A stretch of 63,053 bases of DNA, from the IMG/VR virus record IMGVR_UViG_3300035698_012950, positions 1-63,053 of that record. One strand, 5' to 3'. The notes under the pieces were generated by a model. The model was not told the origin of the DNA, ran no database searches, and saw nothing but the letters and a program-made list of their open reading frames with translations. The DNA comes from a virus. Below are positions 1 to 63,053 of this stretch, piece by piece. The translations under genes and the position numbers were made by a program. Every line of letters begins with the position of its first letter. Positions within the stretch are counted from its first letter, which is position 1.

Positions 1-127
1 AGCAAGATGAAACATTACGCTGCTATCTTTCCCGGCACTAAAGCTAAGGTATATTGATTCGAAATTATCGAACGTATAAATAACTCTTTCCCGGGCTGCC
101 TCAAGAACATCTTTATCAAGAGAGTAT
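1..127. repeat. Left copy of 127-bp terminal direct repeat (circle overlap)
   Basis: Bases 1-127 are identical to 62927-63053. The repeat lies inside the coding frame of the ibrA-like gene, and joining the two ends restores one open frame with an intact PP-loop motif. An overlap of exactly 127 bases is the usual signature of a k=127 assembly graph closing a circle, so this is read as an assembly overlap and not as a biological terminal repeat. Confidence 0.93.
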
Positions 128-144
128 TTTTTTAACTTGCTCAT
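1..144 (-). CDS. ibrA: IbrA-like PAPS reductase/PP-loop protein, N-terminal part (gene crosses the contig ends)
   Basis: This is the start of the gene that continues at 62926 and ends at 61694, giving 458 residues in all. The ATG at 144-142 overlaps the TAA of the upstream ibrB-like gene by one base (TAATG), so the two are probably translationally coupled. The N-terminal residues place SFSAGKDS at about residues 34-41, the PP-loop ATP-pyrophosphatase motif of the PAPS reductase family. The piece is only intelligible once the contig is circularised; a linear gene caller would start the protein 43 residues too late and lose the catalytic loop. Confidence 0.85.
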   Translation of the reverse strand, partial: MSKLKKYSLDKDVLEAARERVIYTFDNFESIYLSFSAGKDSSVMFHLA

Positions 145-1274
145 TAGTATATATCCGAAACAGGTTTATTTTTTATGATATCTTCATCAAGTTCGTTATA
201 TCCATTTTCCATTAACCAAATATTCAAATATTTCAACGCCATTTTATCAGCTTCAAATTGTTGGATTTTGGATAGCTTTGAATATCCTGACCTGAAACAA
301 GAAGGAATCCCATATTCATAGCACAAAGAAGCCTGACCAAGCCAAGCAATCCTATTCATTGTGTCATTTGAAAGATAATGCTCACATGAGTTTTTCCATT
401 CATATATCACTTTCTTAAGAACCAATTCGAAAAGAGGAATGTTTTTTAAAAATTCAGTATATTTATTTTCACAATCATCTTTTGTCATTTCTCCAGGAGG
501 TTTGTTTGAATAAAAACCGGCCTTATGGCATTCCCATTTTTCATAGGTGTGAAGGATTCTACCTTCTTTTTTTTCTTTATCTGGATCAATGTTTTCTTCA
601 TCAAGTATTTCATCAATATCTTCTTCTGTCATCAAATCAATATCCCAGGATTTCGTAAATTCTTGATCTGCAAAAACTTCGCTCAATCCGGATACCTGGC
701 AAAGCCTTAATATTTCATCTGGATCCATGCCAAGTTCTTTGCCTATTTTTTTATTTGACCAATTTCTTCTTTTTAGTTCAACAACTATATCTGTCATGGA
801 GTCCACCTGGTGTTTTCCCCTGGCTCGGTTATGGCGAATTGTTGAGGCTATTCTGTCCATTCTTCCGGTATTGTCTGCCTTTACGAACACAACCGGCAAA
901 TACCCATGAACTCTTTTTCTTACATCTTCGAACTCTTTACAAACCCTGGTTCTATGGAATCCGTCAATAACCTCTATTCCATTTTCAGTGTTCCAGGTAA
1001 CGACCGGTTGGGTATACCCATCATGGTTTATAGAATGGCGTAATAGCTCCATTTCAGGCGGGGCCACGCTGTTTGGGTTGTAGTCGTTTGCTGACACGGT
1101 TTCTGCTTTTACCCACCGGATACAGTCAATGGGCTCTGATTTAAAGGGACTTGCTTCTGATAGCAAGGTTCTAACCTCATTTATTAAATCCACCCTGTCT
1201 TCCAAAAGGGCTTCTGGTAAATTTTTTATTATATCTTGGATTTTATAAACAGCTTCCAAATAATTAATATCCAT
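144..1274 (-). CDS. ibrB: IbrB-like ParB/sulfiredoxin-fold protein
   Basis: A protein of 376 residues. The N-terminal half (about residues 45-200) looks like a ParB/Srx domain: it has a predicted loop with DGFHRTRVC near residue 103, matching the G-x-H-R type nucleotide-binding motif, then RHNRARGKH and an HTH-like stretch (NKKIGKELGMDPDEILRL). The C-terminal 170 residues are unlike chromosomal ParB. It is followed without a gap by a PAPS-reductase-like gene, which is the ibrB-ibrA pair first described as regulators of immunoglobulin-binding proteins in E. coli. Biochemical function is unknown. The gene lies in the leftward operon from the promoter at 1574-1602, behind orf75. No clear ribosome site precedes the ATG. 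Confidence 0.75.
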   Translation of the reverse strand: MDINYLEAVYKIQDIIKNLPEALLEDRVDLINEVRTLLSEASPFKSEPIDCIRWVKAETVSANDYNPNSVAPPEMELLRHSINHDGYTQPVVTWNTENGIEVIDGFHRTRVCKEFEDVRKRVHGYLPVVFVKADNTGRMDRIASTIRHNRARGKHQVDSMTDIVVELKRRNWSNKKIGKELGMDPDEILRLCQVSGLSEVFADQEFTKSWDIDLMTEEDIDEILDEENIDPDKEKKEGRILHTYEKWECHKAGFYSNKPPGEMTKDDCENKYTEFLKNIPLFELVLKKVIYEWKNSCEHYLSNDTMNRIAWLGQASLCYEYGIPSCFRSGYSKLSKIQQFEADKMALKYLNIWLMENGYNELDEDIIKNKPVSDIY

Positions 1275-1293
1275 CTTTATTTAAACACCTTTT

Positions 1294-1521
1294 TTATTTG
1301 ATTATTCCCATTGAAACCCCGTTCACCACATACAAATTGACCTCTCCAGGAGAAGAAAATTTAAATCCTTTCAACTTATTTTGTTCAGGATGAATGGCCG
1401 CATAAGATTTAACGATACAATGATGGTTTTTTTGATTAACTAAATTCGAATTGGTATTAGAAACAGAAAAACCAGGCTCAAGTGGGGTGACAGCCTGGTT
1501 TTTCACGTTGGAATTGATCAT
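1294..1521 (-). CDS. Hypothetical protein, first gene of the leftward operon
   Basis: A 75-residue protein with no recognised domain. The start is fixed by AAGGAGG six bases before the ATG at 1521-1519; a longer frame reaching 1602 would run across the promoter and operator and is not favoured. Its mRNA would begin near 1567, only about 45 bases upstream. Being the first gene after a consensus promoter and beside the repressor suggests a regulatory or anti-repression role, but nothing in the sequence shows it. Confidence 0.75.
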   Translation of the reverse strand: MINSNVKNQAVTPLEPGFSVSNTNSNLVNQKNHHCIVKSYAAIHPEQNKLKGFKFSSPGEVNLYVVNGVSMGIIK

Positions 1522-1548
1522 GCTGGCCTCCTTATCATAGGGGCCGTG

Positions 1549-1566
1549 TTCGCCTGGCAGGGTGAA
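1549..1566. promoter_or_regulatory. Dyad operator O-left
   Basis: The 18-base TTCGCCTGGCAGGGTGAA is nearly palindromic (outer halves TTCGCC/GGTGAA) and sits immediately after the predicted start point of the leftward promoter. Its reverse complement closely matches the element at 1930-1947. Paired matching dyads at two divergent transcription units are typical repressor sites. Binding by the adjacent HTH protein is inference. Confidence 0.6.
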
Positions 1567-1573
1567 TGGTGAA

Positions 1574-1602
1574 ATTATATGTATAAAATATTGATTTGTC
1601 AA
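1574..1602 (-). promoter_or_regulatory. Consensus sigma-70 promoter, leftward
   Basis: On the minus strand TTGACA (1602-1597) is separated by exactly 17 bases from TATAAT (1579-1574), a perfect match to the housekeeping consensus. The start point would be near 1567, directly at the dyad 1549-1566. It drives orf75, ibrB, ibrA and the HAD gene across the contig junction. Confidence 0.85.
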
Positions 1603-1638
1603 ATAATAAAAAAAGTTTCCTTTGAGGCAATATTTTTA

Positions 1639-1667
1639 TTGACATTGTTTTTTTAGCTTGATAAAGT
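1639..1667 (+). promoter_or_regulatory. Promoter for the HTH repressor gene, leaderless transcript
   Basis: TTGACA at 1639-1644, with a weak -10 (TAAAGT at 1662-1667 after 17 bases, or GATAAA at 1660-1665). The predicted start point is 1672-1675, which coincides with the ATG at 1674. No Shine-Dalgarno sequence lies before that ATG, so the mRNA is probably leaderless, as for lambda cI from PRM. Confidence 0.55.
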
Positions 1668-1673
1668 CAAATT

Positions 1674-1907
1674 ATGAAAAAGTTTGAGAGCAAAAAAAAG
1701 AAGAAACCAAGTCAGAAAAAGATCGCTGATAAGCTTGAAATTTCCACAGGTTTTTTGTCAAAGATTTTATCCGGGAAAAGGAATTGCGGCTTTGAATTAG
1801 CCAACAGTATTTCTAAACAGACCGGATCTGAAATTTATCTTTGGCTGACAGGGAATGAGACCTATTCAGAAATCAGGAAAAAACTTTTGTTGAGTGTTGT
1901 TAAATAA
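1674..1907 (+). CDS. XRE-type HTH protein, candidate repressor
   Basis: A 77-residue protein with a lysine-rich N-terminus and a Cro/CI-type helix-turn-helix at about residues 13-45 (QKKIADKLEISTGFLSKIL). It has no peptidase or dimerisation domain, so it resembles a Cro-size regulator more than a full CI. It lies between the leftward promoter/dyad and a second dyad at 1930-1947, and the ATG appears to coincide with the transcription start. The likely role is control of the lysis-lysogeny choice through the two dyads. Which of the repressor or Cro roles it plays cannot be told. Confidence 0.75.
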   Translation: MKKFESKKKKKPSQKKIADKLEISTGFLSKILSGKRNCGFELANSISKQTGSEIYLWLTGNETYSEIRKKLLLSVVK

Positions 1908-1915
1908 CCAATAAT
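1887..1915 (+). promoter_or_regulatory. Candidate rightward promoter
   Basis: TTGTTG (1887-1892), a 17-base spacer and AATAAT (1910-1915) inside and just after the end of the HTH gene. The start point would be near 1922, with the second dyad at about +8. This mirrors the arrangement at the leftward promoter. Confidence 0.45.
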
Positions 1916-1929
1916 CTTAAAAGGCCGTG

Positions 1930-1947
1930 TTCACCCTGGCAGGGAGC
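1930..1947. promoter_or_regulatory. Dyad operator O-right
   Basis: TTCACCCTGGCAGGGAGC matches the reverse complement of the 1549-1566 dyad at 15 of 18 positions, and the flanking GGCCGTG is also shared with the left copy on the plus strand. It sits at the start of the rightward transcript, before the 40-residue gene and the replication genes. Confidence 0.55.
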
Positions 1948-1966
1948 CCGCCGAAAGGAAAAAATC

Positions 1967-2089
1967 TTGAAAAGTTCAAAATCGTCAATCACAAAATTTA
2001 AATTCTTTAAACAATTGCCCATGGATTTTTGTAAAATCATCCTTGGGGCTATGCTCGGTTACGCATGGGCGTATCATCATTTTTCATAG
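1967..2089 (+). CDS. Small membrane protein (40 aa)
   Basis: Short frame with a TTG start at 1967, seven bases after AAAGGA. The product has a basic N-terminus (KSSKSSITKFKFFK) followed by one hydrophobic segment (CKIILGAMLGYAWAYHH), so one membrane span with the N-terminus inside is likely. The stop codon overlaps the AGGAG ribosome site of the exonuclease gene, which points to coupled translation. Function unknown. Confidence 0.55.
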   Translation: MKSSKSSITKFKFFKQLPMDFCKIILGAMLGYAWAYHHFS

Positions 2090-2102
2090 GAGAATATTTT
2101 AA

Positions 2103-2759
2103 ATGAAAGAAAAAAAGAAAATTATTGCAATAGACCTTGAAACAATTGCTGACCCAGTCTGTCTGAACTTTTTACCTGAAATCAAAGCTAAGGGAAATTT
2201 GAAAGACCCTGAAAAAATCAAAGAGGATATCGCGGCAAAGACCATAAAACAGATCGCTGACATGGGGCTTTCCCCTGCAATGAATATGATTTGTTGCGCT
2301 GGATGGTGTGATGAAAATGGAGCTGGCAGCCTTTCAATTCAAAAAGCTGACCACACCAGTGAAAAGAAATTGTTGATTGATTTTTGGGAAATACTTTCCG
2401 GATATGATCATTTTGTTACCTTCAATGGCCGGTCATTTGATCTGCGGTGCATGCACTTACATGGAATAACTCATGGCATAAGGCCGGGCGTTAACATTGA
2501 CAAGGGCCGGTATAATCACGGGAACCATACCGACTTAAGACAAATCTTGGCCGGGACTGACACGTTCGCCAGTGGCAAGCTTGATTTCTTCTGTAAAAAG
2601 TATCTTGACGATCATAAAACAGAAGGGATTGACGGTGCCCAGGTTCAGTCTTTTTTTGACATGGGGCTGCATGAGGAAATTGCAAAGTATTGCGAAAAAG
2701 ATTGTGACCTTACCCTTCGCCTTTACAAAAAAGTTGAAATCGCAGGGCTTTTGGAGTAG
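2103..2759 (+). CDS. PolB-like 3'-5' exonuclease (DEDDy)
   Basis: A 218-residue RNase H-fold exonuclease resembling the proofreading domain of family B polymerases (DNA_pol_B_exo2 type). Exo I is DLE at residues 11-13, Exo II is FNGRSFDL near 107-114, and Exo III is YCEKDCDL near 197-204, so the four acidic residues and the tyrosine are present. No polymerase domain is attached. It would degrade single-stranded DNA 3' to 5' in replication or recombination. AGGAG precedes the ATG by about ten bases. Confidence 0.85.
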   Translation: MKEKKKIIAIDLETIADPVCLNFLPEIKAKGNLKDPEKIKEDIAAKTIKQIADMGLSPAMNMICCAGWCDENGAGSLSIQKADHTSEKKLLIDFWEILSGYDHFVTFNGRSFDLRCMHLHGITHGIRPGVNIDKGRYNHGNHTDLRQILAGTDTFASGKLDFFCKKYLDDHKTEGIDGAQVQSFFDMGLHEEIAKYCEKDCDLTLRLYKKVEIAGLLE

Positions 2760-2771
2760 CAGGTTACCCCC

Positions 2772-2993
2772 ATGGAAAATGACAAAAATGATACAGGTAT
2801 CAAAGAAAAACAGAAAAAGCCGTTTTGGGCATATGCGAAATGCACACACAGTTTACCAAGGCATGGGGAAGGGTGCCAAAAATACCGGCATAAATATGAT
2901 TTTGTATTTGGTTTGAAAAAGTTTGTACGGTTCAGGAGATATGTCGGGCCAGATGGCGAAGTAAAAAAAACAGTTGAAATAGAAATTAACTAA
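2772..2993 (+). CDS. Hypothetical protein (73 aa)
   Basis: A basic 73-residue protein with two Cys and three His in the middle (CTHSLPRHGEGCQKYRH), which could bind zinc, followed by a beta-strand-rich C-terminus. It starts 12 bases after the exonuclease stop, in the same direction. No family was recognised. Confidence 0.55.
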   Translation: MENDKNDTGIKEKQKKPFWAYAKCTHSLPRHGEGCQKYRHKYDFVFGLKKFVRFRRYVGPDGEVKKTVEIEIN

Positions 2994-3010
2994 TAAACAA
3001 GGAGAATGTC

Positions 3011-4792
3011 ATGAGTATCAAAGGGTTAGAACGCCAGTTGAATGAAGCTGGGAAAATCAAAATAGGTATCAAGGGGGCTATGATTAAAAGCGCTGGTGGG
3101 AATGAATTTCAGCCACCACAAAAACTTGACCACATGCTGATTACCACCACAGATAAAGATGAAAACAACAATTATGTGGTTGATGCAGAATTGCAGGACA
3201 AACTCAAGGCCAGCGCCTGTTCAATCGTAAACAAGGATAACAATTTAACCGGCATTGGTATCAGGCTCCTTTATAACGATACTGATTTGAATTTTCCACA
3301 TCGTTATGTATCATATGTTTCCGGAAAAATGTCCTGCCATGGCGATGGTGAAAAATCCCTTAAAAGGATTGATAATTTCACGATAGAACATCCATGCCCA
3401 TGCTCACGGATCGATGGTGGGTACGATGGTAAGGACAAGTGCAAACCATCTGGTACGCTGACTTGTTTCATTGATGAAGCTGATTTTTTCGGCCAGGCCC
3501 ATAAGTTCCGGACAACATCCATGAATACAATCAAAGGCATCCTGGGCGGCATTGAGCTTATCAAATCGGCCACAGGTGGAAAAATTGCCGGTCTTCCTTT
3601 AATGCTGATCATGAACGAAAAACGAACTGCAACCCCTGGAGGTATTGCAACAACGGTATATGTGGTTTCTATCTGCTATCGTGGCAACATGTCCGACCTT
3701 CGAGAAGAGGTTTTGAAGATCATGACAGCCGAAAAACAGTATTTGATCAGTATGGATTCCATTGAAGATCAAGCCAAAAATGATGCCGCTAAAAATACAA
3801 TGACTCCGGAAGAGGAAAGAGAGGTTTGTGAAGAATTTTATCCGGATGCCGTTGTTATCGATGAAAGTAATGGTGAAGTTGATTTGAATAATACCAAAAC
3901 CGTTTCCCAGGAAAATGCCGGCGCCGGTGCCCAGGTTACCCAGGAAAACACCCAGGAAATTAAAACCGATCAGGATCAGAATCAAACTGTTGATCAATCC
4001 GCTACCACCCAGACCAATATTCAAACTGATCAAGAATTAATAGAAGATATTAATTTGCAGTATGTAAAAGCAGTAATCCCGGTTGGATCATATTTGAAAG
4101 TTTACAATAGCTTCATCATAGAAGAAAATCTGGAACCTGCTATGAAATTTGCCAATCGGTTAATGGCAGGTAACATGATCTATTGGCTTGAGCAAAATTA
4201 TTGCGATATTATATTTGAGTCGAATATCAAAAAACCTGAACTTTTAGAAGTGGTTAGACACATCCTAACCAAAACACTTCAGGAATCAACCGTATCTACC
4301 GAATCAGTCAACCCAGGCTCTGCCGGTCAGGAAAACGTTGCTGTGAAATGCATAGAGTGTACTTCATTGCTGATGGAATCCGATTTAGGGATGGTGTGCC
4401 CCAATGGTCATAGTCAATCACCAAACAGCACCCAGGAACAAAAACCGGTTGATACCGGGGGAAATACAGGACAGGTCGAAAAAGAAAAACCGGTTTATGT
4501 AAAAGAATGGGACAATTCCCCAAAAATCACAACTCAAAAAGATTTGTTGAGAATCCTGGTTGCCCTGAAAGTGCAGCTTGAAAAAGAGGGGGTGTTGAGA
4601 CCTGATAAATGGGTCAGCCATGTCAATTATTTTCTTGACGAATCCGGCCAGGAAATTAGTGAAGCGGTAAACCTGACCATCAACCAAGGAAAAACATTTA
4701 TCAATATGCTGGCTTGTTCCACCAAGGAGCCCATTGCAGATACCGTGATTGAACTTGCAGAAAAGAACGGTGTTGATATCACGCCGTTTTAA
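3011..4792 (+). CDS. Recombination directionality factor-like protein (gp3-like) with C-terminal zinc ribbon
   Basis: A 593-residue protein with a strong AAGGAGA site before the ATG. Residues 1-250 resemble the large gp3-like directionality factors of actinophages, which steer integrases to excision: a CHGDG...HPCPCSRID...KCKPSG cysteine cluster, then a beta-rich core with FFGQAHKFRTTSMNTIKG. A low-complexity Gln/Asn/Thr linker (about 295-340) separates this from the C-terminal part, which carries a second zinc ribbon (CIECT...CPNGH, about 446-465). gp3-like proteins usually pair with serine integrases, while this phage has a tyrosine integrase, so the true role may be DNA replication or recombination. 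The family assignment is by eye. Confidence 0.45.
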   Translation: MSIKGLERQLNEAGKIKIGIKGAMIKSAGGNEFQPPQKLDHMLITTTDKDENNNYVVDAELQDKLKASACSIVNKDNNLTGIGIRLLYNDTDLNFPHRYVSYVSGKMSCHGDGEKSLKRIDNFTIEHPCPCSRIDGGYDGKDKCKPSGTLTCFIDEADFFGQAHKFRTTSMNTIKGILGGIELIKSATGGKIAGLPLMLIMNEKRTATPGGIATTVYVVSICYRGNMSDLREEVLKIMTAEKQYLISMDSIEDQAKNDAAKNTMTPEEEREVCEEFYPDAVVIDESNGEVDLNNTKTVSQENAGAGAQVTQENTQEIKTDQDQNQTVDQSATTQTNIQTDQELIEDINLQYVKAVIPVGSYLKVYNSFIIEENLEPAMKFANRLMAGNMIYWLEQNYCDIIFESNIKKPELLEVVRHILTKTLQESTVSTESVNPGSAGQENVAVKCIECTSLLMESDLGMVCPNGHSQSPNSTQEQKPVDTGGNTGQVEKEKPVYVKEWDNSPKITTQKDLLRILVALKVQLEKEGVLRPDKWVSHVNYFLDESGQEISEAVNLTINQGKTFINMLACSTKEPIADTVIELAEKNGVDITPF

Positions 4793-4866
4793 AGACCGAC
4801 CATGAACAATAAAAAATAGTAAATTCATAGAACGATAATTTAATCTAAAATCAAGGAGTACGAAAA

Positions 4867-5541
4867 ATGGCAGACACACAAGTAATTCCATGGGGCGAAG
4901 TAGCAGTTGACGAAACATTGACAGAAGCGGATCAAAAAGCATCGGACGATATTTCGAACAAGACAATGGTTGGCTGGGCGCTGTGTACGGTATCTGAATG
5001 TACAGCCTTTGAAAATGCTATGTCAAAGTACACCTGCAATGCTGCAAACCTGAAACTCATGATTAACAGCGTTATTAAGATTGAACAACCCATCATTGAT
5101 GACAAAGGACAACCGGTTAAAAGGAATGGTGAAGTTGTCCAGAAAATTATGGATATTCCGGCAGACAAATTGGCATCTTTTAATGCTCTTTATGCTGGCA
5201 GATTTATTTTTGATTCTATCAATCTCCAACATCCTCTTGAAAAGGATGGCATGAGAAACAGGCGGTTGTTCGTGGCAAAGCGCCTTGGTTTAATTACACC
5301 GACTTCAACCGTCATTCCTGCAATGGCCTGGGCCGGTGCTGCCGGAAAACAGGTGGTTGTCAAAACTGGATGGAATTCATGGACTGACAAGATGACAGAA
5401 GAGGTAAAGAAAAACGTCAAGGTTGACTGGGATGGCTATGATTATGCTTCAACAGCCAATGCCGGTACAGGGTCAGAAAACAATACTGGATCTGCCACCA
5501 CTGGCGCTGGGTCCACTGACACCGAAGAATTCAGTATTTAA
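4867..5541 (+). CDS. Possible ssDNA-binding protein
   Basis: A 224-residue protein with a clear AAGGAG site. Its last 35 residues are a Gly/Ser/Thr/Asn-rich linker ending in an acidic tip with a hydrophobic end (DTEEFSI), the architecture of SSB-type tails that recruit replication proteins. The N-terminal 185 residues were not recognised as an OB fold by eye. It lies between the RDF-like gene and two recombination nuclease/helicase genes, where phages often keep an SSB or annealing protein. The function is inference. Confidence 0.4.
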   Translation: MADTQVIPWGEVAVDETLTEADQKASDDISNKTMVGWALCTVSECTAFENAMSKYTCNAANLKLMINSVIKIEQPIIDDKGQPVKRNGEVVQKIMDIPADKLASFNALYAGRFIFDSINLQHPLEKDGMRNRRLFVAKRLGLITPTSTVIPAMAWAGAAGKQVVVKTGWNSWTDKMTEEVKKNVKVDWDGYDYASTANAGTGSENNTGSATTGAGSTDTEEFSI

Positions 5542-5552
5542 TCTAAATCCAA

Positions 5553-6323
5553 ATGGCTGATAAAAAAGCATATCATCCAAATGGAGCCAATAGTATCTGG
5601 TTCCGGGAAAAATATCATACTTACACAGATGATACCGGGACCAGATACACATCTGGAACATCATTCTCGAAACCATTCTTCCCTCAATTTGACACAATTG
5701 AAGTTTCAATAAAATGCTCTAAAAGTAACAACCCCAAATATTCAGGGCGAGACCCAAAAGATATCCAGGCAGAATGGGCAGCGGAAGGCAAGAGGGGAAG
5801 CTCAGAAGGTGATAATGCCCATGAATATGCAGAAGGAGTGATGTCAGGCTGGGAATTGTCAAAACTTCCTTATCCTATATCAGAACGGTGTTTATTCTTG
5901 TTTGGCCAGGTCAGTAGAATATCTGATTTCCTTTTAAAAAAATATGTTTTTATCGCTGCTGAAATGATAGTTTTTTCTCCTGAATTAAAAATCGCCGGTA
6001 TGGTTGACTTAATTATGTGGGACCCTATCAATAAAATAATATTGATTATTGATTGGAAAAATAATAAAAACACTCCAACAACAACAAATACTTTTCAATC
6101 AGGATTTTATCCTATTGACCATTTGCAGCAAACCGATATCAATAAATTTTCTTTGCAATTATCACTTTATCAATACATTATGATTAAAGAAAACTACTTT
6201 CCTGATGCCGTGGGATACCGGCGTGTTTTAATCCACCTTACACCCACGGACGCAATTCCTATCACGCTTGAATACTTTGAATATGAAATCACGGAGCTAT
6301 TAAAATATGACAAACGAATTTAA
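5553..6323 (+). CDS. RecB/Cas4-like PD-(D/E)XK nuclease
   Basis: A 256-residue nuclease of the RecB family. The sequence GMVDLIM (about 148) gives the first acidic residue, IDWKNNK (about 166-172) is the D-x-K core, and LQLSLYQYIM (about 203) is the conserved Q-x-x-x-Y motif. It probably trims DNA ends with the RecD2 helicase encoded next, whose start overlaps it by 17 bases. No ribosome site is visible before the ATG, so translation may depend on the preceding gene 11 bases upstream. Confidence 0.8.
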   Translation: MADKKAYHPNGANSIWFREKYHTYTDDTGTRYTSGTSFSKPFFPQFDTIEVSIKCSKSNNPKYSGRDPKDIQAEWAAEGKRGSSEGDNAHEYAEGVMSGWELSKLPYPISERCLFLFGQVSRISDFLLKKYVFIAAEMIVFSPELKIAGMVDLIMWDPINKIILIIDWKNNKNTPTTTNTFQSGFYPIDHLQQTDINKFSLQLSLYQYIMIKENYFPDAVGYRRVLIHLTPTDAIPITLEYFEYEITELLKYDKRI

Positions 6324-7317
6324 ACCACAAGGATTGGACGAATCGCATAGCAAGCAATTTTCTTCTGACATGGATGACCCCGAAATATTAGAAGGGACAT
6401 TAACCAGGATCAGGTTTAAAAATGATACTGGTTTTGTCATAGGCGAATACCAGGACAAAGATAATAATAAATTCGCTGCCATTGGATCAATAATCAATCC
6501 CCAGGTCCAAATGGATTACCTTTTAACCGGCTATTGGATGGATGATCCAAAATGGGGGGAGCAATTCAGATTCTCAAATTATGAATCTATTATCCCGGTT
6601 GATGAAAATGGGATTTTTAAATATATCGTCCGGATCTGTAAATTTGTTGGTGCTGCCGTGGGCAATGCTCTTATTGATAAATATGGGGATCAAACTTTAA
6701 TAATAATGAAAACCGATCCTGACCGCATAGCAATGGAAATTAAGGGGATTACCCTGGAACGAGCCCAGGAGATCCAAGAGACTTTGGTTAATAATGAAGT
6801 GAATGAATCGGTTATGGTGGGACTCGGTGTTCTCCTGGACGTCCCGGGGATCAGAAAAACATTGCAATCAGATTTGATCAGGGATTATAAATCTAAGGCC
6901 GCCGATATCATAAAGCAAAATCCTTATATTTTGACCGAATACAATGGCGTAGGCTTCCCATTAGCTGACCGGGTGGCCCTTAATATAGGGTTTGCCCGTG
7001 ACAGCATAGAACGAAAAAAGGCCGTGGTCCTTCATTGCTTAAAGGACAACATGCAGGAAGGATCAGTTTGGATCCACAACCACCATTTAATTCAAAAAAT
7101 AAATGTTTTAATCCAGGTACCAGACCCAGAAGACGGAATTTGGGAATTAATTGATAGTGGATTGGTAACCCGGGTTATGGGCGGGGGGCTGACTGAAAAA
7201 GGTGAATTTGATGTTGATGATTGCTTTTTTGCCATGGCCAAAGCGTCCAAGGATGAATTTTATATTGTGAAAAAATTAACAATGATGGCTATGGGGGGAC
7301 CACTATGGAAGGATTGA
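6307..7317 (+). CDS. recD2: RecD2-like helicase, N-terminal half
   Basis: A 336-residue frame matching the non-helicase N-terminal part of RecD2: an OB-like domain (GTLTRIRFKNDTGFVIGEY, about 28-47) and helix-hairpin-helix segments (YGDQTLIIMKTDPDRI; ILTEYNGVGFPLADRVALNIG). The ATPase half is encoded by the next frame, which starts 13 bases before this stop and is in the -1 phase. A GGGGGGA heptamer in the correct phase lies 16 bases before the stop, so the two may be joined by -1 frameshifting. Together they total about 770 residues, close to full-length RecD2. Confidence 0.8.
   Translation: MTNEFKPQGLDESHSKQFSSDMDDPEILEGTLTRIRFKNDTGFVIGEYQDKDNNKFAAIGSIINPQVQMDYLLTGYWMDDPKWGEQFRFSNYESIIPVDENGIFKYIVRICKFVGAAVGNALIDKYGDQTLIIMKTDPDRIAMEIKGITLERAQEIQETLVNNEVNESVMVGLGVLLDVPGIRKTLQSDLIRDYKSKAADIIKQNPYILTEYNGVGFPLADRVALNIGFARDSIERKKAVVLHCLKDNMQEGSVWIHNHHLIQKINVLIQVPDPEDGIWELIDSGLVTRVMGGGLTEKGEFDVDDCFFAMAKASKDEFYIVKKLTMMAMGGPLWKD
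7293..7299 (+). promoter_or_regulatory. Slippery heptamer G GGG GGA, possible -1 frameshift site in recD2
   Basis: In the frame of the upstream ORF the codons are ATG GGG GGA, so the run is phased as X XXY YYZ. A -1 slip here reads on without a stop through GTTM into MEGLIKYTEQQ of the downstream ORF. Translational reinitiation at ATG 7305 is the alternative. An assembly error in the six-G run is a third possibility. Confidence 0.5.
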
Positions 7318-15228: not shown

Positions 15229-16617
15229 ATGAATATTCTTGATTTAATTTCCAGAGATACCGGGTTCTCTTTCAAGAAAAAATCGTCTTCAGAATTTGGT
15301 GGACCCTGCTTTGTGTGCAATGGCTCTGACAGATTTTCAATCCTGCCAAACAGAGATCACTTTGTTTGCAGGCGCTGTGGTCTGGCTGGTGACTCTATAA
15401 AATTTGTAATGGAATTCCATAGTAAAAATTATATGAAAGCCTGTGAACACTTAGGGACCCAACCGAATATAAAATTCAATTCCCTAAACACGGCCAGTGA
15501 AAAACCGGGCCAAAACGAATTAACATGGAAGCCACGGGAGATAACTAATCCGCCAAAACAATGGCAGGACAAGGCAGCAGCTTTTCTTTTTGAAACTTAT
15601 AAGTATCTTCTTTCCCCTAATGGCAAAAAACACCGTGATTGGTTAAATGCCCGGGGAATATCTAACGAGACGATCCAAAAAGCCCGTTTTGGCTGGAATA
15701 CTCAATCAATAACTTTTGATCGATCATCTTGGGGGCTGCCCCCTGGAGAGAACGCCACAGGCAAACAAAAACAAATCTGGATACCTGCCGGGCTTATAAT
15801 CCCATATTTTAAAGACAATATGCCGGTTAGGCTTAGGATCAGGCAAGAAAAACCAATAACAGCAGACAGGTTTATCCTCGTTTCTGGATCGAATATGCAG
15901 TATTTTGATTATTGCAATCACACACTTGATTTCCCTGACAATGATAAGCCAGTATTGATCACAGAGGCCGAAATTGATGGGTGGGCGCTTTATCAAGAGC
16001 TTTCTGATAAATTTAATATTTATGCCATAGGAAATGCTTCTACCAGGCCGGACGTGGAAACACATTCAAAAATTAAAAATAAAAAAATTATATTGAATTT
16101 AGATAACGACAAAGCCGGGCAAGATGAGCAGCAATGGTGGCATGATCAATATCTTGATTCAGTTCTGACATGGTACTCTAAGCAAGCCAAGGATCCAGGG
16201 GATGATTTTAAAGCCGGGGTTAATATTAGAGCTTGGGGACTGGACGGGTTGGTAAATTACCCACTCATGGTTTCTGACTCGGTTATACCTCGAGAAAAAA
16301 ACTCGAGTCATGAGAATTTTAAATCCAAAGTTGAAACAGATATTGATTCTTACAAAAATATTAGCCCTGATACAAAAACGGTTAAATTAAAGACAGAATC
16401 ACCCGTAAAACACACAATACCAGCCAAAAAAGCACCGCAGGTTAATACTCTATGCGTCCATAGTCAATGGTGTGGGAGCATGGCTGATACTGTTTGCTTA
16501 ATCGACAAATCAAAACCGTTTAATACTTTGCTCTGCCCAAAAGAAAAATGGTATACAGCCACAAAAGGCGTGATAACTGAAATAATTTTAGGCATCGGAC
16601 AGAAAAAACGAGGATAA
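15229..16617 (+). CDS. DnaG-type primase
   Basis: A 462-residue primase. The CHC2-like zinc finger is CFVCNG...HFVCRRCG (about 27-52). The central region holds the DnaG core, the TOPRIM motif ITEAEIDGWAL (about 245-255) and the acidic motif LNLDNDKAGQDE (about 288). The last 120 residues, with three or four Cys, are unlike DnaG and may bind the helicase or DNA. ATG 15229 follows AAGGACA. With the upstream SF3 helicase it forms the phage replication core. Confidence 0.88.
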   Translation: MNILDLISRDTGFSFKKKSSSEFGGPCFVCNGSDRFSILPNRDHFVCRRCGLAGDSIKFVMEFHSKNYMKACEHLGTQPNIKFNSLNTASEKPGQNELTWKPREITNPPKQWQDKAAAFLFETYKYLLSPNGKKHRDWLNARGISNETIQKARFGWNTQSITFDRSSWGLPPGENATGKQKQIWIPAGLIIPYFKDNMPVRLRIRQEKPITADRFILVSGSNMQYFDYCNHTLDFPDNDKPVLITEAEIDGWALYQELSDKFNIYAIGNASTRPDVETHSKIKNKKIILNLDNDKAGQDEQQWWHDQYLDSVLTWYSKQAKDPGDDFKAGVNIRAWGLDGLVNYPLMVSDSVIPREKNSSHENFKSKVETDIDSYKNISPDTKTVKLKTESPVKHTIPAKKAPQVNTLCVHSQWCGSMADTVCLIDKSKPFNTLLCPKEKWYTATKGVITEIILGIGQKKRG

Positions 16618-16621
16618 AGGA

Positions 16622-16843
16622 ATGATTAAATCAATAATTATAGTGTGTACGTTTGTTGTAGTTATGTTTTTAACAGTGGTTTGGTATGGCGCTATGTATA
16701 AACAATCTAATAGTCTTAAAACAAGCACCTACGCATTTCAAAGCCCATATCCCATTTACGATGCAAGTTATCAAGATAGGTTTCCAATCCTAAAACACAA
16801 ATCAAAAAAAATGGGGCTTATATGCAAAATTATAGAAAATTAG
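16622..16843 (+). CDS. Small membrane protein (73 aa)
   Basis: One strongly hydrophobic N-terminal segment (IIIVCTFVVVMFLTVVWYG, about residues 5-23) and a polar tail rich in Tyr, Ser and Lys. It starts four bases after the primase stop, following AAAGGA, and overlaps the next gene by 22 bases. Function unknown. Confidence 0.6.
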   Translation: MIKSIIIVCTFVVVMFLTVVWYGAMYKQSNSLKTSTYAFQSPYPIYDASYQDRFPILKHKSKKMGLICKIIEN

Positions 16844-17196
16844 ATTCAATGATCAGGTTTTGTTATAAATCAGATCTATACAAAACCGCAGACTACTTAG
16901 GGTGTAGATATGTCTCTGAAGTTGTTTGCACGTGCTATAAATCAAATTCACCAACACATGATGTTGCAAAGTTATTTGACGTATCACATGAGACTGTAAA
17001 TTATTGGAAGAAAAAATGGGGATTACCGAAACTAAGCCATGGAGGTAATCGGAAAAACAGGGCGTTGATGAATCCTAAAAATTTGGAATTAATTAAATCA
17101 CGCAAAGGCAAAATGTCTGGCAGATTAGCCGGTGAGGATATTTGTAGTTCTTCTGCTGCCAGGGCTATCTGGCATAGAATGGAGGATCAATTATGA
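16822..17196 (+). CDS. HTH DNA-binding protein
   Basis: A 124-residue protein with a helix-turn-helix in the middle (THDVAKLFDVSHETVNYWKKKWGLP, about 49-73) and a basic C-terminal half. It lies among small genes upstream of the terminase and could be a late-gene regulator or a terminase-associated DNA-binding protein; the sequence does not decide. Confidence 0.6.
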   Translation: MQNYRKLDSMIRFCYKSDLYKTADYLGCRYVSEVVCTCYKSNSPTHDVAKLFDVSHETVNYWKKKWGLPKLSHGGNRKNRALMNPKNLELIKSRKGKMSGRLAGEDICSSSAARAIWHRMEDQL

Positions 17197-17366
17197 TATG
17201 TCATAATATAGATAGAATAGGCGCTCACATATCAAAGAAGCAGTTATCCAAAGATTCAAAGAAAAGAGCTGCTGACTTTGAGACCTACAAAAAACGTGAG
17301 GCGATGATTGATAAAATTATCATGGGAAGATCAAAGACGGCTAATGTGATTGTTAAGAAAAAATAG
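17193..17366 (+). CDS. Small basic protein (57 aa)
   Basis: A short frame whose ATG overlaps the previous stop (ATGA) and is preceded by GGAGG at seven bases, so translation is well supported. The product is Lys-rich (14 Lys) and probably helical. Function unknown. Confidence 0.6.
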   Translation: MICHNIDRIGAHISKKQLSKDSKKRAADFETYKKREAMIDKIIMGRSKTANVIVKKK

Positions 17367-17408
17367 TGGACATTTGCATTTTCCTCAAAAATAATTTATT
17401 AATCACAT

Positions 17409-17582
17409 ATGGAAAAAGCCTTACAATATTTGAAAGATATCTTATCCAAAAAATTCAGCGGGGTTATTACATTCACTTTTTATGTTCACCTTGGTGGTAT
17501 CCGGTCTGCTAAAATCAAGACGAAAGAGAAATATAAAGACGGGTGTAAAGACGGGTGGTATGTTGAGGAAAAAACGCTATGA
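17409..17582 (+). CDS. Small hypothetical protein (57 aa)
   Basis: Frame MEKALQYLKDILSKKFSG with alternating hydrophobic strand residues (VITFTFYVHLGGIRSAKIK) after it. No strong ribosome site is visible; support is its position in the gene-dense, same-strand series and strand-like composition. Function unknown. Confidence 0.45.
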   Translation: MEKALQYLKDILSKKFSGVITFTFYVHLGGIRSAKIKTKEKYKDGCKDGWYVEEKTL

Positions 17583-17605
17583 TTTCAGACAATTACAGGG
17601 GGTAA

Positions 17606-18085
17606 CTGGACCTGAAAGCCAAGGAAAAAAATAAATGTAAGTTACTGGAATACCTTGGTGATCCTGGTAATGAATTCCCATCCAGGACGTTTATGGCTTT
17701 GTCCGTGCTTAAATATAAACAGGTTAAATCATTATATCGCTTTTTTACCAAAGAAGAATTAACAGAAATTGAGAAAGAAGCTTGGGAGATCCGTAAGCAA
17801 AGAACCACAAGGCAACGAGCCCAGGTATATGATGCTCTCCATAAACGGGCAATGGGTTGTAGTGTGCCTGAGGTTCATGTGTCAAATTATAAAGGGGAAA
17901 TAACTATAACGAAGGGTTTGGTAAGGGAATACCCTCCCGACCCGGTAGCTGGCCGTGAATATTTAGACAGAACAGAAGGAAAGGTAAAAGAGAGCAAGGG
18001 TGATTCTTCTGAAAAACCAACTCCTGTAAGTATCATAATCCAGCGCAAAGACGGGCGAAAGCCAAAAGAACCAACCAATGAATGA
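17606..18085 (+). CDS. Terminase small subunit-like protein
   Basis: Taken as 159 residues from a CTG at 17606, three bases after AGGGGG and directly after an in-frame TAA. The first ATG is at 17693 (130 residues), but the 29 residues before it (KCKLLEYLGDPGNEFPSRT) read as real protein. The region up to about 75 looks like an HTH/helical DNA-binding domain, and IRKQRTTRQRAQVYDALHKRAMG followed by YPPDPVAGREYLDRTEGKV is typical of terminase small subunits. It overlaps the large subunit gene by eight bases. Confidence 0.65.
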   Translation: MDLKAKEKNKCKLLEYLGDPGNEFPSRTFMALSVLKYKQVKSLYRFFTKEELTEIEKEAWEIRKQRTTRQRAQVYDALHKRAMGCSVPEVHVSNYKGEITITKGLVREYPPDPVAGREYLDRTEGKVKESKGDSSEKPTPVSIIIQRKDGRKPKEPTNE

Positions 18086-19358
18086 ATCAATGGACGGATT
18101 ATGTGGGAATGATCCACAGTGTGATTTTCTTGACATGCCTCAAAAATTCCGTGCGTTTGTGGCCGGATATGGATCTGGTAAGACTTGGGTTGGGTGCATG
18201 GCAAAATGCTTGCAGTACTGGGCGCATCCCGGTATAAATCAAGGCTATTTTGCCCCAACCTATCCACATATTCGGGATATTTTTTTTCCCACGATTGAAG
18301 AGGTGGCCTATGGCCTTGGGTTGAATGTTGATATTAAGGAAGGGAACAAAGAGGTCCACTTCTATGAGGGGAGAAAATACCGGGGCACCACCATTTGTCG
18401 GTCAATGGAAAAACCACAATCGATAATTGGTTTCAAGATAGGTCATGCCTTAATTGATGAGCTTGATATCTTGCCAACTCAAAAGGCGCAAATGGCATGG
18501 CAAAAGATCCTTGCCAGAATGCGATACAATCTCCCAGATATTAAAAACGGTGTAGATGTTACCACAACCCCTGAAGGCTTTAAATTCGTTCACCAAATGT
18601 TCAAGGCTGCCCCCCAGGATAAGCCGGAATTATTAAAGAATTATGGGTTAATACAGGCCAGCACATATGACAACGAAATCAATCTTCCTGCTGGTTATAT
18701 TGAATCTCTTCTTGAAATTTATCCAAGCCAATTAATAGCAGCATACCTGGACGGGCAATTTGTAAATCTTCAATCTGGATCCGTTTATAGAAATTACGAC
18801 AGAGATATAAATAATTCCACAGAGGTTATTCAACCAAACGAGGTTTTAAACATCGGCATGGATTTTAACGTGGGTCATATGGCCGCTACAATCTATGTCC
18901 CCCGGGAAAACGGCTGGCATGCTGTTGAGGAACTGAAAGAATTGTTCGATACTCCAGATATGATAAAGGTCATAAAAGAACGATTCTTGGACAAGGGGCA
19001 TAGAATAAAAGTATATCCAGATGCCACTGGTAAAAATAGAAAATCCCATGACGCTTCAATATCTGACCTGGCACTTTTAAAGCAGGCTGGTTTTTCCATC
19101 ATAGTAAATTCAAGAAATCCAGCCGTAAAAGATAGGATTTTAGCTGTAAATAAACAATTTGAGTTGTTGAATTTATGGGTAAATGTTAAGAAATGCCCAA
19201 CGGTGGCAAGATGCCTTGAGCAGCAAACTTACGACGACAACGGGGAACCGGACAAGAAGGGTGGGAGCGATCATCAAAATGATGCAAGCGGGTATCCTAT
19301 CGTCACAGAGTTCCCGATTTTAAGACCAACGATAACATATCAAACATTAAGGATTTAG
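18078..19358 (+). CDS. terL: Terminase large subunit
   Basis: A 426-residue packaging motor. The ATPase has Walker A AGYGSGKT (about 30-37), Walker B ALIDELD (about 129) and a coupling TTTPEG motif. The RNase H-like nuclease has GMDFNVGH (about 256), YPDATGK (about 312) and HQNDASGYPI (about 396), so the three acidic residues are present. It would cut and package concatemers into the P22-like prohead. The start overlaps the small-subunit gene. Confidence 0.95.
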   Translation: MNESMDGLCGNDPQCDFLDMPQKFRAFVAGYGSGKTWVGCMAKCLQYWAHPGINQGYFAPTYPHIRDIFFPTIEEVAYGLGLNVDIKEGNKEVHFYEGRKYRGTTICRSMEKPQSIIGFKIGHALIDELDILPTQKAQMAWQKILARMRYNLPDIKNGVDVTTTPEGFKFVHQMFKAAPQDKPELLKNYGLIQASTYDNEINLPAGYIESLLEIYPSQLIAAYLDGQFVNLQSGSVYRNYDRDINNSTEVIQPNEVLNIGMDFNVGHMAATIYVPRENGWHAVEELKELFDTPDMIKVIKERFLDKGHRIKVYPDATGKNRKSHDASISDLALLKQAGFSIIVNSRNPAVKDRILAVNKQFELLNLWVNVKKCPTVARCLEQQTYDDNGEPDKKGGSDHQNDASGYPIVTEFPILRPTITYQTLRI

Positions 19359-19360
19359 CC

Positions 19361-20806
19361 ATGGAAGCAAAAGACAATCCATCCACACCGGCCCCTGAAT
19401 ATAACGATTTAATGGTTAAGCTTGCCTTGGCTCATGCTTTGGATGGCGGCAGATCTGCGATGATTGCAGCTGGGGAAACATATCTTCCAAAGTTTGGTGC
19501 TGAAGACACAACAGACTATACCGCAAGGTTGAATGCTTCATTTCTTTGGAATATGTATAAAATGACAAAAGCCATGCTTACGGGTGAGGTTTTTGACAAG
19601 CCTGTGACCCTGGGGGAAGATACCCCGGATCAGATTAAAGAATTTGCCAATAACATCGATATGCAGGGAAATAATTTATCCCGATTTTGCAGGGCCGTTT
19701 TCCATGACGGGATAGGGGACGGGTCCGGGTGGATAATGGTTGATTCTCCCCCGCTTCCCAAGGACAAAGAAGGGAACGAGATCAAGACGAATCAGGCCCA
19801 AGATAAGACCATGAAACGCCGTCCGTATTGGGTGCATATCCCGGCAAAAAACTTGATTAATGCAGGGGTATCGAACACCAATGGTATTCTAAAGCTTGAG
19901 TATATTTGCATCAAAGAATCGGTCAAGGAGCAGGACGGGGCCTTCGGTGAAAAAGTTGTTGAACAGGTCAGAGTTGTCTACCTTGGGAAGTGGGAGATAT
20001 GGCGGGAGCAGGTAGGGGCAGACAAAAAGGGTGAATGGGTTGTTGTAGATCAAGGGACCACGGCATTTCTGGATAAGATCCCGATTGCCCCATTCTTTTC
20101 CGGTAAAAAAATGTCGTTTTGGACGGCTGAACCTCCGTTGTCTGACCTGGCAGAATTAACCCTTGAACATTGGCAAAGTTATTCAGACCAAAAGCATATT
20201 CTCCATTTTATCCGGGTTGCTTTGTTATTTGGCAAGAATCTCCAGGTTGATGAAAATGGGAAGGTGATAAGATCAGCCGGCAACTTAATGCATGCTGACA
20301 ATCCAGATGCTGATTTAAAGTATGTTGAGCATACCGGCAAAGGGGCCGAGGCAGGGGACAAAGATATTACCCAGATCGAAAAGAAATCGGGCGTGTTCAG
20401 CATGGCCCTGGTCATGAACCAGAAAACCGGGACGATCACGGCAACCGAGCGGGCCATGAACGGGGCGCAGTCGGGGAGCTTCTTAAATGACTCCGCATTG
20501 GGTTTGCAGGACACTATTAACACCGCCCTGGGGTTTACTGCGGAAATGCTGGGATTAGAGCCCGGGAAAGCCACGGCCACAGTAAACACTGATTTCAGTA
20601 TCACAATGGGTATGCTAAGCAACGAAATATTATTGAAATCCAGGATGAATAAAGATATCGACCATGAGACATATATTACTGAGCTTATCAGGCGCGGAGA
20701 GCTTCCCGAAGGCACTGATGTTGTTGAAATGGCCGGGAGGCTGGAAAACGATGCCAGGAAATTTGGTAGTCTGGGGATGGCCGGGAGTTCTATTTTTACA
20801 CAGTAA
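19361..20806 (+). CDS. Portal protein, DUF4055 family
   Basis: A 481-residue protein two bases after terL. The early YLPKFGAEDTTDYTARLNASFLWNMYKMTKAMLTGEVF and the later GSGWIMVDSPP and AERAMNGAQSGSFL-like segments (ATERAMNGAQ) match the DUF4055 family found in the portal position of many phages. It should form the dodecameric ring at the capsid vertex. A strong terminator follows. Confidence 0.8.
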   Translation: MEAKDNPSTPAPEYNDLMVKLALAHALDGGRSAMIAAGETYLPKFGAEDTTDYTARLNASFLWNMYKMTKAMLTGEVFDKPVTLGEDTPDQIKEFANNIDMQGNNLSRFCRAVFHDGIGDGSGWIMVDSPPLPKDKEGNEIKTNQAQDKTMKRRPYWVHIPAKNLINAGVSNTNGILKLEYICIKESVKEQDGAFGEKVVEQVRVVYLGKWEIWREQVGADKKGEWVVVDQGTTAFLDKIPIAPFFSGKKMSFWTAEPPLSDLAELTLEHWQSYSDQKHILHFIRVALLFGKNLQVDENGKVIRSAGNLMHADNPDADLKYVEHTGKGAEAGDKDITQIEKKSGVFSMALVMNQKTGTITATERAMNGAQSGSFLNDSALGLQDTINTALGFTAEMLGLEPGKATATVNTDFSITMGMLSNEILLKSRMNKDIDHETYITELIRRGELPEGTDVVEMAGRLENDARKFGSLGMAGSSIFTQ

Positions 20807-20812
20807 CATTTA

Positions 20813-20851
20813 AAAAAGGATTATTTGATTAATTTGAAAATAATCCTTTTC
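20813..20851 (+). terminator. Terminator after the portal gene
   Basis: GGATTATTT (20818-20826) pairs with AAATAATCC (20838-20846), extended by A/T pairs, with TTTT downstream and AAAAAA upstream, so it should work in both directions. It separates the packaging genes from the unknown gene at 20922. Confidence 0.75.
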
Positions 20852-20921
20852 TTTTGTCTTGTTGTGTGTCACAGTGAGTCACGTAGGATTTTTAACGAAA
20901 TAAAAACCGGGAGAATGGGAA

Positions 20922-21824
20922 ATGGGGAACGAATTATGGAACAAAGATGAATTTGAAGATATTATAGAGCGTGGTATAATATCGCTTTATGAAGGCACAC
21001 ATCCAGAATGGAAAAAAATAGCATCATCAACAAGGATTAAGCCAAAAGAGTTGGCTATGTTAAGGCGACTTGGATTGTATTTTTCACCAGGAGATAGGGA
21101 GTCTCTTTATAAAAGCATTGATGTAGTTAATGACGGAATGCCTAAATATTCAATTTTGTCACAAACACAAGAGCAAAACAATGTCCCTTTATTTGATAAA
21201 AGCTATAAGCCAGAGTCAGGGATAGACATAATAACTGGGTATTTAACTTCTCATTGGTTAGTTAGACAGTCAATTGGCACTAAAATGAAGAATTGGGAGT
21301 CAACAGGGAATGGAGTCCTATATGCTAAATATTCACTTGTGGCAAGAGATGAAGGCGGATTAATTGGCACGAAAAGATTTGCACGAATAGACAGTAAGAC
21401 AGGTATTGTGACCCCATGTTATAGGGTTCAACAATATCAAGATGGACATAGGCACATGAAAATAGCGGCAGAAGGGCCAGATATTAATGATAGCATGGAG
21501 CACGACACGGTAATAACGGCTGCAACCATAGGGCTATATACAGATAAAAAGCATCTATGGAATGTAGCAGTATCGGAAGGTGGGACCAGGAATGTTTTAT
21601 TTGGCGTTTACCCAGAACAAATCCAAAGCTTATTCTATGCAAGGGATTTACCAATGACAGTAACGGGTAGGAAACGACCCATCCTTCATTGGGTTGCTGC
21701 CCACAAAAGACGAGTCAAACAAGGAACACCAGTGGACGTAAAAAAACACATGAGAGGAATAACCACCTTTGAGATGAACGGCACTTCTTTTGAAATAACG
21801 CAACCTATAAAGAATGCCGCATAA
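20922..21824 (+). CDS. Conserved phage protein of unknown function
   Basis: A 300-residue protein whose C-terminal 50 residues (GRKRPILHWVAAHKRRV...TTFEMNGTSFEITQP) belong to a pattern met in many phages. It is isolated by the terminator at 20813-20851 and has its own 115-base upstream region with a TCACAGTGA palindrome and GTCAC repeats at 20869-20883, so it may be transcribed separately, like a moron. GGGAGAATGGGA lies before the ATG. No catalytic motif was recognised. Confidence 0.6.
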   Translation: MGNELWNKDEFEDIIERGIISLYEGTHPEWKKIASSTRIKPKELAMLRRLGLYFSPGDRESLYKSIDVVNDGMPKYSILSQTQEQNNVPLFDKSYKPESGIDIITGYLTSHWLVRQSIGTKMKNWESTGNGVLYAKYSLVARDEGGLIGTKRFARIDSKTGIVTPCYRVQQYQDGHRHMKIAAEGPDINDSMEHDTVITAATIGLYTDKKHLWNVAVSEGGTRNVLFGVYPEQIQSLFYARDLPMTVTGRKRPILHWVAAHKRRVKQGTPVDVKKHMRGITTFEMNGTSFEITQPIKNAA

Positions 21825-21840
21825 AACTATCTATTGGATA

Positions 21841-22047
21841 ATGGAACCAAAAAGAATGATACATATATCAAAGAAAAAACAAAACAATCCAGAAAACAAA
21901 ACTGAGTTTTTAAAAGCCCGGGTAACCGCCACAATGAAAAAGCAGTTTGCCGAAGCCGCAGAGAAAGACGAGCGTACTGAAACTGAGGGTTCTTTGCTGA
22001 GGTTTTTGGTTAAGAAATATTTGGACGGGCTGGGGGTTAACACTTAG
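21841..22047 (+). CDS. Ribbon-helix-helix-like protein
   Basis: About 68 residues. TEFLKARVTATMKKQFAEAAEKDERTETEGSL reads as an Arc/CopG-type beta strand followed by two helices. Starts at 21814, 21841 and 21856 are all possible; 21841 is a compromise. It probably regulates itself or the 20922 gene. No toxin partner was recognised next to it. Confidence 0.5.
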   Translation: MEPKRMIHISKKKQNNPENKTEFLKARVTATMKKQFAEAAEKDERTETEGSLLRFLVKKYLDGLGVNT

Positions 22048-22100
22048 TTAATACTTTACCCCTGTATGAAGTAGTCTTTTTGTAATAAAATAAGGTAATT

Positions 22101-22268
22101 ATGAATCCAAAATCATACGTAGAATTAATAGTTTGCCAAAACCCAGAATACCCCATAGTTTTCAGGGCCCGGTGCAAGTTTTTTATCCGCCGGGGGTTTG
22201 AGCCGGTCGGGACAATTGGCCGGGATGGTCGGGGGCGTAGATTTCAAGTGTTTAGGAAATTAATATAA
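22101..22268 (+). CDS. Small basic protein (55 aa)
   Basis: Frame from ATG 22101 behind AAGG, ending at TAA 22268. It is Arg-rich (FRARCKFFIRRGFE, GRDGRGRRFQVFRK), with a strand-like pattern, and may bind nucleic acid. Function unknown. Confidence 0.5.
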   Translation: MNPKSYVELIVCQNPEYPIVFRARCKFFIRRGFEPVGTIGRDGRGRRFQVFRKLI

Positions 22269-22303
22269 CAAGGTATTTAGTGGACCTTTAAAAAGGATAA
22301 AAA

Positions 22304-22561
22304 ATGGACAGAGATCAAGAAATTTTGGAAGTTCTTTTAGCAGAAAACAAAGAAATCACCATAAATATAAAAATAATTGACCCAGAAAAAGCCAAACTCC
22401 TTCTTGGCACCTTGTATGGCAAGAATACAGATATCTTTGGCGTTGAGGTTCAATCTTGGGGTTTTTGGGACATTATTAAGGCCAATGATCTCCGCATCAA
22501 GGCTATAAAAGAAATTCTTAAAAAGCCTGACTTAGAGTTCTTAAAACCAGAGGAATCTTAA
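22304..22561 (+). CDS. Hypothetical protein (85 aa)
   Basis: An acidic, mostly helical protein after AAAAGGATAAAA. It contains no recognised motif. It lies in the accessory stretch between portal and MuF-like genes. Confidence 0.55.
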   Translation: MDRDQEILEVLLAENKEITINIKIIDPEKAKLLLGTLYGKNTDIFGVEVQSWGFWDIIKANDLRIKAIKEILKKPDLEFLKPEES

Positions 22562-22586
22562 TAATATAGAAAGGTGATTATTTATC

Positions 22587-23261
22587 ATGAAAATAAACCG
22601 GAAAATAAAAACCAGATTAGCGCAGATAGCCTACATCCAGGACAAGACAGAAATGATACAGGCTATTCACAATATTTATCCTGCGGCTCATATCCGCCCC
22701 ATTTACGTGCCTCGAACAGATACAGAGTGTTTTTGTTTAAGGGTTGATGATACCTTTATTTTTGGGGCATCTGGCACAGAGAGTTTCAAGGATCTGCTGA
22801 TTGATACAAAGTGCCACTTATCGGATTACAGGTGTGGAGGCCGGGTTCATTCCGGATTCCAGGATGTTTTTGATAGTATTAGGGAGAAATTACAAAAGTC
22901 TTTCCTTGATTTATTCCGGTTTGGGCACCTGGATAATCTTGTTTTCCTTGGGCATTCCCTTGGTGCAGAGATTGCCATGGGGGCTGCTGATATTATCCAT
23001 GAGTTGGTAACGCCTGATAAGGTCAACGAACAGATAACCACATGGGGCTGTCCGAACGGCTGGAACAAGGAAGCCAGGGAAAGATTTGAATTAAGGCACC
23101 CGAACGTCCTACATATCCAGAATCCAATGGATTATGTCACATGGATGCAGGGTATCACCACCGGCCGCCCGTGGGATGGCCATGGTGATAGGTTTTTGAA
23201 GCTGTCCGGCAAGTGGGGTCATCGGTTGGGTACTTATATTTTGAATGGCGGGGGCGAATGA
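22587..23261 (+). CDS. Class 3 lipase-like alpha/beta hydrolase
   Basis: A 224-residue hydrolase. The nucleophile elbow is LGHSLGAEIA with Ser124; HSGFQDVF (about 88-95) is the class 3 lipase segment that precedes it; FGASGTESFKD (about 59-69) gives the oxyanion region; a late Asp (NPMDYV) and His (HRLGTY) can complete a Ser-Asp-His triad. No signal peptide, so it acts in the cytoplasm, after lysis or in the virion. Class 3 lipases occur sporadically in phages; esterase activity on host lipid or polymer is inference. Confidence 0.75.
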   Translation: MKINRKIKTRLAQIAYIQDKTEMIQAIHNIYPAAHIRPIYVPRTDTECFCLRVDDTFIFGASGTESFKDLLIDTKCHLSDYRCGGRVHSGFQDVFDSIREKLQKSFLDLFRFGHLDNLVFLGHSLGAEIAMGAADIIHELVTPDKVNEQITTWGCPNGWNKEARERFELRHPNVLHIQNPMDYVTWMQGITTGRPWDGHGDRFLKLSGKWGHRLGTYILNGGGE

Positions 23262-23635
23262 TGGACGGATTGTTAAGCTTAGAGGAAAGATATAAAAAAG
23301 AAAATAATTGCCATCCTGAAGCAACTTCTCAAGGTTATGCTTTGCACTATGTCTGGTGGCTTGAACGTAAGATCCATGAGCTTGAAAAGGTGCTGGCATG
23401 CGGGAATGGCGGGGAAGTAGATTTCATACCAGAAACAGAAGATAATAAAATGTATGTACTTGGTAGGACTGGAGACATTGGAGTACATACTTGTACCGAG
23501 TTTTGTATAGTTGAACTTCGGACAAGTGATATTTCAGCAAGGAAGATATATTATCATGCCCCGCCAGATACAGAACCACCGGAGACCCACAACAAAAAAC
23601 AGATGGCTAAATTGGGCCGGGGGAGGGTGTTTTGA
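23258..23635 (+). CDS. Hypothetical protein (125 aa)
   Basis: The ATG overlaps the lipase stop (ATGA). The N-terminal part has a helical HYVWWLERKIHELEKVLA segment, the rest is mixed. Coupled translation with the lipase suggests related expression. No family was recognised. Confidence 0.55.
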   Translation: MMDGLLSLEERYKKENNCHPEATSQGYALHYVWWLERKIHELEKVLACGNGGEVDFIPETEDNKMYVLGRTGDIGVHTCTEFCIVELRTSDISARKIYYHAPPDTEPPETHNKKQMAKLGRGRVF

Positions 23636-23693
23636 AAATGATGTCTGGAAAAATCGGTTTAAAAACAGAGAATACGACAAAGAGAAAAGCCAA

Positions 23694-23987
23694 ATGAAAA
23701 TAATTTCAGCAGCGATCAGACACGAAGGAACAATTTACCCTGGCAGATCTCACGGCGAGATAGGCATACTTATGGTTACGTCAAGGGTTTGTATGAGAGT
23801 CCCAACTGGAGACGATCAAGGCTTTGTGACGAACATGGGAGAATACGTCACCCGGGAGGATGCCATGAGAATTGCCATTGCTGCCGGCCAGGTGACCAAG
23901 GGTGAAACCATCTATCCAACCAAATTGAGCAGCGATGATTTGCCCGTGACAGAATATGAGAAAAGTCCTATAATTAATTTTACATGA
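23694..23987 (+). CDS. Conserved phage protein of unknown function (97 aa)
   Basis: Start chosen at ATG 23694, where MKIISAAIRHEGTIYPGRSHGEI begins a pattern common to many phage proteins, ending with QGFVTNMGEYVTREDAMRIAIAAGQV. Longer frames upstream lie out of frame in the previous gene. Short, mixed alpha/beta; function not established. Confidence 0.65.
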   Translation: MKIISAAIRHEGTIYPGRSHGEIGILMVTSRVCMRVPTGDDQGFVTNMGEYVTREDAMRIAIAAGQVTKGETIYPTKLSSDDLPVTEYEKSPIINFT

Positions 23988-24082
23988 ACGAATTGGCTCA
24001 TTTTGGGCGGTCATCATGGGTGTGGCCACGAGAAACTGCCGACGGGCGGTGTATGCTGTGGTGGCTGGCCAAAATGAGCTAA
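23984..24082 (+). CDS. Tryptophan-rich 32-residue ORF inside an inverted repeat
   Basis: The ATG overlaps the previous stop (ATGA). The product has four Trp in 32 residues. Its coding DNA is flanked by an 11-base perfect inverted repeat, GCTCATTTTGG (23996-24006) and CCAAAATGAGC (24069-24079), with inner GCCAC/GTGGC pairing. It may be a leader peptide, or the frame may be incidental to a structured RNA before the 24102 gene. Confidence 0.35.
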   Translation: MNELAHFGRSSWVWPRETADGRCMLWWLAKMS

Positions 24083-24101
24083 TAAAAAAAGGATTGATAC
24101 C

Positions 24102-24350
24102 ATGAAAAAGAATTTAACAATAAACCAAATCAGGATAGAAAAAACAAGGCTTGAAAAGGCGCTGCTTGATGGAATATACGGGGAGATTTCAAAGTTCGAG
24201 GCCGCTACCGGGGAGAACGTCAAGGGGGTGTATGTGAAGTTTGAATCAATGAAGGAAACAAAATGCTGGGACGATAAGAAACAAGATTATGAAAAGACTG
24301 AACGGGTGGATATTTTAACAAGTGTTTCTGCTGACTTGGGCCCCATATAG
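24102..24350 (+). CDS. Hypothetical protein (82 aa)
   Basis: A helical N-terminus (NQIRIEKTRLEKALLDGIYGEISKF) followed by a strand-rich part (VKGVYVKFES). Behind AAAAGG. It resembles small phage proteins found near head genes, with no assigned function. Confidence 0.55.
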   Translation: MKKNLTINQIRIEKTRLEKALLDGIYGEISKFEAATGENVKGVYVKFESMKETKCWDDKKQDYEKTERVDILTSVSADLGPI

Positions 24351-24411
24351 GATAAGCCTTCCCCAATAACCGATTAATCTTTAACCGCCTTTTAGGAGTA
24401 ATTTTTAAACT

Positions 24412-25536
24412 ATGGCATCTGGAAACCAATTAAAAGATTTAATCCTCCTTGCTCGTACGGTTGAACATCAATACAGGCTGGAAGGATACACGGAAGAGGC
24501 ATTAAAGTCAATCCTACCGGCCCTGGATCAGGCGCAAAGGGAGTTGCTGAACGAGATTGACTTGAGGGACGTTATAATCCCACCAGGGCGTGAGGATGCG
24601 GTTTTGGAAGAATTGAATGACCTCACATTGGCTGTACAAAACAGATTAACAGGAGATATCAAAGAGGCTGCTTACATTGCCGGGGAATACTCTGGGGCTG
24701 CATATAATTCAATTTTATCTTTTAATGGGGCTGTGTCAGGGTTTAATACAGTTGCGCTGTCTGCCGATCAATTAAAGGCCTTTGTGGATGGCCCGGTTGA
24801 GGGAAAGATTTTATCTGAATGGATATCTAATACTTTTGAAAGTGGGATATCTGGGCAAGTTAAAACTGATCTATTATCCGGAGTGCTGAAAGGATCATCC
24901 ACCAAAGACATTGTTGACAGCATTTCCGTGGGCATGAATAATACCCGGGCCGATATTATTACCCTGACCCGGTCCTGGATTGGTGATTCAAATAATCGGG
25001 CGGCCCAAGCTGTTTATGAGGGGAATGCAGATATAATTGATGCAGAACAGTGGAATTCGACCCTCGAAGTATCATCGAACGGATCTTCTACATGCCTTAG
25101 GTGCGCTGGGCTTGATGGTAGACAATGGCCCATAGGAACAGACCATATAAGACCAATCCTTCATATGAATTGTCGGTGCTTTCTGCTAACAGTCACAAAA
25201 TCATATAAAGAACTCGGCCTTGATATCGACGAAATGAAAACCATGGCCAGGCCATACACCGAAAGAGACGGAAAATTCAACATAGATGTTGGTGGGAAAA
25301 GACAGATAATTGATGTGGGCCAGTTCCAGGGAGAATTTAAGGATTTTCTTAGTACCAGATCCGTGAAGTATCAAAAAGATTTATTAGGGCCTAATCGGTA
25401 TCGGTTGTTGAAAGATAAAAAAATAATTTGGGATGATCTTGTAAATAATGATGGCAATTTAAGATTGTTGCCAGAACTTAGATTGATCGGTGAACAGGGT
25501 AGAATTTCAAGAAAGCTTGACGAATATTTAAAATAA
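24412..25536 (+). CDS. MuF-like minor head protein
   Basis: A 374-residue protein with the phage Mu gpF/SPP1 gp7 head-morphogenesis domain. The signature is RAAQAVYEGN...EQWNSTLE...STCLRCAGLDGRQWPIG (about 205-240) and HMNCRCFL (about 250), where Cys and His probably bind a metal. It usually sits inside the prohead, next to the portal. The C-terminal tail (FQGEFKDFLSTRSVKYQKDLLG...) is typical of longer members. A few accessory genes separate it from the portal gene here. Confidence 0.85.
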   Translation: MASGNQLKDLILLARTVEHQYRLEGYTEEALKSILPALDQAQRELLNEIDLRDVIIPPGREDAVLEELNDLTLAVQNRLTGDIKEAAYIAGEYSGAAYNSILSFNGAVSGFNTVALSADQLKAFVDGPVEGKILSEWISNTFESGISGQVKTDLLSGVLKGSSTKDIVDSISVGMNNTRADIITLTRSWIGDSNNRAAQAVYEGNADIIDAEQWNSTLEVSSNGSSTCLRCAGLDGRQWPIGTDHIRPILHMNCRCFLLTVTKSYKELGLDIDEMKTMARPYTERDGKFNIDVGGKRQIIDVGQFQGEFKDFLSTRSVKYQKDLLGPNRYRLLKDKKIIWDDLVNNDGNLRLLPELRLIGEQGRISRKLDEYLK

Positions 25537-25551
25537 AACAGGAGGAAACAC

Positions 25552-25668
25552 ATGGGTAATTTAATATTTTGCATGCTTCACTTTTGCGCTTTAATGTTCG
25601 GGGTAGTCGGGTTAATCATAACGATTCCATTGCACCTTATTTATAATTCTACTAAAAAGAAAAAATAA
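25552..25668 (+). CDS. Small membrane protein (38 aa)
   Basis: GGAGG six bases before the ATG makes this a good short gene. It is one hydrophobic span (about residues 3-31) ending in a Lys-rich tail (STKKKK). It could be a holin-type or regulatory membrane peptide; nothing specific is shown. Confidence 0.6.
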   Translation: MGNLIFCMLHFCALMFGVVGLIITIPLHLIYNSTKKKK

Positions 25669-25702
25669 TTCTTAGCCCACTCCAAAAGACAAAAGGATAA
25701 TC

Positions 25703-25873
25703 ATGGATGCATGGCTTTTAGATTTTATGAAAGAAAACATGGTGACCGGCGCACTTATATTGTCATTGCTAAAGGCGGTTGCCAATGCAACACCATGGGC
25801 AGTTGATGATAAAATTGTCCAGATTTTAACCGGATTTTTAAACAGGAAGGAAAACAAAAATGGCAAACAATGA
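25703..25873 (+). CDS. Small membrane-associated protein, holin-like candidate (56 aa)
   Basis: ATG 25703 follows AAAGGA. The product has one amphipathic/hydrophobic segment (VTGALILSLLKAVANATPWA) followed by a charged tail with DDKIVQILTGFL. Similar short proteins occur in many phages. It overlaps the next gene by 14 bases. A holin role is possible but a single span and no lysis neighbour make it weak. Confidence 0.5.
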   Translation: MDAWLLDFMKENMVTGALILSLLKAVANATPWAVDDKIVQILTGFLNRKENKNGKQ

Positions 25874-26213
25874 TTGGATGAACGTAACCGGTAAAGGCCG
25901 GGGCACGAATGACAGAATGATTGAAAAATTAGACTCATTGACCATTGACGAGCTTTTGCGTGGATTGGTTGAAGACTCAGATCTTATCGAGGTGGCTTGC
26001 TGCCTGGATATGATCGCCCAGGAAGACGGGAAAAAGGTGCTTCTATTCTGTAAAAAAGAGGGGAGGATTTATCCGGATCCAGGAGTTGTATTTCCTGACA
26101 TGGTCTTGCCTGAGTTCAGCGATATTGTTGACGGCAAATCTGTTCCTGTTGATGTTAAATCGTGTTCTGGGTGCGGTGACTGTTCTTGTGGCAAGGGAGA
26201 TAATAATGGGTGA
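25860..26213 (+). CDS. Hypothetical protein with C-terminal Cys cluster (117 aa)
   Basis: An acidic protein that ends in SCSGCGDCSCGKGDNNG, four Cys in ten residues, which may bind metal. Behind GGAAGGAAAA. No family was recognised. It overlaps both neighbours. Confidence 0.55.
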   Translation: MANNDWMNVTGKGRGTNDRMIEKLDSLTIDELLRGLVEDSDLIEVACCLDMIAQEDGKKVLLFCKKEGRIYPDPGVVFPDMVLPEFSDIVDGKSVPVDVKSCSGCGDCSCGKGDNNG

Positions 26214-26415
26214 AATAATTCCAATAGGCGGTATCACAAAACTTGACATACCTGTTGATAAAATCCTTGAAAAAGCAAAAGGGGAATTAGAGGGTGTTGT
26301 GCTGATTGGATTTGATAAAGAGGGTGAGGTTTACACAGCTTCTTCCTATGCTGATGGTGGGGATATTCTTTGGCTTTTGGAGGTATGTAAACAGAAAATG
26401 TTTGATTCTATTTAG
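26206..26415 (+). CDS. Hypothetical protein (69 aa)
   Basis: Start taken at ATG 26206 behind AAGGGAG; a longer frame to 26086 would overlap the previous gene almost fully. The sequence VVLIGFDKEGEVYTASSYADGGDILWLLE resembles short phage proteins of unknown function seen in the head region. Confidence 0.6.
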   Translation: MGEIIPIGGITKLDIPVDKILEKAKGELEGVVLIGFDKEGEVYTASSYADGGDILWLLEVCKQKMFDSI

Positions 26416-26421
26416 GAAAAC

Positions 26422-26450
26422 TTGACAATAAAGTATCAATAAGCTAAAAA
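26422..26450 (+). promoter_or_regulatory. Candidate promoter before the fibre-like gene set
   Basis: TTGACA (26422-26427), 17 bases, TAAAAA (26445-26450), in a 73-base AT-rich gap. It would serve the genes at 26489-29523. Confidence 0.45.
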
Positions 26451-26488
26451 TATTTAAATATTCATTATGATATCAGGAGTATAAATCA

Positions 26489-26794
26489 ATGATAAAATTG
26501 CTTGAGAATCAAACAGCCGACATAGCAGCCGATGCCGCCGGAAAGTTTGTCGCACCTTTTCAACCCCCAATCCAAGGGAGTGCTGCCGTGATCGTGGCAG
26601 ATGGAACGTTTGATGGTGCGACTGTCACGCTTTATGTAAGGCGTCCTAATGGGCCATGGATACTTCCCTCCACAAACGTTATTTTCACTGATGACGGGAT
26701 GCAACTCATTCAGCTCTCAACCGAAATGGAAATGACCGGAGTAGTGACGGGGGCTGGGGCAGGCACTGATGTAAACTTGACCCAGATGAGTTAA
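26489..26794 (+). CDS. Hypothetical virion-type protein (101 aa)
   Basis: Ala/Gly/Thr-rich, strand-rich protein (GSAAVIVADGTFDGATVTLYVRRPNG...). It precedes the fibre-like gene by one base and probably is a structural or fibre-associated component. GGAG lies before the ATG. Confidence 0.5.
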   Translation: MIKLLENQTADIAADAAGKFVAPFQPPIQGSAAVIVADGTFDGATVTLYVRRPNGPWILPSTNVIFTDDGMQLIQLSTEMEMTGVVTGAGAGTDVNLTQMS

Positions 26795-26795
26795 G

Positions 26796-28733
26796 ATGGT
26801 AACCGGTAATGTTGCTTGGAGTGTTACGAGACCTGTCACGAGAGATGTCATTGTTTATCCTGGGTTTGGTATGACGTATGAATATTTTCTTTCCAGAATA
26901 AAGGATCTTGTTTCAGGTAATTCCCTTGTCTGTTCCTCATCCAGAGAAGCACAATGGCTGGATGATAACAACGTAGTCCAGACCACAGCAGCCGGGGTGC
27001 CGCTATTTGTCACCACAGGTGATAGAGGACTGACAGGCAAAGGTAATTGGTCTGAATACCTTGAATTATGCACAGCACCGGCGACTCAACCCACAGCATC
27101 TCTCGGAACTGGTGAATATTTTCTATGGATACTCGGTGCTGGCTCTGTTCTGGTCGCTGGAAATGGTGCGACAATCACAAACGGTGGTTCTGCTACACAG
27201 GCCACAGGTATTAATTTCCAAGTAACAGTGGCCGGAACTGTTGATGTCACAGTCACAGGTGTTGTAACTCACTTTCAACTCCACGATGGCACAGTCTCAA
27301 ACTATCCATTGTTCAGGTCAACAGCCGGAGCAGTAGGTAGTAGGTCAGGTACGATAACTGCCGCTAATCTCCCCACAGCATATCCCAAGTTTTATGATGC
27401 TTTGGGTGGGGTGGCTGATGGGGTTGAGTTGGTTACTGGTGATGATTCTGATATGGACACTGTTGGTAATTGGGTCAAAGGAGGTAGTGCAACTATTACT
27501 GGAGGATATGATTCTGGGGATATCGGGCATGATAAAACATTGAGAATACAGTCTGGTGATGCAGCATCTGAACGAGCAGAATTACCGGTGTCTGCTTTTA
27601 CATCTGGTGGGATTACCATTGGTGGTCGGTTTGAAATAGAATTTGATTACAAGTGGGTTTCTGTTACAGCTGGTGCTACTTATATCACTTTAGGTGGTGG
27701 AGTAGCCACTACGATGGGGAAAAATATAGTATGGACGCATTACAAGGGTAGAGTTATAGCAATAAACGATAGTGCCTCGATGAAAGTATATTCTACTTTG
27801 TCCGGTGGGGCCGCTACGGATGAACTCTTAATTGATAATATATTAGTCAAACAAATCTCCCCAGCATCAGCAACCCACTCCTTTGACTGGACTCCTGGGA
27901 TTGATTGGCCCTTTGTGGGTGCGTCGACAAGACTTATTTCTGCCAATTCTGGGTTTATGTTTTATCAGTCGTCATCCGGACAAATAAAATTGGAAGATGG
28001 CACCACAACGATTTTTAAGGACATTGACTACACAACCCCAACCACATACCCCATCCAAATAGTCCACGGAATGAAGGCTGATGATACGCTGAGTGCTGAG
28101 AAGATATCCAATCCAACTTGTGATGTTAATGATACGGGCTGGGCTATTACAAATGGTGATGAAAGTACCGGGGGATCTGGAAGGAATACAACCGATCCCA
28201 TATCAGGAGCAGGTGACTATAAGTTAGTTTGTGATGGAAATGGGACTGTTTCATATTTACCAAAAATAAGCATAAATTATGCTGTAACACCTCAACTATT
28301 AGGTAAGACGTGGGAATTGTCATTCGACTATAAAGTAAATTCTGGCATTTGTAGATTCTTTGGAGCAAGAAACGGCGGTTCTGGAACAACAACAACTGTT
28401 TCAGATTATCTCACAGGAACAGGTACGTATACAATTACAATACCATCAAGCGATGTTGATGATAATACTCAAATATTTCTTGATTTGAAATTTTACGGTA
28501 CAAATGCGTTTGATGTTCAACTTGATAATGTATCAATCAAGGTCACAAACCAACCAAAAATGCAACTCCAAGTAAAAGTTTCAAATACTTGGCAATACTC
28601 CACAGTAACAGACTTTGACGGTTCATTTGGCCCAGGTGATGCGGCTACCTTGTTTCTTGAAAATGATTATCAAAATTCATTAAATAAATGGAAAGTAAGA
28701 AACAAAAGAGAAAGCGATTGGGGGACACCATGA
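26796..28733 (+). CDS. Fibre-like protein with carbohydrate-binding-type modules
   Basis: A 645-residue Gly/Thr/Ser-rich beta protein. Two related segments (about 205-350 and 425-580), each with a damage-free 'GDxxTGDD/…WELSFDYKV' pattern ending DELLIDNILVKQI or FDVQLDNVSIKV, look like jelly-roll carbohydrate-binding modules. A receptor-binding or capsid-decorating role is likely. Its place before the scaffold and coat genes, and not in the tail-fibre region, is unusual. Confidence 0.55.
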   Translation: MVTGNVAWSVTRPVTRDVIVYPGFGMTYEYFLSRIKDLVSGNSLVCSSSREAQWLDDNNVVQTTAAGVPLFVTTGDRGLTGKGNWSEYLELCTAPATQPTASLGTGEYFLWILGAGSVLVAGNGATITNGGSATQATGINFQVTVAGTVDVTVTGVVTHFQLHDGTVSNYPLFRSTAGAVGSRSGTITAANLPTAYPKFYDALGGVADGVELVTGDDSDMDTVGNWVKGGSATITGGYDSGDIGHDKTLRIQSGDAASERAELPVSAFTSGGITIGGRFEIEFDYKWVSVTAGATYITLGGGVATTMGKNIVWTHYKGRVIAINDSASMKVYSTLSGGAATDELLIDNILVKQISPASATHSFDWTPGIDWPFVGASTRLISANSGFMFYQSSSGQIKLEDGTTTIFKDIDYTTPTTYPIQIVHGMKADDTLSAEKISNPTCDVNDTGWAITNGDESTGGSGRNTTDPISGAGDYKLVCDGNGTVSYLPKISINYAVTPQLLGKTWELSFDYKVNSGICRFFGARNGGSGTTTTVSDYLTGTGTYTITIPSSDVDDNTQIFLDLKFYGTNAFDVQLDNVSIKVTNQPKMQLQVKVSNTWQYSTVTDFDGSFGPGDAATLFLENDYQNSLNKWKVRNKRESDWGTP

Positions 28734-29104
28734 TTGAACTCTTTATAGTAGTCCCAGATCAAAATACTGGTCCTTGGAAATGTGATATAAAAACAAAAGG
28801 GGATTTTCTCGTATTGGCAAGCATTATAAAAGACGCAGATAGAATGCTAATATCTGGTGAGACTTCCCACAACGGCAAATCGTTTTTATCTGTAATCCCT
28901 GGTATGATCCCACAAGTTGAAGCAATTGCAACAGAGATAACAGAGGATATCGGAAGCGATTATATAGATTGTGAGTTTTATCGAAGTAAGGAGGATTTAT
29001 TCTTGGCTTATCCAGAACTTCAGGGTACTGAGCAATCTGGAACGACCGAAGATGGTGAGCCGATAGTGGTTGAAAAATTACAGTTTACAAATTGGGCCAC
29101 ATGA
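28730..29104 (+). CDS. Hypothetical protein (124 aa)
   Basis: Start at ATG 28730, overlapping the fibre-like stop (ATGA). Strand-rich N-terminus (MIELFIVVPD), acidic C-terminus. The coupling suggests it accompanies the fibre-like protein. No family was recognised. Confidence 0.55.
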   Translation: MIELFIVVPDQNTGPWKCDIKTKGDFLVLASIIKDADRMLISGETSHNGKSFLSVIPGMIPQVEAIATEITEDIGSDYIDCEFYRSKEDLFLAYPELQGTEQSGTTEDGEPIVVEKLQFTNWAT

Positions 29105-29523
29105 TGAATTGGTTTAAAACATACTCACCAAAAATTAAAGAATCAATGGAGTATTTAGAACTATTTTATATTCTTAAAGGACTTTCAAATATTACTCCAA
29201 TTATGACAGATAGTGTATATCGTATTCCGGCAGATCCCCATGATATTATTTCCCGCTGCCCAAAATCCAAATTTAGCAAATACAAAGCAGATGAGAATGA
29301 CTGTGATGATCGTGTCCGGATCTTCCGTGGTTGGATGTCAGAAAAGGGCCACGGCAATGTTCTGGCCATGGATTGCAAAATTGTTGTCCCTGGGACCGGG
29401 TCTGGTACTGGGTCTCATGCCGTCATTGCTTTTTTGCACCAGGGTAAAATTATTTTCGGGGAACCTAAATTGGGGAAAATTGTTGAGTACCCAAGAGCTA
29501 AAATAAAAAGGATTATTGCATAA
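29101..29523 (+). CDS. Possible papain-like/transglutaminase-fold protein (140 aa)
   Basis: ATG 29101 overlaps the previous stop. The segment NDCDDRVRIFRGWMSEKGHGNVLAMDC...SHAVIAFLHQGKIIFGEPKLGK puts a Cys at a helix start, a His in a strand and an acidic residue after it, the order of Cys-His-Asp/Glu papain-like enzymes; phage proteins with this pattern are common but uncharacterised. Catalysis is inference. Confidence 0.45.
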   Translation: MMNWFKTYSPKIKESMEYLELFYILKGLSNITPIMTDSVYRIPADPHDIISRCPKSKFSKYKADENDCDDRVRIFRGWMSEKGHGNVLAMDCKIVVPGTGSGTGSHAVIAFLHQGKIIFGEPKLGKIVEYPRAKIKRIIA

Positions 29524-29525
29524 GG

Positions 29526-29554
29526 TTGACAAAGACAAATAAAAATTTTATAAA
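29526..29554 (+). promoter_or_regulatory. Strong promoter upstream of scaffold/coat genes
   Basis: TTGACA (29526-29531), 17 bases, TATAAA (29549-29554). The start point would be near 29561. A terminator lies only about 85 bases downstream, so the short RNA 29561-29646 may be a product in its own right. Confidence 0.65.
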
Positions 29555-29601
29555 ATAAATACACGAATCCCTGAAAGCTCCTGTTTTTTTCAGGATACTT
29601 T

Positions 29602-29650
29602 AAAGGCTCAATTGATAGCGCGATGTTATCGGTTGAGCCTTTTTTATTTT
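29602..29650 (+). terminator. Terminator/attenuator before the scaffold gene
   Basis: AAAGGCTCAA (29602-29611) pairs with TTGAGCCTTT (29633-29642), extended inward by GATA/TATC and followed by TTTTATTTT. A smaller hairpin, CCTGAAA (29570-29576) with TTTCAGG (29588-29594), precedes it. Lying between a strong promoter and the coat genes, it may attenuate or end upstream transcription. Confidence 0.8.
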
Positions 29651-29673
29651 AACGGATCGTTGTAAAGGATAGT

Positions 29674-29713
29674 GGGCAGGTAAGCCCAATGGTAATAACG
29701 CACAGGTAAGTGC
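29674..29713 (+). promoter_or_regulatory. Twin hairpins with identical AGGTAA loops in the scaffold leader
   Basis: GGGC-AGGTAA-GCCC (29674-29687) and GCAC-AGGTAA-GTGC (29700-29713) have different stems but the same hexaloop; a TGGTAA lies between them (29690). They end eight bases before AAGGAGG (29721-29727). Covarying stems with a fixed loop suggest a protein- or RNA-binding site controlling the scaffold gene. Confidence 0.5.
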
Positions 29714-29732
29714 AAAAGTAAAGGAGGCTGGT

Positions 29733-30539
29733 ATGCCTTGGAAAATGGATGGTGACTCGATTGTTGTGGATAACGGTAACCCTGTTTGGATTTATCCGGA
29801 CAAGAAGGAAACCGGGCTTGATGCCCAGAAGGTTTTGACCAATTTGGGCGTTGCTCAAAATGAAGCGAAAACCAGAAAGGAAATGATATCGACGTTGGAA
29901 GCTCAGCTTGTACCGATAAAAGATATTGATGATATTGCCGCTTTCATGACTTTGGCAAATAGCTCAATTGCGACTGTTAAAGGTCTGGATGATAAGCAGT
30001 TGATTGATGCCGGAGAAGTTACCAAGGTTACACAGCAATACGTAGATCAAATTGCTGCAACAAAATTGACACACGAAACCGCCATGTCAGTAGAAAAAAC
30101 AATTTCATCTGGACACGAAGCCCAGGTTAAAAATCTTTTGTTTGCAAATGCTTTTAATGGTTCAAAGTTTATTTCAGACAAAACGTCTGAAGCATTTACA
30201 CCGGACGTTGCCCTTGCTTTATTTGGCAGCCGAATGGATGTTGAAGAAATCAATGGCCAAAAAACAATTGTCGGGTTAATGGCAGATGGAAAAACAAAAT
30301 TGGTATCTCTGTCAAGCCCAGGTTCAAACGCTGATTCCGAAGAGGTAATCGAGCAATTGATAAATGAGCATAAAGACCGAAATCTGTGGCTAAAAGGAAT
30401 TGACGGTGGTGGTGGCGCTCAAGGCGGCGGCCATTCCAGCAATGGTAAAAAAACAGTATCCCGATCAGAATTCGATAAATGGACCCCAACAGATCAAAGC
30501 AATTTCGTTGTGACTGATGGGGGAACAGTAATAGATTAA
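29733..30539 (+). CDS. Capsid scaffolding protein
   Basis: A 268-residue, acidic, largely helical protein directly upstream of the coat gene, the standard place for a scaffold. It has a heptad-like helix (QNEAKTRKEMISTLEAQL), a charged C-terminal half and a Gly-rich linker (GGGGAQGGG) before a short C-terminal tail that may bind coat protein. AAGGAGG lies five bases before the ATG. It would direct prohead assembly and be lost later. Confidence 0.75.
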   Translation: MPWKMDGDSIVVDNGNPVWIYPDKKETGLDAQKVLTNLGVAQNEAKTRKEMISTLEAQLVPIKDIDDIAAFMTLANSSIATVKGLDDKQLIDAGEVTKVTQQYVDQIAATKLTHETAMSVEKTISSGHEAQVKNLLFANAFNGSKFISDKTSEAFTPDVALALFGSRMDVEEINGQKTIVGLMADGKTKLVSLSSPGSNADSEEVIEQLINEHKDRNLWLKGIDGGGGAQGGGHSSNGKKTVSRSEFDKWTPTDQSNFVVTDGGTVID

Positions 30540-30559
30540 AAAAAAAGGAATTTTAAGCA

Positions 30560-31732
30560 ATGGCTACTAACACACTCACAGGATTAATACCAGTTCTTTA
30601 TGCTGGGTTGAACCAGGTTTCAAGAGAATTGGTTGGATTTACAAGATCTGTATCTATGGATTCAAGCGCAGAGCAGGCAGCGGTGGGGCAAACAGTAACG
30701 TCTCCGGTTGTAGGAGCAGCAACAACAGAAGATATTACCCCAGGAGTAAGCCCAGCAAATTCAGGGGCTCAGACTGTCGGTACTGTGGATATGAAGATCA
30801 CAAAAGCTAAAGCTTCCCCTATACAGTGGACAGGCGAAGAACAGATGAGTGTGCGTGGTAGCCTAAACACGATCATGGTTGATCAGGTTGCAGAATCTGT
30901 CAGAGCTTTAGTCAACCTAATTGAAGCCGATTTAGCAGGTCAGTATGCAAACTTAAGTCGTGCCGTTGGTACAGCAGCAGCCACGCCATTTGGAACAGCT
31001 TCCGACTTCTCTGACTTTGCTAATGTTAGAAGGGTTCTTGAGAACAATGGCGCACCATTAAGCGATCTTCACCTTGTCCTTGGTGCGGATGCTGCTTTTA
31101 ACATCAGAGCAAAACAGTCTGGTCTTTTTGAAGCAAACAGAGCCGGAAACGAAGAGCTTTTAAGAGCTGGTACTTTGGGTGCCCCTGTTGAGGGCTTGAG
31201 CCTTCACCAATCTGGTCAGATCAAAACCCATACCAAGGGAACCGGTACTGGGTATATTTCAGACCTTACAGCAGGTTATGATATTGGTGATAGCACCATT
31301 CACGTTGATACTGGTACAAATACCATCCTGAATGGTGATGTTGTTACTTTTGCCGATGATACAAACAAATATCTTGTAACAACTGGATTTGCAGGCGATG
31401 GGGATGCTGATATTGTTATTGGAAGCCCCGGTTTAGTTCAGGCCCTTGCAACGGACAAAGCCATGACAATCGGTGCCGGATATACTGCAAATATGGCATT
31501 TGCAAGGTCTGCAATCCAGCTTGCCACAAGAGCGCCGGCCATGCCTACTGATCCAAACAGCGGCAAGGCAATGGATGCTGCAAGTGATGTTCTATATATT
31601 ACTGACCCAGTCAGTGGTCTGACCTTCCAGGTTGCAATCTATGCACAATACAGACGTGTTAAGTATGAAATTTGCATTGCCTGGGGGACCAAGGTTATCA
31701 ATGCAAACCATGGTGTCGTATTGATGGGGTAG
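30560..31732 (+). CDS. Major capsid protein, P22 coat-like
   Basis: A 390-residue coat protein. The opening TNTLTGLIPVLYAGLNQVSRELVGFTRSVSMD and the following VGQTVTSPVVGA...DITPG match the P22 gp5-type HK97-fold coat family; an inserted beta-rich domain (about 225-310, YDIGDSTIHVDTG...NKYLVTTGF) corresponds to the telokin/I-domain position. C-terminal QVAIYAQYRRVKYEICIAWG closes the fold. It follows the scaffold gene by 20 bases. Confidence 0.9.
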   Translation: MATNTLTGLIPVLYAGLNQVSRELVGFTRSVSMDSSAEQAAVGQTVTSPVVGAATTEDITPGVSPANSGAQTVGTVDMKITKAKASPIQWTGEEQMSVRGSLNTIMVDQVAESVRALVNLIEADLAGQYANLSRAVGTAAATPFGTASDFSDFANVRRVLENNGAPLSDLHLVLGADAAFNIRAKQSGLFEANRAGNEELLRAGTLGAPVEGLSLHQSGQIKTHTKGTGTGYISDLTAGYDIGDSTIHVDTGTNTILNGDVVTFADDTNKYLVTTGFAGDGDADIVIGSPGLVQALATDKAMTIGAGYTANMAFARSAIQLATRAPAMPTDPNSGKAMDAASDVLYITDPVSGLTFQVAIYAQYRRVKYEICIAWGTKVINANHGVVLMG

Positions 31733-31749
31733 TTCTTTTTTTAAATATC

Positions 31750-31780
31750 TTTAAGGGGGCACAGTGTTCGTCCCCTTAAA
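31750..31780 (+). terminator. Hairpin after the coat gene
   Basis: TTTAAGGGG (31750-31758) pairs with CCCCTTAAA (31772-31780). The U-run after it is weak, so it may act as a partial terminator or as 3'-end protection for the abundant coat mRNA. Confidence 0.5.
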
Positions 31781-31814
31781 TTAACTTTTAGGCAATAGCA
31801 AGGATATATAAAAA

Positions 31815-32075
31815 ATGAGCATTTATCTTGAAAACAATGAAAAAAATGGAGTGTGGGTTGATAAAGATTCTGAAGCCCATGAGTTTTTCAAAAAAGATGG
31901 GTATACCGAAAAGAAAACGCCAACCACAACCACAACTGTAAAAAAGTCAGGTGAACCATTTGCGACTGAAGCGGCCGCAAATGCTGCTGCCACAAAAGCT
32001 GGATACACTTCCGAAACGCATGAGATTTTGCCGGTAGAGGGTGGCTATTTAGTTTCGGAAATCAAGGCTAAATAA
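31815..32075 (+). CDS. Hypothetical protein (86 aa)
   Basis: An 86-residue protein with a Thr/Lys linker (KKTPTTTTTVKKSG) between an acidic N-terminus and an Ala-rich C-terminus. It lies between the coat gene and the connector gene, where phages keep head decoration or Ig-like proteins. Its stop overlaps the next start by one base. Confidence 0.55.
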   Translation: MSIYLENNEKNGVWVDKDSEAHEFFKKDGYTEKKTPTTTTTVKKSGEPFATEAAANAAATKAGYTSETHEILPVEGGYLVSEIKAK

Positions 32076-32494
32076 TGACATATTATGTAATCTCTGATTT
32101 CACAGGCGCCACCCTTGAAGAAATTGACGCCTATCACCTGGCCCGTGGGAATGCCTTATGGACCGGCACCGACACTGTCAAAGAACAGGCAATGGTCAGG
32201 GCCTGGGATTATATTTCAAGTCGTAATTTCCAACCAGAGGCCTTTGACTCTGCAACTCTTCCAGACAATGTTATAAATGCCCATGCCATTGCCTCGCTGG
32301 AAGAGTTGACAGAATCAGGGATTTTGCAGCCGGTTCTTGATAGTGAGAATTACATCAAAAAGGAAAATCTTGCTGGGGCTATTATCACCGAATATAAAGA
32401 TTCTTCCCCACCGAGCAAGATTTTTTCTGCGATCAATTCTTTATTGTCCGGATATGTTTATTCTTCCATAAACATTCCAACAGTCAGGGGGTAG
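32075..32494 (+). CDS. Head-tail connector, DnaT-like
   Basis: A 139-residue helical protein with the pattern AYHLARGNALWTGTDTVKEQAMVRAWDYISSR, as in proteins annotated as DnaT-like ssDNA-binding or gp6-type adaptors in this position. It should bind under the portal to extend the neck. TAATG overlap with the previous gene. Confidence 0.75.
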   Translation: MTYYVISDFTGATLEEIDAYHLARGNALWTGTDTVKEQAMVRAWDYISSRNFQPEAFDSATLPDNVINAHAIASLEELTESGILQPVLDSENYIKKENLAGAIITEYKDSSPPSKIFSAINSLLSGYVYSSINIPTVRG

Positions 32495-32495
32495 G

Positions 32496-32846
32496 ATGTC
32501 TGACCAGCTTAAAATATATAATAAATTTAAGGCTAAAGGATTCCCGGTTGTCGTCCGTACCCCAGGGGAACCAGGGACATGGAACGATGACACAGGCGTT
32601 TATGATGGAAAAACAGATCCAGTTGACGATGATACCTTTGGGTTGAAAAAGAAAAGGGATATCAAGGATTCAGATGGAACGTTGATTCAAGCTGGAATGA
32701 CAATTTTGGTTATTCCTGCTTATGGGCTACCGGCGATTGACAATAACCACCAGATATTAATCGATGATGTTGTTCAGGAAGTCGCAAACACCGTTGTGGT
32801 AGATCCCCAAAACATCCCCCTTGTTTATGAGGTGCAACTTGCCTAA
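32496..32846 (+). CDS. Head-tail stopper-like protein
   Basis: A 116-residue strand-rich protein one base after the connector gene. The core DGTLIQAGMTILVIPAYGLP...DNNHQILIDDVVQEV fits small beta-barrel stopper proteins of the neck. The assignment rests mainly on gene order. Confidence 0.65.
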   Translation: MSDQLKIYNKFKAKGFPVVVRTPGEPGTWNDDTGVYDGKTDPVDDDTFGLKKKRDIKDSDGTLIQAGMTILVIPAYGLPAIDNNHQILIDDVVQEVANTVVVDPQNIPLVYEVQLA

Positions 32847-33318
32847 ACCAATTAAATCAAAAGCTCAGATGAATGAAGATATCCTCCAGGATGCTGCCGG
32901 GTTTGCGAAAAGCATGATGGCTATGGCGGTCTATGTTGACGGGTCAGTTGAGAGAATTATCCGGAAAACCTGCATTGATTTCTACCGGTCATTGATTGAA
33001 ACGACACCGGTTGATACTGGCCGGGCCAAGGGTTCCTGGGGCATGGTCATTGACAGGCCAGAGAGCCATATATTGCCAGACAGCAAAAATGGTTATTCTT
33101 TCAGCGAATTATCTGGCATTATAAATTCCCAAATATCCGAATTCTCGGTTGAGGTGATCGGGGATGAAGTTATTTTTTATAACAACCTTGAATATATTGA
33201 ATACTTGGAACAAGGGTCTTCCCAGCAAGCCCCCCACGGGATGGTGTCAACCTCCATGGCAGCCTTCACCCAATTTTTTAACAACGCTGTTCGTCAGCTC
33301 GGAGGGGATATCACATGA
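32839..33318 (+). CDS. HK97 gp10-like neck/tail completion protein
   Basis: About 159 residues from TTG 32839, behind GAGGTG; ATG 32827 is the alternative. TTPVDTGRAKGSW and FYNNLEYIEYLEQGSSQQAPHGMV are the two signatures of the HK97 gp10 family, which joins the tail to the neck. Overlaps both neighbours, as usual in this module. Confidence 0.85.
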   Translation: MPKPIKSKAQMNEDILQDAAGFAKSMMAMAVYVDGSVERIIRKTCIDFYRSLIETTPVDTGRAKGSWGMVIDRPESHILPDSKNGYSFSELSGIINSQISEFSVEVIGDEVIFYNNLEYIEYLEQGSSQQAPHGMVSTSMAAFTQFFNNAVRQLGGDIT

Positions 33319-33716
33319 GCCCCCTTGAGATAAAAAGAGCCGTTGAAGAATATTTGGAAGCAAACTGGACCAGGACCGCTATTGAAAAAAGAAATGAAGG
33401 ATTCAACCCTGACCCGGCAATCAGTTTTATAATTTATAATTTTAACTCTGGGGCTGTTACCTCCCTTGAAATACGTGGGGCAAAATACCGAACAGGGGTT
33501 TTTATAATCCAGGTTTTTACTCCATTGAATGTTGGAACAGATGAAGGTTTTTCCCATGGTGGCAGATTGGAAAATTTGTTTGTGAATTTACCACTCGGAG
33601 ATATTGAGTTTCAGGCCGGTGATATGCTGCCAAAAACGATGCCAGCACAGAAAGACGAAGAATTACAGATGAGCATGAACAACGTAATTATACCATTTAC
33701 AGTAATATCAGGATAA
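33315..33716 (+). CDS. Tail terminator, DUF4128-like
   Basis: A 133-residue protein whose ATG overlaps the previous stop (ATGA). The pattern IKRAVEEYLEANW...RTGVFIIQVFTPLNVG...NLFVNLPLGDIEF resembles DUF4128/gpU-type proteins that cap the tail tube. Gene order agrees. Confidence 0.75.
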   Translation: MSPLEIKRAVEEYLEANWTRTAIEKRNEGFNPDPAISFIIYNFNSGAVTSLEIRGAKYRTGVFIIQVFTPLNVGTDEGFSHGGRLENLFVNLPLGDIEFQAGDMLPKTMPAQKDEELQMSMNNVIIPFTVISG

Positions 33717-33734
33717 GGATAAGGAGATAAAACT

Positions 33735-34874
33735 ATGGTCGATAAAGCAGCCTCGGCATTTGTTCAAAGGATTTTCGCAGTAAAAGAAACAACACGGGGG
33801 GTATTAGCATTTCCGACTTCAGCCGCAGAACTTGTAGCTGGTGCTGGGTTTGCTGATCCAAATCAAAATCCTGGATATACTGATTCCGAGGAGATAATTG
33901 ATTCTTTGGATATTATAGATCAATTTCAGGATCAAGCAGGCCCGGGAACTCTTACAATCCCAACTTACTTACATCCATCTGGCACAGCAGGTTCAATACC
34001 AATGTCAGAGCAACTGCTTGAGTCGTTAATGGGGACGGTTGCCACGGTAGGCGGAACATCAGTTTCCTTTACACAAGCCAAAGAAAAGCCATCATTGTCG
34101 ATCTGGGTATTGAAAGATAATGGGGTAAAATTTTGTCGTGGATTTGTCGTTGACAAAGGTGATATGAATGTAACAAACAGCGGTGGGGCCAAGCTTGATT
34201 TTTCTGGTGGGTTTATGGAAATGGGCGGGGCAGGTAATGATGTGGTGGTGGGTGACGTAACCGCAGACACAGAAATAACCGTAACCGATGGTGATAGGTT
34301 CTATGCCGGAGGGAGGATACAGTTAGGGTCTGATACAAATACAAATGCAGGATATGAGATTGATTCAGTTTTAGGGGATGTCCTAACAATGGTTGACACA
34401 GTATCTGTGTCAGATGGTGCAGAGATATTAGGGTTCTTGCCTACCGGATTAACGGTAATCGGATCCCCAATAGAGAGCAGGAAAACGACCGTTTTGGTTG
34501 ATGGGGTCTCAACATCGATAAAAAACATGTCCTTGTCAATAAGTGCTCCGGCTGTTTTCCAAACTGATGAGATAACAACGTCTGGCTTTCCGGAACAATA
34601 CGTTGAGGACAGAAGAGATATCGGTGGAAGTTATGATCAGTTATCAACAAAGGCTACATTTGGAAAGATTAAGGCTGCATACGCTGGCACAAAACTTCCC
34701 ATTGTTATCACTATCGGGAATGTCGCTGGTAGCATTGTGACCATAAACCTTCCTTCGGTTCGAGCACAAGTCCCATCTGAAACATCGAGCGCTCCAACAG
34801 TGTCCATTTCAACTCAGTTCAAGGCTCTTGGATCAGGAGTAGGAGAAAATTCTTGCACGATTGTTTTTACATAA
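33735..34874 (+). CDS. Major tail tube protein
   Basis: A 379-residue strand-rich protein in the tube position. An internal beta segment (about 175-240, VGDVTADTEITVTDGDRFYAGGRIQLG) resembles an inserted domain. C-terminal VSISTQFKALGSGVGENSCTIVFT is typical for siphovirus tube proteins. Behind AAGGAGA. It would form the hexameric rings of the tail. Confidence 0.8.
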   Translation: MVDKAASAFVQRIFAVKETTRGVLAFPTSAAELVAGAGFADPNQNPGYTDSEEIIDSLDIIDQFQDQAGPGTLTIPTYLHPSGTAGSIPMSEQLLESLMGTVATVGGTSVSFTQAKEKPSLSIWVLKDNGVKFCRGFVVDKGDMNVTNSGGAKLDFSGGFMEMGGAGNDVVVGDVTADTEITVTDGDRFYAGGRIQLGSDTNTNAGYEIDSVLGDVLTMVDTVSVSDGAEILGFLPTGLTVIGSPIESRKTTVLVDGVSTSIKNMSLSISAPAVFQTDEITTSGFPEQYVEDRRDIGGSYDQLSTKATFGKIKAAYAGTKLPIVITIGNVAGSIVTINLPSVRAQVPSETSSAPTVSISTQFKALGSGVGENSCTIVFT

Positions 34875-34885
34875 TTTTTTAGTTT

Positions 34886-34933
34886 GGCCGGGCCCTGTAT
34901 ACGGGGTGGGGTTTTCCCGGACCCCTTCCGGCC
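34886..34933 (+). terminator. GC-rich hairpin after the tail tube gene
   Basis: GGCCGG (34886-34891) pairs with CCGGCC (34928-34933), with an inner GGGGT/ACCCC stem. There is no good U-run, so it may reduce readthrough or stabilise the tube mRNA. Confidence 0.5.
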
Positions 34934-34969
34934 ATTAATTTAATCGGGTAAAGATTTAGGGAGAATTTT

Positions 34970-35521
34970 ATGAAAGTATCAGTTGGGAAAAAACCATACA
35001 CTGAAACGATTTATAGAGGCGATGTTAAGGCGGCTAAGGCTTACCTGGGGAAACATGCAGACCAGAAGGGGCCAGCCAAATTAGGTGACAGCGTGGAGAC
35101 CAAGGACGGCCTGCAATGGAAATTGACAGACGATGTTGCATTCATCGAAAAGCACAAACCCGGGAAGTCTGATCTGTGGAAAAAAACACTTTTTGAGATT
35201 GGGACGTTTACCGGTATTCCACTGGATCCGATTGAATCTTTAAAAATCGATAAGAAACATACCGAGTATAAAAAGACAAGCGGCCAAATGTTGCCGGATA
35301 TAAAATTTGATAAAATCAAGCTGGAAAAAATTGGGCTGGTATTGACCGGGTGGGATTTAGTCAACGAGGATACAGGCGAACCAGTACCATGCACCGCCGA
35401 AATGAAGGAACTGGTATACAAGTGCAACCCTGCTCTGATAGATGAAGCAATGGGTAAGTTTTCCACGATCGGTAACACTGGTGGCTTTTCCAAACGGGAA
35501 GAAGAACTAAAAAACTCATAG
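34970..35521 (+). CDS. Tail assembly chaperone, gpG-like
   Basis: A 183-residue protein between tube and tape measure, the lambda gpG position. Its last codons are CTA AAA AAC TCA TAG, which contain the slippery heptamer A AAA AAC in phase. A -1 shift continues without a stop into the next frame and gives a fusion of about 299 residues, as for lambda gpGT. The protein would wrap the tape measure during tail assembly. Confidence 0.8.
   Translation: MKVSVGKKPYTETIYRGDVKAAKAYLGKHADQKGPAKLGDSVETKDGLQWKLTDDVAFIEKHKPGKSDLWKKTLFEIGTFTGIPLDPIESLKIDKKHTEYKKTSGQMLPDIKFDKIKLEKIGLVLTGWDLVNEDTGEPVPCTAEMKELVYKCNPALIDEAMGKFSTIGNTGGFSKREEELKNS
35509..35515 (+). promoter_or_regulatory. -1 ribosomal frameshift site A AAA AAC
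   Basis: Zero-frame codons are AAA AAC with an A before them, an exact X XXY YYZ heptamer, two codons before the stop. The -1 frame is open from 35515 through LIAWAECKYDL into the downstream ORF. Tail chaperone frameshifting is nearly universal in long-tailed phages. Confidence 0.8.
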
Positions 35522-35868
35522 CCTGGGCCGAATGTAAGTATGATCTAATGGGGGGGTATAATTGTGAAGAATGTATCGAAGAACATGATATGCAAAACGC
35601 AAGCCCCCCCTGCTCGGACCCAGATCAGTGCAAAAAACCATGGGTTTTATTTCCGAATAACGAGGCGGCTTTTAGGCTGTGGAGTGTGGCAAATATGACC
35701 AGGGGGTATACAGCCACTATGGAACGCATGACGCCAAATAGGCTATCACCATCTGATATCAAAGCAGTATGCGAGGGCATGACCGCGCCAGAAGAGTTTG
35801 AGAAAGTTATCACAATAGAATACATTGCTTATCCAAAGGTGGTAAAGGACCATGGCCCTAAAAGTTAA
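35515..35868 (+). CDS. Tail assembly chaperone frameshift extension, gpT-like
   Basis: The -1-frame extension from the slip site: 117 residues, expressed as a fusion to the gpG-like protein. An ATG at 35548 exists but has no ribosome site. The extension is Cys-rich at its start (CEECIEEHDMQNASPPCSDPDQC), suggesting a zinc site, then helical. It overlaps the tape measure start by 17 bases. Confidence 0.75.
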   Translation, partial: LIAWAECKYDLMGGYNCEECIEEHDMQNASPPCSDPDQCKKPWVLFPNNEAAFRLWSVANMTRGYTATMERMTPNRLSPSDIKAVCEGMTAPEEFEKVITIEYIAYPKVVKDHGPKS

Positions 35869-38800
35869 AATCAGCACATCTGAAGCACAAAGAGCGACAG
35901 CAGCCCTCACAAAAGATCTTCGCACATTGGGCAGTTCCGCACTCAGCAATGAACGGGACATGGAAAAACTTGAACGCCGTATGAAACGCGGCCTTGAAGC
36001 CAAAACAGCATCTAAATCTATTGATAATCTCAAGAAATCCCTTAATCTGACCAGAATTGAAACCGCTAAACTCCAGCGTGAAATGGGGGATTATAAAGGA
36101 ATGATGTCAACCCTGACACAAGGAACTGGCAAGGCCGCAAAACAAATGGCCGTTTTTGGGGCCGCAATGTCTGCTATAACCCTTGGAGGTCTTGCTTTCT
36201 TTGGGAAAGGGTTGCTTGACACAGCAAAGACTTTTGAACGGTTTGAAACTCAATTAAAAACCATAACAGGGTCATCTAAGAAAGCAGAAGAGGCAATGGC
36301 CTGGATAACAGAGTTCACGGCTAAAACTCCATATGAACTTGACCAGGTTACGGAATCATTTGTTAAGCTCAAATCTTATGGGCTGGATGCTAACAAATGG
36401 ATGAAGACCCTCGGTAACACTTCTGCCGCAATGGGGAAAGGATTAAACCAGGCGGTTGAAATGTTCGCAGATGCTGCCGTTGGAGAATTCGAAAGGTTAA
36501 AAGAATTTGGAGTAAAGGCTTCAACGCAAGGCGACATAGTTACATTCAGATGGTCCCAAAATGGCAAAGACATGGTCAAATCCACGCAAAAAACCCAATC
36601 TGGGATAACTGCTGCATTGGGTGAAGTTTTCAGTCGGTTCGATGGCAGTATGGACGACCTTTCCAAAACATGGGAAGGCATGACTTCAAACATGTCCGAT
36701 AAATGGACCATGTGGAAAAAAGACGTAACTGATTCAGGTCCATTCGAAGCTATGAAAGCAGGATTAAAAGAGTTCCTTGATTACCTTGATACGAGCCAGG
36801 GAAGGATGGATCTAAAAGGATGGGCACAAGATACGGCTGGGGCCATAATGGACGCATTCCAATTCATGGCAACCGGGGCAGAAATCTTTGAAAAGTCAGT
36901 TGCTGGTATCAGATTGACTTTCGCGTCTATGATGAAGCTGGCAGCAGAAGCCCAGATAGCCTACAATGAGGCAATGATCCCAGAAGATTATGGATTGGGC
37001 CAGAAAGATCCATTTATAGAAAAATATGTTGATGGATTAAAAGAAGCGGAGATATCATTAAAAGCGGCCAATTTAATGATTGAGGGTAATGCACAGGCTA
37101 TCATGGATTCTGGAATTGCATTTGATAAAGCCAGAGCAAAACTTGAAGCCTGGAAAAATAGTACTGATGAAACAACGGTTTCAACTGACAATCTTGGTGA
37201 TGCAATACACGGCGTAGATTGGGACGGGTTTATTTTAGGAACCGGTAGTGCCACGACCGAAACTGACAAATTGACAAAAGCTCAAAAAGACCTCCAGAAA
37301 GAACTTATTAAAACAGAGCTTATTCAGAGCGGATCGTTTGACTTGTGGGGTGATAGTTACGATATAGACATGGGTGGCATTGATCATCTCCAGGCGGCCA
37401 TAGATGAAAGATTAAACGCTTTAAACAATGAAGCCCTGGCATTAGAGAGGAACATCGACCTTCAAAATAGAATGGCCCTTGCAGTTGAAGACACATATGA
37501 TATTGATAATGGTGGTGCTGGAACCCGTGACGAAAACAACAACACATTTCAAAGTTCTTTAGATGACCAAATAAATGCTTATTCTTCTATTCGAGAGAGT
37601 TTAAGCAATGTGGCCAGTTTGTATGAAGACGGTTCTGATGCTCAGAAAAGAGCAAGCGAGGCTGCTAAAGTTGCCAATATCGCCGAGATTGCTATGCTTA
37701 CAACAAAAAACATAATGATAGCCGTGGGGGCGATTGCGAATCAAGGGACCGGTGACCCTTACACCGCGTTTGGAAGGATCGCGGCAATGACAGCGGCGAT
37801 GGCTGGTGTTTTATCTATTGCTGGCATTGCCTTTGGTGGTGGTGGTAGCGGCGGGACTTCCGCACAGGCTGCAACTCCAACCACCACCGTTTTGGGCAGT
37901 TCAGATGCAAGCGAGTCCGCATCAAACGTGCTTGAAATGCTTGACGATTTCCATGCCGATGAATATGCGGAACTCAAGGGTATTCACGATGAAATGAAAA
38001 GTCTGAACTCTAATGTATCCGGTCTCGTGTCTGGTATTGTTAGGGAGTTTGGGGATTTTTCAGGGGCATCTGATGGGGTGAGCCTTGGCACCACAGAAAA
38101 TAGCGTGAGTCTGTTTACTGGTGAACTTCTTGGTAGTTTCGGGCAAACACTGAACGCTATTTTTGATCCCGGAATAGCAACAATTAATTGGTTGACTGGG
38201 GGTCTGATAGATAGCCTGTTCGGGGAGGAGACAGTCACGGCTGTAACCGGCTCCGGTATCGAAATCGGTAGAACCTGGATTGAGGGAATGGTTGAAGGTC
38301 AAAAATTATGGGTCAAAAATTATACAGATGTAACTAAGTGGGAAGATGACGACCTTGTGGGGACAACTCCTGGCAAGAAAGATGTCAGCGACTCAATCCA
38401 AAAACTATTTTCTGACATTGTGGTGGATATGAGTGAGTCACTAATTTGGGTGTCTGAACAAATGGATGACTTTAACCTCCAGGAGCTTTTAAATTATAGT
38501 TTTAAGATCGGTAAAATAGATTTGAGAGACATGAAAGCAGAGGAAGTTTCCGCAAAATTAAGCGAAACATTCTCGACGGTGCTTGACGATATTACATCTG
38601 ATGTTTTTGGTGAAATGCTAATCAAGTATCAAAAAATAGATGAAGGTCTTTTTGAAACAGCAGTCAGGATAATCGGTGAACGTGATGTAATACTTGATAT
38701 GTTGGATCTCACAAACCAGGCGTTCACAGGAACTGAGAACCAAGTTTTTAACTTTAGCAAAGTATTGATAGACCTTGGTGGAAATCTTGATTCATTGCGT

Positions 38801-40150
38801 GAATCATTCTCATCATATTACGACAGTTTCTTTTCTGACAAAGAAAAGTTCCAAGATACTGCCACAAGACTTGGTACCAGTTTACTTGATTACGGCGTGA
38901 AGACACCAGAAACAAGGGAAGATTATAGAGCTAAGATAGAAAGTCTTGACCTGACAACAACTTACGGGCAAAAACAATATGTAAGATTGATCGAGCTATC
39001 CGAAAAAGCTGACGAATATTATAGCTATCTTGAAAAACAAGCAGATAGGCTTAGTGATATAACTGATCTGCAAACAAATTTGTCCAGCAACCCAGAAGAA
39101 AGGATTTTGTCACAGTTCGAAAGTAAATGGGATACCGCCGGTCAGGGCACCAAATGGGCTGATTTAAATGACGAATCCGTCCAGAAAGCATGGCTGGAAT
39201 GGGGCAAAACGGCAGATGAAGCAGAAATTGACAGGTGGCTGGAAAGGACAGGCACAAGTCTTAGCGAATTTTCTGGGGTATTGCAAATGTTTGTCGGTGG
39301 TGTATCTTCCGGCATACAGGACTTAAAAGATAGCCTGTCTGGTGCTACTTCTGAGTTTTCGGAATATGAGGATATTTACACCGCCGGTGGGGCGGGTGCA
39401 AAATACGACATAGAGACGGAACTTGGCCGTGAAAACTGGATTAAATATATTGAAGATACCAGCGCCGAAAAGATATCGAATTGGATATCCAGTGAGGGCA
39501 TTGTAGAAAATGAATTTTTGTCCATGATGGATTTGGTTATAGCCAAAGAGGAAGAATTAACAGCGGCAAGGCTAAGCGCAAAAGAAAGCATTGACGGTTT
39601 GCTTTGGGATCTCCAAGGCGGAGACCTTGCGCCGGTACAATCAATGGAAATGTATGAAAATAAATACGCCGAGCTTTATGGAGCACAATTCGATGTCACA
39701 GATGCAGCAGGGATAGCAAAGGCTACGAGCGAATTTGTATCTTTTGTTCCTGAGTTTTTGAAGTTTGCAGCAGCATACGGCGGTGATTACGGCGGGCTTT
39801 ATGACACGGTCCTTGGTGATGTTTCAAACTTCGGTGGATCCTTCGCAGGCGGTGGAATCTCAACAGGACCAGACACCGGATATATGATAGAATCACACGG
39901 CATGGAAGCCCATGTTCCCACGCTCAACGGCAATATACCGGTCGTGATCAACGATCAAGGGAACAAGGAGCTTACGCAAGAGATAAGAAATCTTGTACAG
40001 GTGATTTTAAGTGGTAAGGGCGATGGGATGAATATAAACCTCACCCTGAATGCCGAAACAATAAACAGAGCAATGAGAGATGGGCATGTGGTATTGCATA
40101 GAACAGACGAAGAGGTCCATAACGCTGTCCGAAGGGAGGCAAACGTCTAA
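35852..40150 (+). CDS. Tail tape measure protein
   Basis: A 1,432-residue protein. The N-terminus is coiled coil (about 1-90), followed by a hydrophobic segment (VFGAAMSAITLGGLAFFGKGL, about 107-127) and a tape-measure core (KTFERFETQLKTITGSSKKAEEAMAWI...). A second hydrophobic stretch (about 610-660, IAAMTAAMAGVLSIAGIAFGGGG) precedes long helical regions. Near the C-terminus, GGISTGPDTGYMIESHGMEAHVP is a motif common in these proteins. At about 1.5 Angstrom per residue its length would set a tail of roughly 200 nm, which supports a long-tailed siphovirus. Confidence 0.93.
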   Translation: MALKVKISTSEAQRATAALTKDLRTLGSSALSNERDMEKLERRMKRGLEAKTASKSIDNLKKSLNLTRIETAKLQREMGDYKGMMSTLTQGTGKAAKQMAVFGAAMSAITLGGLAFFGKGLLDTAKTFERFETQLKTITGSSKKAEEAMAWITEFTAKTPYELDQVTESFVKLKSYGLDANKWMKTLGNTSAAMGKGLNQAVEMFADAAVGEFERLKEFGVKASTQGDIVTFRWSQNGKDMVKSTQKTQSGITAALGEVFSRFDGSMDDLSKTWEGMTSNMSDKWTMWKKDVTDSGPFEAMKAGLKEFLDYLDTSQGRMDLKGWAQDTAGAIMDAFQFMATGAEIFEKSVAGIRLTFASMMKLAAEAQIAYNEAMIPEDYGLGQKDPFIEKYVDGLKEAEISLKAANLMIEGNAQAIMDSGIAFDKARAKLEAWKNSTDETTVSTDNLGDAIHGVDWDGFILGTGSATTETDKLTKAQKDLQKELIKTELIQSGSFDLWGDSYDIDMGGIDHLQAAIDERLNALNNEALALERNIDLQNRMALAVEDTYDIDNGGAGTRDENNNTFQSSLDDQINAYSSIRESLSNVASLYEDGSDAQKRASEAAKVANIAEIAMLTTKNIMIAVGAIANQGTGDPYTAFGRIAAMTAAMAGVLSIAGIAFGGGGSGGTSAQAATPTTTVLGSSDASESASNVLEMLDDFHADEYAELKGIHDEMKSLNSNVSGLVSGIVREFGDFSGASDGVSLGTTENSVSLFTGELLGSFGQTLNAIFDPGIATINWLTGGLIDSLFGEETVTAVTGSGIEIGRTWIEGMVEGQKLWVKNYTDVTKWEDDDLVGTTPGKKDVSDSIQKLFSDIVVDMSESLIWVSEQMDDFNLQELLNYSFKIGKIDLRDMKAEEVSAKLSETFSTVLDDITSDVFGEMLIKYQKIDEGLFETAVRIIGERDVILDMLDLTNQAFTGTENQVFNFSKVLIDLGGNLDSLRESFSSYYDSFFSDKEKFQDTATRLGTSLLDYGVKTPETREDYRAKIESLDLTTTYGQKQYVRLIELSEKADEYYSYLEKQADRLSDITDLQTNLSSNPEERILSQFESKWDTAGQGTKWADLNDESVQKAWLEWGKTADEAEIDRWLERTGTSLSEFSGVLQMFVGGVSSGIQDLKDSLSGATSEFSEYEDIYTAGGAGAKYDIETELGRENWIKYIEDTSAEKISNWISSEGIVENEFLSMMDLVIAKEEELTAARLSAKESIDGLLWDLQGGDLAPVQSMEMYENKYAELYGAQFDVTDAAGIAKATSEFVSFVPEFLKFAAAYGGDYGGLYDTVLGDVSNFGGSFAGGGISTGPDTGYMIESHGMEAHVPTLNGNIPVVINDQGNKELTQEIRNLVQVILSGKGDGMNINLTLNAETINRAMRDGHVVLHRTDEEVHNAVRREANV

Positions 40151-40557
40151 TGTCAATGGCAGATTATTTATCCGCTCAGGTGGCTGACTATACAGCGGAA
40201 GAATTGACAATAAGACCCTACACCATGTTACCAGAGGTGGGGACTATTAACCAAAAAATAATATCATCATACGCTGACACCGTTGTAGTTATTGAATTCC
40301 CTGGCGCCCAAACTTTTACAGTTACTGCACAGTGGGATGTTCTATCAGATACGAATACTGAATTTATCCAGGATTTGTTTTATAATACTGCAAAAGCGAA
40401 CAAATACGCGAAAACTTTTTATTGGCTCCACCCCCGGGACGGCAACACATATACAGTAAGATTTGTATCTCCATTGCAGACCGCAAACAGATCAGGATTG
40501 GTTGGATATCAGGTCATCCAGCAGATTGAATTAAGGGTGGAGGGAAATAAACCATAA
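40150..40557 (+). CDS. Distal tail-type minor protein
   Basis: A 135-residue protein starting in a TAATG overlap with the tape measure stop. WDVLSDTNTEFIQDLFYNTAKANKYAKTFYWLHPRDGNTYTVRFVSP is typical of small minor tail proteins placed just after the tape measure (phage gp17/DUF2460-like position). Probably part of the tail tip. Confidence 0.6.
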   Translation: MSMADYLSAQVADYTAEELTIRPYTMLPEVGTINQKIISSYADTVVVIEFPGAQTFTVTAQWDVLSDTNTEFIQDLFYNTAKANKYAKTFYWLHPRDGNTYTVRFVSPLQTANRSGLVGYQVIQQIELRVEGNKP

Positions 40558-42326
40558 TGGCAGATGATAAATCCATAACAGGTAGAGACCCACTCTTAGC
40601 AACCCCTGCTGATGACGATCTATTTTATGTTTATGATACCAGTGCTGGTACATTAAAAAGCGTAACATATCTACTTTTAAATACAGGCGGCGGCGGGAGC
40701 TATACCGATGCCCAGGCCATATCCGCTATCAATACCGACATCGATCACGGATCTACTGCCCAGCATGATTATTTTTCAGGGGTTTATGACGATCTATCAA
40801 GTATTCCAACAACATTTACACCAGCAGCGCACACCCATTTAGAATCTGAAATAACTGATTTGACGCATTATACTTCAACCGATTTCAATACCGATTTAGC
40901 GACCAAGACGATTGACGACATTAACGATGGGATAACATACAAAAAAAGCCACAACGATTTTTCAGATACATATAAAGGATATCTTAATCAGTCTGTTGTG
41001 AGTGGATCGGCTCCGGTACTTGTAAATACAAACATCACCGGGAACATAAGCGTATTCACCAATGATTCTGGGTTTATCACCGGCTATACCGTCACCGAAT
41101 CCGATGTAACCAGCCACCAGGCGGCATTGACTATCACAGAATCCCAGATATCCGACTTAACCCATTACACCAGCGCAGATGCCATCACCGCAATTAACAC
41201 TGATATTGACCATGGATCAACTGCTCAACATGATTATTTTTCTGGGGTTTACGGGGATTTGTCCAGCATACCAAGCACATTTACCCCTTCAGCGCACACT
41301 CATGTTGAAGCCGACATAACAGACCTTGATCACGATGCTTTGAAAATTCAAGGGGTAGATATCGATTCTGCTGCATCAACCCCAACAGACGGAAAAATAC
41401 TGGTATACAGGATTGCAAGTGGGAAGTGGGGAATAGAGGATAAACCAGAAGGTGGATCGAACCCAGCACTTAATGACATCACAGATGTAGCGATATCAAC
41501 AGCAGCAGATAACAATATTTTAGCATATGATACCACAACGTCAAAGTGGATCAATCAAACAATGACCGAGGCTGGATTTTCGGTTGTTGCTGGTTCTGGG
41601 TCTTATTCTGATCTTACCAGCATTCCAACTGAATTTACACCAGCAACGCATAATCAAACGGCCAGTACAATAACCGATTTTGACACGGAGGTTGCCAATA
41701 ATTCGGCGGTTGCATCAAATACTGACAAGGTTTCTTACCCCGGTAGCGCAAGTGCATCAGAATTAAATTTTGTTGTTGGGGTGACTTCTGGAATCCAAGG
41801 GCAAGTTGATGGTAAAGCCCCTTCTCTTGGTACGGATGACAACTATGTTACTGATGCTGAAAAGGTTGTCATTGGGAATACTTCTGGGGCAAATACTGGC
41901 GACCAAGATTTATCAGGGAAAGAAAATACTGGCGTAGCTGCCGGGTTAATGACCACCCACACAGCCACCCATCCGGCACCAACAACCAGAGATGCAAGAA
42001 ATGAAGTCGCCAAGGGGTCTGATGATAATTATGTCACGGACGCGGAAAAAACCGTGGTCGGGAACACCTCTGGTGCGAACTCGGGGGACAATGCCGCCAA
42101 CTCTAATTATTCTGGGTTGGTTTCGAACGTATCCACCAATCTCTCCGAGGGGACGGCCACGGAAACAACGGTTGACGTTAATTCTTCTGACGGTACAAAC
42201 GCCACGCTGGTTGCTGCATCTACTACCAGGGCGGGATTACTGACTAAAGCAAAATTCGATGAAATATCGGCAAATACAGTGAAGTCAACAGAACCAGACT
42301 ATATAGCAATTCAAGTTTTTGCATAA
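40557..42326 (+). CDS. Tail fibre protein with duplicated segments
   Basis: A 589-residue Thr/Ser/Asp-rich protein that starts in a TAATG overlap. A block of about 42 residues (INTDIDHGSTAQHDYFSGVY...FTP.AHTH) occurs twice, and a block with DDNYVTDAEK.V.GNTSGAN.GD also occurs twice. The repeats, the Ala/Asp composition and the AHTHxE elements are typical of trimeric phage fibres. The C-terminus TTRAGLLTKAKFDEI resembles fibre stalk ends. It likely contributes to host recognition. Confidence 0.75.
   Translation: MADDKSITGRDPLLATPADDDLFYVYDTSAGTLKSVTYLLLNTGGGGSYTDAQAISAINTDIDHGSTAQHDYFSGVYDDLSSIPTTFTPAAHTHLESEITDLTHYTSTDFNTDLATKTIDDINDGITYKKSHNDFSDTYKGYLNQSVVSGSAPVLVNTNITGNISVFTNDSGFITGYTVTESDVTSHQAALTITESQISDLTHYTSADAITAINTDIDHGSTAQHDYFSGVYGDLSSIPSTFTPSAHTHVEADITDLDHDALKIQGVDIDSAASTPTDGKILVYRIASGKWGIEDKPEGGSNPALNDITDVAISTAADNNILAYDTTTSKWINQTMTEAGFSVVAGSGSYSDLTSIPTEFTPATHNQTASTITDFDTEVANNSAVASNTDKVSYPGSASASELNFVVGVTSGIQGQVDGKAPSLGTDDNYVTDAEKVVIGNTSGANTGDQDLSGKENTGVAAGLMTTHTATHPAPTTRDARNEVAKGSDDNYVTDAEKTVVGNTSGANSGDNAANSNYSGLVSNVSTNLSEGTATETTVDVNSSDGTNATLVAASTTRAGLLTKAKFDEISANTVKSTEPDYIAIQVFA
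40716..40840 (+). repeat. Fibre repeat block, copy 1
   Basis: Encodes the same 42-residue block as 41181-41305. The two DNA copies differ at many third-codon positions while the protein is nearly identical, so the duplication is old and the sequence is held by selection. Confidence 0.8.
41181..41305 (+). repeat. Fibre repeat block, copy 2
   Basis: Second copy of the 40716-40840 block, with synonymous divergence throughout. Confidence 0.8.
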
Positions 42327-42336
42327 GGATAAACAA

Positions 42337-42690
42337 ATGACAACTTTTGCCAAAAGAGCTTTTTCAGAATCAACAAATGGAAAAGGAATCAAAGTTGCTG
42401 CCACAGCTACAGCAGGGACAACAATACATACATCTGTCGCAGGAACATCCGATTGGGACGAAATATGGCTTTGGTGTACCAATACAAATGCGACGGATGT
42501 AAAACTCACATTAGAATATGGGGAAGCCACGACCCCGGATGGTAATATTGAGTATAATGTGGCCGCTGAAGACGGTTTGAAATGTATTCTTCCTGGTACA
42601 ATTTTACAGAACAGTCTTGTTTTAAGGGCATTTGCCAGCAGTGCCAATGTCCTCATAGTCCACGGCTATGTGAATCGGATAACGGCATAA
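42337..42690 (+). CDS. Fibre-associated beta protein (117 aa)
   Basis: Start at ATG 42337, 11 bases after the fibre stop and behind AAGGAT. Sequence pattern SDWDEIWLWCTNTNATDVKLTLEYGEATTPDG...ILPGTILQNSLVLRAFAS is found in small beta-sandwich virion proteins next to fibres. Function probably structural. Confidence 0.6.
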   Translation: MTTFAKRAFSESTNGKGIKVAATATAGTTIHTSVAGTSDWDEIWLWCTNTNATDVKLTLEYGEATTPDGNIEYNVAAEDGLKCILPGTILQNSLVLRAFASSANVLIVHGYVNRITA

Positions 42691-42692
42691 CG

Positions 42693-43628
42693 ATGAGCAG
42701 ACAATATTATAGAAATCGGTTGCTTTTAGGGGATATCCCCCAAATGGAAACAGGTCTTCCTTACCCAATCCCTGCCATAGGAGTATTTGCTGGAGGGTAT
42801 GACTCGACAGTCTATAATGTGATGGAGCAAGTGAATATTGCAACACTGGGCAGCACATCTGACTTCGGAGATCTTACTCGGACAGTGTACGGCCTTGCCG
42901 GATGTGCTTCTACGACTCGGGGTTTATTTGGAGGGGGGTATGATACCACATACTCTAACGTAATCGACTATATTACAATAGCCACCGCCGGGGATGCGAC
43001 TGATTTCGGTGATCTTACTGTGGCGAGGCTCAGTACGGCGGCGTGTTCATCCGCGACGATAGGTTTATTCGGTGGTGGTAGCGGCCCGTCGGGTACCATT
43101 TCAATTGACTACGTTACAATAGCAACGACAAGTAACGCCTCAGATTTCGGGGACCTCCAAGCGGCACTGTCGAGTGGTTCAGGGTGCTCATCGTCTACAA
43201 GAGGTTTGTTTGGTGGGGGGTACGACACTGCGAGTTCTAATGTTATCCAATATGTCACGATAGCGACTCTTAGTGATACATCAAATTTTGGGGATCTCAC
43301 CTCAGCGAGATATAACGGTGCCGCCTGTTCCTCCGCAACGCGGGGTCTATTTGGTGGGGGTAGTCCGGACACCAATATAATTGACTACGTTACGATAGCT
43401 ACCACCAACAATGCGACTGACTTTGGGGATCTGGCATCGGCTAAAAGAGAGTTGACAGCATGTTCATCTGCGACAAGAGGTTTGTTTGGTGGGGGGACAT
43501 ACCCAACAACGGTTACAATTGACTATGTTACGGTCGCAACCCTGAGCAATACGTCTGATTTCGGGGATCTTATCACGGCAAGAAAGCAATTGGGGGCTTG
43601 TTCATCAGGTCACGGGGGGTTGCACTAA
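42693..43628 (+). CDS. Kelch-like beta-propeller virion protein
   Basis: A 311-residue protein built of six repeats of about 46 residues with the consensus RGLFGGGYxxxxNVIDYVTIAT and DFGDLxxAR and ACSSxT. A six-fold repeat with GG pairs is the Kelch/propeller pattern seen in marine and other phage tail proteins. The start is ATG 42693, two bases after the previous stop. The repeats end abruptly at SSGHGGLH, so the last blade may be closed by a neighbour. Receptor or sugar binding is inference. Confidence 0.75.
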   Translation: MSRQYYRNRLLLGDIPQMETGLPYPIPAIGVFAGGYDSTVYNVMEQVNIATLGSTSDFGDLTRTVYGLAGCASTTRGLFGGGYDTTYSNVIDYITIATAGDATDFGDLTVARLSTAACSSATIGLFGGGSGPSGTISIDYVTIATTSNASDFGDLQAALSSGSGCSSSTRGLFGGGYDTASSNVIQYVTIATLSDTSNFGDLTSARYNGAACSSATRGLFGGGSPDTNIIDYVTIATTNNATDFGDLASAKRELTACSSATRGLFGGGTYPTTVTIDYVTVATLSNTSDFGDLITARKQLGACSSGHGGLH

Positions 43629-44407
43629 TGATAAATCTACCAATAGGAATTAAGAGTCTCACCGGCAAATACCAGTCAATGCTTGCAAAGATAGAAACAA
43701 ATTTGCCAGCAATCGCAGAAGGCCAGGAAAACTTTTACAAGTCTCAGTCTCAGTTCATGGACAACATGCTTACGGTTTCTCACCCTACGCCAATCCGAAA
43801 TCTTAGACAGATTCTTGCGGAAATAAATAAGGCAAAATCGGCCTTAGATGAAGCGTTTTTCAAGAATAAGAAAAAAGAAGTCAGGATCAGACAAAAACAG
43901 GAGAAAATTAAAACGTCCGACGGATTAGACCAGGAGCTTTTAGAAATTGAAATTGCTGAAAAACAATCCCAAATTAACGCTACAACTGAATACATGAAAG
44001 GGGCTATCAGAAAGATATCTGCATACATTGAGCAGTACAATTCAATTCTGGAATACATAGGTAAAGATTCTTTGAGCGAGGAAGATTTTGAAAAAGAAGA
44101 ATCAAGGTATCATATAGGCAAAGCCTTTGAGCAATCTCTTATTGCAGCAAGAGCGCATGGAGGCAGGATAGATGAGGGCAATCATATTTATCTCCATCAA
44201 ATTGGTATCAATGGGGCCATGGCTCAAATGGAAATTACCAAATACCTGGGGCAAGAAGTTAAATTATTCTCGGAACAAAAAGCCCCAACGCATGCAATGA
44301 CACTACACTGGCTAAACGCTCTGATGAACAAGTACGAAAGTCATCCAGAAGTATATGCAAAAATCAAAGGTATGAAACTCTTAGATACAGAATCGTTAAA
44401 GGAGTAA
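43628..44407 (+). CDS. Coiled-coil phage protein (259 aa)
   Basis: Starts in a TAATG overlap with the propeller gene. Long helices (about 10-160, with many Lys/Glu/Gln), an Asp/Glu-rich middle and a C-terminal ALMNKYESHPEVYAKIKGMK. Probably a rod-like tail-tip component or fibre chaperone. No family was recognised. Confidence 0.55.
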   Translation: MINLPIGIKSLTGKYQSMLAKIETNLPAIAEGQENFYKSQSQFMDNMLTVSHPTPIRNLRQILAEINKAKSALDEAFFKNKKKEVRIRQKQEKIKTSDGLDQELLEIEIAEKQSQINATTEYMKGAIRKISAYIEQYNSILEYIGKDSLSEEDFEKEESRYHIGKAFEQSLIAARAHGGRIDEGNHIYLHQIGINGAMAQMEITKYLGQEVKLFSEQKAPTHAMTLHWLNALMNKYESHPEVYAKIKGMKLLDTESLKE

Positions 44408-44409
44408 TT

Positions 44410-44832
44410 ATGTATCGTAAATTTTATTTAGTACCGGGGCAACAAGCTCCATTGGGATCGACAGGAACAACGACTTCTGATGGTGGTATAATCTGGATCG
44501 GGGAACTTTGGTTAAACGAAGAAATCAATTCTGTTCTTATGACCTCCGAAGAAACTAAAGAGTTTATCCAAAATAGGCTGGAAACCGCATTGGACCGGCA
44601 TATCAATGAGGTTGCTCAATCCCGAAATTACGACGACAGAATATCATGCACGTTAAGAGCAGCATATATAAATCCATGGCAAGCAGAAGGCGTGGCTTTT
44701 GGTACTTGGATGGATTACTGCTACGTGGCAGCATTCAAAGTAATGGCCGACGTCGATGCAGGAACAAGGCCAATACCCACATCTACAGAACTAATTTCAG
44801 AAATGCCGATAATGGTTTGGCCGGAGATATAA
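44410..44832 (+). CDS. Tail-tip/fibre assembly-type protein (140 aa)
   Basis: Two bases after the previous gene. WIGELWLNEEINSVLMT precedes LETALDRHINEVAQSRNYDDRISCTLRAAYINPWQAEGVAFGTWMDYCY, a pattern common in phages just upstream of the tail-tip gene. Likely a chaperone or small baseplate protein. Confidence 0.55.
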   Translation: MYRKFYLVPGQQAPLGSTGTTTSDGGIIWIGELWLNEEINSVLMTSEETKEFIQNRLETALDRHINEVAQSRNYDDRISCTLRAAYINPWQAEGVAFGTWMDYCYVAAFKVMADVDAGTRPIPTSTELISEMPIMVWPEI

Positions 44833-44833
44833 A

Positions 44834-47800
44834 ATGATAATAACCTGGGTACTCGACATTTATTCGCAAGATTCCTATTTCCATTGGTCTACGGCTGATC
44901 TGACATGGGGCGGCACAGCCTATAAAGGCAGGATAATATCAGATTCATTTTCTGGCGTCACGGAAAACAGGACCGCCGATGATTTCGGGTTAGCAAATAC
45001 GAGCGATGTCAATTTTGAAGTCCATTCAGTAGAATCAATTCTGACTGATGAAGCAGGGTTGGCTTTGGTCGATGAGTTAGGCGAACCGCTATTCGATGTT
45101 GCTCCATTTTTTGAAAGTCAATTTAATGGCCAAATTGGGACAATTAGATTTATTGTTGACGGCACCCAAATCAGGGTATGGTCGTTTAGGGTGAAAGGGT
45201 GCGAAATATTTGAAGGCCGTGCCCATTTTTACATGGAGTCTCTTGTTAATGCTTACTTGGATGGTGATCACCCGACAACAAAGCAACCAAGAGATATTTG
45301 GCCGTCATCTGATGTTGATCCTGACACGGGTAAATCAAAACGGAGCGATGCGTATGTTATCCCCCAGGTTTTTGGATCTGCATATATACCATTGAGATCC
45401 GTTAACACCGGATTAAAAAGGTATTATGTCCTTGGTAACAGTGATTACACATACACTGTATCAGAGGTAATGACACCGAAAGAACGGGACGGGCAGGAAA
45501 CTTGGGATAGTTCTTTTTCCTATCCGCAAATTACCGATTCCGGGCAAATGGTTTTTGAGGCGATCATTGTTGACGACGACCTAGACGGGACTGTCGATTC
45601 CAACGGCCTATGGCTGGACGGTGCAGTCTATTATGATATGCCGACACAAATGACATCTACTCAAATTCAGAGCACTGCCGGGGTAAGTCCGGACATTGTA
45701 ATAGATGCATTTTTCCAAGAGATAGGAGTTCCATCTGCTTACATTGACACCGGGATAGGGTCGTCTTTTACATCGGCAGCAACCCAATACGCAGCTTGGG
45801 GCGTAGAGTGGGACGGCGGGTTCTATAATCAGGTAGACAGAGGCCAGAGGCTTGCAAACCTATTACAGCAATGCGCCAGCACTGTAAGGATGACCGACAA
45901 AATTGAGTTGCATCCAAGGTCAGTAGTAAGTCAAGCCACGATCATTGGTGCAGATGTCTATGCCACAAAAACAGGCGATGGGGCACCGGAACCAAAGTAC
46001 TCTTATAGACCAGTATGGCCAGTTCTGTCGGATGGTGGGTATGTTGAATATATAAATGATTTAGACACCCCGCAAGATCGACCGACAAAAACGCTTGTCT
46101 GGTCAAGTCCTGATCAAACCGATAGTGATGATGTGATAAACCCAGAATCTACGACTCTAAGCTTTCCATATCTCCATGATTCTGTGATAGCTCAAAAATG
46201 TGGGGTTCTTTTTTTCAACAGGAAACAAAATAAAGCGGGTGTAAATACAGTCACCTTGATGCCAGATGCAGCTTTTTGGGCCCTGTGTCCTGATGTCGTG
46301 GTAACCCTGGACGATGATCTATTCGGAGAGACAAGGAAAACTCTTGTTCGGTCAGTCACAATTAATTATGATGCGACTGTTGGCTTAGAAACGCATGAGT
46401 TTAAAGACGGAATTATCGGGTTTGATACTCTTTCTCCGTCTACAATCGTGCCAGTTATTGACAGCCTAACCGGCATGGGTGTCCTTACGGCAGCGGCCCC
46501 TTTAATCTCGGTGAAAATAAATACAAAATCGTTTGATACTGTGAGCGCCGGTGATTTATATATTCATGGGTTTAACAATTCAGGAACAGCAGCAGACCAA
46601 AACGGAAAACTTTCTTATGGCGGAGACCTGGAATATGTACCAAAAATTGAAGGGTCGAACACGGCAACGATTTCAACGTCGCAAGAATTCGACGGGTATA
46701 TTTGTTTTGATGCAACAAAGTCTGGTAAATTTATGGTTGACAGTGCCGCCCATTCCCTGGCATTTGTAAAAAGAGAATCTAACCAATATTATTATGACAA
46801 TGGGGTAGCATGGGCAGCATTCACAGCTGACACCGCCACAGATGTGATAGTCGGCACCATTTCCAGGGGAGCCACTGAGATAGCATCTGCTACTGTTTGG
46901 CCTTATTCCACATCCACCGCCAGCATCATAAATCAGGACACCCAGGACATTGCCATAGAAAACACAGGATGGATTTTCGATGGGGTATTCTCCGCTACTG
47001 ATGCGGATACGGTTGCATGGACTTCTGGGACATTAAAGTTTTGGTCAGGCACAGAATATACAATATCTGCTGGAACCACTGGCAATATGGGCGGGAAAAA
47101 TTATCTGTACTTTGATCGCAATATATCCACGACTGTTCTCCAAATGACAACCACGGCGACCTTGTCCGTAGGCACCGGTAAGCTACTTATGGGGACGGCA
47201 GAGAACGGTACGGGTGGCGCAACTTTTGTGATTTTTAACGCCGGTGAAGCTGTAATGGCTGGCAACCGCATTGTAGCAAATTCGGTAACTGCCACCCAAA
47301 TAGACACGGATGGAATAAATTTGTCAGAATGGGCGGGGGATTTGGATGATATCTCTGATGGGACGTATGGCAAGGTTTTAACAACAAGCATATTGTCAGG
47401 ACAAATCAAATTATCCGCTTGTTACGGTGATCTTGATGACATTGATAACGGCACTTATAGCAAAGTCCTAACCACAGACATTACCGCAGGGCATGTTTTG
47501 CTTACCGAGTGTACTGGATCTCTTGATAGCATTGATAACGGGACAACATATAGTAAGGTTTTAACCACAAGTATTTCTGCCGGCAAGGTTGTTTTATCTC
47601 AGACCACGGGTGACTTGGATGATATAACAGATGGCACAACTTATAGCAAGGTTTTGAATACGAGCATAACCGCTGGCAAAATCCTTCTTTCTCAAGCCAC
47701 AGGGACGATTGATAACATCGCAAATGGCACCTACGGTAAGGTTTTAACAAATGATATCACCTCTGGTCACGTCAAACTATCCGCATGTTACGGTGACGCT

Positions 47801-49879
47801 GACGATATATCCAGTGGATCGACAAACTATTATGCCGGGGCGGTTGGTGCCGACTTCCGTAAAGCCTTAGATAATCTGGATGATATTTCAAATGGAACCA
47901 GTTATAAAAAAGTATCCAGTACAAGTGTAAATGCTTCTGGAATCGTTATTCTATCTGGAACCTATGGTGATCTGGATGATGTTTCCAACGGCTCTTCATA
48001 TGGTAGGATTCTTTTAACAGACATATCAGCAGGACACATTTTGTTAGCTTCTTGTACAGGGGATTTAGACGATATTGCAAATGGTGCTTATGGCAAGGTT
48101 TTAACGACCGACATCTCTGCAGGTCACATCCTGTTGTCATCATGTACAGGAGACGCTGATGACATAGATGTGGGGTTAACAAACTTTTTTGCAGGAGTAG
48201 CTGGAGCAGATTTTCGAAAGGCAGTTGATAATCTTGATGACGTATCGAATGGAACTTCTTACAGCAGGGTTTTGACAACAGATATAAGTTCTGGCCATGT
48301 TAAATTGTCTGCTTGCACTGGTGACCTTGATGATATTTCTGATGGGTCTTATGGCAAGGTTTTAATAACTGATATCACCGCCGGTCATGTTTTGTTATCA
48401 GCATGCACAGGAGACCTTGACGACATAGCAAATGGAACATATGGCAAGGTTTTGACAACCGCAATATCTGCCGGATTAATCGTTCTATCAGAGACATCAG
48501 GAGATGCAGACGACATATCAGCTGGTACAGATCTCTTGGCAAAGGCGACTGATGGGGAAACTGCCCATGGATGGATAGGGACGGTCCCAGACACAACTAT
48601 TATAACTTCAGGCGGCCTTACAACATCGCTTATAAACGTAAGCGAATTATTTGCACAGAGCATCACGTTAGTTAGCCCTGGGTTACTTAAAAGTGGTAAT
48701 TATGTTGCAGGTTCTGATGGATGGCAAATAGATTATTTAGGGAATGCAGAATTAAACAATGTAACAATCAGGGGTACATTGTCAGAGGCAGATGTCGGTT
48801 CCGGGGAGTACATTAATATTAATTCAGGTGGAGATGTTGCTGTTAAAAACGGCGGCAATATTACGGTTGAAGACGGTGGTGACATCATCCTTAAAAACGG
48901 GACAACCGGCAATACAAACCCAGCTTTATTAACTTTTACAGACTCTCCCAATAGCAAGTCTTTCACATTTCGGCCATATTATGGTGGGTCAGGATTATCA
49001 TATCTAAAGTTAGAGGGCAGCAGTCCTACAACGCAGAACTTTTATATTGGGGAGTTTAAGGAGGTCTGGACCTATGCCTCAGATCAAATTGGGTTAGATT
49101 GTGGTTCTGGCAGAATACTTATGAGCGCTGATGGTGATATCTGGATGACTGGAGATACAGAGATAACTGGATCCATAGCGCCGTACGGCCCAACAAAGTC
49201 ATCAGCTACCCTCGGGACATCATATGACCATTGGGCTAATGCTTATATCGATTCCCTGTATGTAGACACTGTTCTTACAAGTACCTCATCCACTATTTCA
49301 TTTGCTAAAGACTTAGCGCCATCTGGTGACGGATCCCTTGATTTTGGGTCCGCAACATATGCCATTGATTACGTGTATTGCCAACAACTCAGCAATCCAA
49401 ATTCTACTACCATAACTGTGCATGATAATTTGACAGCCAGCGTTACTGGCAAGACGCTTGGAAGTCAATCTATACCATGGAATTATGGGTATATAAATTG
49501 GATGGTTACCGACGACGATTGGTGGGCTGGTGGCACGAATTCAAAATTTCAAATATTTCAAACGTCAACTGTAGTGGCTGCCGAGTTTAGAACGGGCGGT
49601 GATTTATACCTAAAAGGTACCTTGTACGAAAATCAGTCTTTATCAATTGACACTGACGCGCACGATAAATGGGACATATTTAATTCTCTTGTGGCTGCGT
49701 ATAAGAGCCATGATCCAGAGGATTTGCACGATGAATTGAGATACAGGGTTGACCAGGAGGATGAATTTGGGCTGACCGGTATATATGAATATAAAACAAA
49801 AACGCGAGACTTTGTCCAAATCATGATAGAGTGCTTTGGTGAAGTCATCGAAAGAGTGGAGGTGCTTGAAAATGCGTAA
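44834..49879 (+). CDS. Tail-tip/host-specificity protein with 30-residue repeats
   Basis: A 1,681-residue protein. Residues 1-560 form a hub-like domain (VLDIYSQDSYFHWSTADLTWGGTAYKGRI...; HFYMESLVNAY...). A beta region follows (about 570-830), then about 13 tandem repeats of some 30 residues (about 835-1235; consensus GDLDDIxNGTYxKVLTTDITAGHVLLSACT). The C-terminal 400 residues resemble fibre domains with WANAYIDSLYVDTVL and end in a helical tail. The gene codes for both hub and central fibre in one chain, as lambda J does. It should contact the receptor. Confidence 0.85.
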   Translation: MIITWVLDIYSQDSYFHWSTADLTWGGTAYKGRIISDSFSGVTENRTADDFGLANTSDVNFEVHSVESILTDEAGLALVDELGEPLFDVAPFFESQFNGQIGTIRFIVDGTQIRVWSFRVKGCEIFEGRAHFYMESLVNAYLDGDHPTTKQPRDIWPSSDVDPDTGKSKRSDAYVIPQVFGSAYIPLRSVNTGLKRYYVLGNSDYTYTVSEVMTPKERDGQETWDSSFSYPQITDSGQMVFEAIIVDDDLDGTVDSNGLWLDGAVYYDMPTQMTSTQIQSTAGVSPDIVIDAFFQEIGVPSAYIDTGIGSSFTSAATQYAAWGVEWDGGFYNQVDRGQRLANLLQQCASTVRMTDKIELHPRSVVSQATIIGADVYATKTGDGAPEPKYSYRPVWPVLSDGGYVEYINDLDTPQDRPTKTLVWSSPDQTDSDDVINPESTTLSFPYLHDSVIAQKCGVLFFNRKQNKAGVNTVTLMPDAAFWALCPDVVVTLDDDLFGETRKTLVRSVTINYDATVGLETHEFKDGIIGFDTLSPSTIVPVIDSLTGMGVLTAAAPLISVKINTKSFDTVSAGDLYIHGFNNSGTAADQNGKLSYGGDLEYVPKIEGSNTATISTSQEFDGYICFDATKSGKFMVDSAAHSLAFVKRESNQYYYDNGVAWAAFTADTATDVIVGTISRGATEIASATVWPYSTSTASIINQDTQDIAIENTGWIFDGVFSATDADTVAWTSGTLKFWSGTEYTISAGTTGNMGGKNYLYFDRNISTTVLQMTTTATLSVGTGKLLMGTAENGTGGATFVIFNAGEAVMAGNRIVANSVTATQIDTDGINLSEWAGDLDDISDGTYGKVLTTSILSGQIKLSACYGDLDDIDNGTYSKVLTTDITAGHVLLTECTGSLDSIDNGTTYSKVLTTSISAGKVVLSQTTGDLDDITDGTTYSKVLNTSITAGKILLSQATGTIDNIANGTYGKVLTNDITSGHVKLSACYGDADDISSGSTNYYAGAVGADFRKALDNLDDISNGTSYKKVSSTSVNASGIVILSGTYGDLDDVSNGSSYGRILLTDISAGHILLASCTGDLDDIANGAYGKVLTTDISAGHILLSSCTGDADDIDVGLTNFFAGVAGADFRKAVDNLDDVSNGTSYSRVLTTDISSGHVKLSACTGDLDDISDGSYGKVLITDITAGHVLLSACTGDLDDIANGTYGKVLTTAISAGLIVLSETSGDADDISAGTDLLAKATDGETAHGWIGTVPDTTIITSGGLTTSLINVSELFAQSITLVSPGLLKSGNYVAGSDGWQIDYLGNAELNNVTIRGTLSEADVGSGEYININSGGDVAVKNGGNITVEDGGDIILKNGTTGNTNPALLTFTDSPNSKSFTFRPYYGGSGLSYLKLEGSSPTTQNFYIGEFKEVWTYASDQIGLDCGSGRILMSADGDIWMTGDTEITGSIAPYGPTKSSATLGTSYDHWANAYIDSLYVDTVLTSTSSTISFAKDLAPSGDGSLDFGSATYAIDYVYCQQLSNPNSTTITVHDNLTASVTGKTLGSQSIPWNYGYINWMVTDDDWWAGGTNSKFQIFQTSTVVAAEFRTGGDLYLKGTLYENQSLSIDTDAHDKWDIFNSLVAAYKSHDPEDLHDELRYRVDQEDEFGLTGIYEYKTKTRDFVQIMIECFGEVIERVEVLENA
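47335..48540 (+). repeat. Tandem repeats encoding ~30-residue units in the tail-tip gene
   Basis: About 13 units of roughly 84-93 bases, each with GGTGAC..GATGA.AT and AAGGTTTTAAC. Units 6 and 10 carry a variant (FRKAL/VDNLDD) so the array is built of a higher-order block of four to five units. The DNA copies are diverged and not recent. Confidence 0.85.
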
Positions 49880-50120
49880 GTACAAATTTGATAAGATTAA
49901 AAAGACAATCACTAAAGAAGACAAAATTGAATATAGGATAGAAAGGGAGGAATATAATCAGCAAACAGGAGAAAAGCAAATGTTTGATCAATATATCGAC
50001 CAAACAATTATTACCGATAGAATACATAAGTTAGAGACAGAACTTGCAGATTTAAAGTCAGTACAGGATAGAATAAATAATAATAAGTTTGATGAAACCT
50101 TAGACAAAAGGAACGGGTAA
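49872..50120 (+). CDS. Coiled-coil protein (82 aa)
   Basis: Start at ATG 49872, overlapping the tail-tip stop by eight bases and following GGAGGTG. Very charged, with a helix (TDRIHKLETELADLKSVQDRIN) of clear heptads. Possibly a tail-tip accessory protein. Confidence 0.6.
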   Translation: MRKYKFDKIKKTITKEDKIEYRIEREEYNQQTGEKQMFDQYIDQTIITDRIHKLETELADLKSVQDRINNNKFDETLDKRNG

Positions 50121-50122
50121 AC

Positions 50123-50311
50123 ATGAATCAGGGAATTCAAGTTGAAAAATTATTTGCAAGACACGGGAAAACAGATTTTGAATTAGGATTGTGCCAAGAA
50201 CAAGTGCAATTATTAACTCAACAGAATGAGCAGCAGGCAAAAATGATCGATGAATTGAATAAGGAGAATGAAGGACTAAAAGATATTAAAAAATCAAAGG
50301 TGAAACCATGA
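50123..50311 (+). CDS. Coiled-coil protein (62 aa)
   Basis: Helical with heptads (CQEQVQLLTQQNEQQAKMIDELNKENEGLKDI), no signal peptide. Its stop overlaps the start of the lipoprotein gene. A soluble coil beside a lipoprotein recalls a spanin pair, but the transmembrane anchor of an i-spanin is missing, so this is weak. Confidence 0.55.
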   Translation: MNQGIQVEKLFARHGKTDFELGLCQEQVQLLTQQNEQQAKMIDELNKENEGLKDIKKSKVKP

Positions 50312-50703
50312 GAAAACTATTTATTTTAGCAATCATAATTTCATGTTTAGTTTCAAGCTGTGCCACTGTACCAGTTGCCACAGATATGGGCATAAAGATA
50401 GGTGAGTCTTTCCAGGCTGCAGCAGCGAAGGGAGAAGTTAGCGCGCCAGAGTTGATAAAGGCGTGGGATTTTACCCATGGTATTATAGAGACTCTAATGG
50501 GTGCAAGTTATGAACATGTGGTTACTCCAGAGGCAACAACTATCATGGCAGACTTGGATTGGCTTGCTGCAAAAAAAGAACCACTGACAAACAGGGAAAA
50601 GGGTGACATACTTGGACATTTTTGCAGGCTTGAAGCGATAGCGATAGAGCAGACTTGGAGTAGGTTTGGTATTTCAATATTTAAAATGATGACATCGTTA
50701 TGA
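50308..50703 (+). CDS. Phage lipoprotein (131 aa)
   Basis: A signal peptide (FILAIIISCLVSSC) ends in the lipobox LVSSC with lipidated Cys18. The mature part is helical and charged. It overlaps both neighbours by four bases (ATGA). Possible roles are lysis (outer spanin-like) or superinfection exclusion. The signal implies a diderm host. Confidence 0.7.
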   Translation: MRKLFILAIIISCLVSSCATVPVATDMGIKIGESFQAAAAKGEVSAPELIKAWDFTHGIIETLMGASYEHVVTPEATTIMADLDWLAAKKEPLTNREKGDILGHFCRLEAIAIEQTWSRFGISIFKMMTSL

Positions 50704-51197
50704 TAATAAATGGTATCAATTTGCCAAACTTCTCAGAGAATGAATACCCTATTGGTGAAATAGAACACACTGATCCAAGGCTATTTTTTGCCATGCAGGA
50801 CCAGAGAAATATTTTAGGCGTGACCATGAGACCATCACCGGTCTCTGGATCGTTGGCAAGATATAAATACGGGTCAGAAACATCCTGCCACTATGCAGAC
50901 GATTCAAAAAAATCAACCGCCGATGATTGGTTCCCTGGTAAAGATTTATCTCTGACACGCATTTTCTTTGATTTAACCTGTTCAAACCTTTGGGGTGGTA
51001 TAGGGTTCTATTTTGACGGCAAAGGCTTCCATGACACACACAACACCCGCATACACACAGATATAAGGCCATTGGGCCAGGGCCATTCCCGGAAAACTGC
51101 TTTGATTTGGTTTGTTGTGGATGGAAAAAGATCTTATCCCCAATATGATGAATTTGCAGCGGTCAAATTTTTCGAATTATTAAAGCTGAATAATTAA
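50700..51197 (+). CDS. M15-like peptidase, candidate endolysin
   Basis: A 165-residue protein with the order H-D-H of M15/VanY-type zinc peptidases: SCHYADDS gives His64, the ADDW region gives Asp75/76, and RIHTDIRP gives His119, followed by the WF core of the fold. GGIGFYFDGKGFHDTHN is typical of the phage branch. No signal peptide, so export would need a holin. It sits after the lipoprotein gene, which agrees with a lysis cassette. Cutting of peptidoglycan cross-links is inferred from the family. Confidence 0.6.
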   Translation: MIINGINLPNFSENEYPIGEIEHTDPRLFFAMQDQRNILGVTMRPSPVSGSLARYKYGSETSCHYADDSKKSTADDWFPGKDLSLTRIFFDLTCSNLWGGIGFYFDGKGFHDTHNTRIHTDIRPLGQGHSRKTALIWFVVDGKRSYPQYDEFAAVKFFELLKLNN

Positions 51198-51211
51198 AGG
51201 GGACATGACAA

Positions 51212-51403
51212 TTGAGTGATGAAACAGAAAGGATTGATGCTCTTGAGAATACGGTTTCCATGCTCATAGATGCTCTTGACCGTGGGTTAGGGACTGCTAT
51301 TATTGAGACAGAGAAAGCAGAGTCGGGTGAAGAGGCAAATGTAGCAGCTATCCGAGGGTTAAAAGCCATAAGAGCACCGATAAAAAAAATAAAAAATTCT
51401 TGA
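51212..51403 (+). CDS. Small helical protein (63 aa)
   Basis: Starts with TTG at 51212. Acidic N-terminal helix (DETERIDALENTVSMLIDALDRG) and a basic C-terminus (APIKKIKNS). GGGG lies 12 bases upstream. Function unknown. Confidence 0.5.
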   Translation: MSDETERIDALENTVSMLIDALDRGLGTAIIETEKAESGEEANVAAIRGLKAIRAPIKKIKNS

Positions 51404-51428
51404 CGATTCAATATATAAAACTTATATT
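51400..51428 (+). promoter_or_regulatory. Candidate late promoter
   Basis: TTGACG (51400-51405), 17 bases, TATATT (51423-51428). The start would be near 51435. A terminator follows at 51489-51530, so a short RNA of about 95 bases is possible, as at 29.5 kb. Confidence 0.55.
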
Positions 51429-51488
51429 TAATCCAATATAGGCACACAAGTTAAATTGTAACCCTAATTTCTTTCGATCACGCCACGA

Positions 51489-51530
51489 GGCCGCATCGAG
51501 TATTTATTTACTTGGTGGGGCCTTTTTTTA
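51489..51530 (+). terminator. Strong intrinsic terminator
   Basis: GGCC (51489-51492), CATC (51494-51497) and GAGTA (51498-51502) pair with TACTT (51509-51513), GGTG (51514-51517) and GGCC (51519-51522), followed by seven T. It separates lysis-like genes from the accessory set that begins at 51562. Confidence 0.85.
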
Positions 51531-51561
51531 TTGCTCCATCGCATAGACAAGGAGTCTAAAA

Positions 51562-52465
<904 letters not shown>

Positions 52466-52467
52466 TA

Positions 52468-52497
52468 TTTGGCCCCCTGAATTTTGGGGGCCATTTT
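52468..52497 (+). terminator. Terminator after the collagen-like gene
   Basis: TGGCCCCC (52470-52477) pairs with GGGGGCCA (52486-52493) around an eight-base loop, followed by TTTT. Confidence 0.8.
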
Positions 52498-52515
52498 AAA
52501 AAAAAGGATAATGCA

Positions 52516-52908
52516 ATGTCAGAAGAAGCTGAAGTATTTGAAGACACGCAAGGAACATTATGCGATGGATCTGTTGAAGGTTGCAATGGTGGAAATGAGT
52601 TTAGAACTTCTCCATGCCCCATCCATTCACAGCCGGAAGTTCAAGAAACAAAAACCTTTGGTGAAACTGTTGTTTCAACCGTGACAGATTCTTTTTTGAC
52701 ACCCAAAAGGATGGGCACATGGGAGGGCTTTATTTTTAGATGCCCTAATTGCAACATTGATTCAATATTAGTAAACAATGACACGTGCCCGGAACAAATA
52801 GCTGTTTGCATAAACCCGGAATGTGGCAAAAAAGTCTTTGTTCAATCCCGTGTTGTTTCTGACTTCGTAACCAAATTAACAGAGCAACGGAAAATGGGGA
52901 GAATGTAA
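52516..52908 (+). CDS. Zinc-ribbon protein (130 aa)
   Basis: Behind AAAGGA. The C-terminal half has FRCPNCNIDS...CINPECGKK, a four-Cys zinc ribbon, while the N-terminal half (CDGSVEGCNGG...CPIHSQ) has a second Cys/His set. Probably a small nucleic-acid or protein-binding zinc protein. Confidence 0.6.
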   Translation: MSEEAEVFEDTQGTLCDGSVEGCNGGNEFRTSPCPIHSQPEVQETKTFGETVVSTVTDSFLTPKRMGTWEGFIFRCPNCNIDSILVNNDTCPEQIAVCINPECGKKVFVQSRVVSDFVTKLTEQRKMGRM

Positions 52909-52910
52909 CA

Positions 52911-53411
52911 ATGAGCCCTGAATGTATTAAAGATTTAAATAAATTAATGAACAGCCTGATAATATTGGCCGGCCAATACAAGGCCTGTATGCGGGATTTT
53001 TTGGCAACCAATGACAAAGGTATTGCCGATTTTCTACGGGCTGAAAAGATGGAACGGTATCAAATGTCGGGAAGTATTGCAGACTACATTCAAAAATTTA
53101 ATGGCAAAGGGGTTATATATTCTGCCGTACCTGCCCCTGTCCATGGCGCTGCAAACCCTGCTATGCTGCAAACTCTTGTTAAGCTTGAGAAAGCAGTTCT
53201 TGACAAGCTTGACGTTATGATATCGATGGCAAATGATCGTGGTTCAGAGATCACAAAACAGTACATGGTTATGGTCAGAAATAAGCTTCAAAAAGAGTTT
53301 AATGAGGTTCAGGGCATCGTAAATGAGATATCCGTCCTGGCTTCTGACCCGGGCGGGATGGCGTACTATAATAATTTCCTTGAAAAAGAATACGAAAAGG
53401 GTTATGAATAA
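52911..53411 (+). CDS. Ferritin-like four-helix protein, metal site apparently degenerate
   Basis: A 166-residue protein, two bases after the zinc-ribbon gene. The helix pattern follows ferritin: LNKLMNSLIILAGQYKACMRDFL, then FLRAEKMERYQMSGSIADYIQKFNGKGVIYSAVPAP, then LQTLVKLEKAVLDKLDVMISMANDRGSEITKQYMV, then LQKEFNEVQGIVNEI. The spacing and phrases (KFNGKGV...AVPAP, HN/KEFNEVQGIV) match. Most of the ferroxidase residues (E17, H53, Q127) are not at the expected places. It may keep the fold without iron oxidation. The homology is by eye. Confidence 0.45.
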   Translation: MSPECIKDLNKLMNSLIILAGQYKACMRDFLATNDKGIADFLRAEKMERYQMSGSIADYIQKFNGKGVIYSAVPAPVHGAANPAMLQTLVKLEKAVLDKLDVMISMANDRGSEITKQYMVMVRNKLQKEFNEVQGIVNEISVLASDPGGMAYYNNFLEKEYEKGYE

Positions 53412-53470
53412 TTTTGTGTTAGATTAGTTTTTTTACATAATTATTTATATTTTTTTAAGGAGATTTATTT

Positions 53471-53734
53471 ATGTCATTCGATTTTTCCGAGATAGAAGGG
53501 CTCATTAAAGATATTGGGTCAGATTGTCCAAAGACACTGGAAGCTCTTAACGATGGGCTTGACGCTATTAAAGCTGTGAGTTGTGCTGCGGACGGTATTG
53601 GGAAAACAGACGCTTTTGAAGACGCTGCCAATATTATTGATGAAGCTTTTAAGGCCTGTCCAAAACATGAAGATGACCTAAAGCGGCTATCAGAACTTCT
53701 GGCGCTTGCCCCGAATGTTAAGTGTGGCGCATAG
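53471..53734 (+). CDS. Helical protein (87 aa)
   Basis: An acidic helical protein with four Cys at about 19, 38, 62 and 85. It has a good GGAG site before the ATG. No family was recognised. Confidence 0.55.
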   Translation: MSFDFSEIEGLIKDIGSDCPKTLEALNDGLDAIKAVSCAADGIGKTDAFEDAANIIDEAFKACPKHEDDLKRLSELLALAPNVKCGA

Positions 53735-53743
53735 ATTAAAGCT

Positions 53744-54559
53744 ATGAAGATATTAAGAACTGCCCCAGCATTTATGCTTTTTGCTTTCTGTATGGGCAGT
53801 TCTTTTTTGCTTGCCACTAATTATCAGCGTTGTATGTATGTCAACCAAGTCTCTCTTTATGCTATAATACTTTACATTTTGTGGATTCATTATTCATCAA
53901 TCCCATATTCAAAAATATATACTAAAACTCGATGGATGTTCCCATTAATTTGGGTTTTGTCATCAATTTTATTTAATTTATGTCTTAAGTGGGAACCTCA
54001 ATATTCTCTACCATTCCTTGAACAAAATTGGGGGATAACAATACCAAAATCAGAACCTTTCCGACACGGCATTATCCCTGGGATAGCATGGCTGCTTTAC
54101 AAGCCTATATTTTTCGGGTGGATGTATTGGAAAACATATGTAATAGAGCGTAGATACAACCTATCGTCTGACCCGGTAAATAAAAAGAATGTTTTCGTTT
54201 GCCTATGGCGCCCCCAAAATTCCAGGTCAATGATTCAATCTCTTGTGGGCCTGGCAGTTGGTTCAATAAGCATCTATGCCGGGGGGAAGCTCTATGGATT
54301 CAAATGGGGAAAACCAACATATCAAGTCAGGGAAGTAGATCCACACGTTATTAACCGTGGTTTTGTCGCGATAGATGCCGGTGTCCCAGCCAGCTTTTTA
54401 ATCCCACAACTCAAGGCGCTCGTAGGTTCCAAAGCTGGCATATTCCGCGTCCGTTGTGTCTATGTAATTCGCAAGATTTTACCGCTCACCCCTGAGTGGC
54501 ATGAGCTTCTCCCATGCCGATATGGCATAAAATTATTGAGGTGGAAAGATGGACAATAG
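53744..54559 (+). CDS. Polytopic membrane protein (271 aa)
   Basis: About four membrane spans: residues 7-24, 36-50, 63-80 and 109-126 (FMLFAFCMGSSFLLAT; YAIILYILWIHY; MFPLIWVLSSILFNLCL; GIIPGIAWLLYKPIFFGWMYW), plus a later hydrophobic patch (SLVGLAVGSISIYAGGKLYG). The C-terminal domain is basic. It overlaps the next gene by 11 bases. A role in host membrane modification or exclusion is possible. Confidence 0.6.
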   Translation: MKILRTAPAFMLFAFCMGSSFLLATNYQRCMYVNQVSLYAIILYILWIHYSSIPYSKIYTKTRWMFPLIWVLSSILFNLCLKWEPQYSLPFLEQNWGITIPKSEPFRHGIIPGIAWLLYKPIFFGWMYWKTYVIERRYNLSSDPVNKKNVFVCLWRPQNSRSMIQSLVGLAVGSISIYAGGKLYGFKWGKPTYQVREVDPHVINRGFVAIDAGVPASFLIPQLKALVGSKAGIFRVRCVYVIRKILPLTPEWHELLPCRYGIKLLRWKDGQ

Positions 54560-54887
54560 GTCGGTCACATCCCTTACGGTTGACGAACTCCAGGCAATGA
54601 TGCGTGACGTCCCGCAGACTTACTTCCGAGAAGCTGTAAATGAAGTTTATTGGGAGAATACAAAACACCTTGGCATGGCCATGACCGGGAAAGATTTTAC
54701 AGAACCTAAAGATCTTCGGTGCATTCATTCCACATTCGAAAATAGTCAGAAATGTAGAATTGAAAAGAATGATACGGCTCGAACATTCAAAACCGCAATA
54801 ATCACAGAGGGCTCAAAGATTGCCCTTAACTTTGGCGTGACTATCACGGGTGTTTGGCTTCTCTTGAAAAATGCCGGGTTTCTTTAG
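54549..54887 (+). CDS. Membrane-anchored protein (112 aa)
   Basis: Soluble N-terminal two thirds, then a C-terminal span (IALNFGVTITGVWLLLKNAGFL), a tail-anchored arrangement. It is the last rightward gene. The convergent leftward gene ends only ten bases away and no terminator is visible between them. Confidence 0.55.
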   Translation: MDNRSVTSLTVDELQAMMRDVPQTYFREAVNEVYWENTKHLGMAMTGKDFTEPKDLRCIHSTFENSQKCRIEKNDTARTFKTAIITEGSKIALNFGVTITGVWLLLKNAGFL

Positions 54888-54897
54888 TCTCATTGTT

Positions 54898-55242
54898 TTA
54901 GATGGCAGTTGTTAATAGTTCATGATTTTCATGGATGTTACCTTTGAGATAGCCATTTTTAAACTTATGACCGAGAACTTTGTATTTGTCAGATAAGGCA
55001 ACCCACCTGCCGCACAGATCATCCCAGGACACAACACACAATTCGTACCTGATTTTTAAAAGATCCCCCTCATAAATATCTTTGCCGGATTCGTCTTTTA
55101 GGCCGGTGTATTGCATAAGAATATCGCTTGAATCCGCTCCAGATAAAACACCATCTGAAAATGGACTATACAGAGAAGACCAAACCATTTCGCCTTTCTC
55201 TCTGTCCCTTGTACACCACGCTCTAAATTTAATCTTTCCCAT
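54898..55242 (-). CDS. YopX-family protein
   Basis: A 114-residue protein with the YopX pattern: IKFRAWCTRDREKGEMVW at the start, MQYTGLKDESGKDIYEGDLLKI in the middle, VVSWDD, and GYLKGNIHENHELL at the end. YopX domains are common in phages and plasmids; the molecular function is not established. It is the last gene of the leftward arm. Confidence 0.85.
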   Translation of the reverse strand: MGKIKFRAWCTRDREKGEMVWSSLYSPFSDGVLSGADSSDILMQYTGLKDESGKDIYEGDLLKIRYELCVVSWDDLCGRWVALSDKYKVLGHKFKNGYLKGNIHENHELLTTAI

Positions 55243-55256
55243 GATCTCTCCTTATA

Positions 55257-55613
55257 TTATGTAGTGTGGATTAACCTTTCAAGTATCTTGCTTGCTTCGC
55301 TTCTGTCAGATGTTTTTTCGCTTTCCGGCAATGACTTATATGGGGTGGCTGATTGCCTTTCCCATCTCTCAACGGCCCATTCAGGGATGGTCATTGTCCC
55401 GTCATGATTTTTAATACTCTTGGAAAAAAGATAAATCATCCATCCGGCCCAAGCATCATGGGCATATTCTGCCAAGGCTTCTACTTTTTTATCCTTGGAA
55501 TCGAACTCAGATGTTTTAGATTTAAATCCGCATCTTAGACACCCAGTGTCTCCGTTCATGCGCCTTTCTGTCATTAAGTCTTCTGTTTCACATTTCGGGC
55601 ATTTTCTTTTCAT
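55257..55613 (-). CDS. Zinc-ribbon/RyR-like phage protein
   Basis: Start at ATG 55613 behind GAGGAG. A zinc ribbon (CPKCETEDL...CLRCGF) is fused to AHDAWAGWMIYLFSKS...PEWAVERWERQSATPYKSLPESEKTSDRSEASKIL, the well-known small phage domain resembling RyR repeats. RyR domains bind ligands such as nucleotides in some proteins; here the function is unknown. Confidence 0.7.
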   Translation of the reverse strand: MKRKCPKCETEDLMTERRMNGDTGCLRCGFKSKTSEFDSKDKKVEALAEYAHDAWAGWMIYLFSKSIKNHDGTMTIPEWAVERWERQSATPYKSLPESEKTSDRSEASKILERLIHTT

Positions 55614-55642
55614 ATTCTCCTCATTGTACACTTTGTCTGTGG

Positions 55643-55897
55643 TTAATCTCTTATTGATATCATTTCCAGTTTGGAAAAATCTCTTGATGTAAATGGTTTA
55701 ATTTCTACGCATTCATAAACATTCCACCCCTCCATATTGCACTCAGGCCAATGCTCATCCGTTTTTGGCATCCTTACTTTTCCAAGAGCTTCAACCAACT
55801 TAGTGTTGGTTGTTATACCAATCTTGATATAATCGTAAGAACTTCTGAAACTATCTCCGGTCCAGGTGTTTAATTTTTTTATTTCATACGAAGTCAT
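55643..55897 (-). CDS. Hypothetical protein (84 aa)
   Basis: The start at ATG 55897 follows AGGAGA. A long alternative frame to 56113 overlaps the radical SAM gene and is rejected. Mixed alpha/beta sequence, no family recognised. Confidence 0.6.
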   Translation of the reverse strand: MTSYEIKKLNTWTGDSFRSSYDYIKIGITTNTKLVEALGKVRMPKTDEHWPECNMEGWNVYECVEIKPFTSRDFSKLEMISIRD

Positions 55898-55925
55898 AGT
55901 ATCTCCTACTCCACTTTGTAAGTAG

Positions 55926-56750
55926 TTATATTGATTTTTGCCACAGTTCTTTAACCACATTTTTTGTGATAACTGGTCTTGCCCAAAGCCGTTGAAATTT
56001 TCTCCACTCTGGATCCTCATCGCCAGCTTTATTTTTCCAAAGCATAGCCATGGGCATGAACCCTGCCTCCCATGTTTGCAGGAGCCTTTTTTGTGCTTCC
56101 TCAATCGTGTCATTGGGTGTTCCTATCAATACATAGCATCGTAAATGCCATCTGGTAAAATCGGCATACCTCAATTTTTTACCGGCTTCAATAAGCGGAT
56201 CCAAGTCGGCAGGTTCATCATATGCAAAAAACATCTGGTCCGGGCGCAGATCCCACAGCAAAGAGACATGGTTGTTTGTCAAAATTTTAGCCTCCAGGCC
56301 CCCTGATAGTTGCGCTCCTTTGGCCTGTTTTTTCATCATTTTGAACACTTTTTCAATGTGATAGTCAGAACAGGCAAGGATATTGGAATCTAAAAGGTTG
56401 TGCCCTTCTGTAATAGGCAATTCCCGGATCCCACCTTCTCGTTTAGGGACTGAGCAAAACCAGCAATCGTTTGGGCATCCCCTGGAAGTCATTATGCCAC
56501 CTTTTTTTACATACATCCCAGGAACAAAATCACCACCAGGATCCCCGATTGCAGGTCCGCCAAGTTTAACGTTTGGGCACACCTTTTTCCAGTCCATGTA
56601 TAGGTCACCGGCAAGCTCTCTATCATAAGTGAATGTAACACTGATATGAACTTCATCAACCTGGATCCCTTTAGGAGGTGGGCCAAAAAAGGCCAGGTCA
56701 TCATCAGGTGACATCGTTGTTTTTCTTGGAAATACTCTTGCTATTTTCAT
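55926..56750 (-). CDS. Radical SAM protein
   Basis: A 274-residue enzyme with the cluster motif CPNDCWFC (C92, C96, C99, a CX3CX2C site for 4Fe-4S/SAM) after a TSRG strand. Residues 1-88 resemble the B12-binding-like N-terminal region of MiaB-type radical SAM enzymes (VDEVHISVTFTYDRELAGDLYMDWKKV). The barrel continues with GLEAKILTNNHVSLL and YVLIGTPNDTIEEAQKRL. AAGGAG before ATG. Substrate unknown; phage radical SAM enzymes include tRNA- and DNA-modifying types. Confidence 0.85.
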   Translation of the reverse strand: MKIARVFPRKTTMSPDDDLAFFGPPPKGIQVDEVHISVTFTYDRELAGDLYMDWKKVCPNVKLGGPAIGDPGGDFVPGMYVKKGGIMTSRGCPNDCWFCSVPKREGGIRELPITEGHNLLDSNILACSDYHIEKVFKMMKKQAKGAQLSGGLEAKILTNNHVSLLWDLRPDQMFFAYDEPADLDPLIEAGKKLRYADFTRWHLRCYVLIGTPNDTIEEAQKRLLQTWEAGFMPMAMLWKNKAGDEDPEWRKFQRLWARPVITKNVVKELWQKSI

Positions 56751-56785
56751 CCGTTCTCCTTATCGGCCCTACATTAGATCAGTAG

Positions 56786-57091
56786 TTATTGTTTGATATT
56801 GGCATCCATACAAACCAAATTGCACTTAGGCCACAACGCCCAATGAGACACATGTTGAACTTCATACTCACATGGGTCATCGCCTTCTGACATGTTCGAA
56901 TATAACCACCCTTCTCGGTTGTAATCCCAGATATATGCTATCTGTGCCACCTGGCAGGTATTATCATTTCCGACAAGTACAGGAACGGAAAATCTATCCC
57001 CATAAAAATCGTCTTTATCCCTTGGAGGATATTTAACTTCTACCGGTTGCCATCTTGTGCTTAACTTTAAACGGTCTATTATATTATTCAT
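56786..57091 (-). CDS. DUF551-like phage protein
   Basis: A 101-residue protein with WQPVEVKYPPRDKD near the start, VPVLVGND in the middle and VSHWALWP near the end, the layout of DUF551 proteins (W-P-V ... V-T-H-W-x-x-L-P). GGAGGG lies before the ATG. Function unknown. Confidence 0.65.
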   Translation of the reverse strand: MNNIIDRLKLSTRWQPVEVKYPPRDKDDFYGDRFSVPVLVGNDNTCQVAQIAYIWDYNREGWLYSNMSEGDDPCEYEVQHVSHWALWPKCNLVCMDANIKQ

Positions 57092-57321
57092 AATCCCTCC
57101 ATTAATCTTCTGTCAAATTCACTGCATTCAAAACATTCAATATCTTCATAGTCGTTAATATTTCCGAAAAGGGGGCAATCCCAATGGAAAAGATTTATAA
57201 TATCTTGACGCTCTTTCATCCCGTCTAAAATTCTATTGAATGGAGGGTCCCCAACATACGTTTTCAAATCTCTAATAAATGTAGGCCAAGGCCCACTTTC
57301 CAGTTCATCCAATAAGCTCAT
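57088..57321 (-). CDS. Hypothetical protein (77 aa)
   Basis: ATGA overlap with the downstream gene and a GAGGA site before the ATG support it. The sequence is acidic with a Cys-rich end (CPLFGNINDYEDIECFEC). No family was recognised. Confidence 0.55.
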   Translation of the reverse strand: MSLLDELESGPWPTFIRDLKTYVGDPPFNRILDGMKERQDIINLFHWDCPLFGNINDYEDIECFECSEFDRRLMEGL

Positions 57322-57336
57322 ATTTAATCCTCTGTT

Positions 57337-57519
57337 CTATTCCTCAGTTGATTTAGAGACAACCCACATCCCTATTTGTCCAGTTTTGCCATCCTGACAC
57401 ACTTCATAAGCCAATATTTGTGCGGGGATATTTTTGATTTCTTCGATGTCTTTACAATCCCCTTGCCAAAAAACTGAATCCCCAAGAATATCATTTTTTA
57501 CTTCAACTTTTATTTTCAT
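57337..57519 (-). CDS. Hypothetical protein (60 aa)
   Basis: The start MKIKVEVKND is chosen at 57519, six bases after AGGAG; the longer frame to 57570 overlaps the upstream gene. Strand-rich and small; function unknown. Confidence 0.55.
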   Translation of the reverse strand: MKIKVEVKNDILGDSVFWQGDCKDIEEIKNIPAQILAYEVCQDGKTGQIGMWVVSKSTEE

Positions 57520-57542
57520 ATCATGCTCCTGTTGATAATCGG

Positions 57543-57992
57543 TTATTTCCGTTTTGTGGAGTATCCACACCTTTCAGGGTTATTGTCTTTCTGGGTTTTG
57601 GTATAGGCGGGCCTTTCTGGGAGTTCAAATACCATCGGTTTTATCATTTCGGCGTATTCTTTTAATTCAACATGATCGACACCGCCAACAACCAAAACCG
57701 GCATATCAAAATCAACCATTCTTTCAAGCATTGGGGCAATGCCGGACCCGATGACACCAATTAAGTTTGTATGATTATCCTTGGCCTTCAATTCTCTTTC
57801 AGCTTTTGCCAGGGCATACCGGGTATGGGAAAGTTCTGCTGCTATGGAATTGATATCATGATTAAACTCATCGAGTTCTGGATCAGCTTCTAAATTATCA
57901 AATATCTCGCCGTCAAAATATTTTGAATTTGACAGGTATTCTTTTCGGTCAAATGAGCATGGTTTATACACGGTTCTCTCCTTCGTGTTCAT
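57543..57992 (-). CDS. Hypothetical protein (149 aa)
   Basis: Helical N-terminal part (NHDINSIAAELSHTRYALAKAERELKAKD) followed by a Rossmann-like strand-turn-helix (MPVLVVGGVDHVELKEYAEMIK). No family was recognised. It lies between the methylase-like gene and small unknown genes. Confidence 0.55.
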   Translation of the reverse strand: MNTKERTVYKPCSFDRKEYLSNSKYFDGEIFDNLEADPELDEFNHDINSIAAELSHTRYALAKAERELKAKDNHTNLIGVIGSGIAPMLERMVDFDMPVLVVGGVDHVELKEYAEMIKPMVFELPERPAYTKTQKDNNPERCGYSTKRK

Positions 57993-57998
57993 AGTATG

Positions 57999-58568
57999 TT
58001 ATCCCCATTGATCGGCCATTGCCTTGGCTATTCCCGGGAGTGTTGTGCTTCTGATTTTCCACCTGTCTGGGCCAGGGGCTGCATAATGGCATTTGTTTTT
58101 TTCTTTGGCCGGGAGCAAATCCATTTCTTTTTTTACATCATTTGTTTTTATTAATTTTGGAAGATTTTTCAACCATAGGCCTGTCATTTTAGTTTCAGTA
58201 TGCCCAAACCACCAAGGCTGGATGTATTGATCTGCTTTCCTTATATTCGTTCCAATTGCACCAGGTGGATTTTCAAGAGCGATCATTTTTATATTTGAAG
58301 ACAAAAGTTGGTTTACAAATTCAAGAGCGTCATTCTGTTCGTTAACTCTATATTTCCACCACCTTGCCCCAGCTCTGGTCAAATAAGTACACGGTGGATG
58401 GGCAATCATCATATCCCATCCATCATCTATGATATCAAAAACGTCACCTTGATAATGAGCGCCGGCGGATTCCGTTGGAAGGATATCGCAGGACATAACT
58501 TCATGGCCTTTTTTTGTGAACGCGTCCCGGACCCGGCCGGAGTATTCACAGGCAATTAATATTTTCAT
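57999..58568 (-). CDS. C5-methylase-like Rossmann protein
   Basis: A 189-residue protein of a type common in phages. ILIACEYSGRVRDAF resembles the SAM-binding motif I, MIAHPPCTYLTRAGARWW contains PPC in the place of the catalytic PCQ/PPC loop (Cys60), and IALENPPG (99-103) corresponds to the ENV motif. It lacks a target-recognition domain, so methylation is uncertain. Behind AAGGAGA. The genome thus has two methylase-type genes. Confidence 0.65.
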   Translation of the reverse strand: MKILIACEYSGRVRDAFTKKGHEVMSCDILPTESAGAHYQGDVFDIIDDGWDMMIAHPPCTYLTRAGARWWKYRVNEQNDALEFVNQLLSSNIKMIALENPPGAIGTNIRKADQYIQPWWFGHTETKMTGLWLKNLPKLIKTNDVKKEMDLLPAKEKNKCHYAAPGPDRWKIRSTTLPGIAKAMADQWG

Positions 58569-58602
58569 AGTCTCCTTGTCATTGTTCGATCCATAGTAAG
58601 GA

Positions 58603-59418
58603 TTAAAAATTTACCTTGTCCACTTCCTTTTTCAAGTGTTCCGGTGTCAAGTGTGAATAGATCATCGTGGTATTGATTTGGGAGTGGGTCAGTAATTCCA
58701 TGAGCGATCGCAGATCCCCATCGTTCATCAAATACAGGGAAGCGAATGAATGTCTTGTGTGGTGCAAATGGTAATCACCCAGGCCAGCCAGCCGGAGTTC
58801 GTCCTTGACCTTGTGGGTTACGGTATCCGGTAAATACTTTGGGAAAATTTTCCCTGAAGATTTGGGTCCCAGGCTTTGGAGGATTGATTCAAAAAGACCA
58901 TTCATGGGAAGATCCATTTCTTTATGGCCCTTCACGCTGGTTACCCGGTAAGTGTGGTCCTCAAAATTTATATCTTTCCAATCCAGGGCAAGAAGCTCCC
59001 CCCGCCTCCGCCCGGTGGCAAGATATGCCGTGATAAGATTTTTCATGTAAGGGTCTTTTATCCCGGGTAAGAACTTTTGGATCTGGGGCCTGGTCAAAAA
59101 CATTGGCGGTTTCTTTTCTACTCGGAGTGGTTTAATTTTATCCCATGGGCTTGTCTCGATGAATTTCCAGATTACGGCCTTATTGAATGCCGCCTTGATA
59201 TGCCGGTAATAATTGTTGACTGTTGAAGATTTAAGGCCCCTGGCTTTGCTGTGAGAAACGAATTGATCGCATTCAAGGGTGGTGACATCCTCAATCTCTG
59301 AATCATGGCAGAACTCACAGAATAACCGCAGGGCCAGCTCGTTGGCGACCTGGGTATTTGGAGCATGGGCCCCGGCGCTGTACTTTGCAAACTCTTTGTT
59401 AAATTCTGATAGTTTCAT
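58603..59418 (-). CDS. int: Tyrosine-type integrase
   Basis: A 271-residue site-specific recombinase. The N-terminal SAM-like core-binding domain (about 1-95) precedes the catalytic domain with the first Arg in ATGRRRGELLALDW (R139), HHTRHSF (H219, R222), LTHSQ (H245) and catalytic Tyr254 in TTMIYSHL. All catalytic residues are visible. Its ATG overlaps the stop of the upstream RHH gene (ATGA). It would integrate the phage into the host chromosome; the attP site is not recognisable. Confidence 0.95.
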   Translation of the reverse strand: MKLSEFNKEFAKYSAGAHAPNTQVANELALRLFCEFCHDSEIEDVTTLECDQFVSHSKARGLKSSTVNNYYRHIKAAFNKAVIWKFIETSPWDKIKPLRVEKKPPMFLTRPQIQKFLPGIKDPYMKNLITAYLATGRRRGELLALDWKDINFEDHTYRVTSVKGHKEMDLPMNGLFESILQSLGPKSSGKIFPKYLPDTVTHKVKDELRLAGLGDYHLHHTRHSFASLYLMNDGDLRSLMELLTHSQINTTMIYSHLTPEHLKKEVDKVNF

Positions 59419-59564
59419 TTTTTCTCAGCCTTTTTTTTATGATCCAAAAGAACGCCCTCAATATAATTATTTCGTGACCGTCTTTCTTTTTCGCATTGTT
59501 CATCAATCCAATCCAAAAGACTTTGTTTTGCCCTGATAGAAAATGTTTTTGATTCGTCTTTCAT
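59415..59564 (-). CDS. Small RHH protein coupled to integrase (49 aa)
   Basis: A short gene missing from long-ORF lists. KTFSIRAKQSLLDWIDEQCEKERRSRNNYIEGVLLDHK is an Arc/CopG-type ribbon-helix-helix. ATG 59564 has AAAGGA seven bases upstream. The stop TGA overlaps the integrase ATG. Possible roles are control of int or an excisionase-like function. Confidence 0.7.
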   Translation of the reverse strand: MKDESKTFSIRAKQSLLDWIDEQCEKERRSRNNYIEGVLLDHKKKAEKK

Positions 59565-59577
59565 GGTTTAATCCTTT

Positions 59578-59608
59578 GCCCGGGTTTTCACCGGGCTTTT
59601 TATTTATT
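59578..59608 (+). terminator. Intrinsic terminator facing the integrase operon
   Basis: GCCCGG (59578-59583) pairs with CCGGGC (59591-59596), followed by TTTTTATTTATT on the plus strand. The genes here are all on the minus strand, so this would stop rightward, antisense transcripts that come from the int region. The same hairpin lies in the int leader next to its ribosome site. Confidence 0.7.
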
Positions 59609-59774
59609 AAAAGAACTCAGCTTCAATTATTTCCATTTTGATTGCACAAAGTTCTTTAAGGAGTTTTTCGTCTCCTGTTCTTGCAGCTTGTGACTGAAGC
59701 AATGATATTATTTCTATCTCTGTCTGGTTATCTTCTTCTGCAACTTTGGCTATGGCTTCTTTTAGGTTTGTCAT
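59607..59774 (-). CDS. Small acidic helical protein (55 aa)
   Basis: Start at ATG 59774 behind AAGGGG. Acidic helical sequence (NLKEAIAKVAEEDNQTEIEIISLLQSQ). It follows the promoter at 59820-59847 and precedes the RHH-int pair. Function unknown. Confidence 0.55.
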   Translation of the reverse strand: MTNLKEAIAKVAEEDNQTEIEIISLLQSQAARTGDEKLLKELCAIKMEIIEAEFF

Positions 59775-59819
59775 CTCGTTTCCCCTTGATTCATGTGTGT
59801 TTGTCTTAATCATGGTTTG

Positions 59820-59847
59820 ATATTAACACAACTAAACACAGTGTCAA
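59820..59847 (-). promoter_or_regulatory. Promoter of the integrase operon
   Basis: On the minus strand TTGACA (59847-59842), 16 bases, TAATAT (59825-59820). The spacer has two TGTGTT repeats and an ACACTGTGT palindrome that could be an operator. Confidence 0.55.
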
Positions 59848-59885
59848 GTGTTTTTTTAAATAAAAAAAGTATCTCTTGATATTAT

Positions 59886-60158
59886 CTATATGGTGATTTT
59901 TTGGGCTATTTCGGTAGAAAATTCTCTTCTTTTTTTGCCCATTCCGTCAAAGACAAGCCAATGGCCGTTTATTATTTTGAAGTAATCGTCTGCGGCCAGG
60001 TCGATTGTTTTACCGTATCCCCAAGGAGAAGAAGCCAAACACGATTGTTTACATTCCTTTACCTCTGACTTTTCAAATTGAATACTAAACGAGTCTGCAC
60101 CTACTTTAATTTTAAGCGGCTCATTAATCACTTGAGCCAGTTCATACAGATTTAACAT
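59886..60158 (-). CDS. Hypothetical protein (90 aa)
   Basis: Strand-rich, with two Cys in KECKQSCLAS. Behind GGAGGCA. No family was recognised. Confidence 0.55.
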   Translation of the reverse strand: MLNLYELAQVINEPLKIKVGADSFSIQFEKSEVKECKQSCLASSPWGYGKTIDLAADDYFKIINGHWLVFDGMGKKRREFSTEIAQKITI

Positions 60159-60187
60159 GTTGCCTCCACATTCTTATAAGTACAATG

Positions 60188-60382
60188 TTATAGCCGTGGT
60201 GATTTGAATAAATAAAAGTCCCTCGCATCAACCCAAACAAAACCAAGTCCGGTATGAGAGACACCAAAACGCCCTTCGCTATCAGCAATCGCAATCTCTG
60301 TTTCTGTAAGCTCACTTGAGGAAACGAGTGCCCCGCCCTTTTCTTTCAAATCGTCAACAAGCCCTTCTAATTCTTTTGCCAT
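60188..60382 (-). CDS. Hypothetical protein (64 aa)
   Basis: A helical N-terminus (LEGLVDDLKEKGG) and strand-rich C-terminus (FGVSHTGLGFVWVDARDFYLF). Preceded by AAGGAT. Function unknown. Confidence 0.55.
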   Translation of the reverse strand: MAKELEGLVDDLKEKGGALVSSSELTETEIAIADSEGRFGVSHTGLGFVWVDARDFYLFKSPRL

Positions 60383-60411
60383 TCTGAATCCTTATTATAA
60401 TAAATATAGTG

Positions 60412-60693
60412 TTATCGTGAATTAGATTGCCATGCGTCACGGTACTCCCCACTTTTGAATGGTCTACCGGATTTCGTATAGCAATATCCTGAATAGATAC
60501 ATTCTGGGACTGATCCGAAGCCCATGGCCGCTCTTATTTTGTTAACTTTGATTGATCCAATCTGATCAGTAAAAAAATCACCTATCGAGAATGGTGAATT
60601 TGAGAGCGCAAAATCTGCATGTAATTCACCGACATCTTTCGAGTGTTTACTGTTTAGTGCTATTAGTTTTTCTTTGTATTCTTTAAGATCCAT
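60412..60693 (-). CDS. Hypothetical protein (93 aa)
   Basis: Start taken as ATG 60693, behind AAGGATGG; ATG 60702 is possible. IGDFFTDQIGSIKVNKIRAAMGFGSVPECIYSGYCYTKSGRPFKSGEYRDAW resembles small phage proteins of unknown function. A longer frame to 60768 would overlap the upstream gene. Confidence 0.55.
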   Translation of the reverse strand: MDLKEYKEKLIALNSKHSKDVGELHADFALSNSPFSIGDFFTDQIGSIKVNKIRAAMGFGSVPECIYSGYCYTKSGRPFKSGEYRDAWQSNSR

Positions 60694-60731
60694 GATATCC
60701 ATCCTTGATATGTCCAAAAGGTTGTTATTTG

Positions 60732-61322
60732 TTATTCCGGAAGAGCTGAAAACAATTTCTGTACCCACTCTGTTCTGTTTTTGGCCCTTTCAATCTCTTC
60801 CTTGTTCCCCTTCTTTGCCCTTTTGATGGCACCAATCAAAAACATGATCTTATTATCTTTCCAAGTTTCGTCATCCACCTTGATAGGGGGCGTAACGTAG
60901 TCAGTGTTGCAATCAAATTCAATGCTCTGGCAAATTTGATCATCCATGAACTTCTTATATTCGTCATGATCATTGGATGGTGATTCCCATGCCCTGACAT
61001 GTTCGAGCATGTTTGAATATTTTTCTCTCTGATCAAGCATTTCTGCAAGTTGTTCTTTGTTCCGCTTAACCCGGTTGGAATATTCTGAATCATTCTCTTT
61101 TTTGATTTCTGTGTCAGACATGTCATTTACTTTTTTAATCTCAAGCTCATATTTAACAATGTTCTTTGCATCGTAGTCGCTTGGTTCAAACTTCTGTGGG
61201 ATTTCGGCATCCATCGGTTCGTCTCTCATCATAATCAATGCGCCAAAAGCTCTTGAACAATCCAATGCGAATTCTCTAAAACTGATCCCATCTTTTATTT
61301 TTGCTGTGTATCCAGTAGGCAT
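60732..61322 (-). CDS. Conserved phage protein of unknown function (196 aa)
   Basis: The N-terminus PTGYTAKIKDGISFREFALDCSRAFGALIMMRDEP followed by IPQKFEPSDY is a pattern shared by many phage proteins of 150-200 residues. The rest is helical, with a charged coiled coil (SNRVKRNKEQLAEMLDQREKYSNML). Function not established. It lies downstream of the HAD gene in the leftward operon. Confidence 0.75.
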   Translation of the reverse strand: MPTGYTAKIKDGISFREFALDCSRAFGALIMMRDEPMDAEIPQKFEPSDYDAKNIVKYELEIKKVNDMSDTEIKKENDSEYSNRVKRNKEQLAEMLDQREKYSNMLEHVRAWESPSNDHDEYKKFMDDQICQSIEFDCNTDYVTPPIKVDDETWKDNKIMFLIGAIKRAKKGNKEEIERAKNRTEWVQKLFSALPE

Positions 61323-61376
61323 TGTTTTTCTCCTTTTTTAATCTCTTGATATTCCAGATATTCGGTTAACAAAATT

Positions 61377-61697
61377 CTAAAAATCTTCAAATTTCATCAT
61401 TTTATCATCAACATAATGATTACTGCCACCTTTACCCATCATTACGCCATGAAACGGTATAGAATGCTTAATTAACCACGACACAACAAAGGGCGCTTGA
61501 TCCCATTGCCTTGCTGTCCAAATAATGATGGTGTGGCCGTTCATGTATCTTTTTTTAAGTTTTTCAATCATTATTTCATTGAGCCCCGGATCAGAAGTGT
61601 ATTCGCCGGTTGTCAAAGTTCCGTCAAAATCTACATTGAAAACTTTGGGTATTGGGTTTTCAATGTATTGTAAAACATCTTTTTTTTTCTCAGTCAA
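61377..61697 (-). CDS. HAD-superfamily phosphatase, copy 2
   Basis: A 106-residue HAD protein with NVDFDGTLT, IIIWTARQWDQAPF and NHYVDDK. It differs from the 11486-11788 product at about 20 of 96 aligned residues. The start overlaps the ibrA stop (ATGA), so it is part of the ibrB-ibrA operon. Two copies on opposite arms of one phage are unusual and imply either duplication or recombination with a relative. Confidence 0.8.
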   Translation of the reverse strand: MTEKKKDVLQYIENPIPKVFNVDFDGTLTTGEYTSDPGLNEIMIEKLKKRYMNGHTIIIWTARQWDQAPFVVSWLIKHSIPFHGVMMGKGGSNHYVDDKMMKFEDF

Positions 61698-63053
61698 AAC
61701 AAATCTCCTTGGTTTATATCAAGTGGTTTTGGAGGAAGGATAACAAATCCATTTTTATCAGCTAATTCTAAAAGGTCCTGGGCTTCTTTTTTGGTATTAC
61801 AAACAATATATTCAAAAGATTTTGAGGCGGCCTTTATCAGTTCAAGGTTTTTATCAAGCATTTTCTTTTTTCGCTCCTTTTTTATTCCAAGGTATTTTCC
61901 ATAGGCTTCGCTTTTTGGCTGGGTCATTCCCAATCCCTTGCACCAGTAATCATTTCTTAATAAAACCTTACACAACCTACGCCATGACGGAGCCCAATAT
62001 TTATTTTCAAGCTCCAGTGGTGCTTCGTCTGGAATCTTATCATAACCACGCCTTTTCCATCCTGATATGAATTTCAAAAATCTTTCAAGATAATGATCCC
62101 TGGTTTTTTTGGGCATTGTCCTTAATAATAATTTGCAAAAGCTTTTCCAGGTATGGTTTTCTGGCTTATAAATTTTATTGTATCCGGTTACATTGCCATT
62201 TTCTTGAATATACAAGGCCCCCCCATTCACACCGTTCACTCTGGCAATTAATCTATACCAAGTATCAGGCTCAAGTAGATGGTAAAGCCACAGGCCACGC
62301 CTTTGATCATCGCCATATGGTTGGCATAACCTCATTTGAGAGGGCTTAACCCCTGCTTTGTGCATTTGATCATAAATAGTATTATGTGGGCTGTATGGAT
62401 AAACAGAATGAAAATGCCAAATATCTGCTGTTTTCCAGTCATAAATAGGATAAATATTATAAAGATCATCAATAACCTTTGTGGTAAACCTTTGGCTATT
62501 ATGGGTTTCTTTCGTTTTTGAGGCAATTGTGCGAAACCGGTTTAAACTTTCATCGCATCTAATACCAACCATGCAAGCCGTTTCCTTTCCTTTTCCATAC
62601 CAATCTCCAAACAAAATTATAAACTCTTCAAATTCCATATCATCATAAAAAAATGGGAAGAAATCAGAGTCAGAAATAACACCGGCGTGTTTCGGTTTTT
62701 CTCTGACCCAGACATCTTCAAAGCCTTTTCCCCATGCCGTCCATTTCGGGTTATAGTTGCTTACCGCATTTCTCAATGATATGGGAAGGCACACCCAATA
62801 AACCTCTATATTATCCTTGTATAATTCAAACATTTCGACGGCATGATTAATGGTTGTTGTGTATTGCGCCTCAAGATCGATTAATAATATACCAACGATC
62901 CGGTTTCTTTTTATAGCCTCTTCCATAGCAAGATGAAACATTACGCTGCTATCTTTCCCGGCACTAAAGCTAAGGTATATTGATTCGAAATTATCGAACG
63001 TATAAATAACTCTTTCCCGGGCTGCCTCAAGAACATCTTTATCAAGAGAGTAT
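61694..63053 (-). CDS. ibrA: IbrA-like PAPS reductase/DUF3440 protein (main part; starts at base 144 across the junction)
   Basis: Main part of a 458-residue protein whose first 43 residues, including the PP-loop SFSAGKDS, are encoded at 144-1. Bases 62927-63053 are the duplicate of 1-127. Family: adenosine nucleotide alpha-hydrolases, PAPS reductase branch with a DUF3440-like C-terminus, as in IbrA. Visible features are VYWVCLPISLRNAVSNYNPKWTAWGK, a MVGIRCDESLNRFRTI motif, YPIYDWKTADIWHF (family signature) and QPYGDDQRRGLWLYHL. Forms a coupled pair with the IbrB-like gene. It probably activates or modifies a substrate with ATP; what substrate is unknown. Confidence 0.82.
   Translation of the reverse strand, partial: YSLDKDVLEAARERVIYTFDNFESIYLSFSAGKDSSVMFHLAMEEAIKRNRIVGILLIDLEAQYTTTINHAVEMFELYKDNIEVYWVCLPISLRNAVSNYNPKWTAWGKGFEDVWVREKPKHAGVISDSDFFPFFYDDMEFEEFIILFGDWYGKGKETACMVGIRCDESLNRFRTIASKTKETHNSQRFTTKVIDDLYNIYPIYDWKTADIWHFHSVYPYSPHNTIYDQMHKAGVKPSQMRLCQPYGDDQRRGLWLYHLLEPDTWYRLIARVNGVNGGALYIQENGNVTGYNKIYKPENHTWKSFCKLLLRTMPKKTRDHYLERFLKFISGWKRRGYDKIPDEAPLELENKYWAPSWRRLCKVLLRNDYWCKGLGMTQPKSEAYGKYLGIKKERKKKMLDKNLELIKAASKSFEYIVCNTKKEAQDLLELADKNGFVILPPKPLDINQGDLF
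62927..63053. repeat. Right copy of 127-bp terminal direct repeat (circle overlap)
   Basis: Exact copy of bases 1-127. Removing one copy gives a circular genome of 62,926 bp. Continuing leftward from base 1 into base 62926 keeps the reading frame of the minus-strand gene that both copies fall in. Confidence 0.93.

Follow-up and report, generated by a model that had tools for sequence, protein, structure and literature searches.

Sequence comparison identifies a conserved third partner of the IbrA/IbrB protein pair, and this partner is a helical domain, here called X, not the HAD-type phosphatase whose gene follows the pair in the phage studied. X makes up the C-terminal 147 residues of the "IbrB" open reading frame (ORF). 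The first-pass annotation overlooked that this ORF is a two-domain fusion of an N-terminal part and X, and the separability of X first became apparent against 18 first relatives, many of which carry it as a distinct gene.

The window, meaning the whole 63,053-nt stretch analyzed (IMG/VR record IMGVR_UViG_3300035698_012950), begins and ends with the same 127 bases (1-127 are identical to 62927-63053), and we therefore regard it as a circular phage contig. Spanning the contig break, the cassette runs on the minus strand from a promoter and leader through ibrB, ibrA and the HAD gene to a phrog_8905 gene. An earlier placement of the entire cassette within 1-1602 was too narrow: that segment holds just the promoter, the leader, ibrB and the first 48 ibrA codons, and because the contig is circular, what remains of ibrA is found outside it, as is the HAD gene, at 61377-63053. 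The coding features are as follows.

588..1274, minus strand: N-terminal part of ibrB (residues 1-229), with a ParB/sulfiredoxin-type domain, a DGFHR motif and a helix-turn-helix (HTH) region; phrog_2159, E 5e-68
144..587, minus strand: X domain (ibrB ORF residues 230-376), made up of helices only and encoded separately in many relatives
1..144, minus strand: first 48 codons of ibrA, with the start ATG at 144, continuing past the window start
61694..63053, minus strand: remainder of ibrA (458 aa in all), a PP-loop ATPase of the PAPS reductase clan plus DUF3440
61377..61697, minus strand: HAD phosphatase copy 1 (106 aa), coupled to ibrA, with a DFDGT motif
60732..61322, minus strand: co-directional gene after HAD copy 1, phrog_8905

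The tightly joined ibrB-ibrA pair described earlier is real, with an IbrB-like ORF at 1274-144 and an IbrA-like ORF from 144 sharing one base (TAATG). The HAD gene is likewise coupled to ibrA, as had been proposed, through a TTG start, an AGGAG upstream and a 4-base overlap with the ibrA stop. An integrase gene (58603-59418) lies downstream of the cassette on the same strand, and its same-strand gene block includes a radical-SAM-like protein at 55926-56750 (phrog_9298, E 2e-21). A further methylation-type gene of the phage, at 57999-58568, matches PHROG 757 "DNA methyltransferase" (E 3e-64), with no Pfam match, and a protein of the Gp3-like recombination-directionality-factor family (PF18897) is encoded at 3011-4792, close to the start of the rightward operon. 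An Rfam scan of the window gave no matches, and a tRNA scan found none.

Relatives of IbrA occur in 216 of 50,697 phage records (neighborhoods were inspected in 10 of the 216), and the earlier statement that such pairs are known mainly from E. coli prophage-rich strains is inaccurate. Our locus comparison covers 186 IbrA loci: 18 and 77 viral, 10 from annotated phages, 80 from genomes, and that of the window. Because each search of viral or genome sequences kept the best 80 of more candidates, the counts favor relatives near the window. Among the matches listed, IbrB stands beside IbrA in 184 of the 186 loci, the two misses being cut by contig ends, and IbrA lies 20 bases or fewer from the IbrB or X ORF in 157 of 185. 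The first-pass annotation had also described an ibrB-ibrA-HAD cassette, proposed a check for co-occurrence and named an unlinked HAD gene in relatives as a refutation. When this check was run, HAD was present in 1 of 186 loci among the matches listed, the window itself; being unlinked in relatives, it is not a conserved partner of IbrAB. The count was made by phmmer and a motif scan, with at least 600 bases downstream of ibrA in 179 of the 186 loci, and the other DxDG matches, in L081 and L165, look spurious.

X is present in 98 of the 186 IbrA loci among the matches listed, fused to IbrB in 55 and separate in 43 (40 loci, plus 3 with a GNAT gene too), and X, IbrA, GNAT and IbrB are found all together in three loci (L013, L018 and L100). 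The gene orders IbrB-X-IbrA and X-IbrA-IbrB both occur. On an IbrA tree (FastTree, with some long branches), X undergoes at least seven changes and fusion or fission at least five. A reciprocal search with X alone reached at least 70 previously unseen loci, and IbrA and IbrB were both found in 70 of the 70 listed. The predicted structure of X is a bundle of about seven helices (pLDDT 92, pTM 0.87), and its conserved features include R-x-x-H, W-E, S-x-E-H and N-R-x-A-W-x-G-Q. The X of the window matched no family in Pfam or PHROG, and 45 X sequences searched against families gave just scattered chance-level matches (E 0.014 or worse, one or two members each). Against PDB sequences the best E was 0.11, and against PDB folds the model reached at best a Foldseek E of 2.1 and a VIA Z of 3.6, a missing match being no proof. 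A viral library returned one match, A0A649V0K8 (E 1e-4).

A second lineage of IbrAB loci carries a predicted GNAT acetyltransferase and an SNF2-like helicase in place of X. In Clostridia, Proteobacteria and others, IbrA and IbrB are separated or flanked by a GNAT-like gene, which among the matches listed was found in 22 of 186 loci by single-linkage clusters and in 27 of 186 by profile; the same profile found it in none of the 70 X loci listed. Several of these genes match Pfam Acetyltransf_1/7, while the Clostridia ones match weakly or not at all. The GNAT profile search yielded five viral loci, all five of which read SNF2-like helicase-IbrA-GNAT-IbrB, and at L264:1081-2775 IbrA and GNAT are fused into a 564-aa protein. 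A related helicase adjoins IbrAB in Streptococcus, Lactobacillus and Flavobacterium phages, with one gene between them in a Fusobacterium phage, and by profile a helicase is present in 17 of the 186 loci among the matches listed. We also observed a family of 122-140 aa proteins (KKDYxxANxxGSRGVxxYY) encoded directly upstream of IbrA in seven loci (L014, L022 and L110-L114).

The HAD gene keeps company of its own. Copy 1 matches TIGR01689 (E 1.5e-7, 31.4/162 bits) and NF046079 (30.2/165 bits), both below cut-off, and 1xpj (E 1e-6). It weakly resembles the HAD phosphatases EcbF/BcbF of TIGR01689 and BT0820, with motif I present, but it is sub-cut-off, short, and placed beside methyltransferase, thymidylate synthase and ibrA genes. 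The window holds a second copy next to a methyltransferase gene.

11486..11788, plus strand: HAD copy 2 (100 aa), 79% identical to copy 1
11790..12938, plus strand: C5-cytosine DNA methyltransferase (PF00145, E 9e-34, scanned as 11775-12938)

Copy 2 ends one base ahead of the methyltransferase; a frame for the latter at 11788-12912 was rejected as wrong, the true ORF being 11790-12938. A ThyX-type thymidylate synthase is encoded at 9932-10591 (PF02511, E 9.5e-42), shortly upstream of these two genes. For comparison with other contigs we used outside HAD copies of at least 50% identity, seven in number, with the one at L271, where no HAD ORF is called, ambiguous. In L258/L266 (one contig) HAD abuts an N6-methyltransferase-like ORF with a 4-base overlap, an NPPY motif and a weak match to the EcoRI methylase (E 0.003); it abuts a C5-methyltransferase in L267 (HhaI, E 2e-8), a helicase-methyltransferase fusion in L268 (4-base overlap; methyltransferase 2zie, E 3e-9) and ThyX in L270, and in L269 one small ORF separates it from ThyA. 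Four loci with HAD relatives at 28-33% identity (L272, L273, L275 and L277) had no methyltransferase by motif; neighborhoods were covered in 10 of the 14 loci, that is, all but L274, L276, L278 and L279. Two of 27 HAD-bearing phage records were also covered: in Enterococcus phage 9183 a HAD relative neighbors genes for thymidylate synthase and dUTPase, and that of a Halorubrum virus is surrounded by primase, exonuclease and HNH genes, with no methyltransferase. The HAD subfamily thus travels with genes acting on DNA bases or thymidine nucleotides.

We tentatively favor, as a real possibility, a reading in which the cassette encodes an ATP-dependent phage complex acting to modify DNA or the nucleotides from which it is made. 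As a PP-loop ATP pyrophosphatase, IbrA would activate a group by adenylation, and IbrB would use its ParB/sulfiredoxin domain (DGFHR) to bind a nucleotide and its HTH region to touch DNA. X may serve as a helical adaptor through which IbrB docks onto IbrA; in the other lineage, in place of X, the helicase would open or move along the DNA and the GNAT protein would add the group. HAD might be an optional helper, one that also rides with DNA methyltransferase or thymidylate synthase genes, and would probably dephosphorylate a nucleotide by-product. What we infer here is when the cassette is expressed, that a complex forms, that DNA is the substrate, what X, GNAT, helicase and HAD do, and in which order the steps occur.

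A DNA- or nucleotide-modification role had already been suggested from the window. It is supported in direction by the methyltransferase and thymidylate synthase neighbors of HAD and by the ties of IbrAB to X, GNAT and the SNF2-like helicase. Operon structure, fusions, linkage and domain identity are all read from sequence. The tying of IbrA, IbrB and X by fusion and reciprocal linkage, the GNAT and helicase alternatives, the neighbors of HAD and the ParB-type model of IbrB would all argue for modification. Part of the gene company may be chance, because GNAT proteins, helicases and methyltransferases are common in phages. Against modification stands the enterobacterial ybdNM, a pair of chromosomal genes that lacks X, GNAT and helicase and does not resemble phage DNA modification; 46 of the 80 genome loci among the matches listed likewise bear no X, GNAT or helicase label. 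In E. coli K-12, CitR acts as a repressor of ybdNM (PMC9068703).

The structure of IbrB bears on both this reading and its main rival. Its AlphaFold model resembles ParB-CDP/CTP structures, and the ParB N-domain fold is confirmed: by VIA, the best comparisons are with M. xanthus ParB with CDP (7o0n; Z 13.8, rmsd 1.7, 92 residues), KorB (Z 13.7 over 135 residues) and sulfiredoxin (Z 10.4), and by Foldseek the model matches Noc (E 5e-6). Residues 50-201 thus share the fold of the ParB, Noc and KorB CTPase clamps, of sulfiredoxin and of the free serine kinase SerK/SbnI. The DGFHR motif (104-108), invariant across 43 fused relatives, takes the place of the GERR or GGCHR of ParB/sulfiredoxin relatives.

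An unlikely alternative, drawing on the same fold, is that IbrAB is a transcription co-activator, in which IbrB would be a CTP-dependent clamp like ParB, Noc or KorB that IbrA modifies or loads, turning on late or moron genes. The ParB N-domain and HTH region of the model, with their likeness to KorB, are consistent with this, several records are named "co-activator of prophage gene expression," and in work by Sandt et al. 2002 IbrAB is reported to activate prophage eib genes, the only genetic result known to us. That reported activation also counts against the modification reading. A co-activator leaves unexplained the fixed pairing with a PP-loop ATPase, and likewise the GNAT and helicase genes; the HTH region is modeled at low confidence (pLDDT about 46-75), and X occupies the place of the ParB C-terminal domain.

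The regulatory region holds the features below.

1574..1602, minus strand: sigma-70 consensus promoter TTGACA-17-TATAAT, with TTGACA at 1602 and TATAAT ending at 1574
1294..1521, minus strand: leader ORF of 75 aa, with a GGAGG ribosome site ahead
1466..1504, either strand: hairpin inside the leader ORF, a perfect 13-bp inverted repeat with a 13-base loop, the 3' arm ending in T5
1542..1563, plus strand: 22-base element GGCCGTGTTCGCCTGGCAGGGT, nearly repeated at 1923-1945, within the opposite operon's leader
1674..1907, plus strand: divergent, repressor-like HTH gene of 77 aa, with HTH_19/HTH_3 matches below Pfam cut-offs

The perfect promoter reported earlier holds up: it matches the consensus at 12 of 12 positions with a 17-base spacer and is the sole such site in the window, while a first-order Markov model produced such a site in 3 of 100 sequences (mean 0.03). 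The repressor-type dyad said to lie within it does not, as none is convincing, the nearest being 9-base arms 34 bases apart (1585-1593 and 1628-1636) and a 17-base pair at 71%. As a candidate operator we note a direct repeat of 16 bases, at 1598-1613 and 1666-1681, overlapping the cassette -35 and the start of the HTH gene. Of the "repressor" beside the cassette, the HTH gene on the other strand is present; its role as a repressor is plausible, its HTH matches falling below the Pfam cut-offs. The gap of about 300 bases between promoter and ibrB contains the leader ORF and hairpin, both overlooked by the first-pass annotation. The leader peptide had no blastp match in the 18 relatives, and the hairpin (1504-1466) is terminator- or attenuator-like, with an RNA fold z of -3.5. 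With this ORF and a perfect hairpin with a T run ahead of ibrB, transcription of the cassette may be attenuated there, or the hairpin may mark a small RNA. The 22-base element is common to the leaders of both divergent operons in the form GGCCGTGTTC(G/A)CC..TGGCAGGG, and perfect GGCCGTGTTC occurs just twice in the window.

The strong promoter beside a repressor-like gene, together with the integrase gene downstream on the same strand, might suggest a prophage-expressed defense or superinfection-exclusion module, which we consider rather improbable. Among five window proteins scanned against the 2023 PADLOC library, matches comprised a weak DndC hit and HTH/control-protein models, with no defense system match beyond these. 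IbrAB is also found in a phage without lysogeny genes: an IbrA relative is encoded by Flavobacterium phage FCL-2, for which its authors report neither an integrase nor a repressor and no lysogeny (PMC4541368), and immunity control, as put forward earlier, is not supported as a general feature.

IbrA scores above the Pfam gathering thresholds for both PF11922 (E 1.5e-34, 119.8 vs 25 bits) and PF01507 (E 1.9e-12, 48 vs 22.5 bits). Among the matches listed (186 sequences), the PP-loop residues S36, G38, K39, D40 and S41 and the GIRxxES core are at least 95% conserved, and no cysteine reaches 95%, the best being C249 (175/186) and C377 (164/186). With this pattern of conservation, IbrA would more probably be an adenylating enzyme than a reductase. 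An auxiliary gene for sulfur or nucleotide metabolism, that is, a true PAPS/APS reductase or sulfurylase boosting the host's metabolism, is quite improbable: the PAPS_reduct domain is above cut-off, and one paper calls such a phage gene an AMG (PMC10434257), but IbrA falls far under the NCBIfam cut-offs for PAPS reductase (TIGR02057, 22/254.2 bits) and CysD (25.7/195), on which a real PAPS reductase is rejected, and it is constantly paired with a protein of ParB fold rather than with a sulfur enzyme.

As two papers describe them, DndC/DndB and SspD/SspE, like IbrAB, combine a PP-loop enzyme of the PAPS-reductase clan with a ParB-superfamily protein, and the Fe-S cluster of DndC needs C280 (PMC11662687, PMC12839542). 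A phosphorothioation-like sulfur modification of DNA by a reduced Dnd/Ssp cousin using the host cysteine desulfurase is nonetheless highly improbable: this shared partnership and a weak DndC match of IbrA (PADLOC, E 4.6e-6) speak for it, but IbrA shows no fully conserved cysteine set among the 186 sequences, and no DndD, DndE, SspB or SspC was seen in the five window proteins scanned.

IbrAB itself is already known. IbrA/IbrB of E. coli ECOR-9 and YbdN/YbdM of K-12 belong to the same two families (DUF3440 and ParB-like) and are likewise adjacent and coupled, and the IbrA of the window is about 40-45% identical to enterobacterial loci among the matches listed. The window differs from these pairs in its reversed order (IbrB first), the fusion of X to IbrB, the appended HAD and the phage setting; X, GNAT, helicase and the 122-140 aa family were not found at the enterobacterial ybdNM-type loci listed. 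In the literature covered, with subscription papers mostly outside its scope, we found nothing on a third IbrAB component, X fusions, the GNAT/helicase branch or IbrAB chemistry, and the available parts of an mBio paper and a glacial-virus paper list IbrA/B by name only.

It is conceivable, if doubtful, that IbrAB cassettes form an undescribed class of phage-borne nucleic-acid modification machinery. A constant core, with IbrA as a PP-loop adenylating enzyme and IbrB of ParB/sulfiredoxin fold, would combine with an exchangeable X or GNAT plus SNF2-like helicase to place a new mark on phage DNA, and the HAD of this phage, which also accompanies its cytosine methyltransferase, would assist two different marking systems within the genome. 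Hundreds of phage records, and E. coli K-12 with its ybdNM genes, carry IbrA/IbrB relatives for which no chemistry is known. The finding of a third component that has fusions of its own, together with the GNAT/helicase lineage, would turn the vague label of "co-activator" into a concrete, testable enzyme complex, and the HAD copies provide an independent hint that the target may be DNA or thymidine/cytosine nucleotides.
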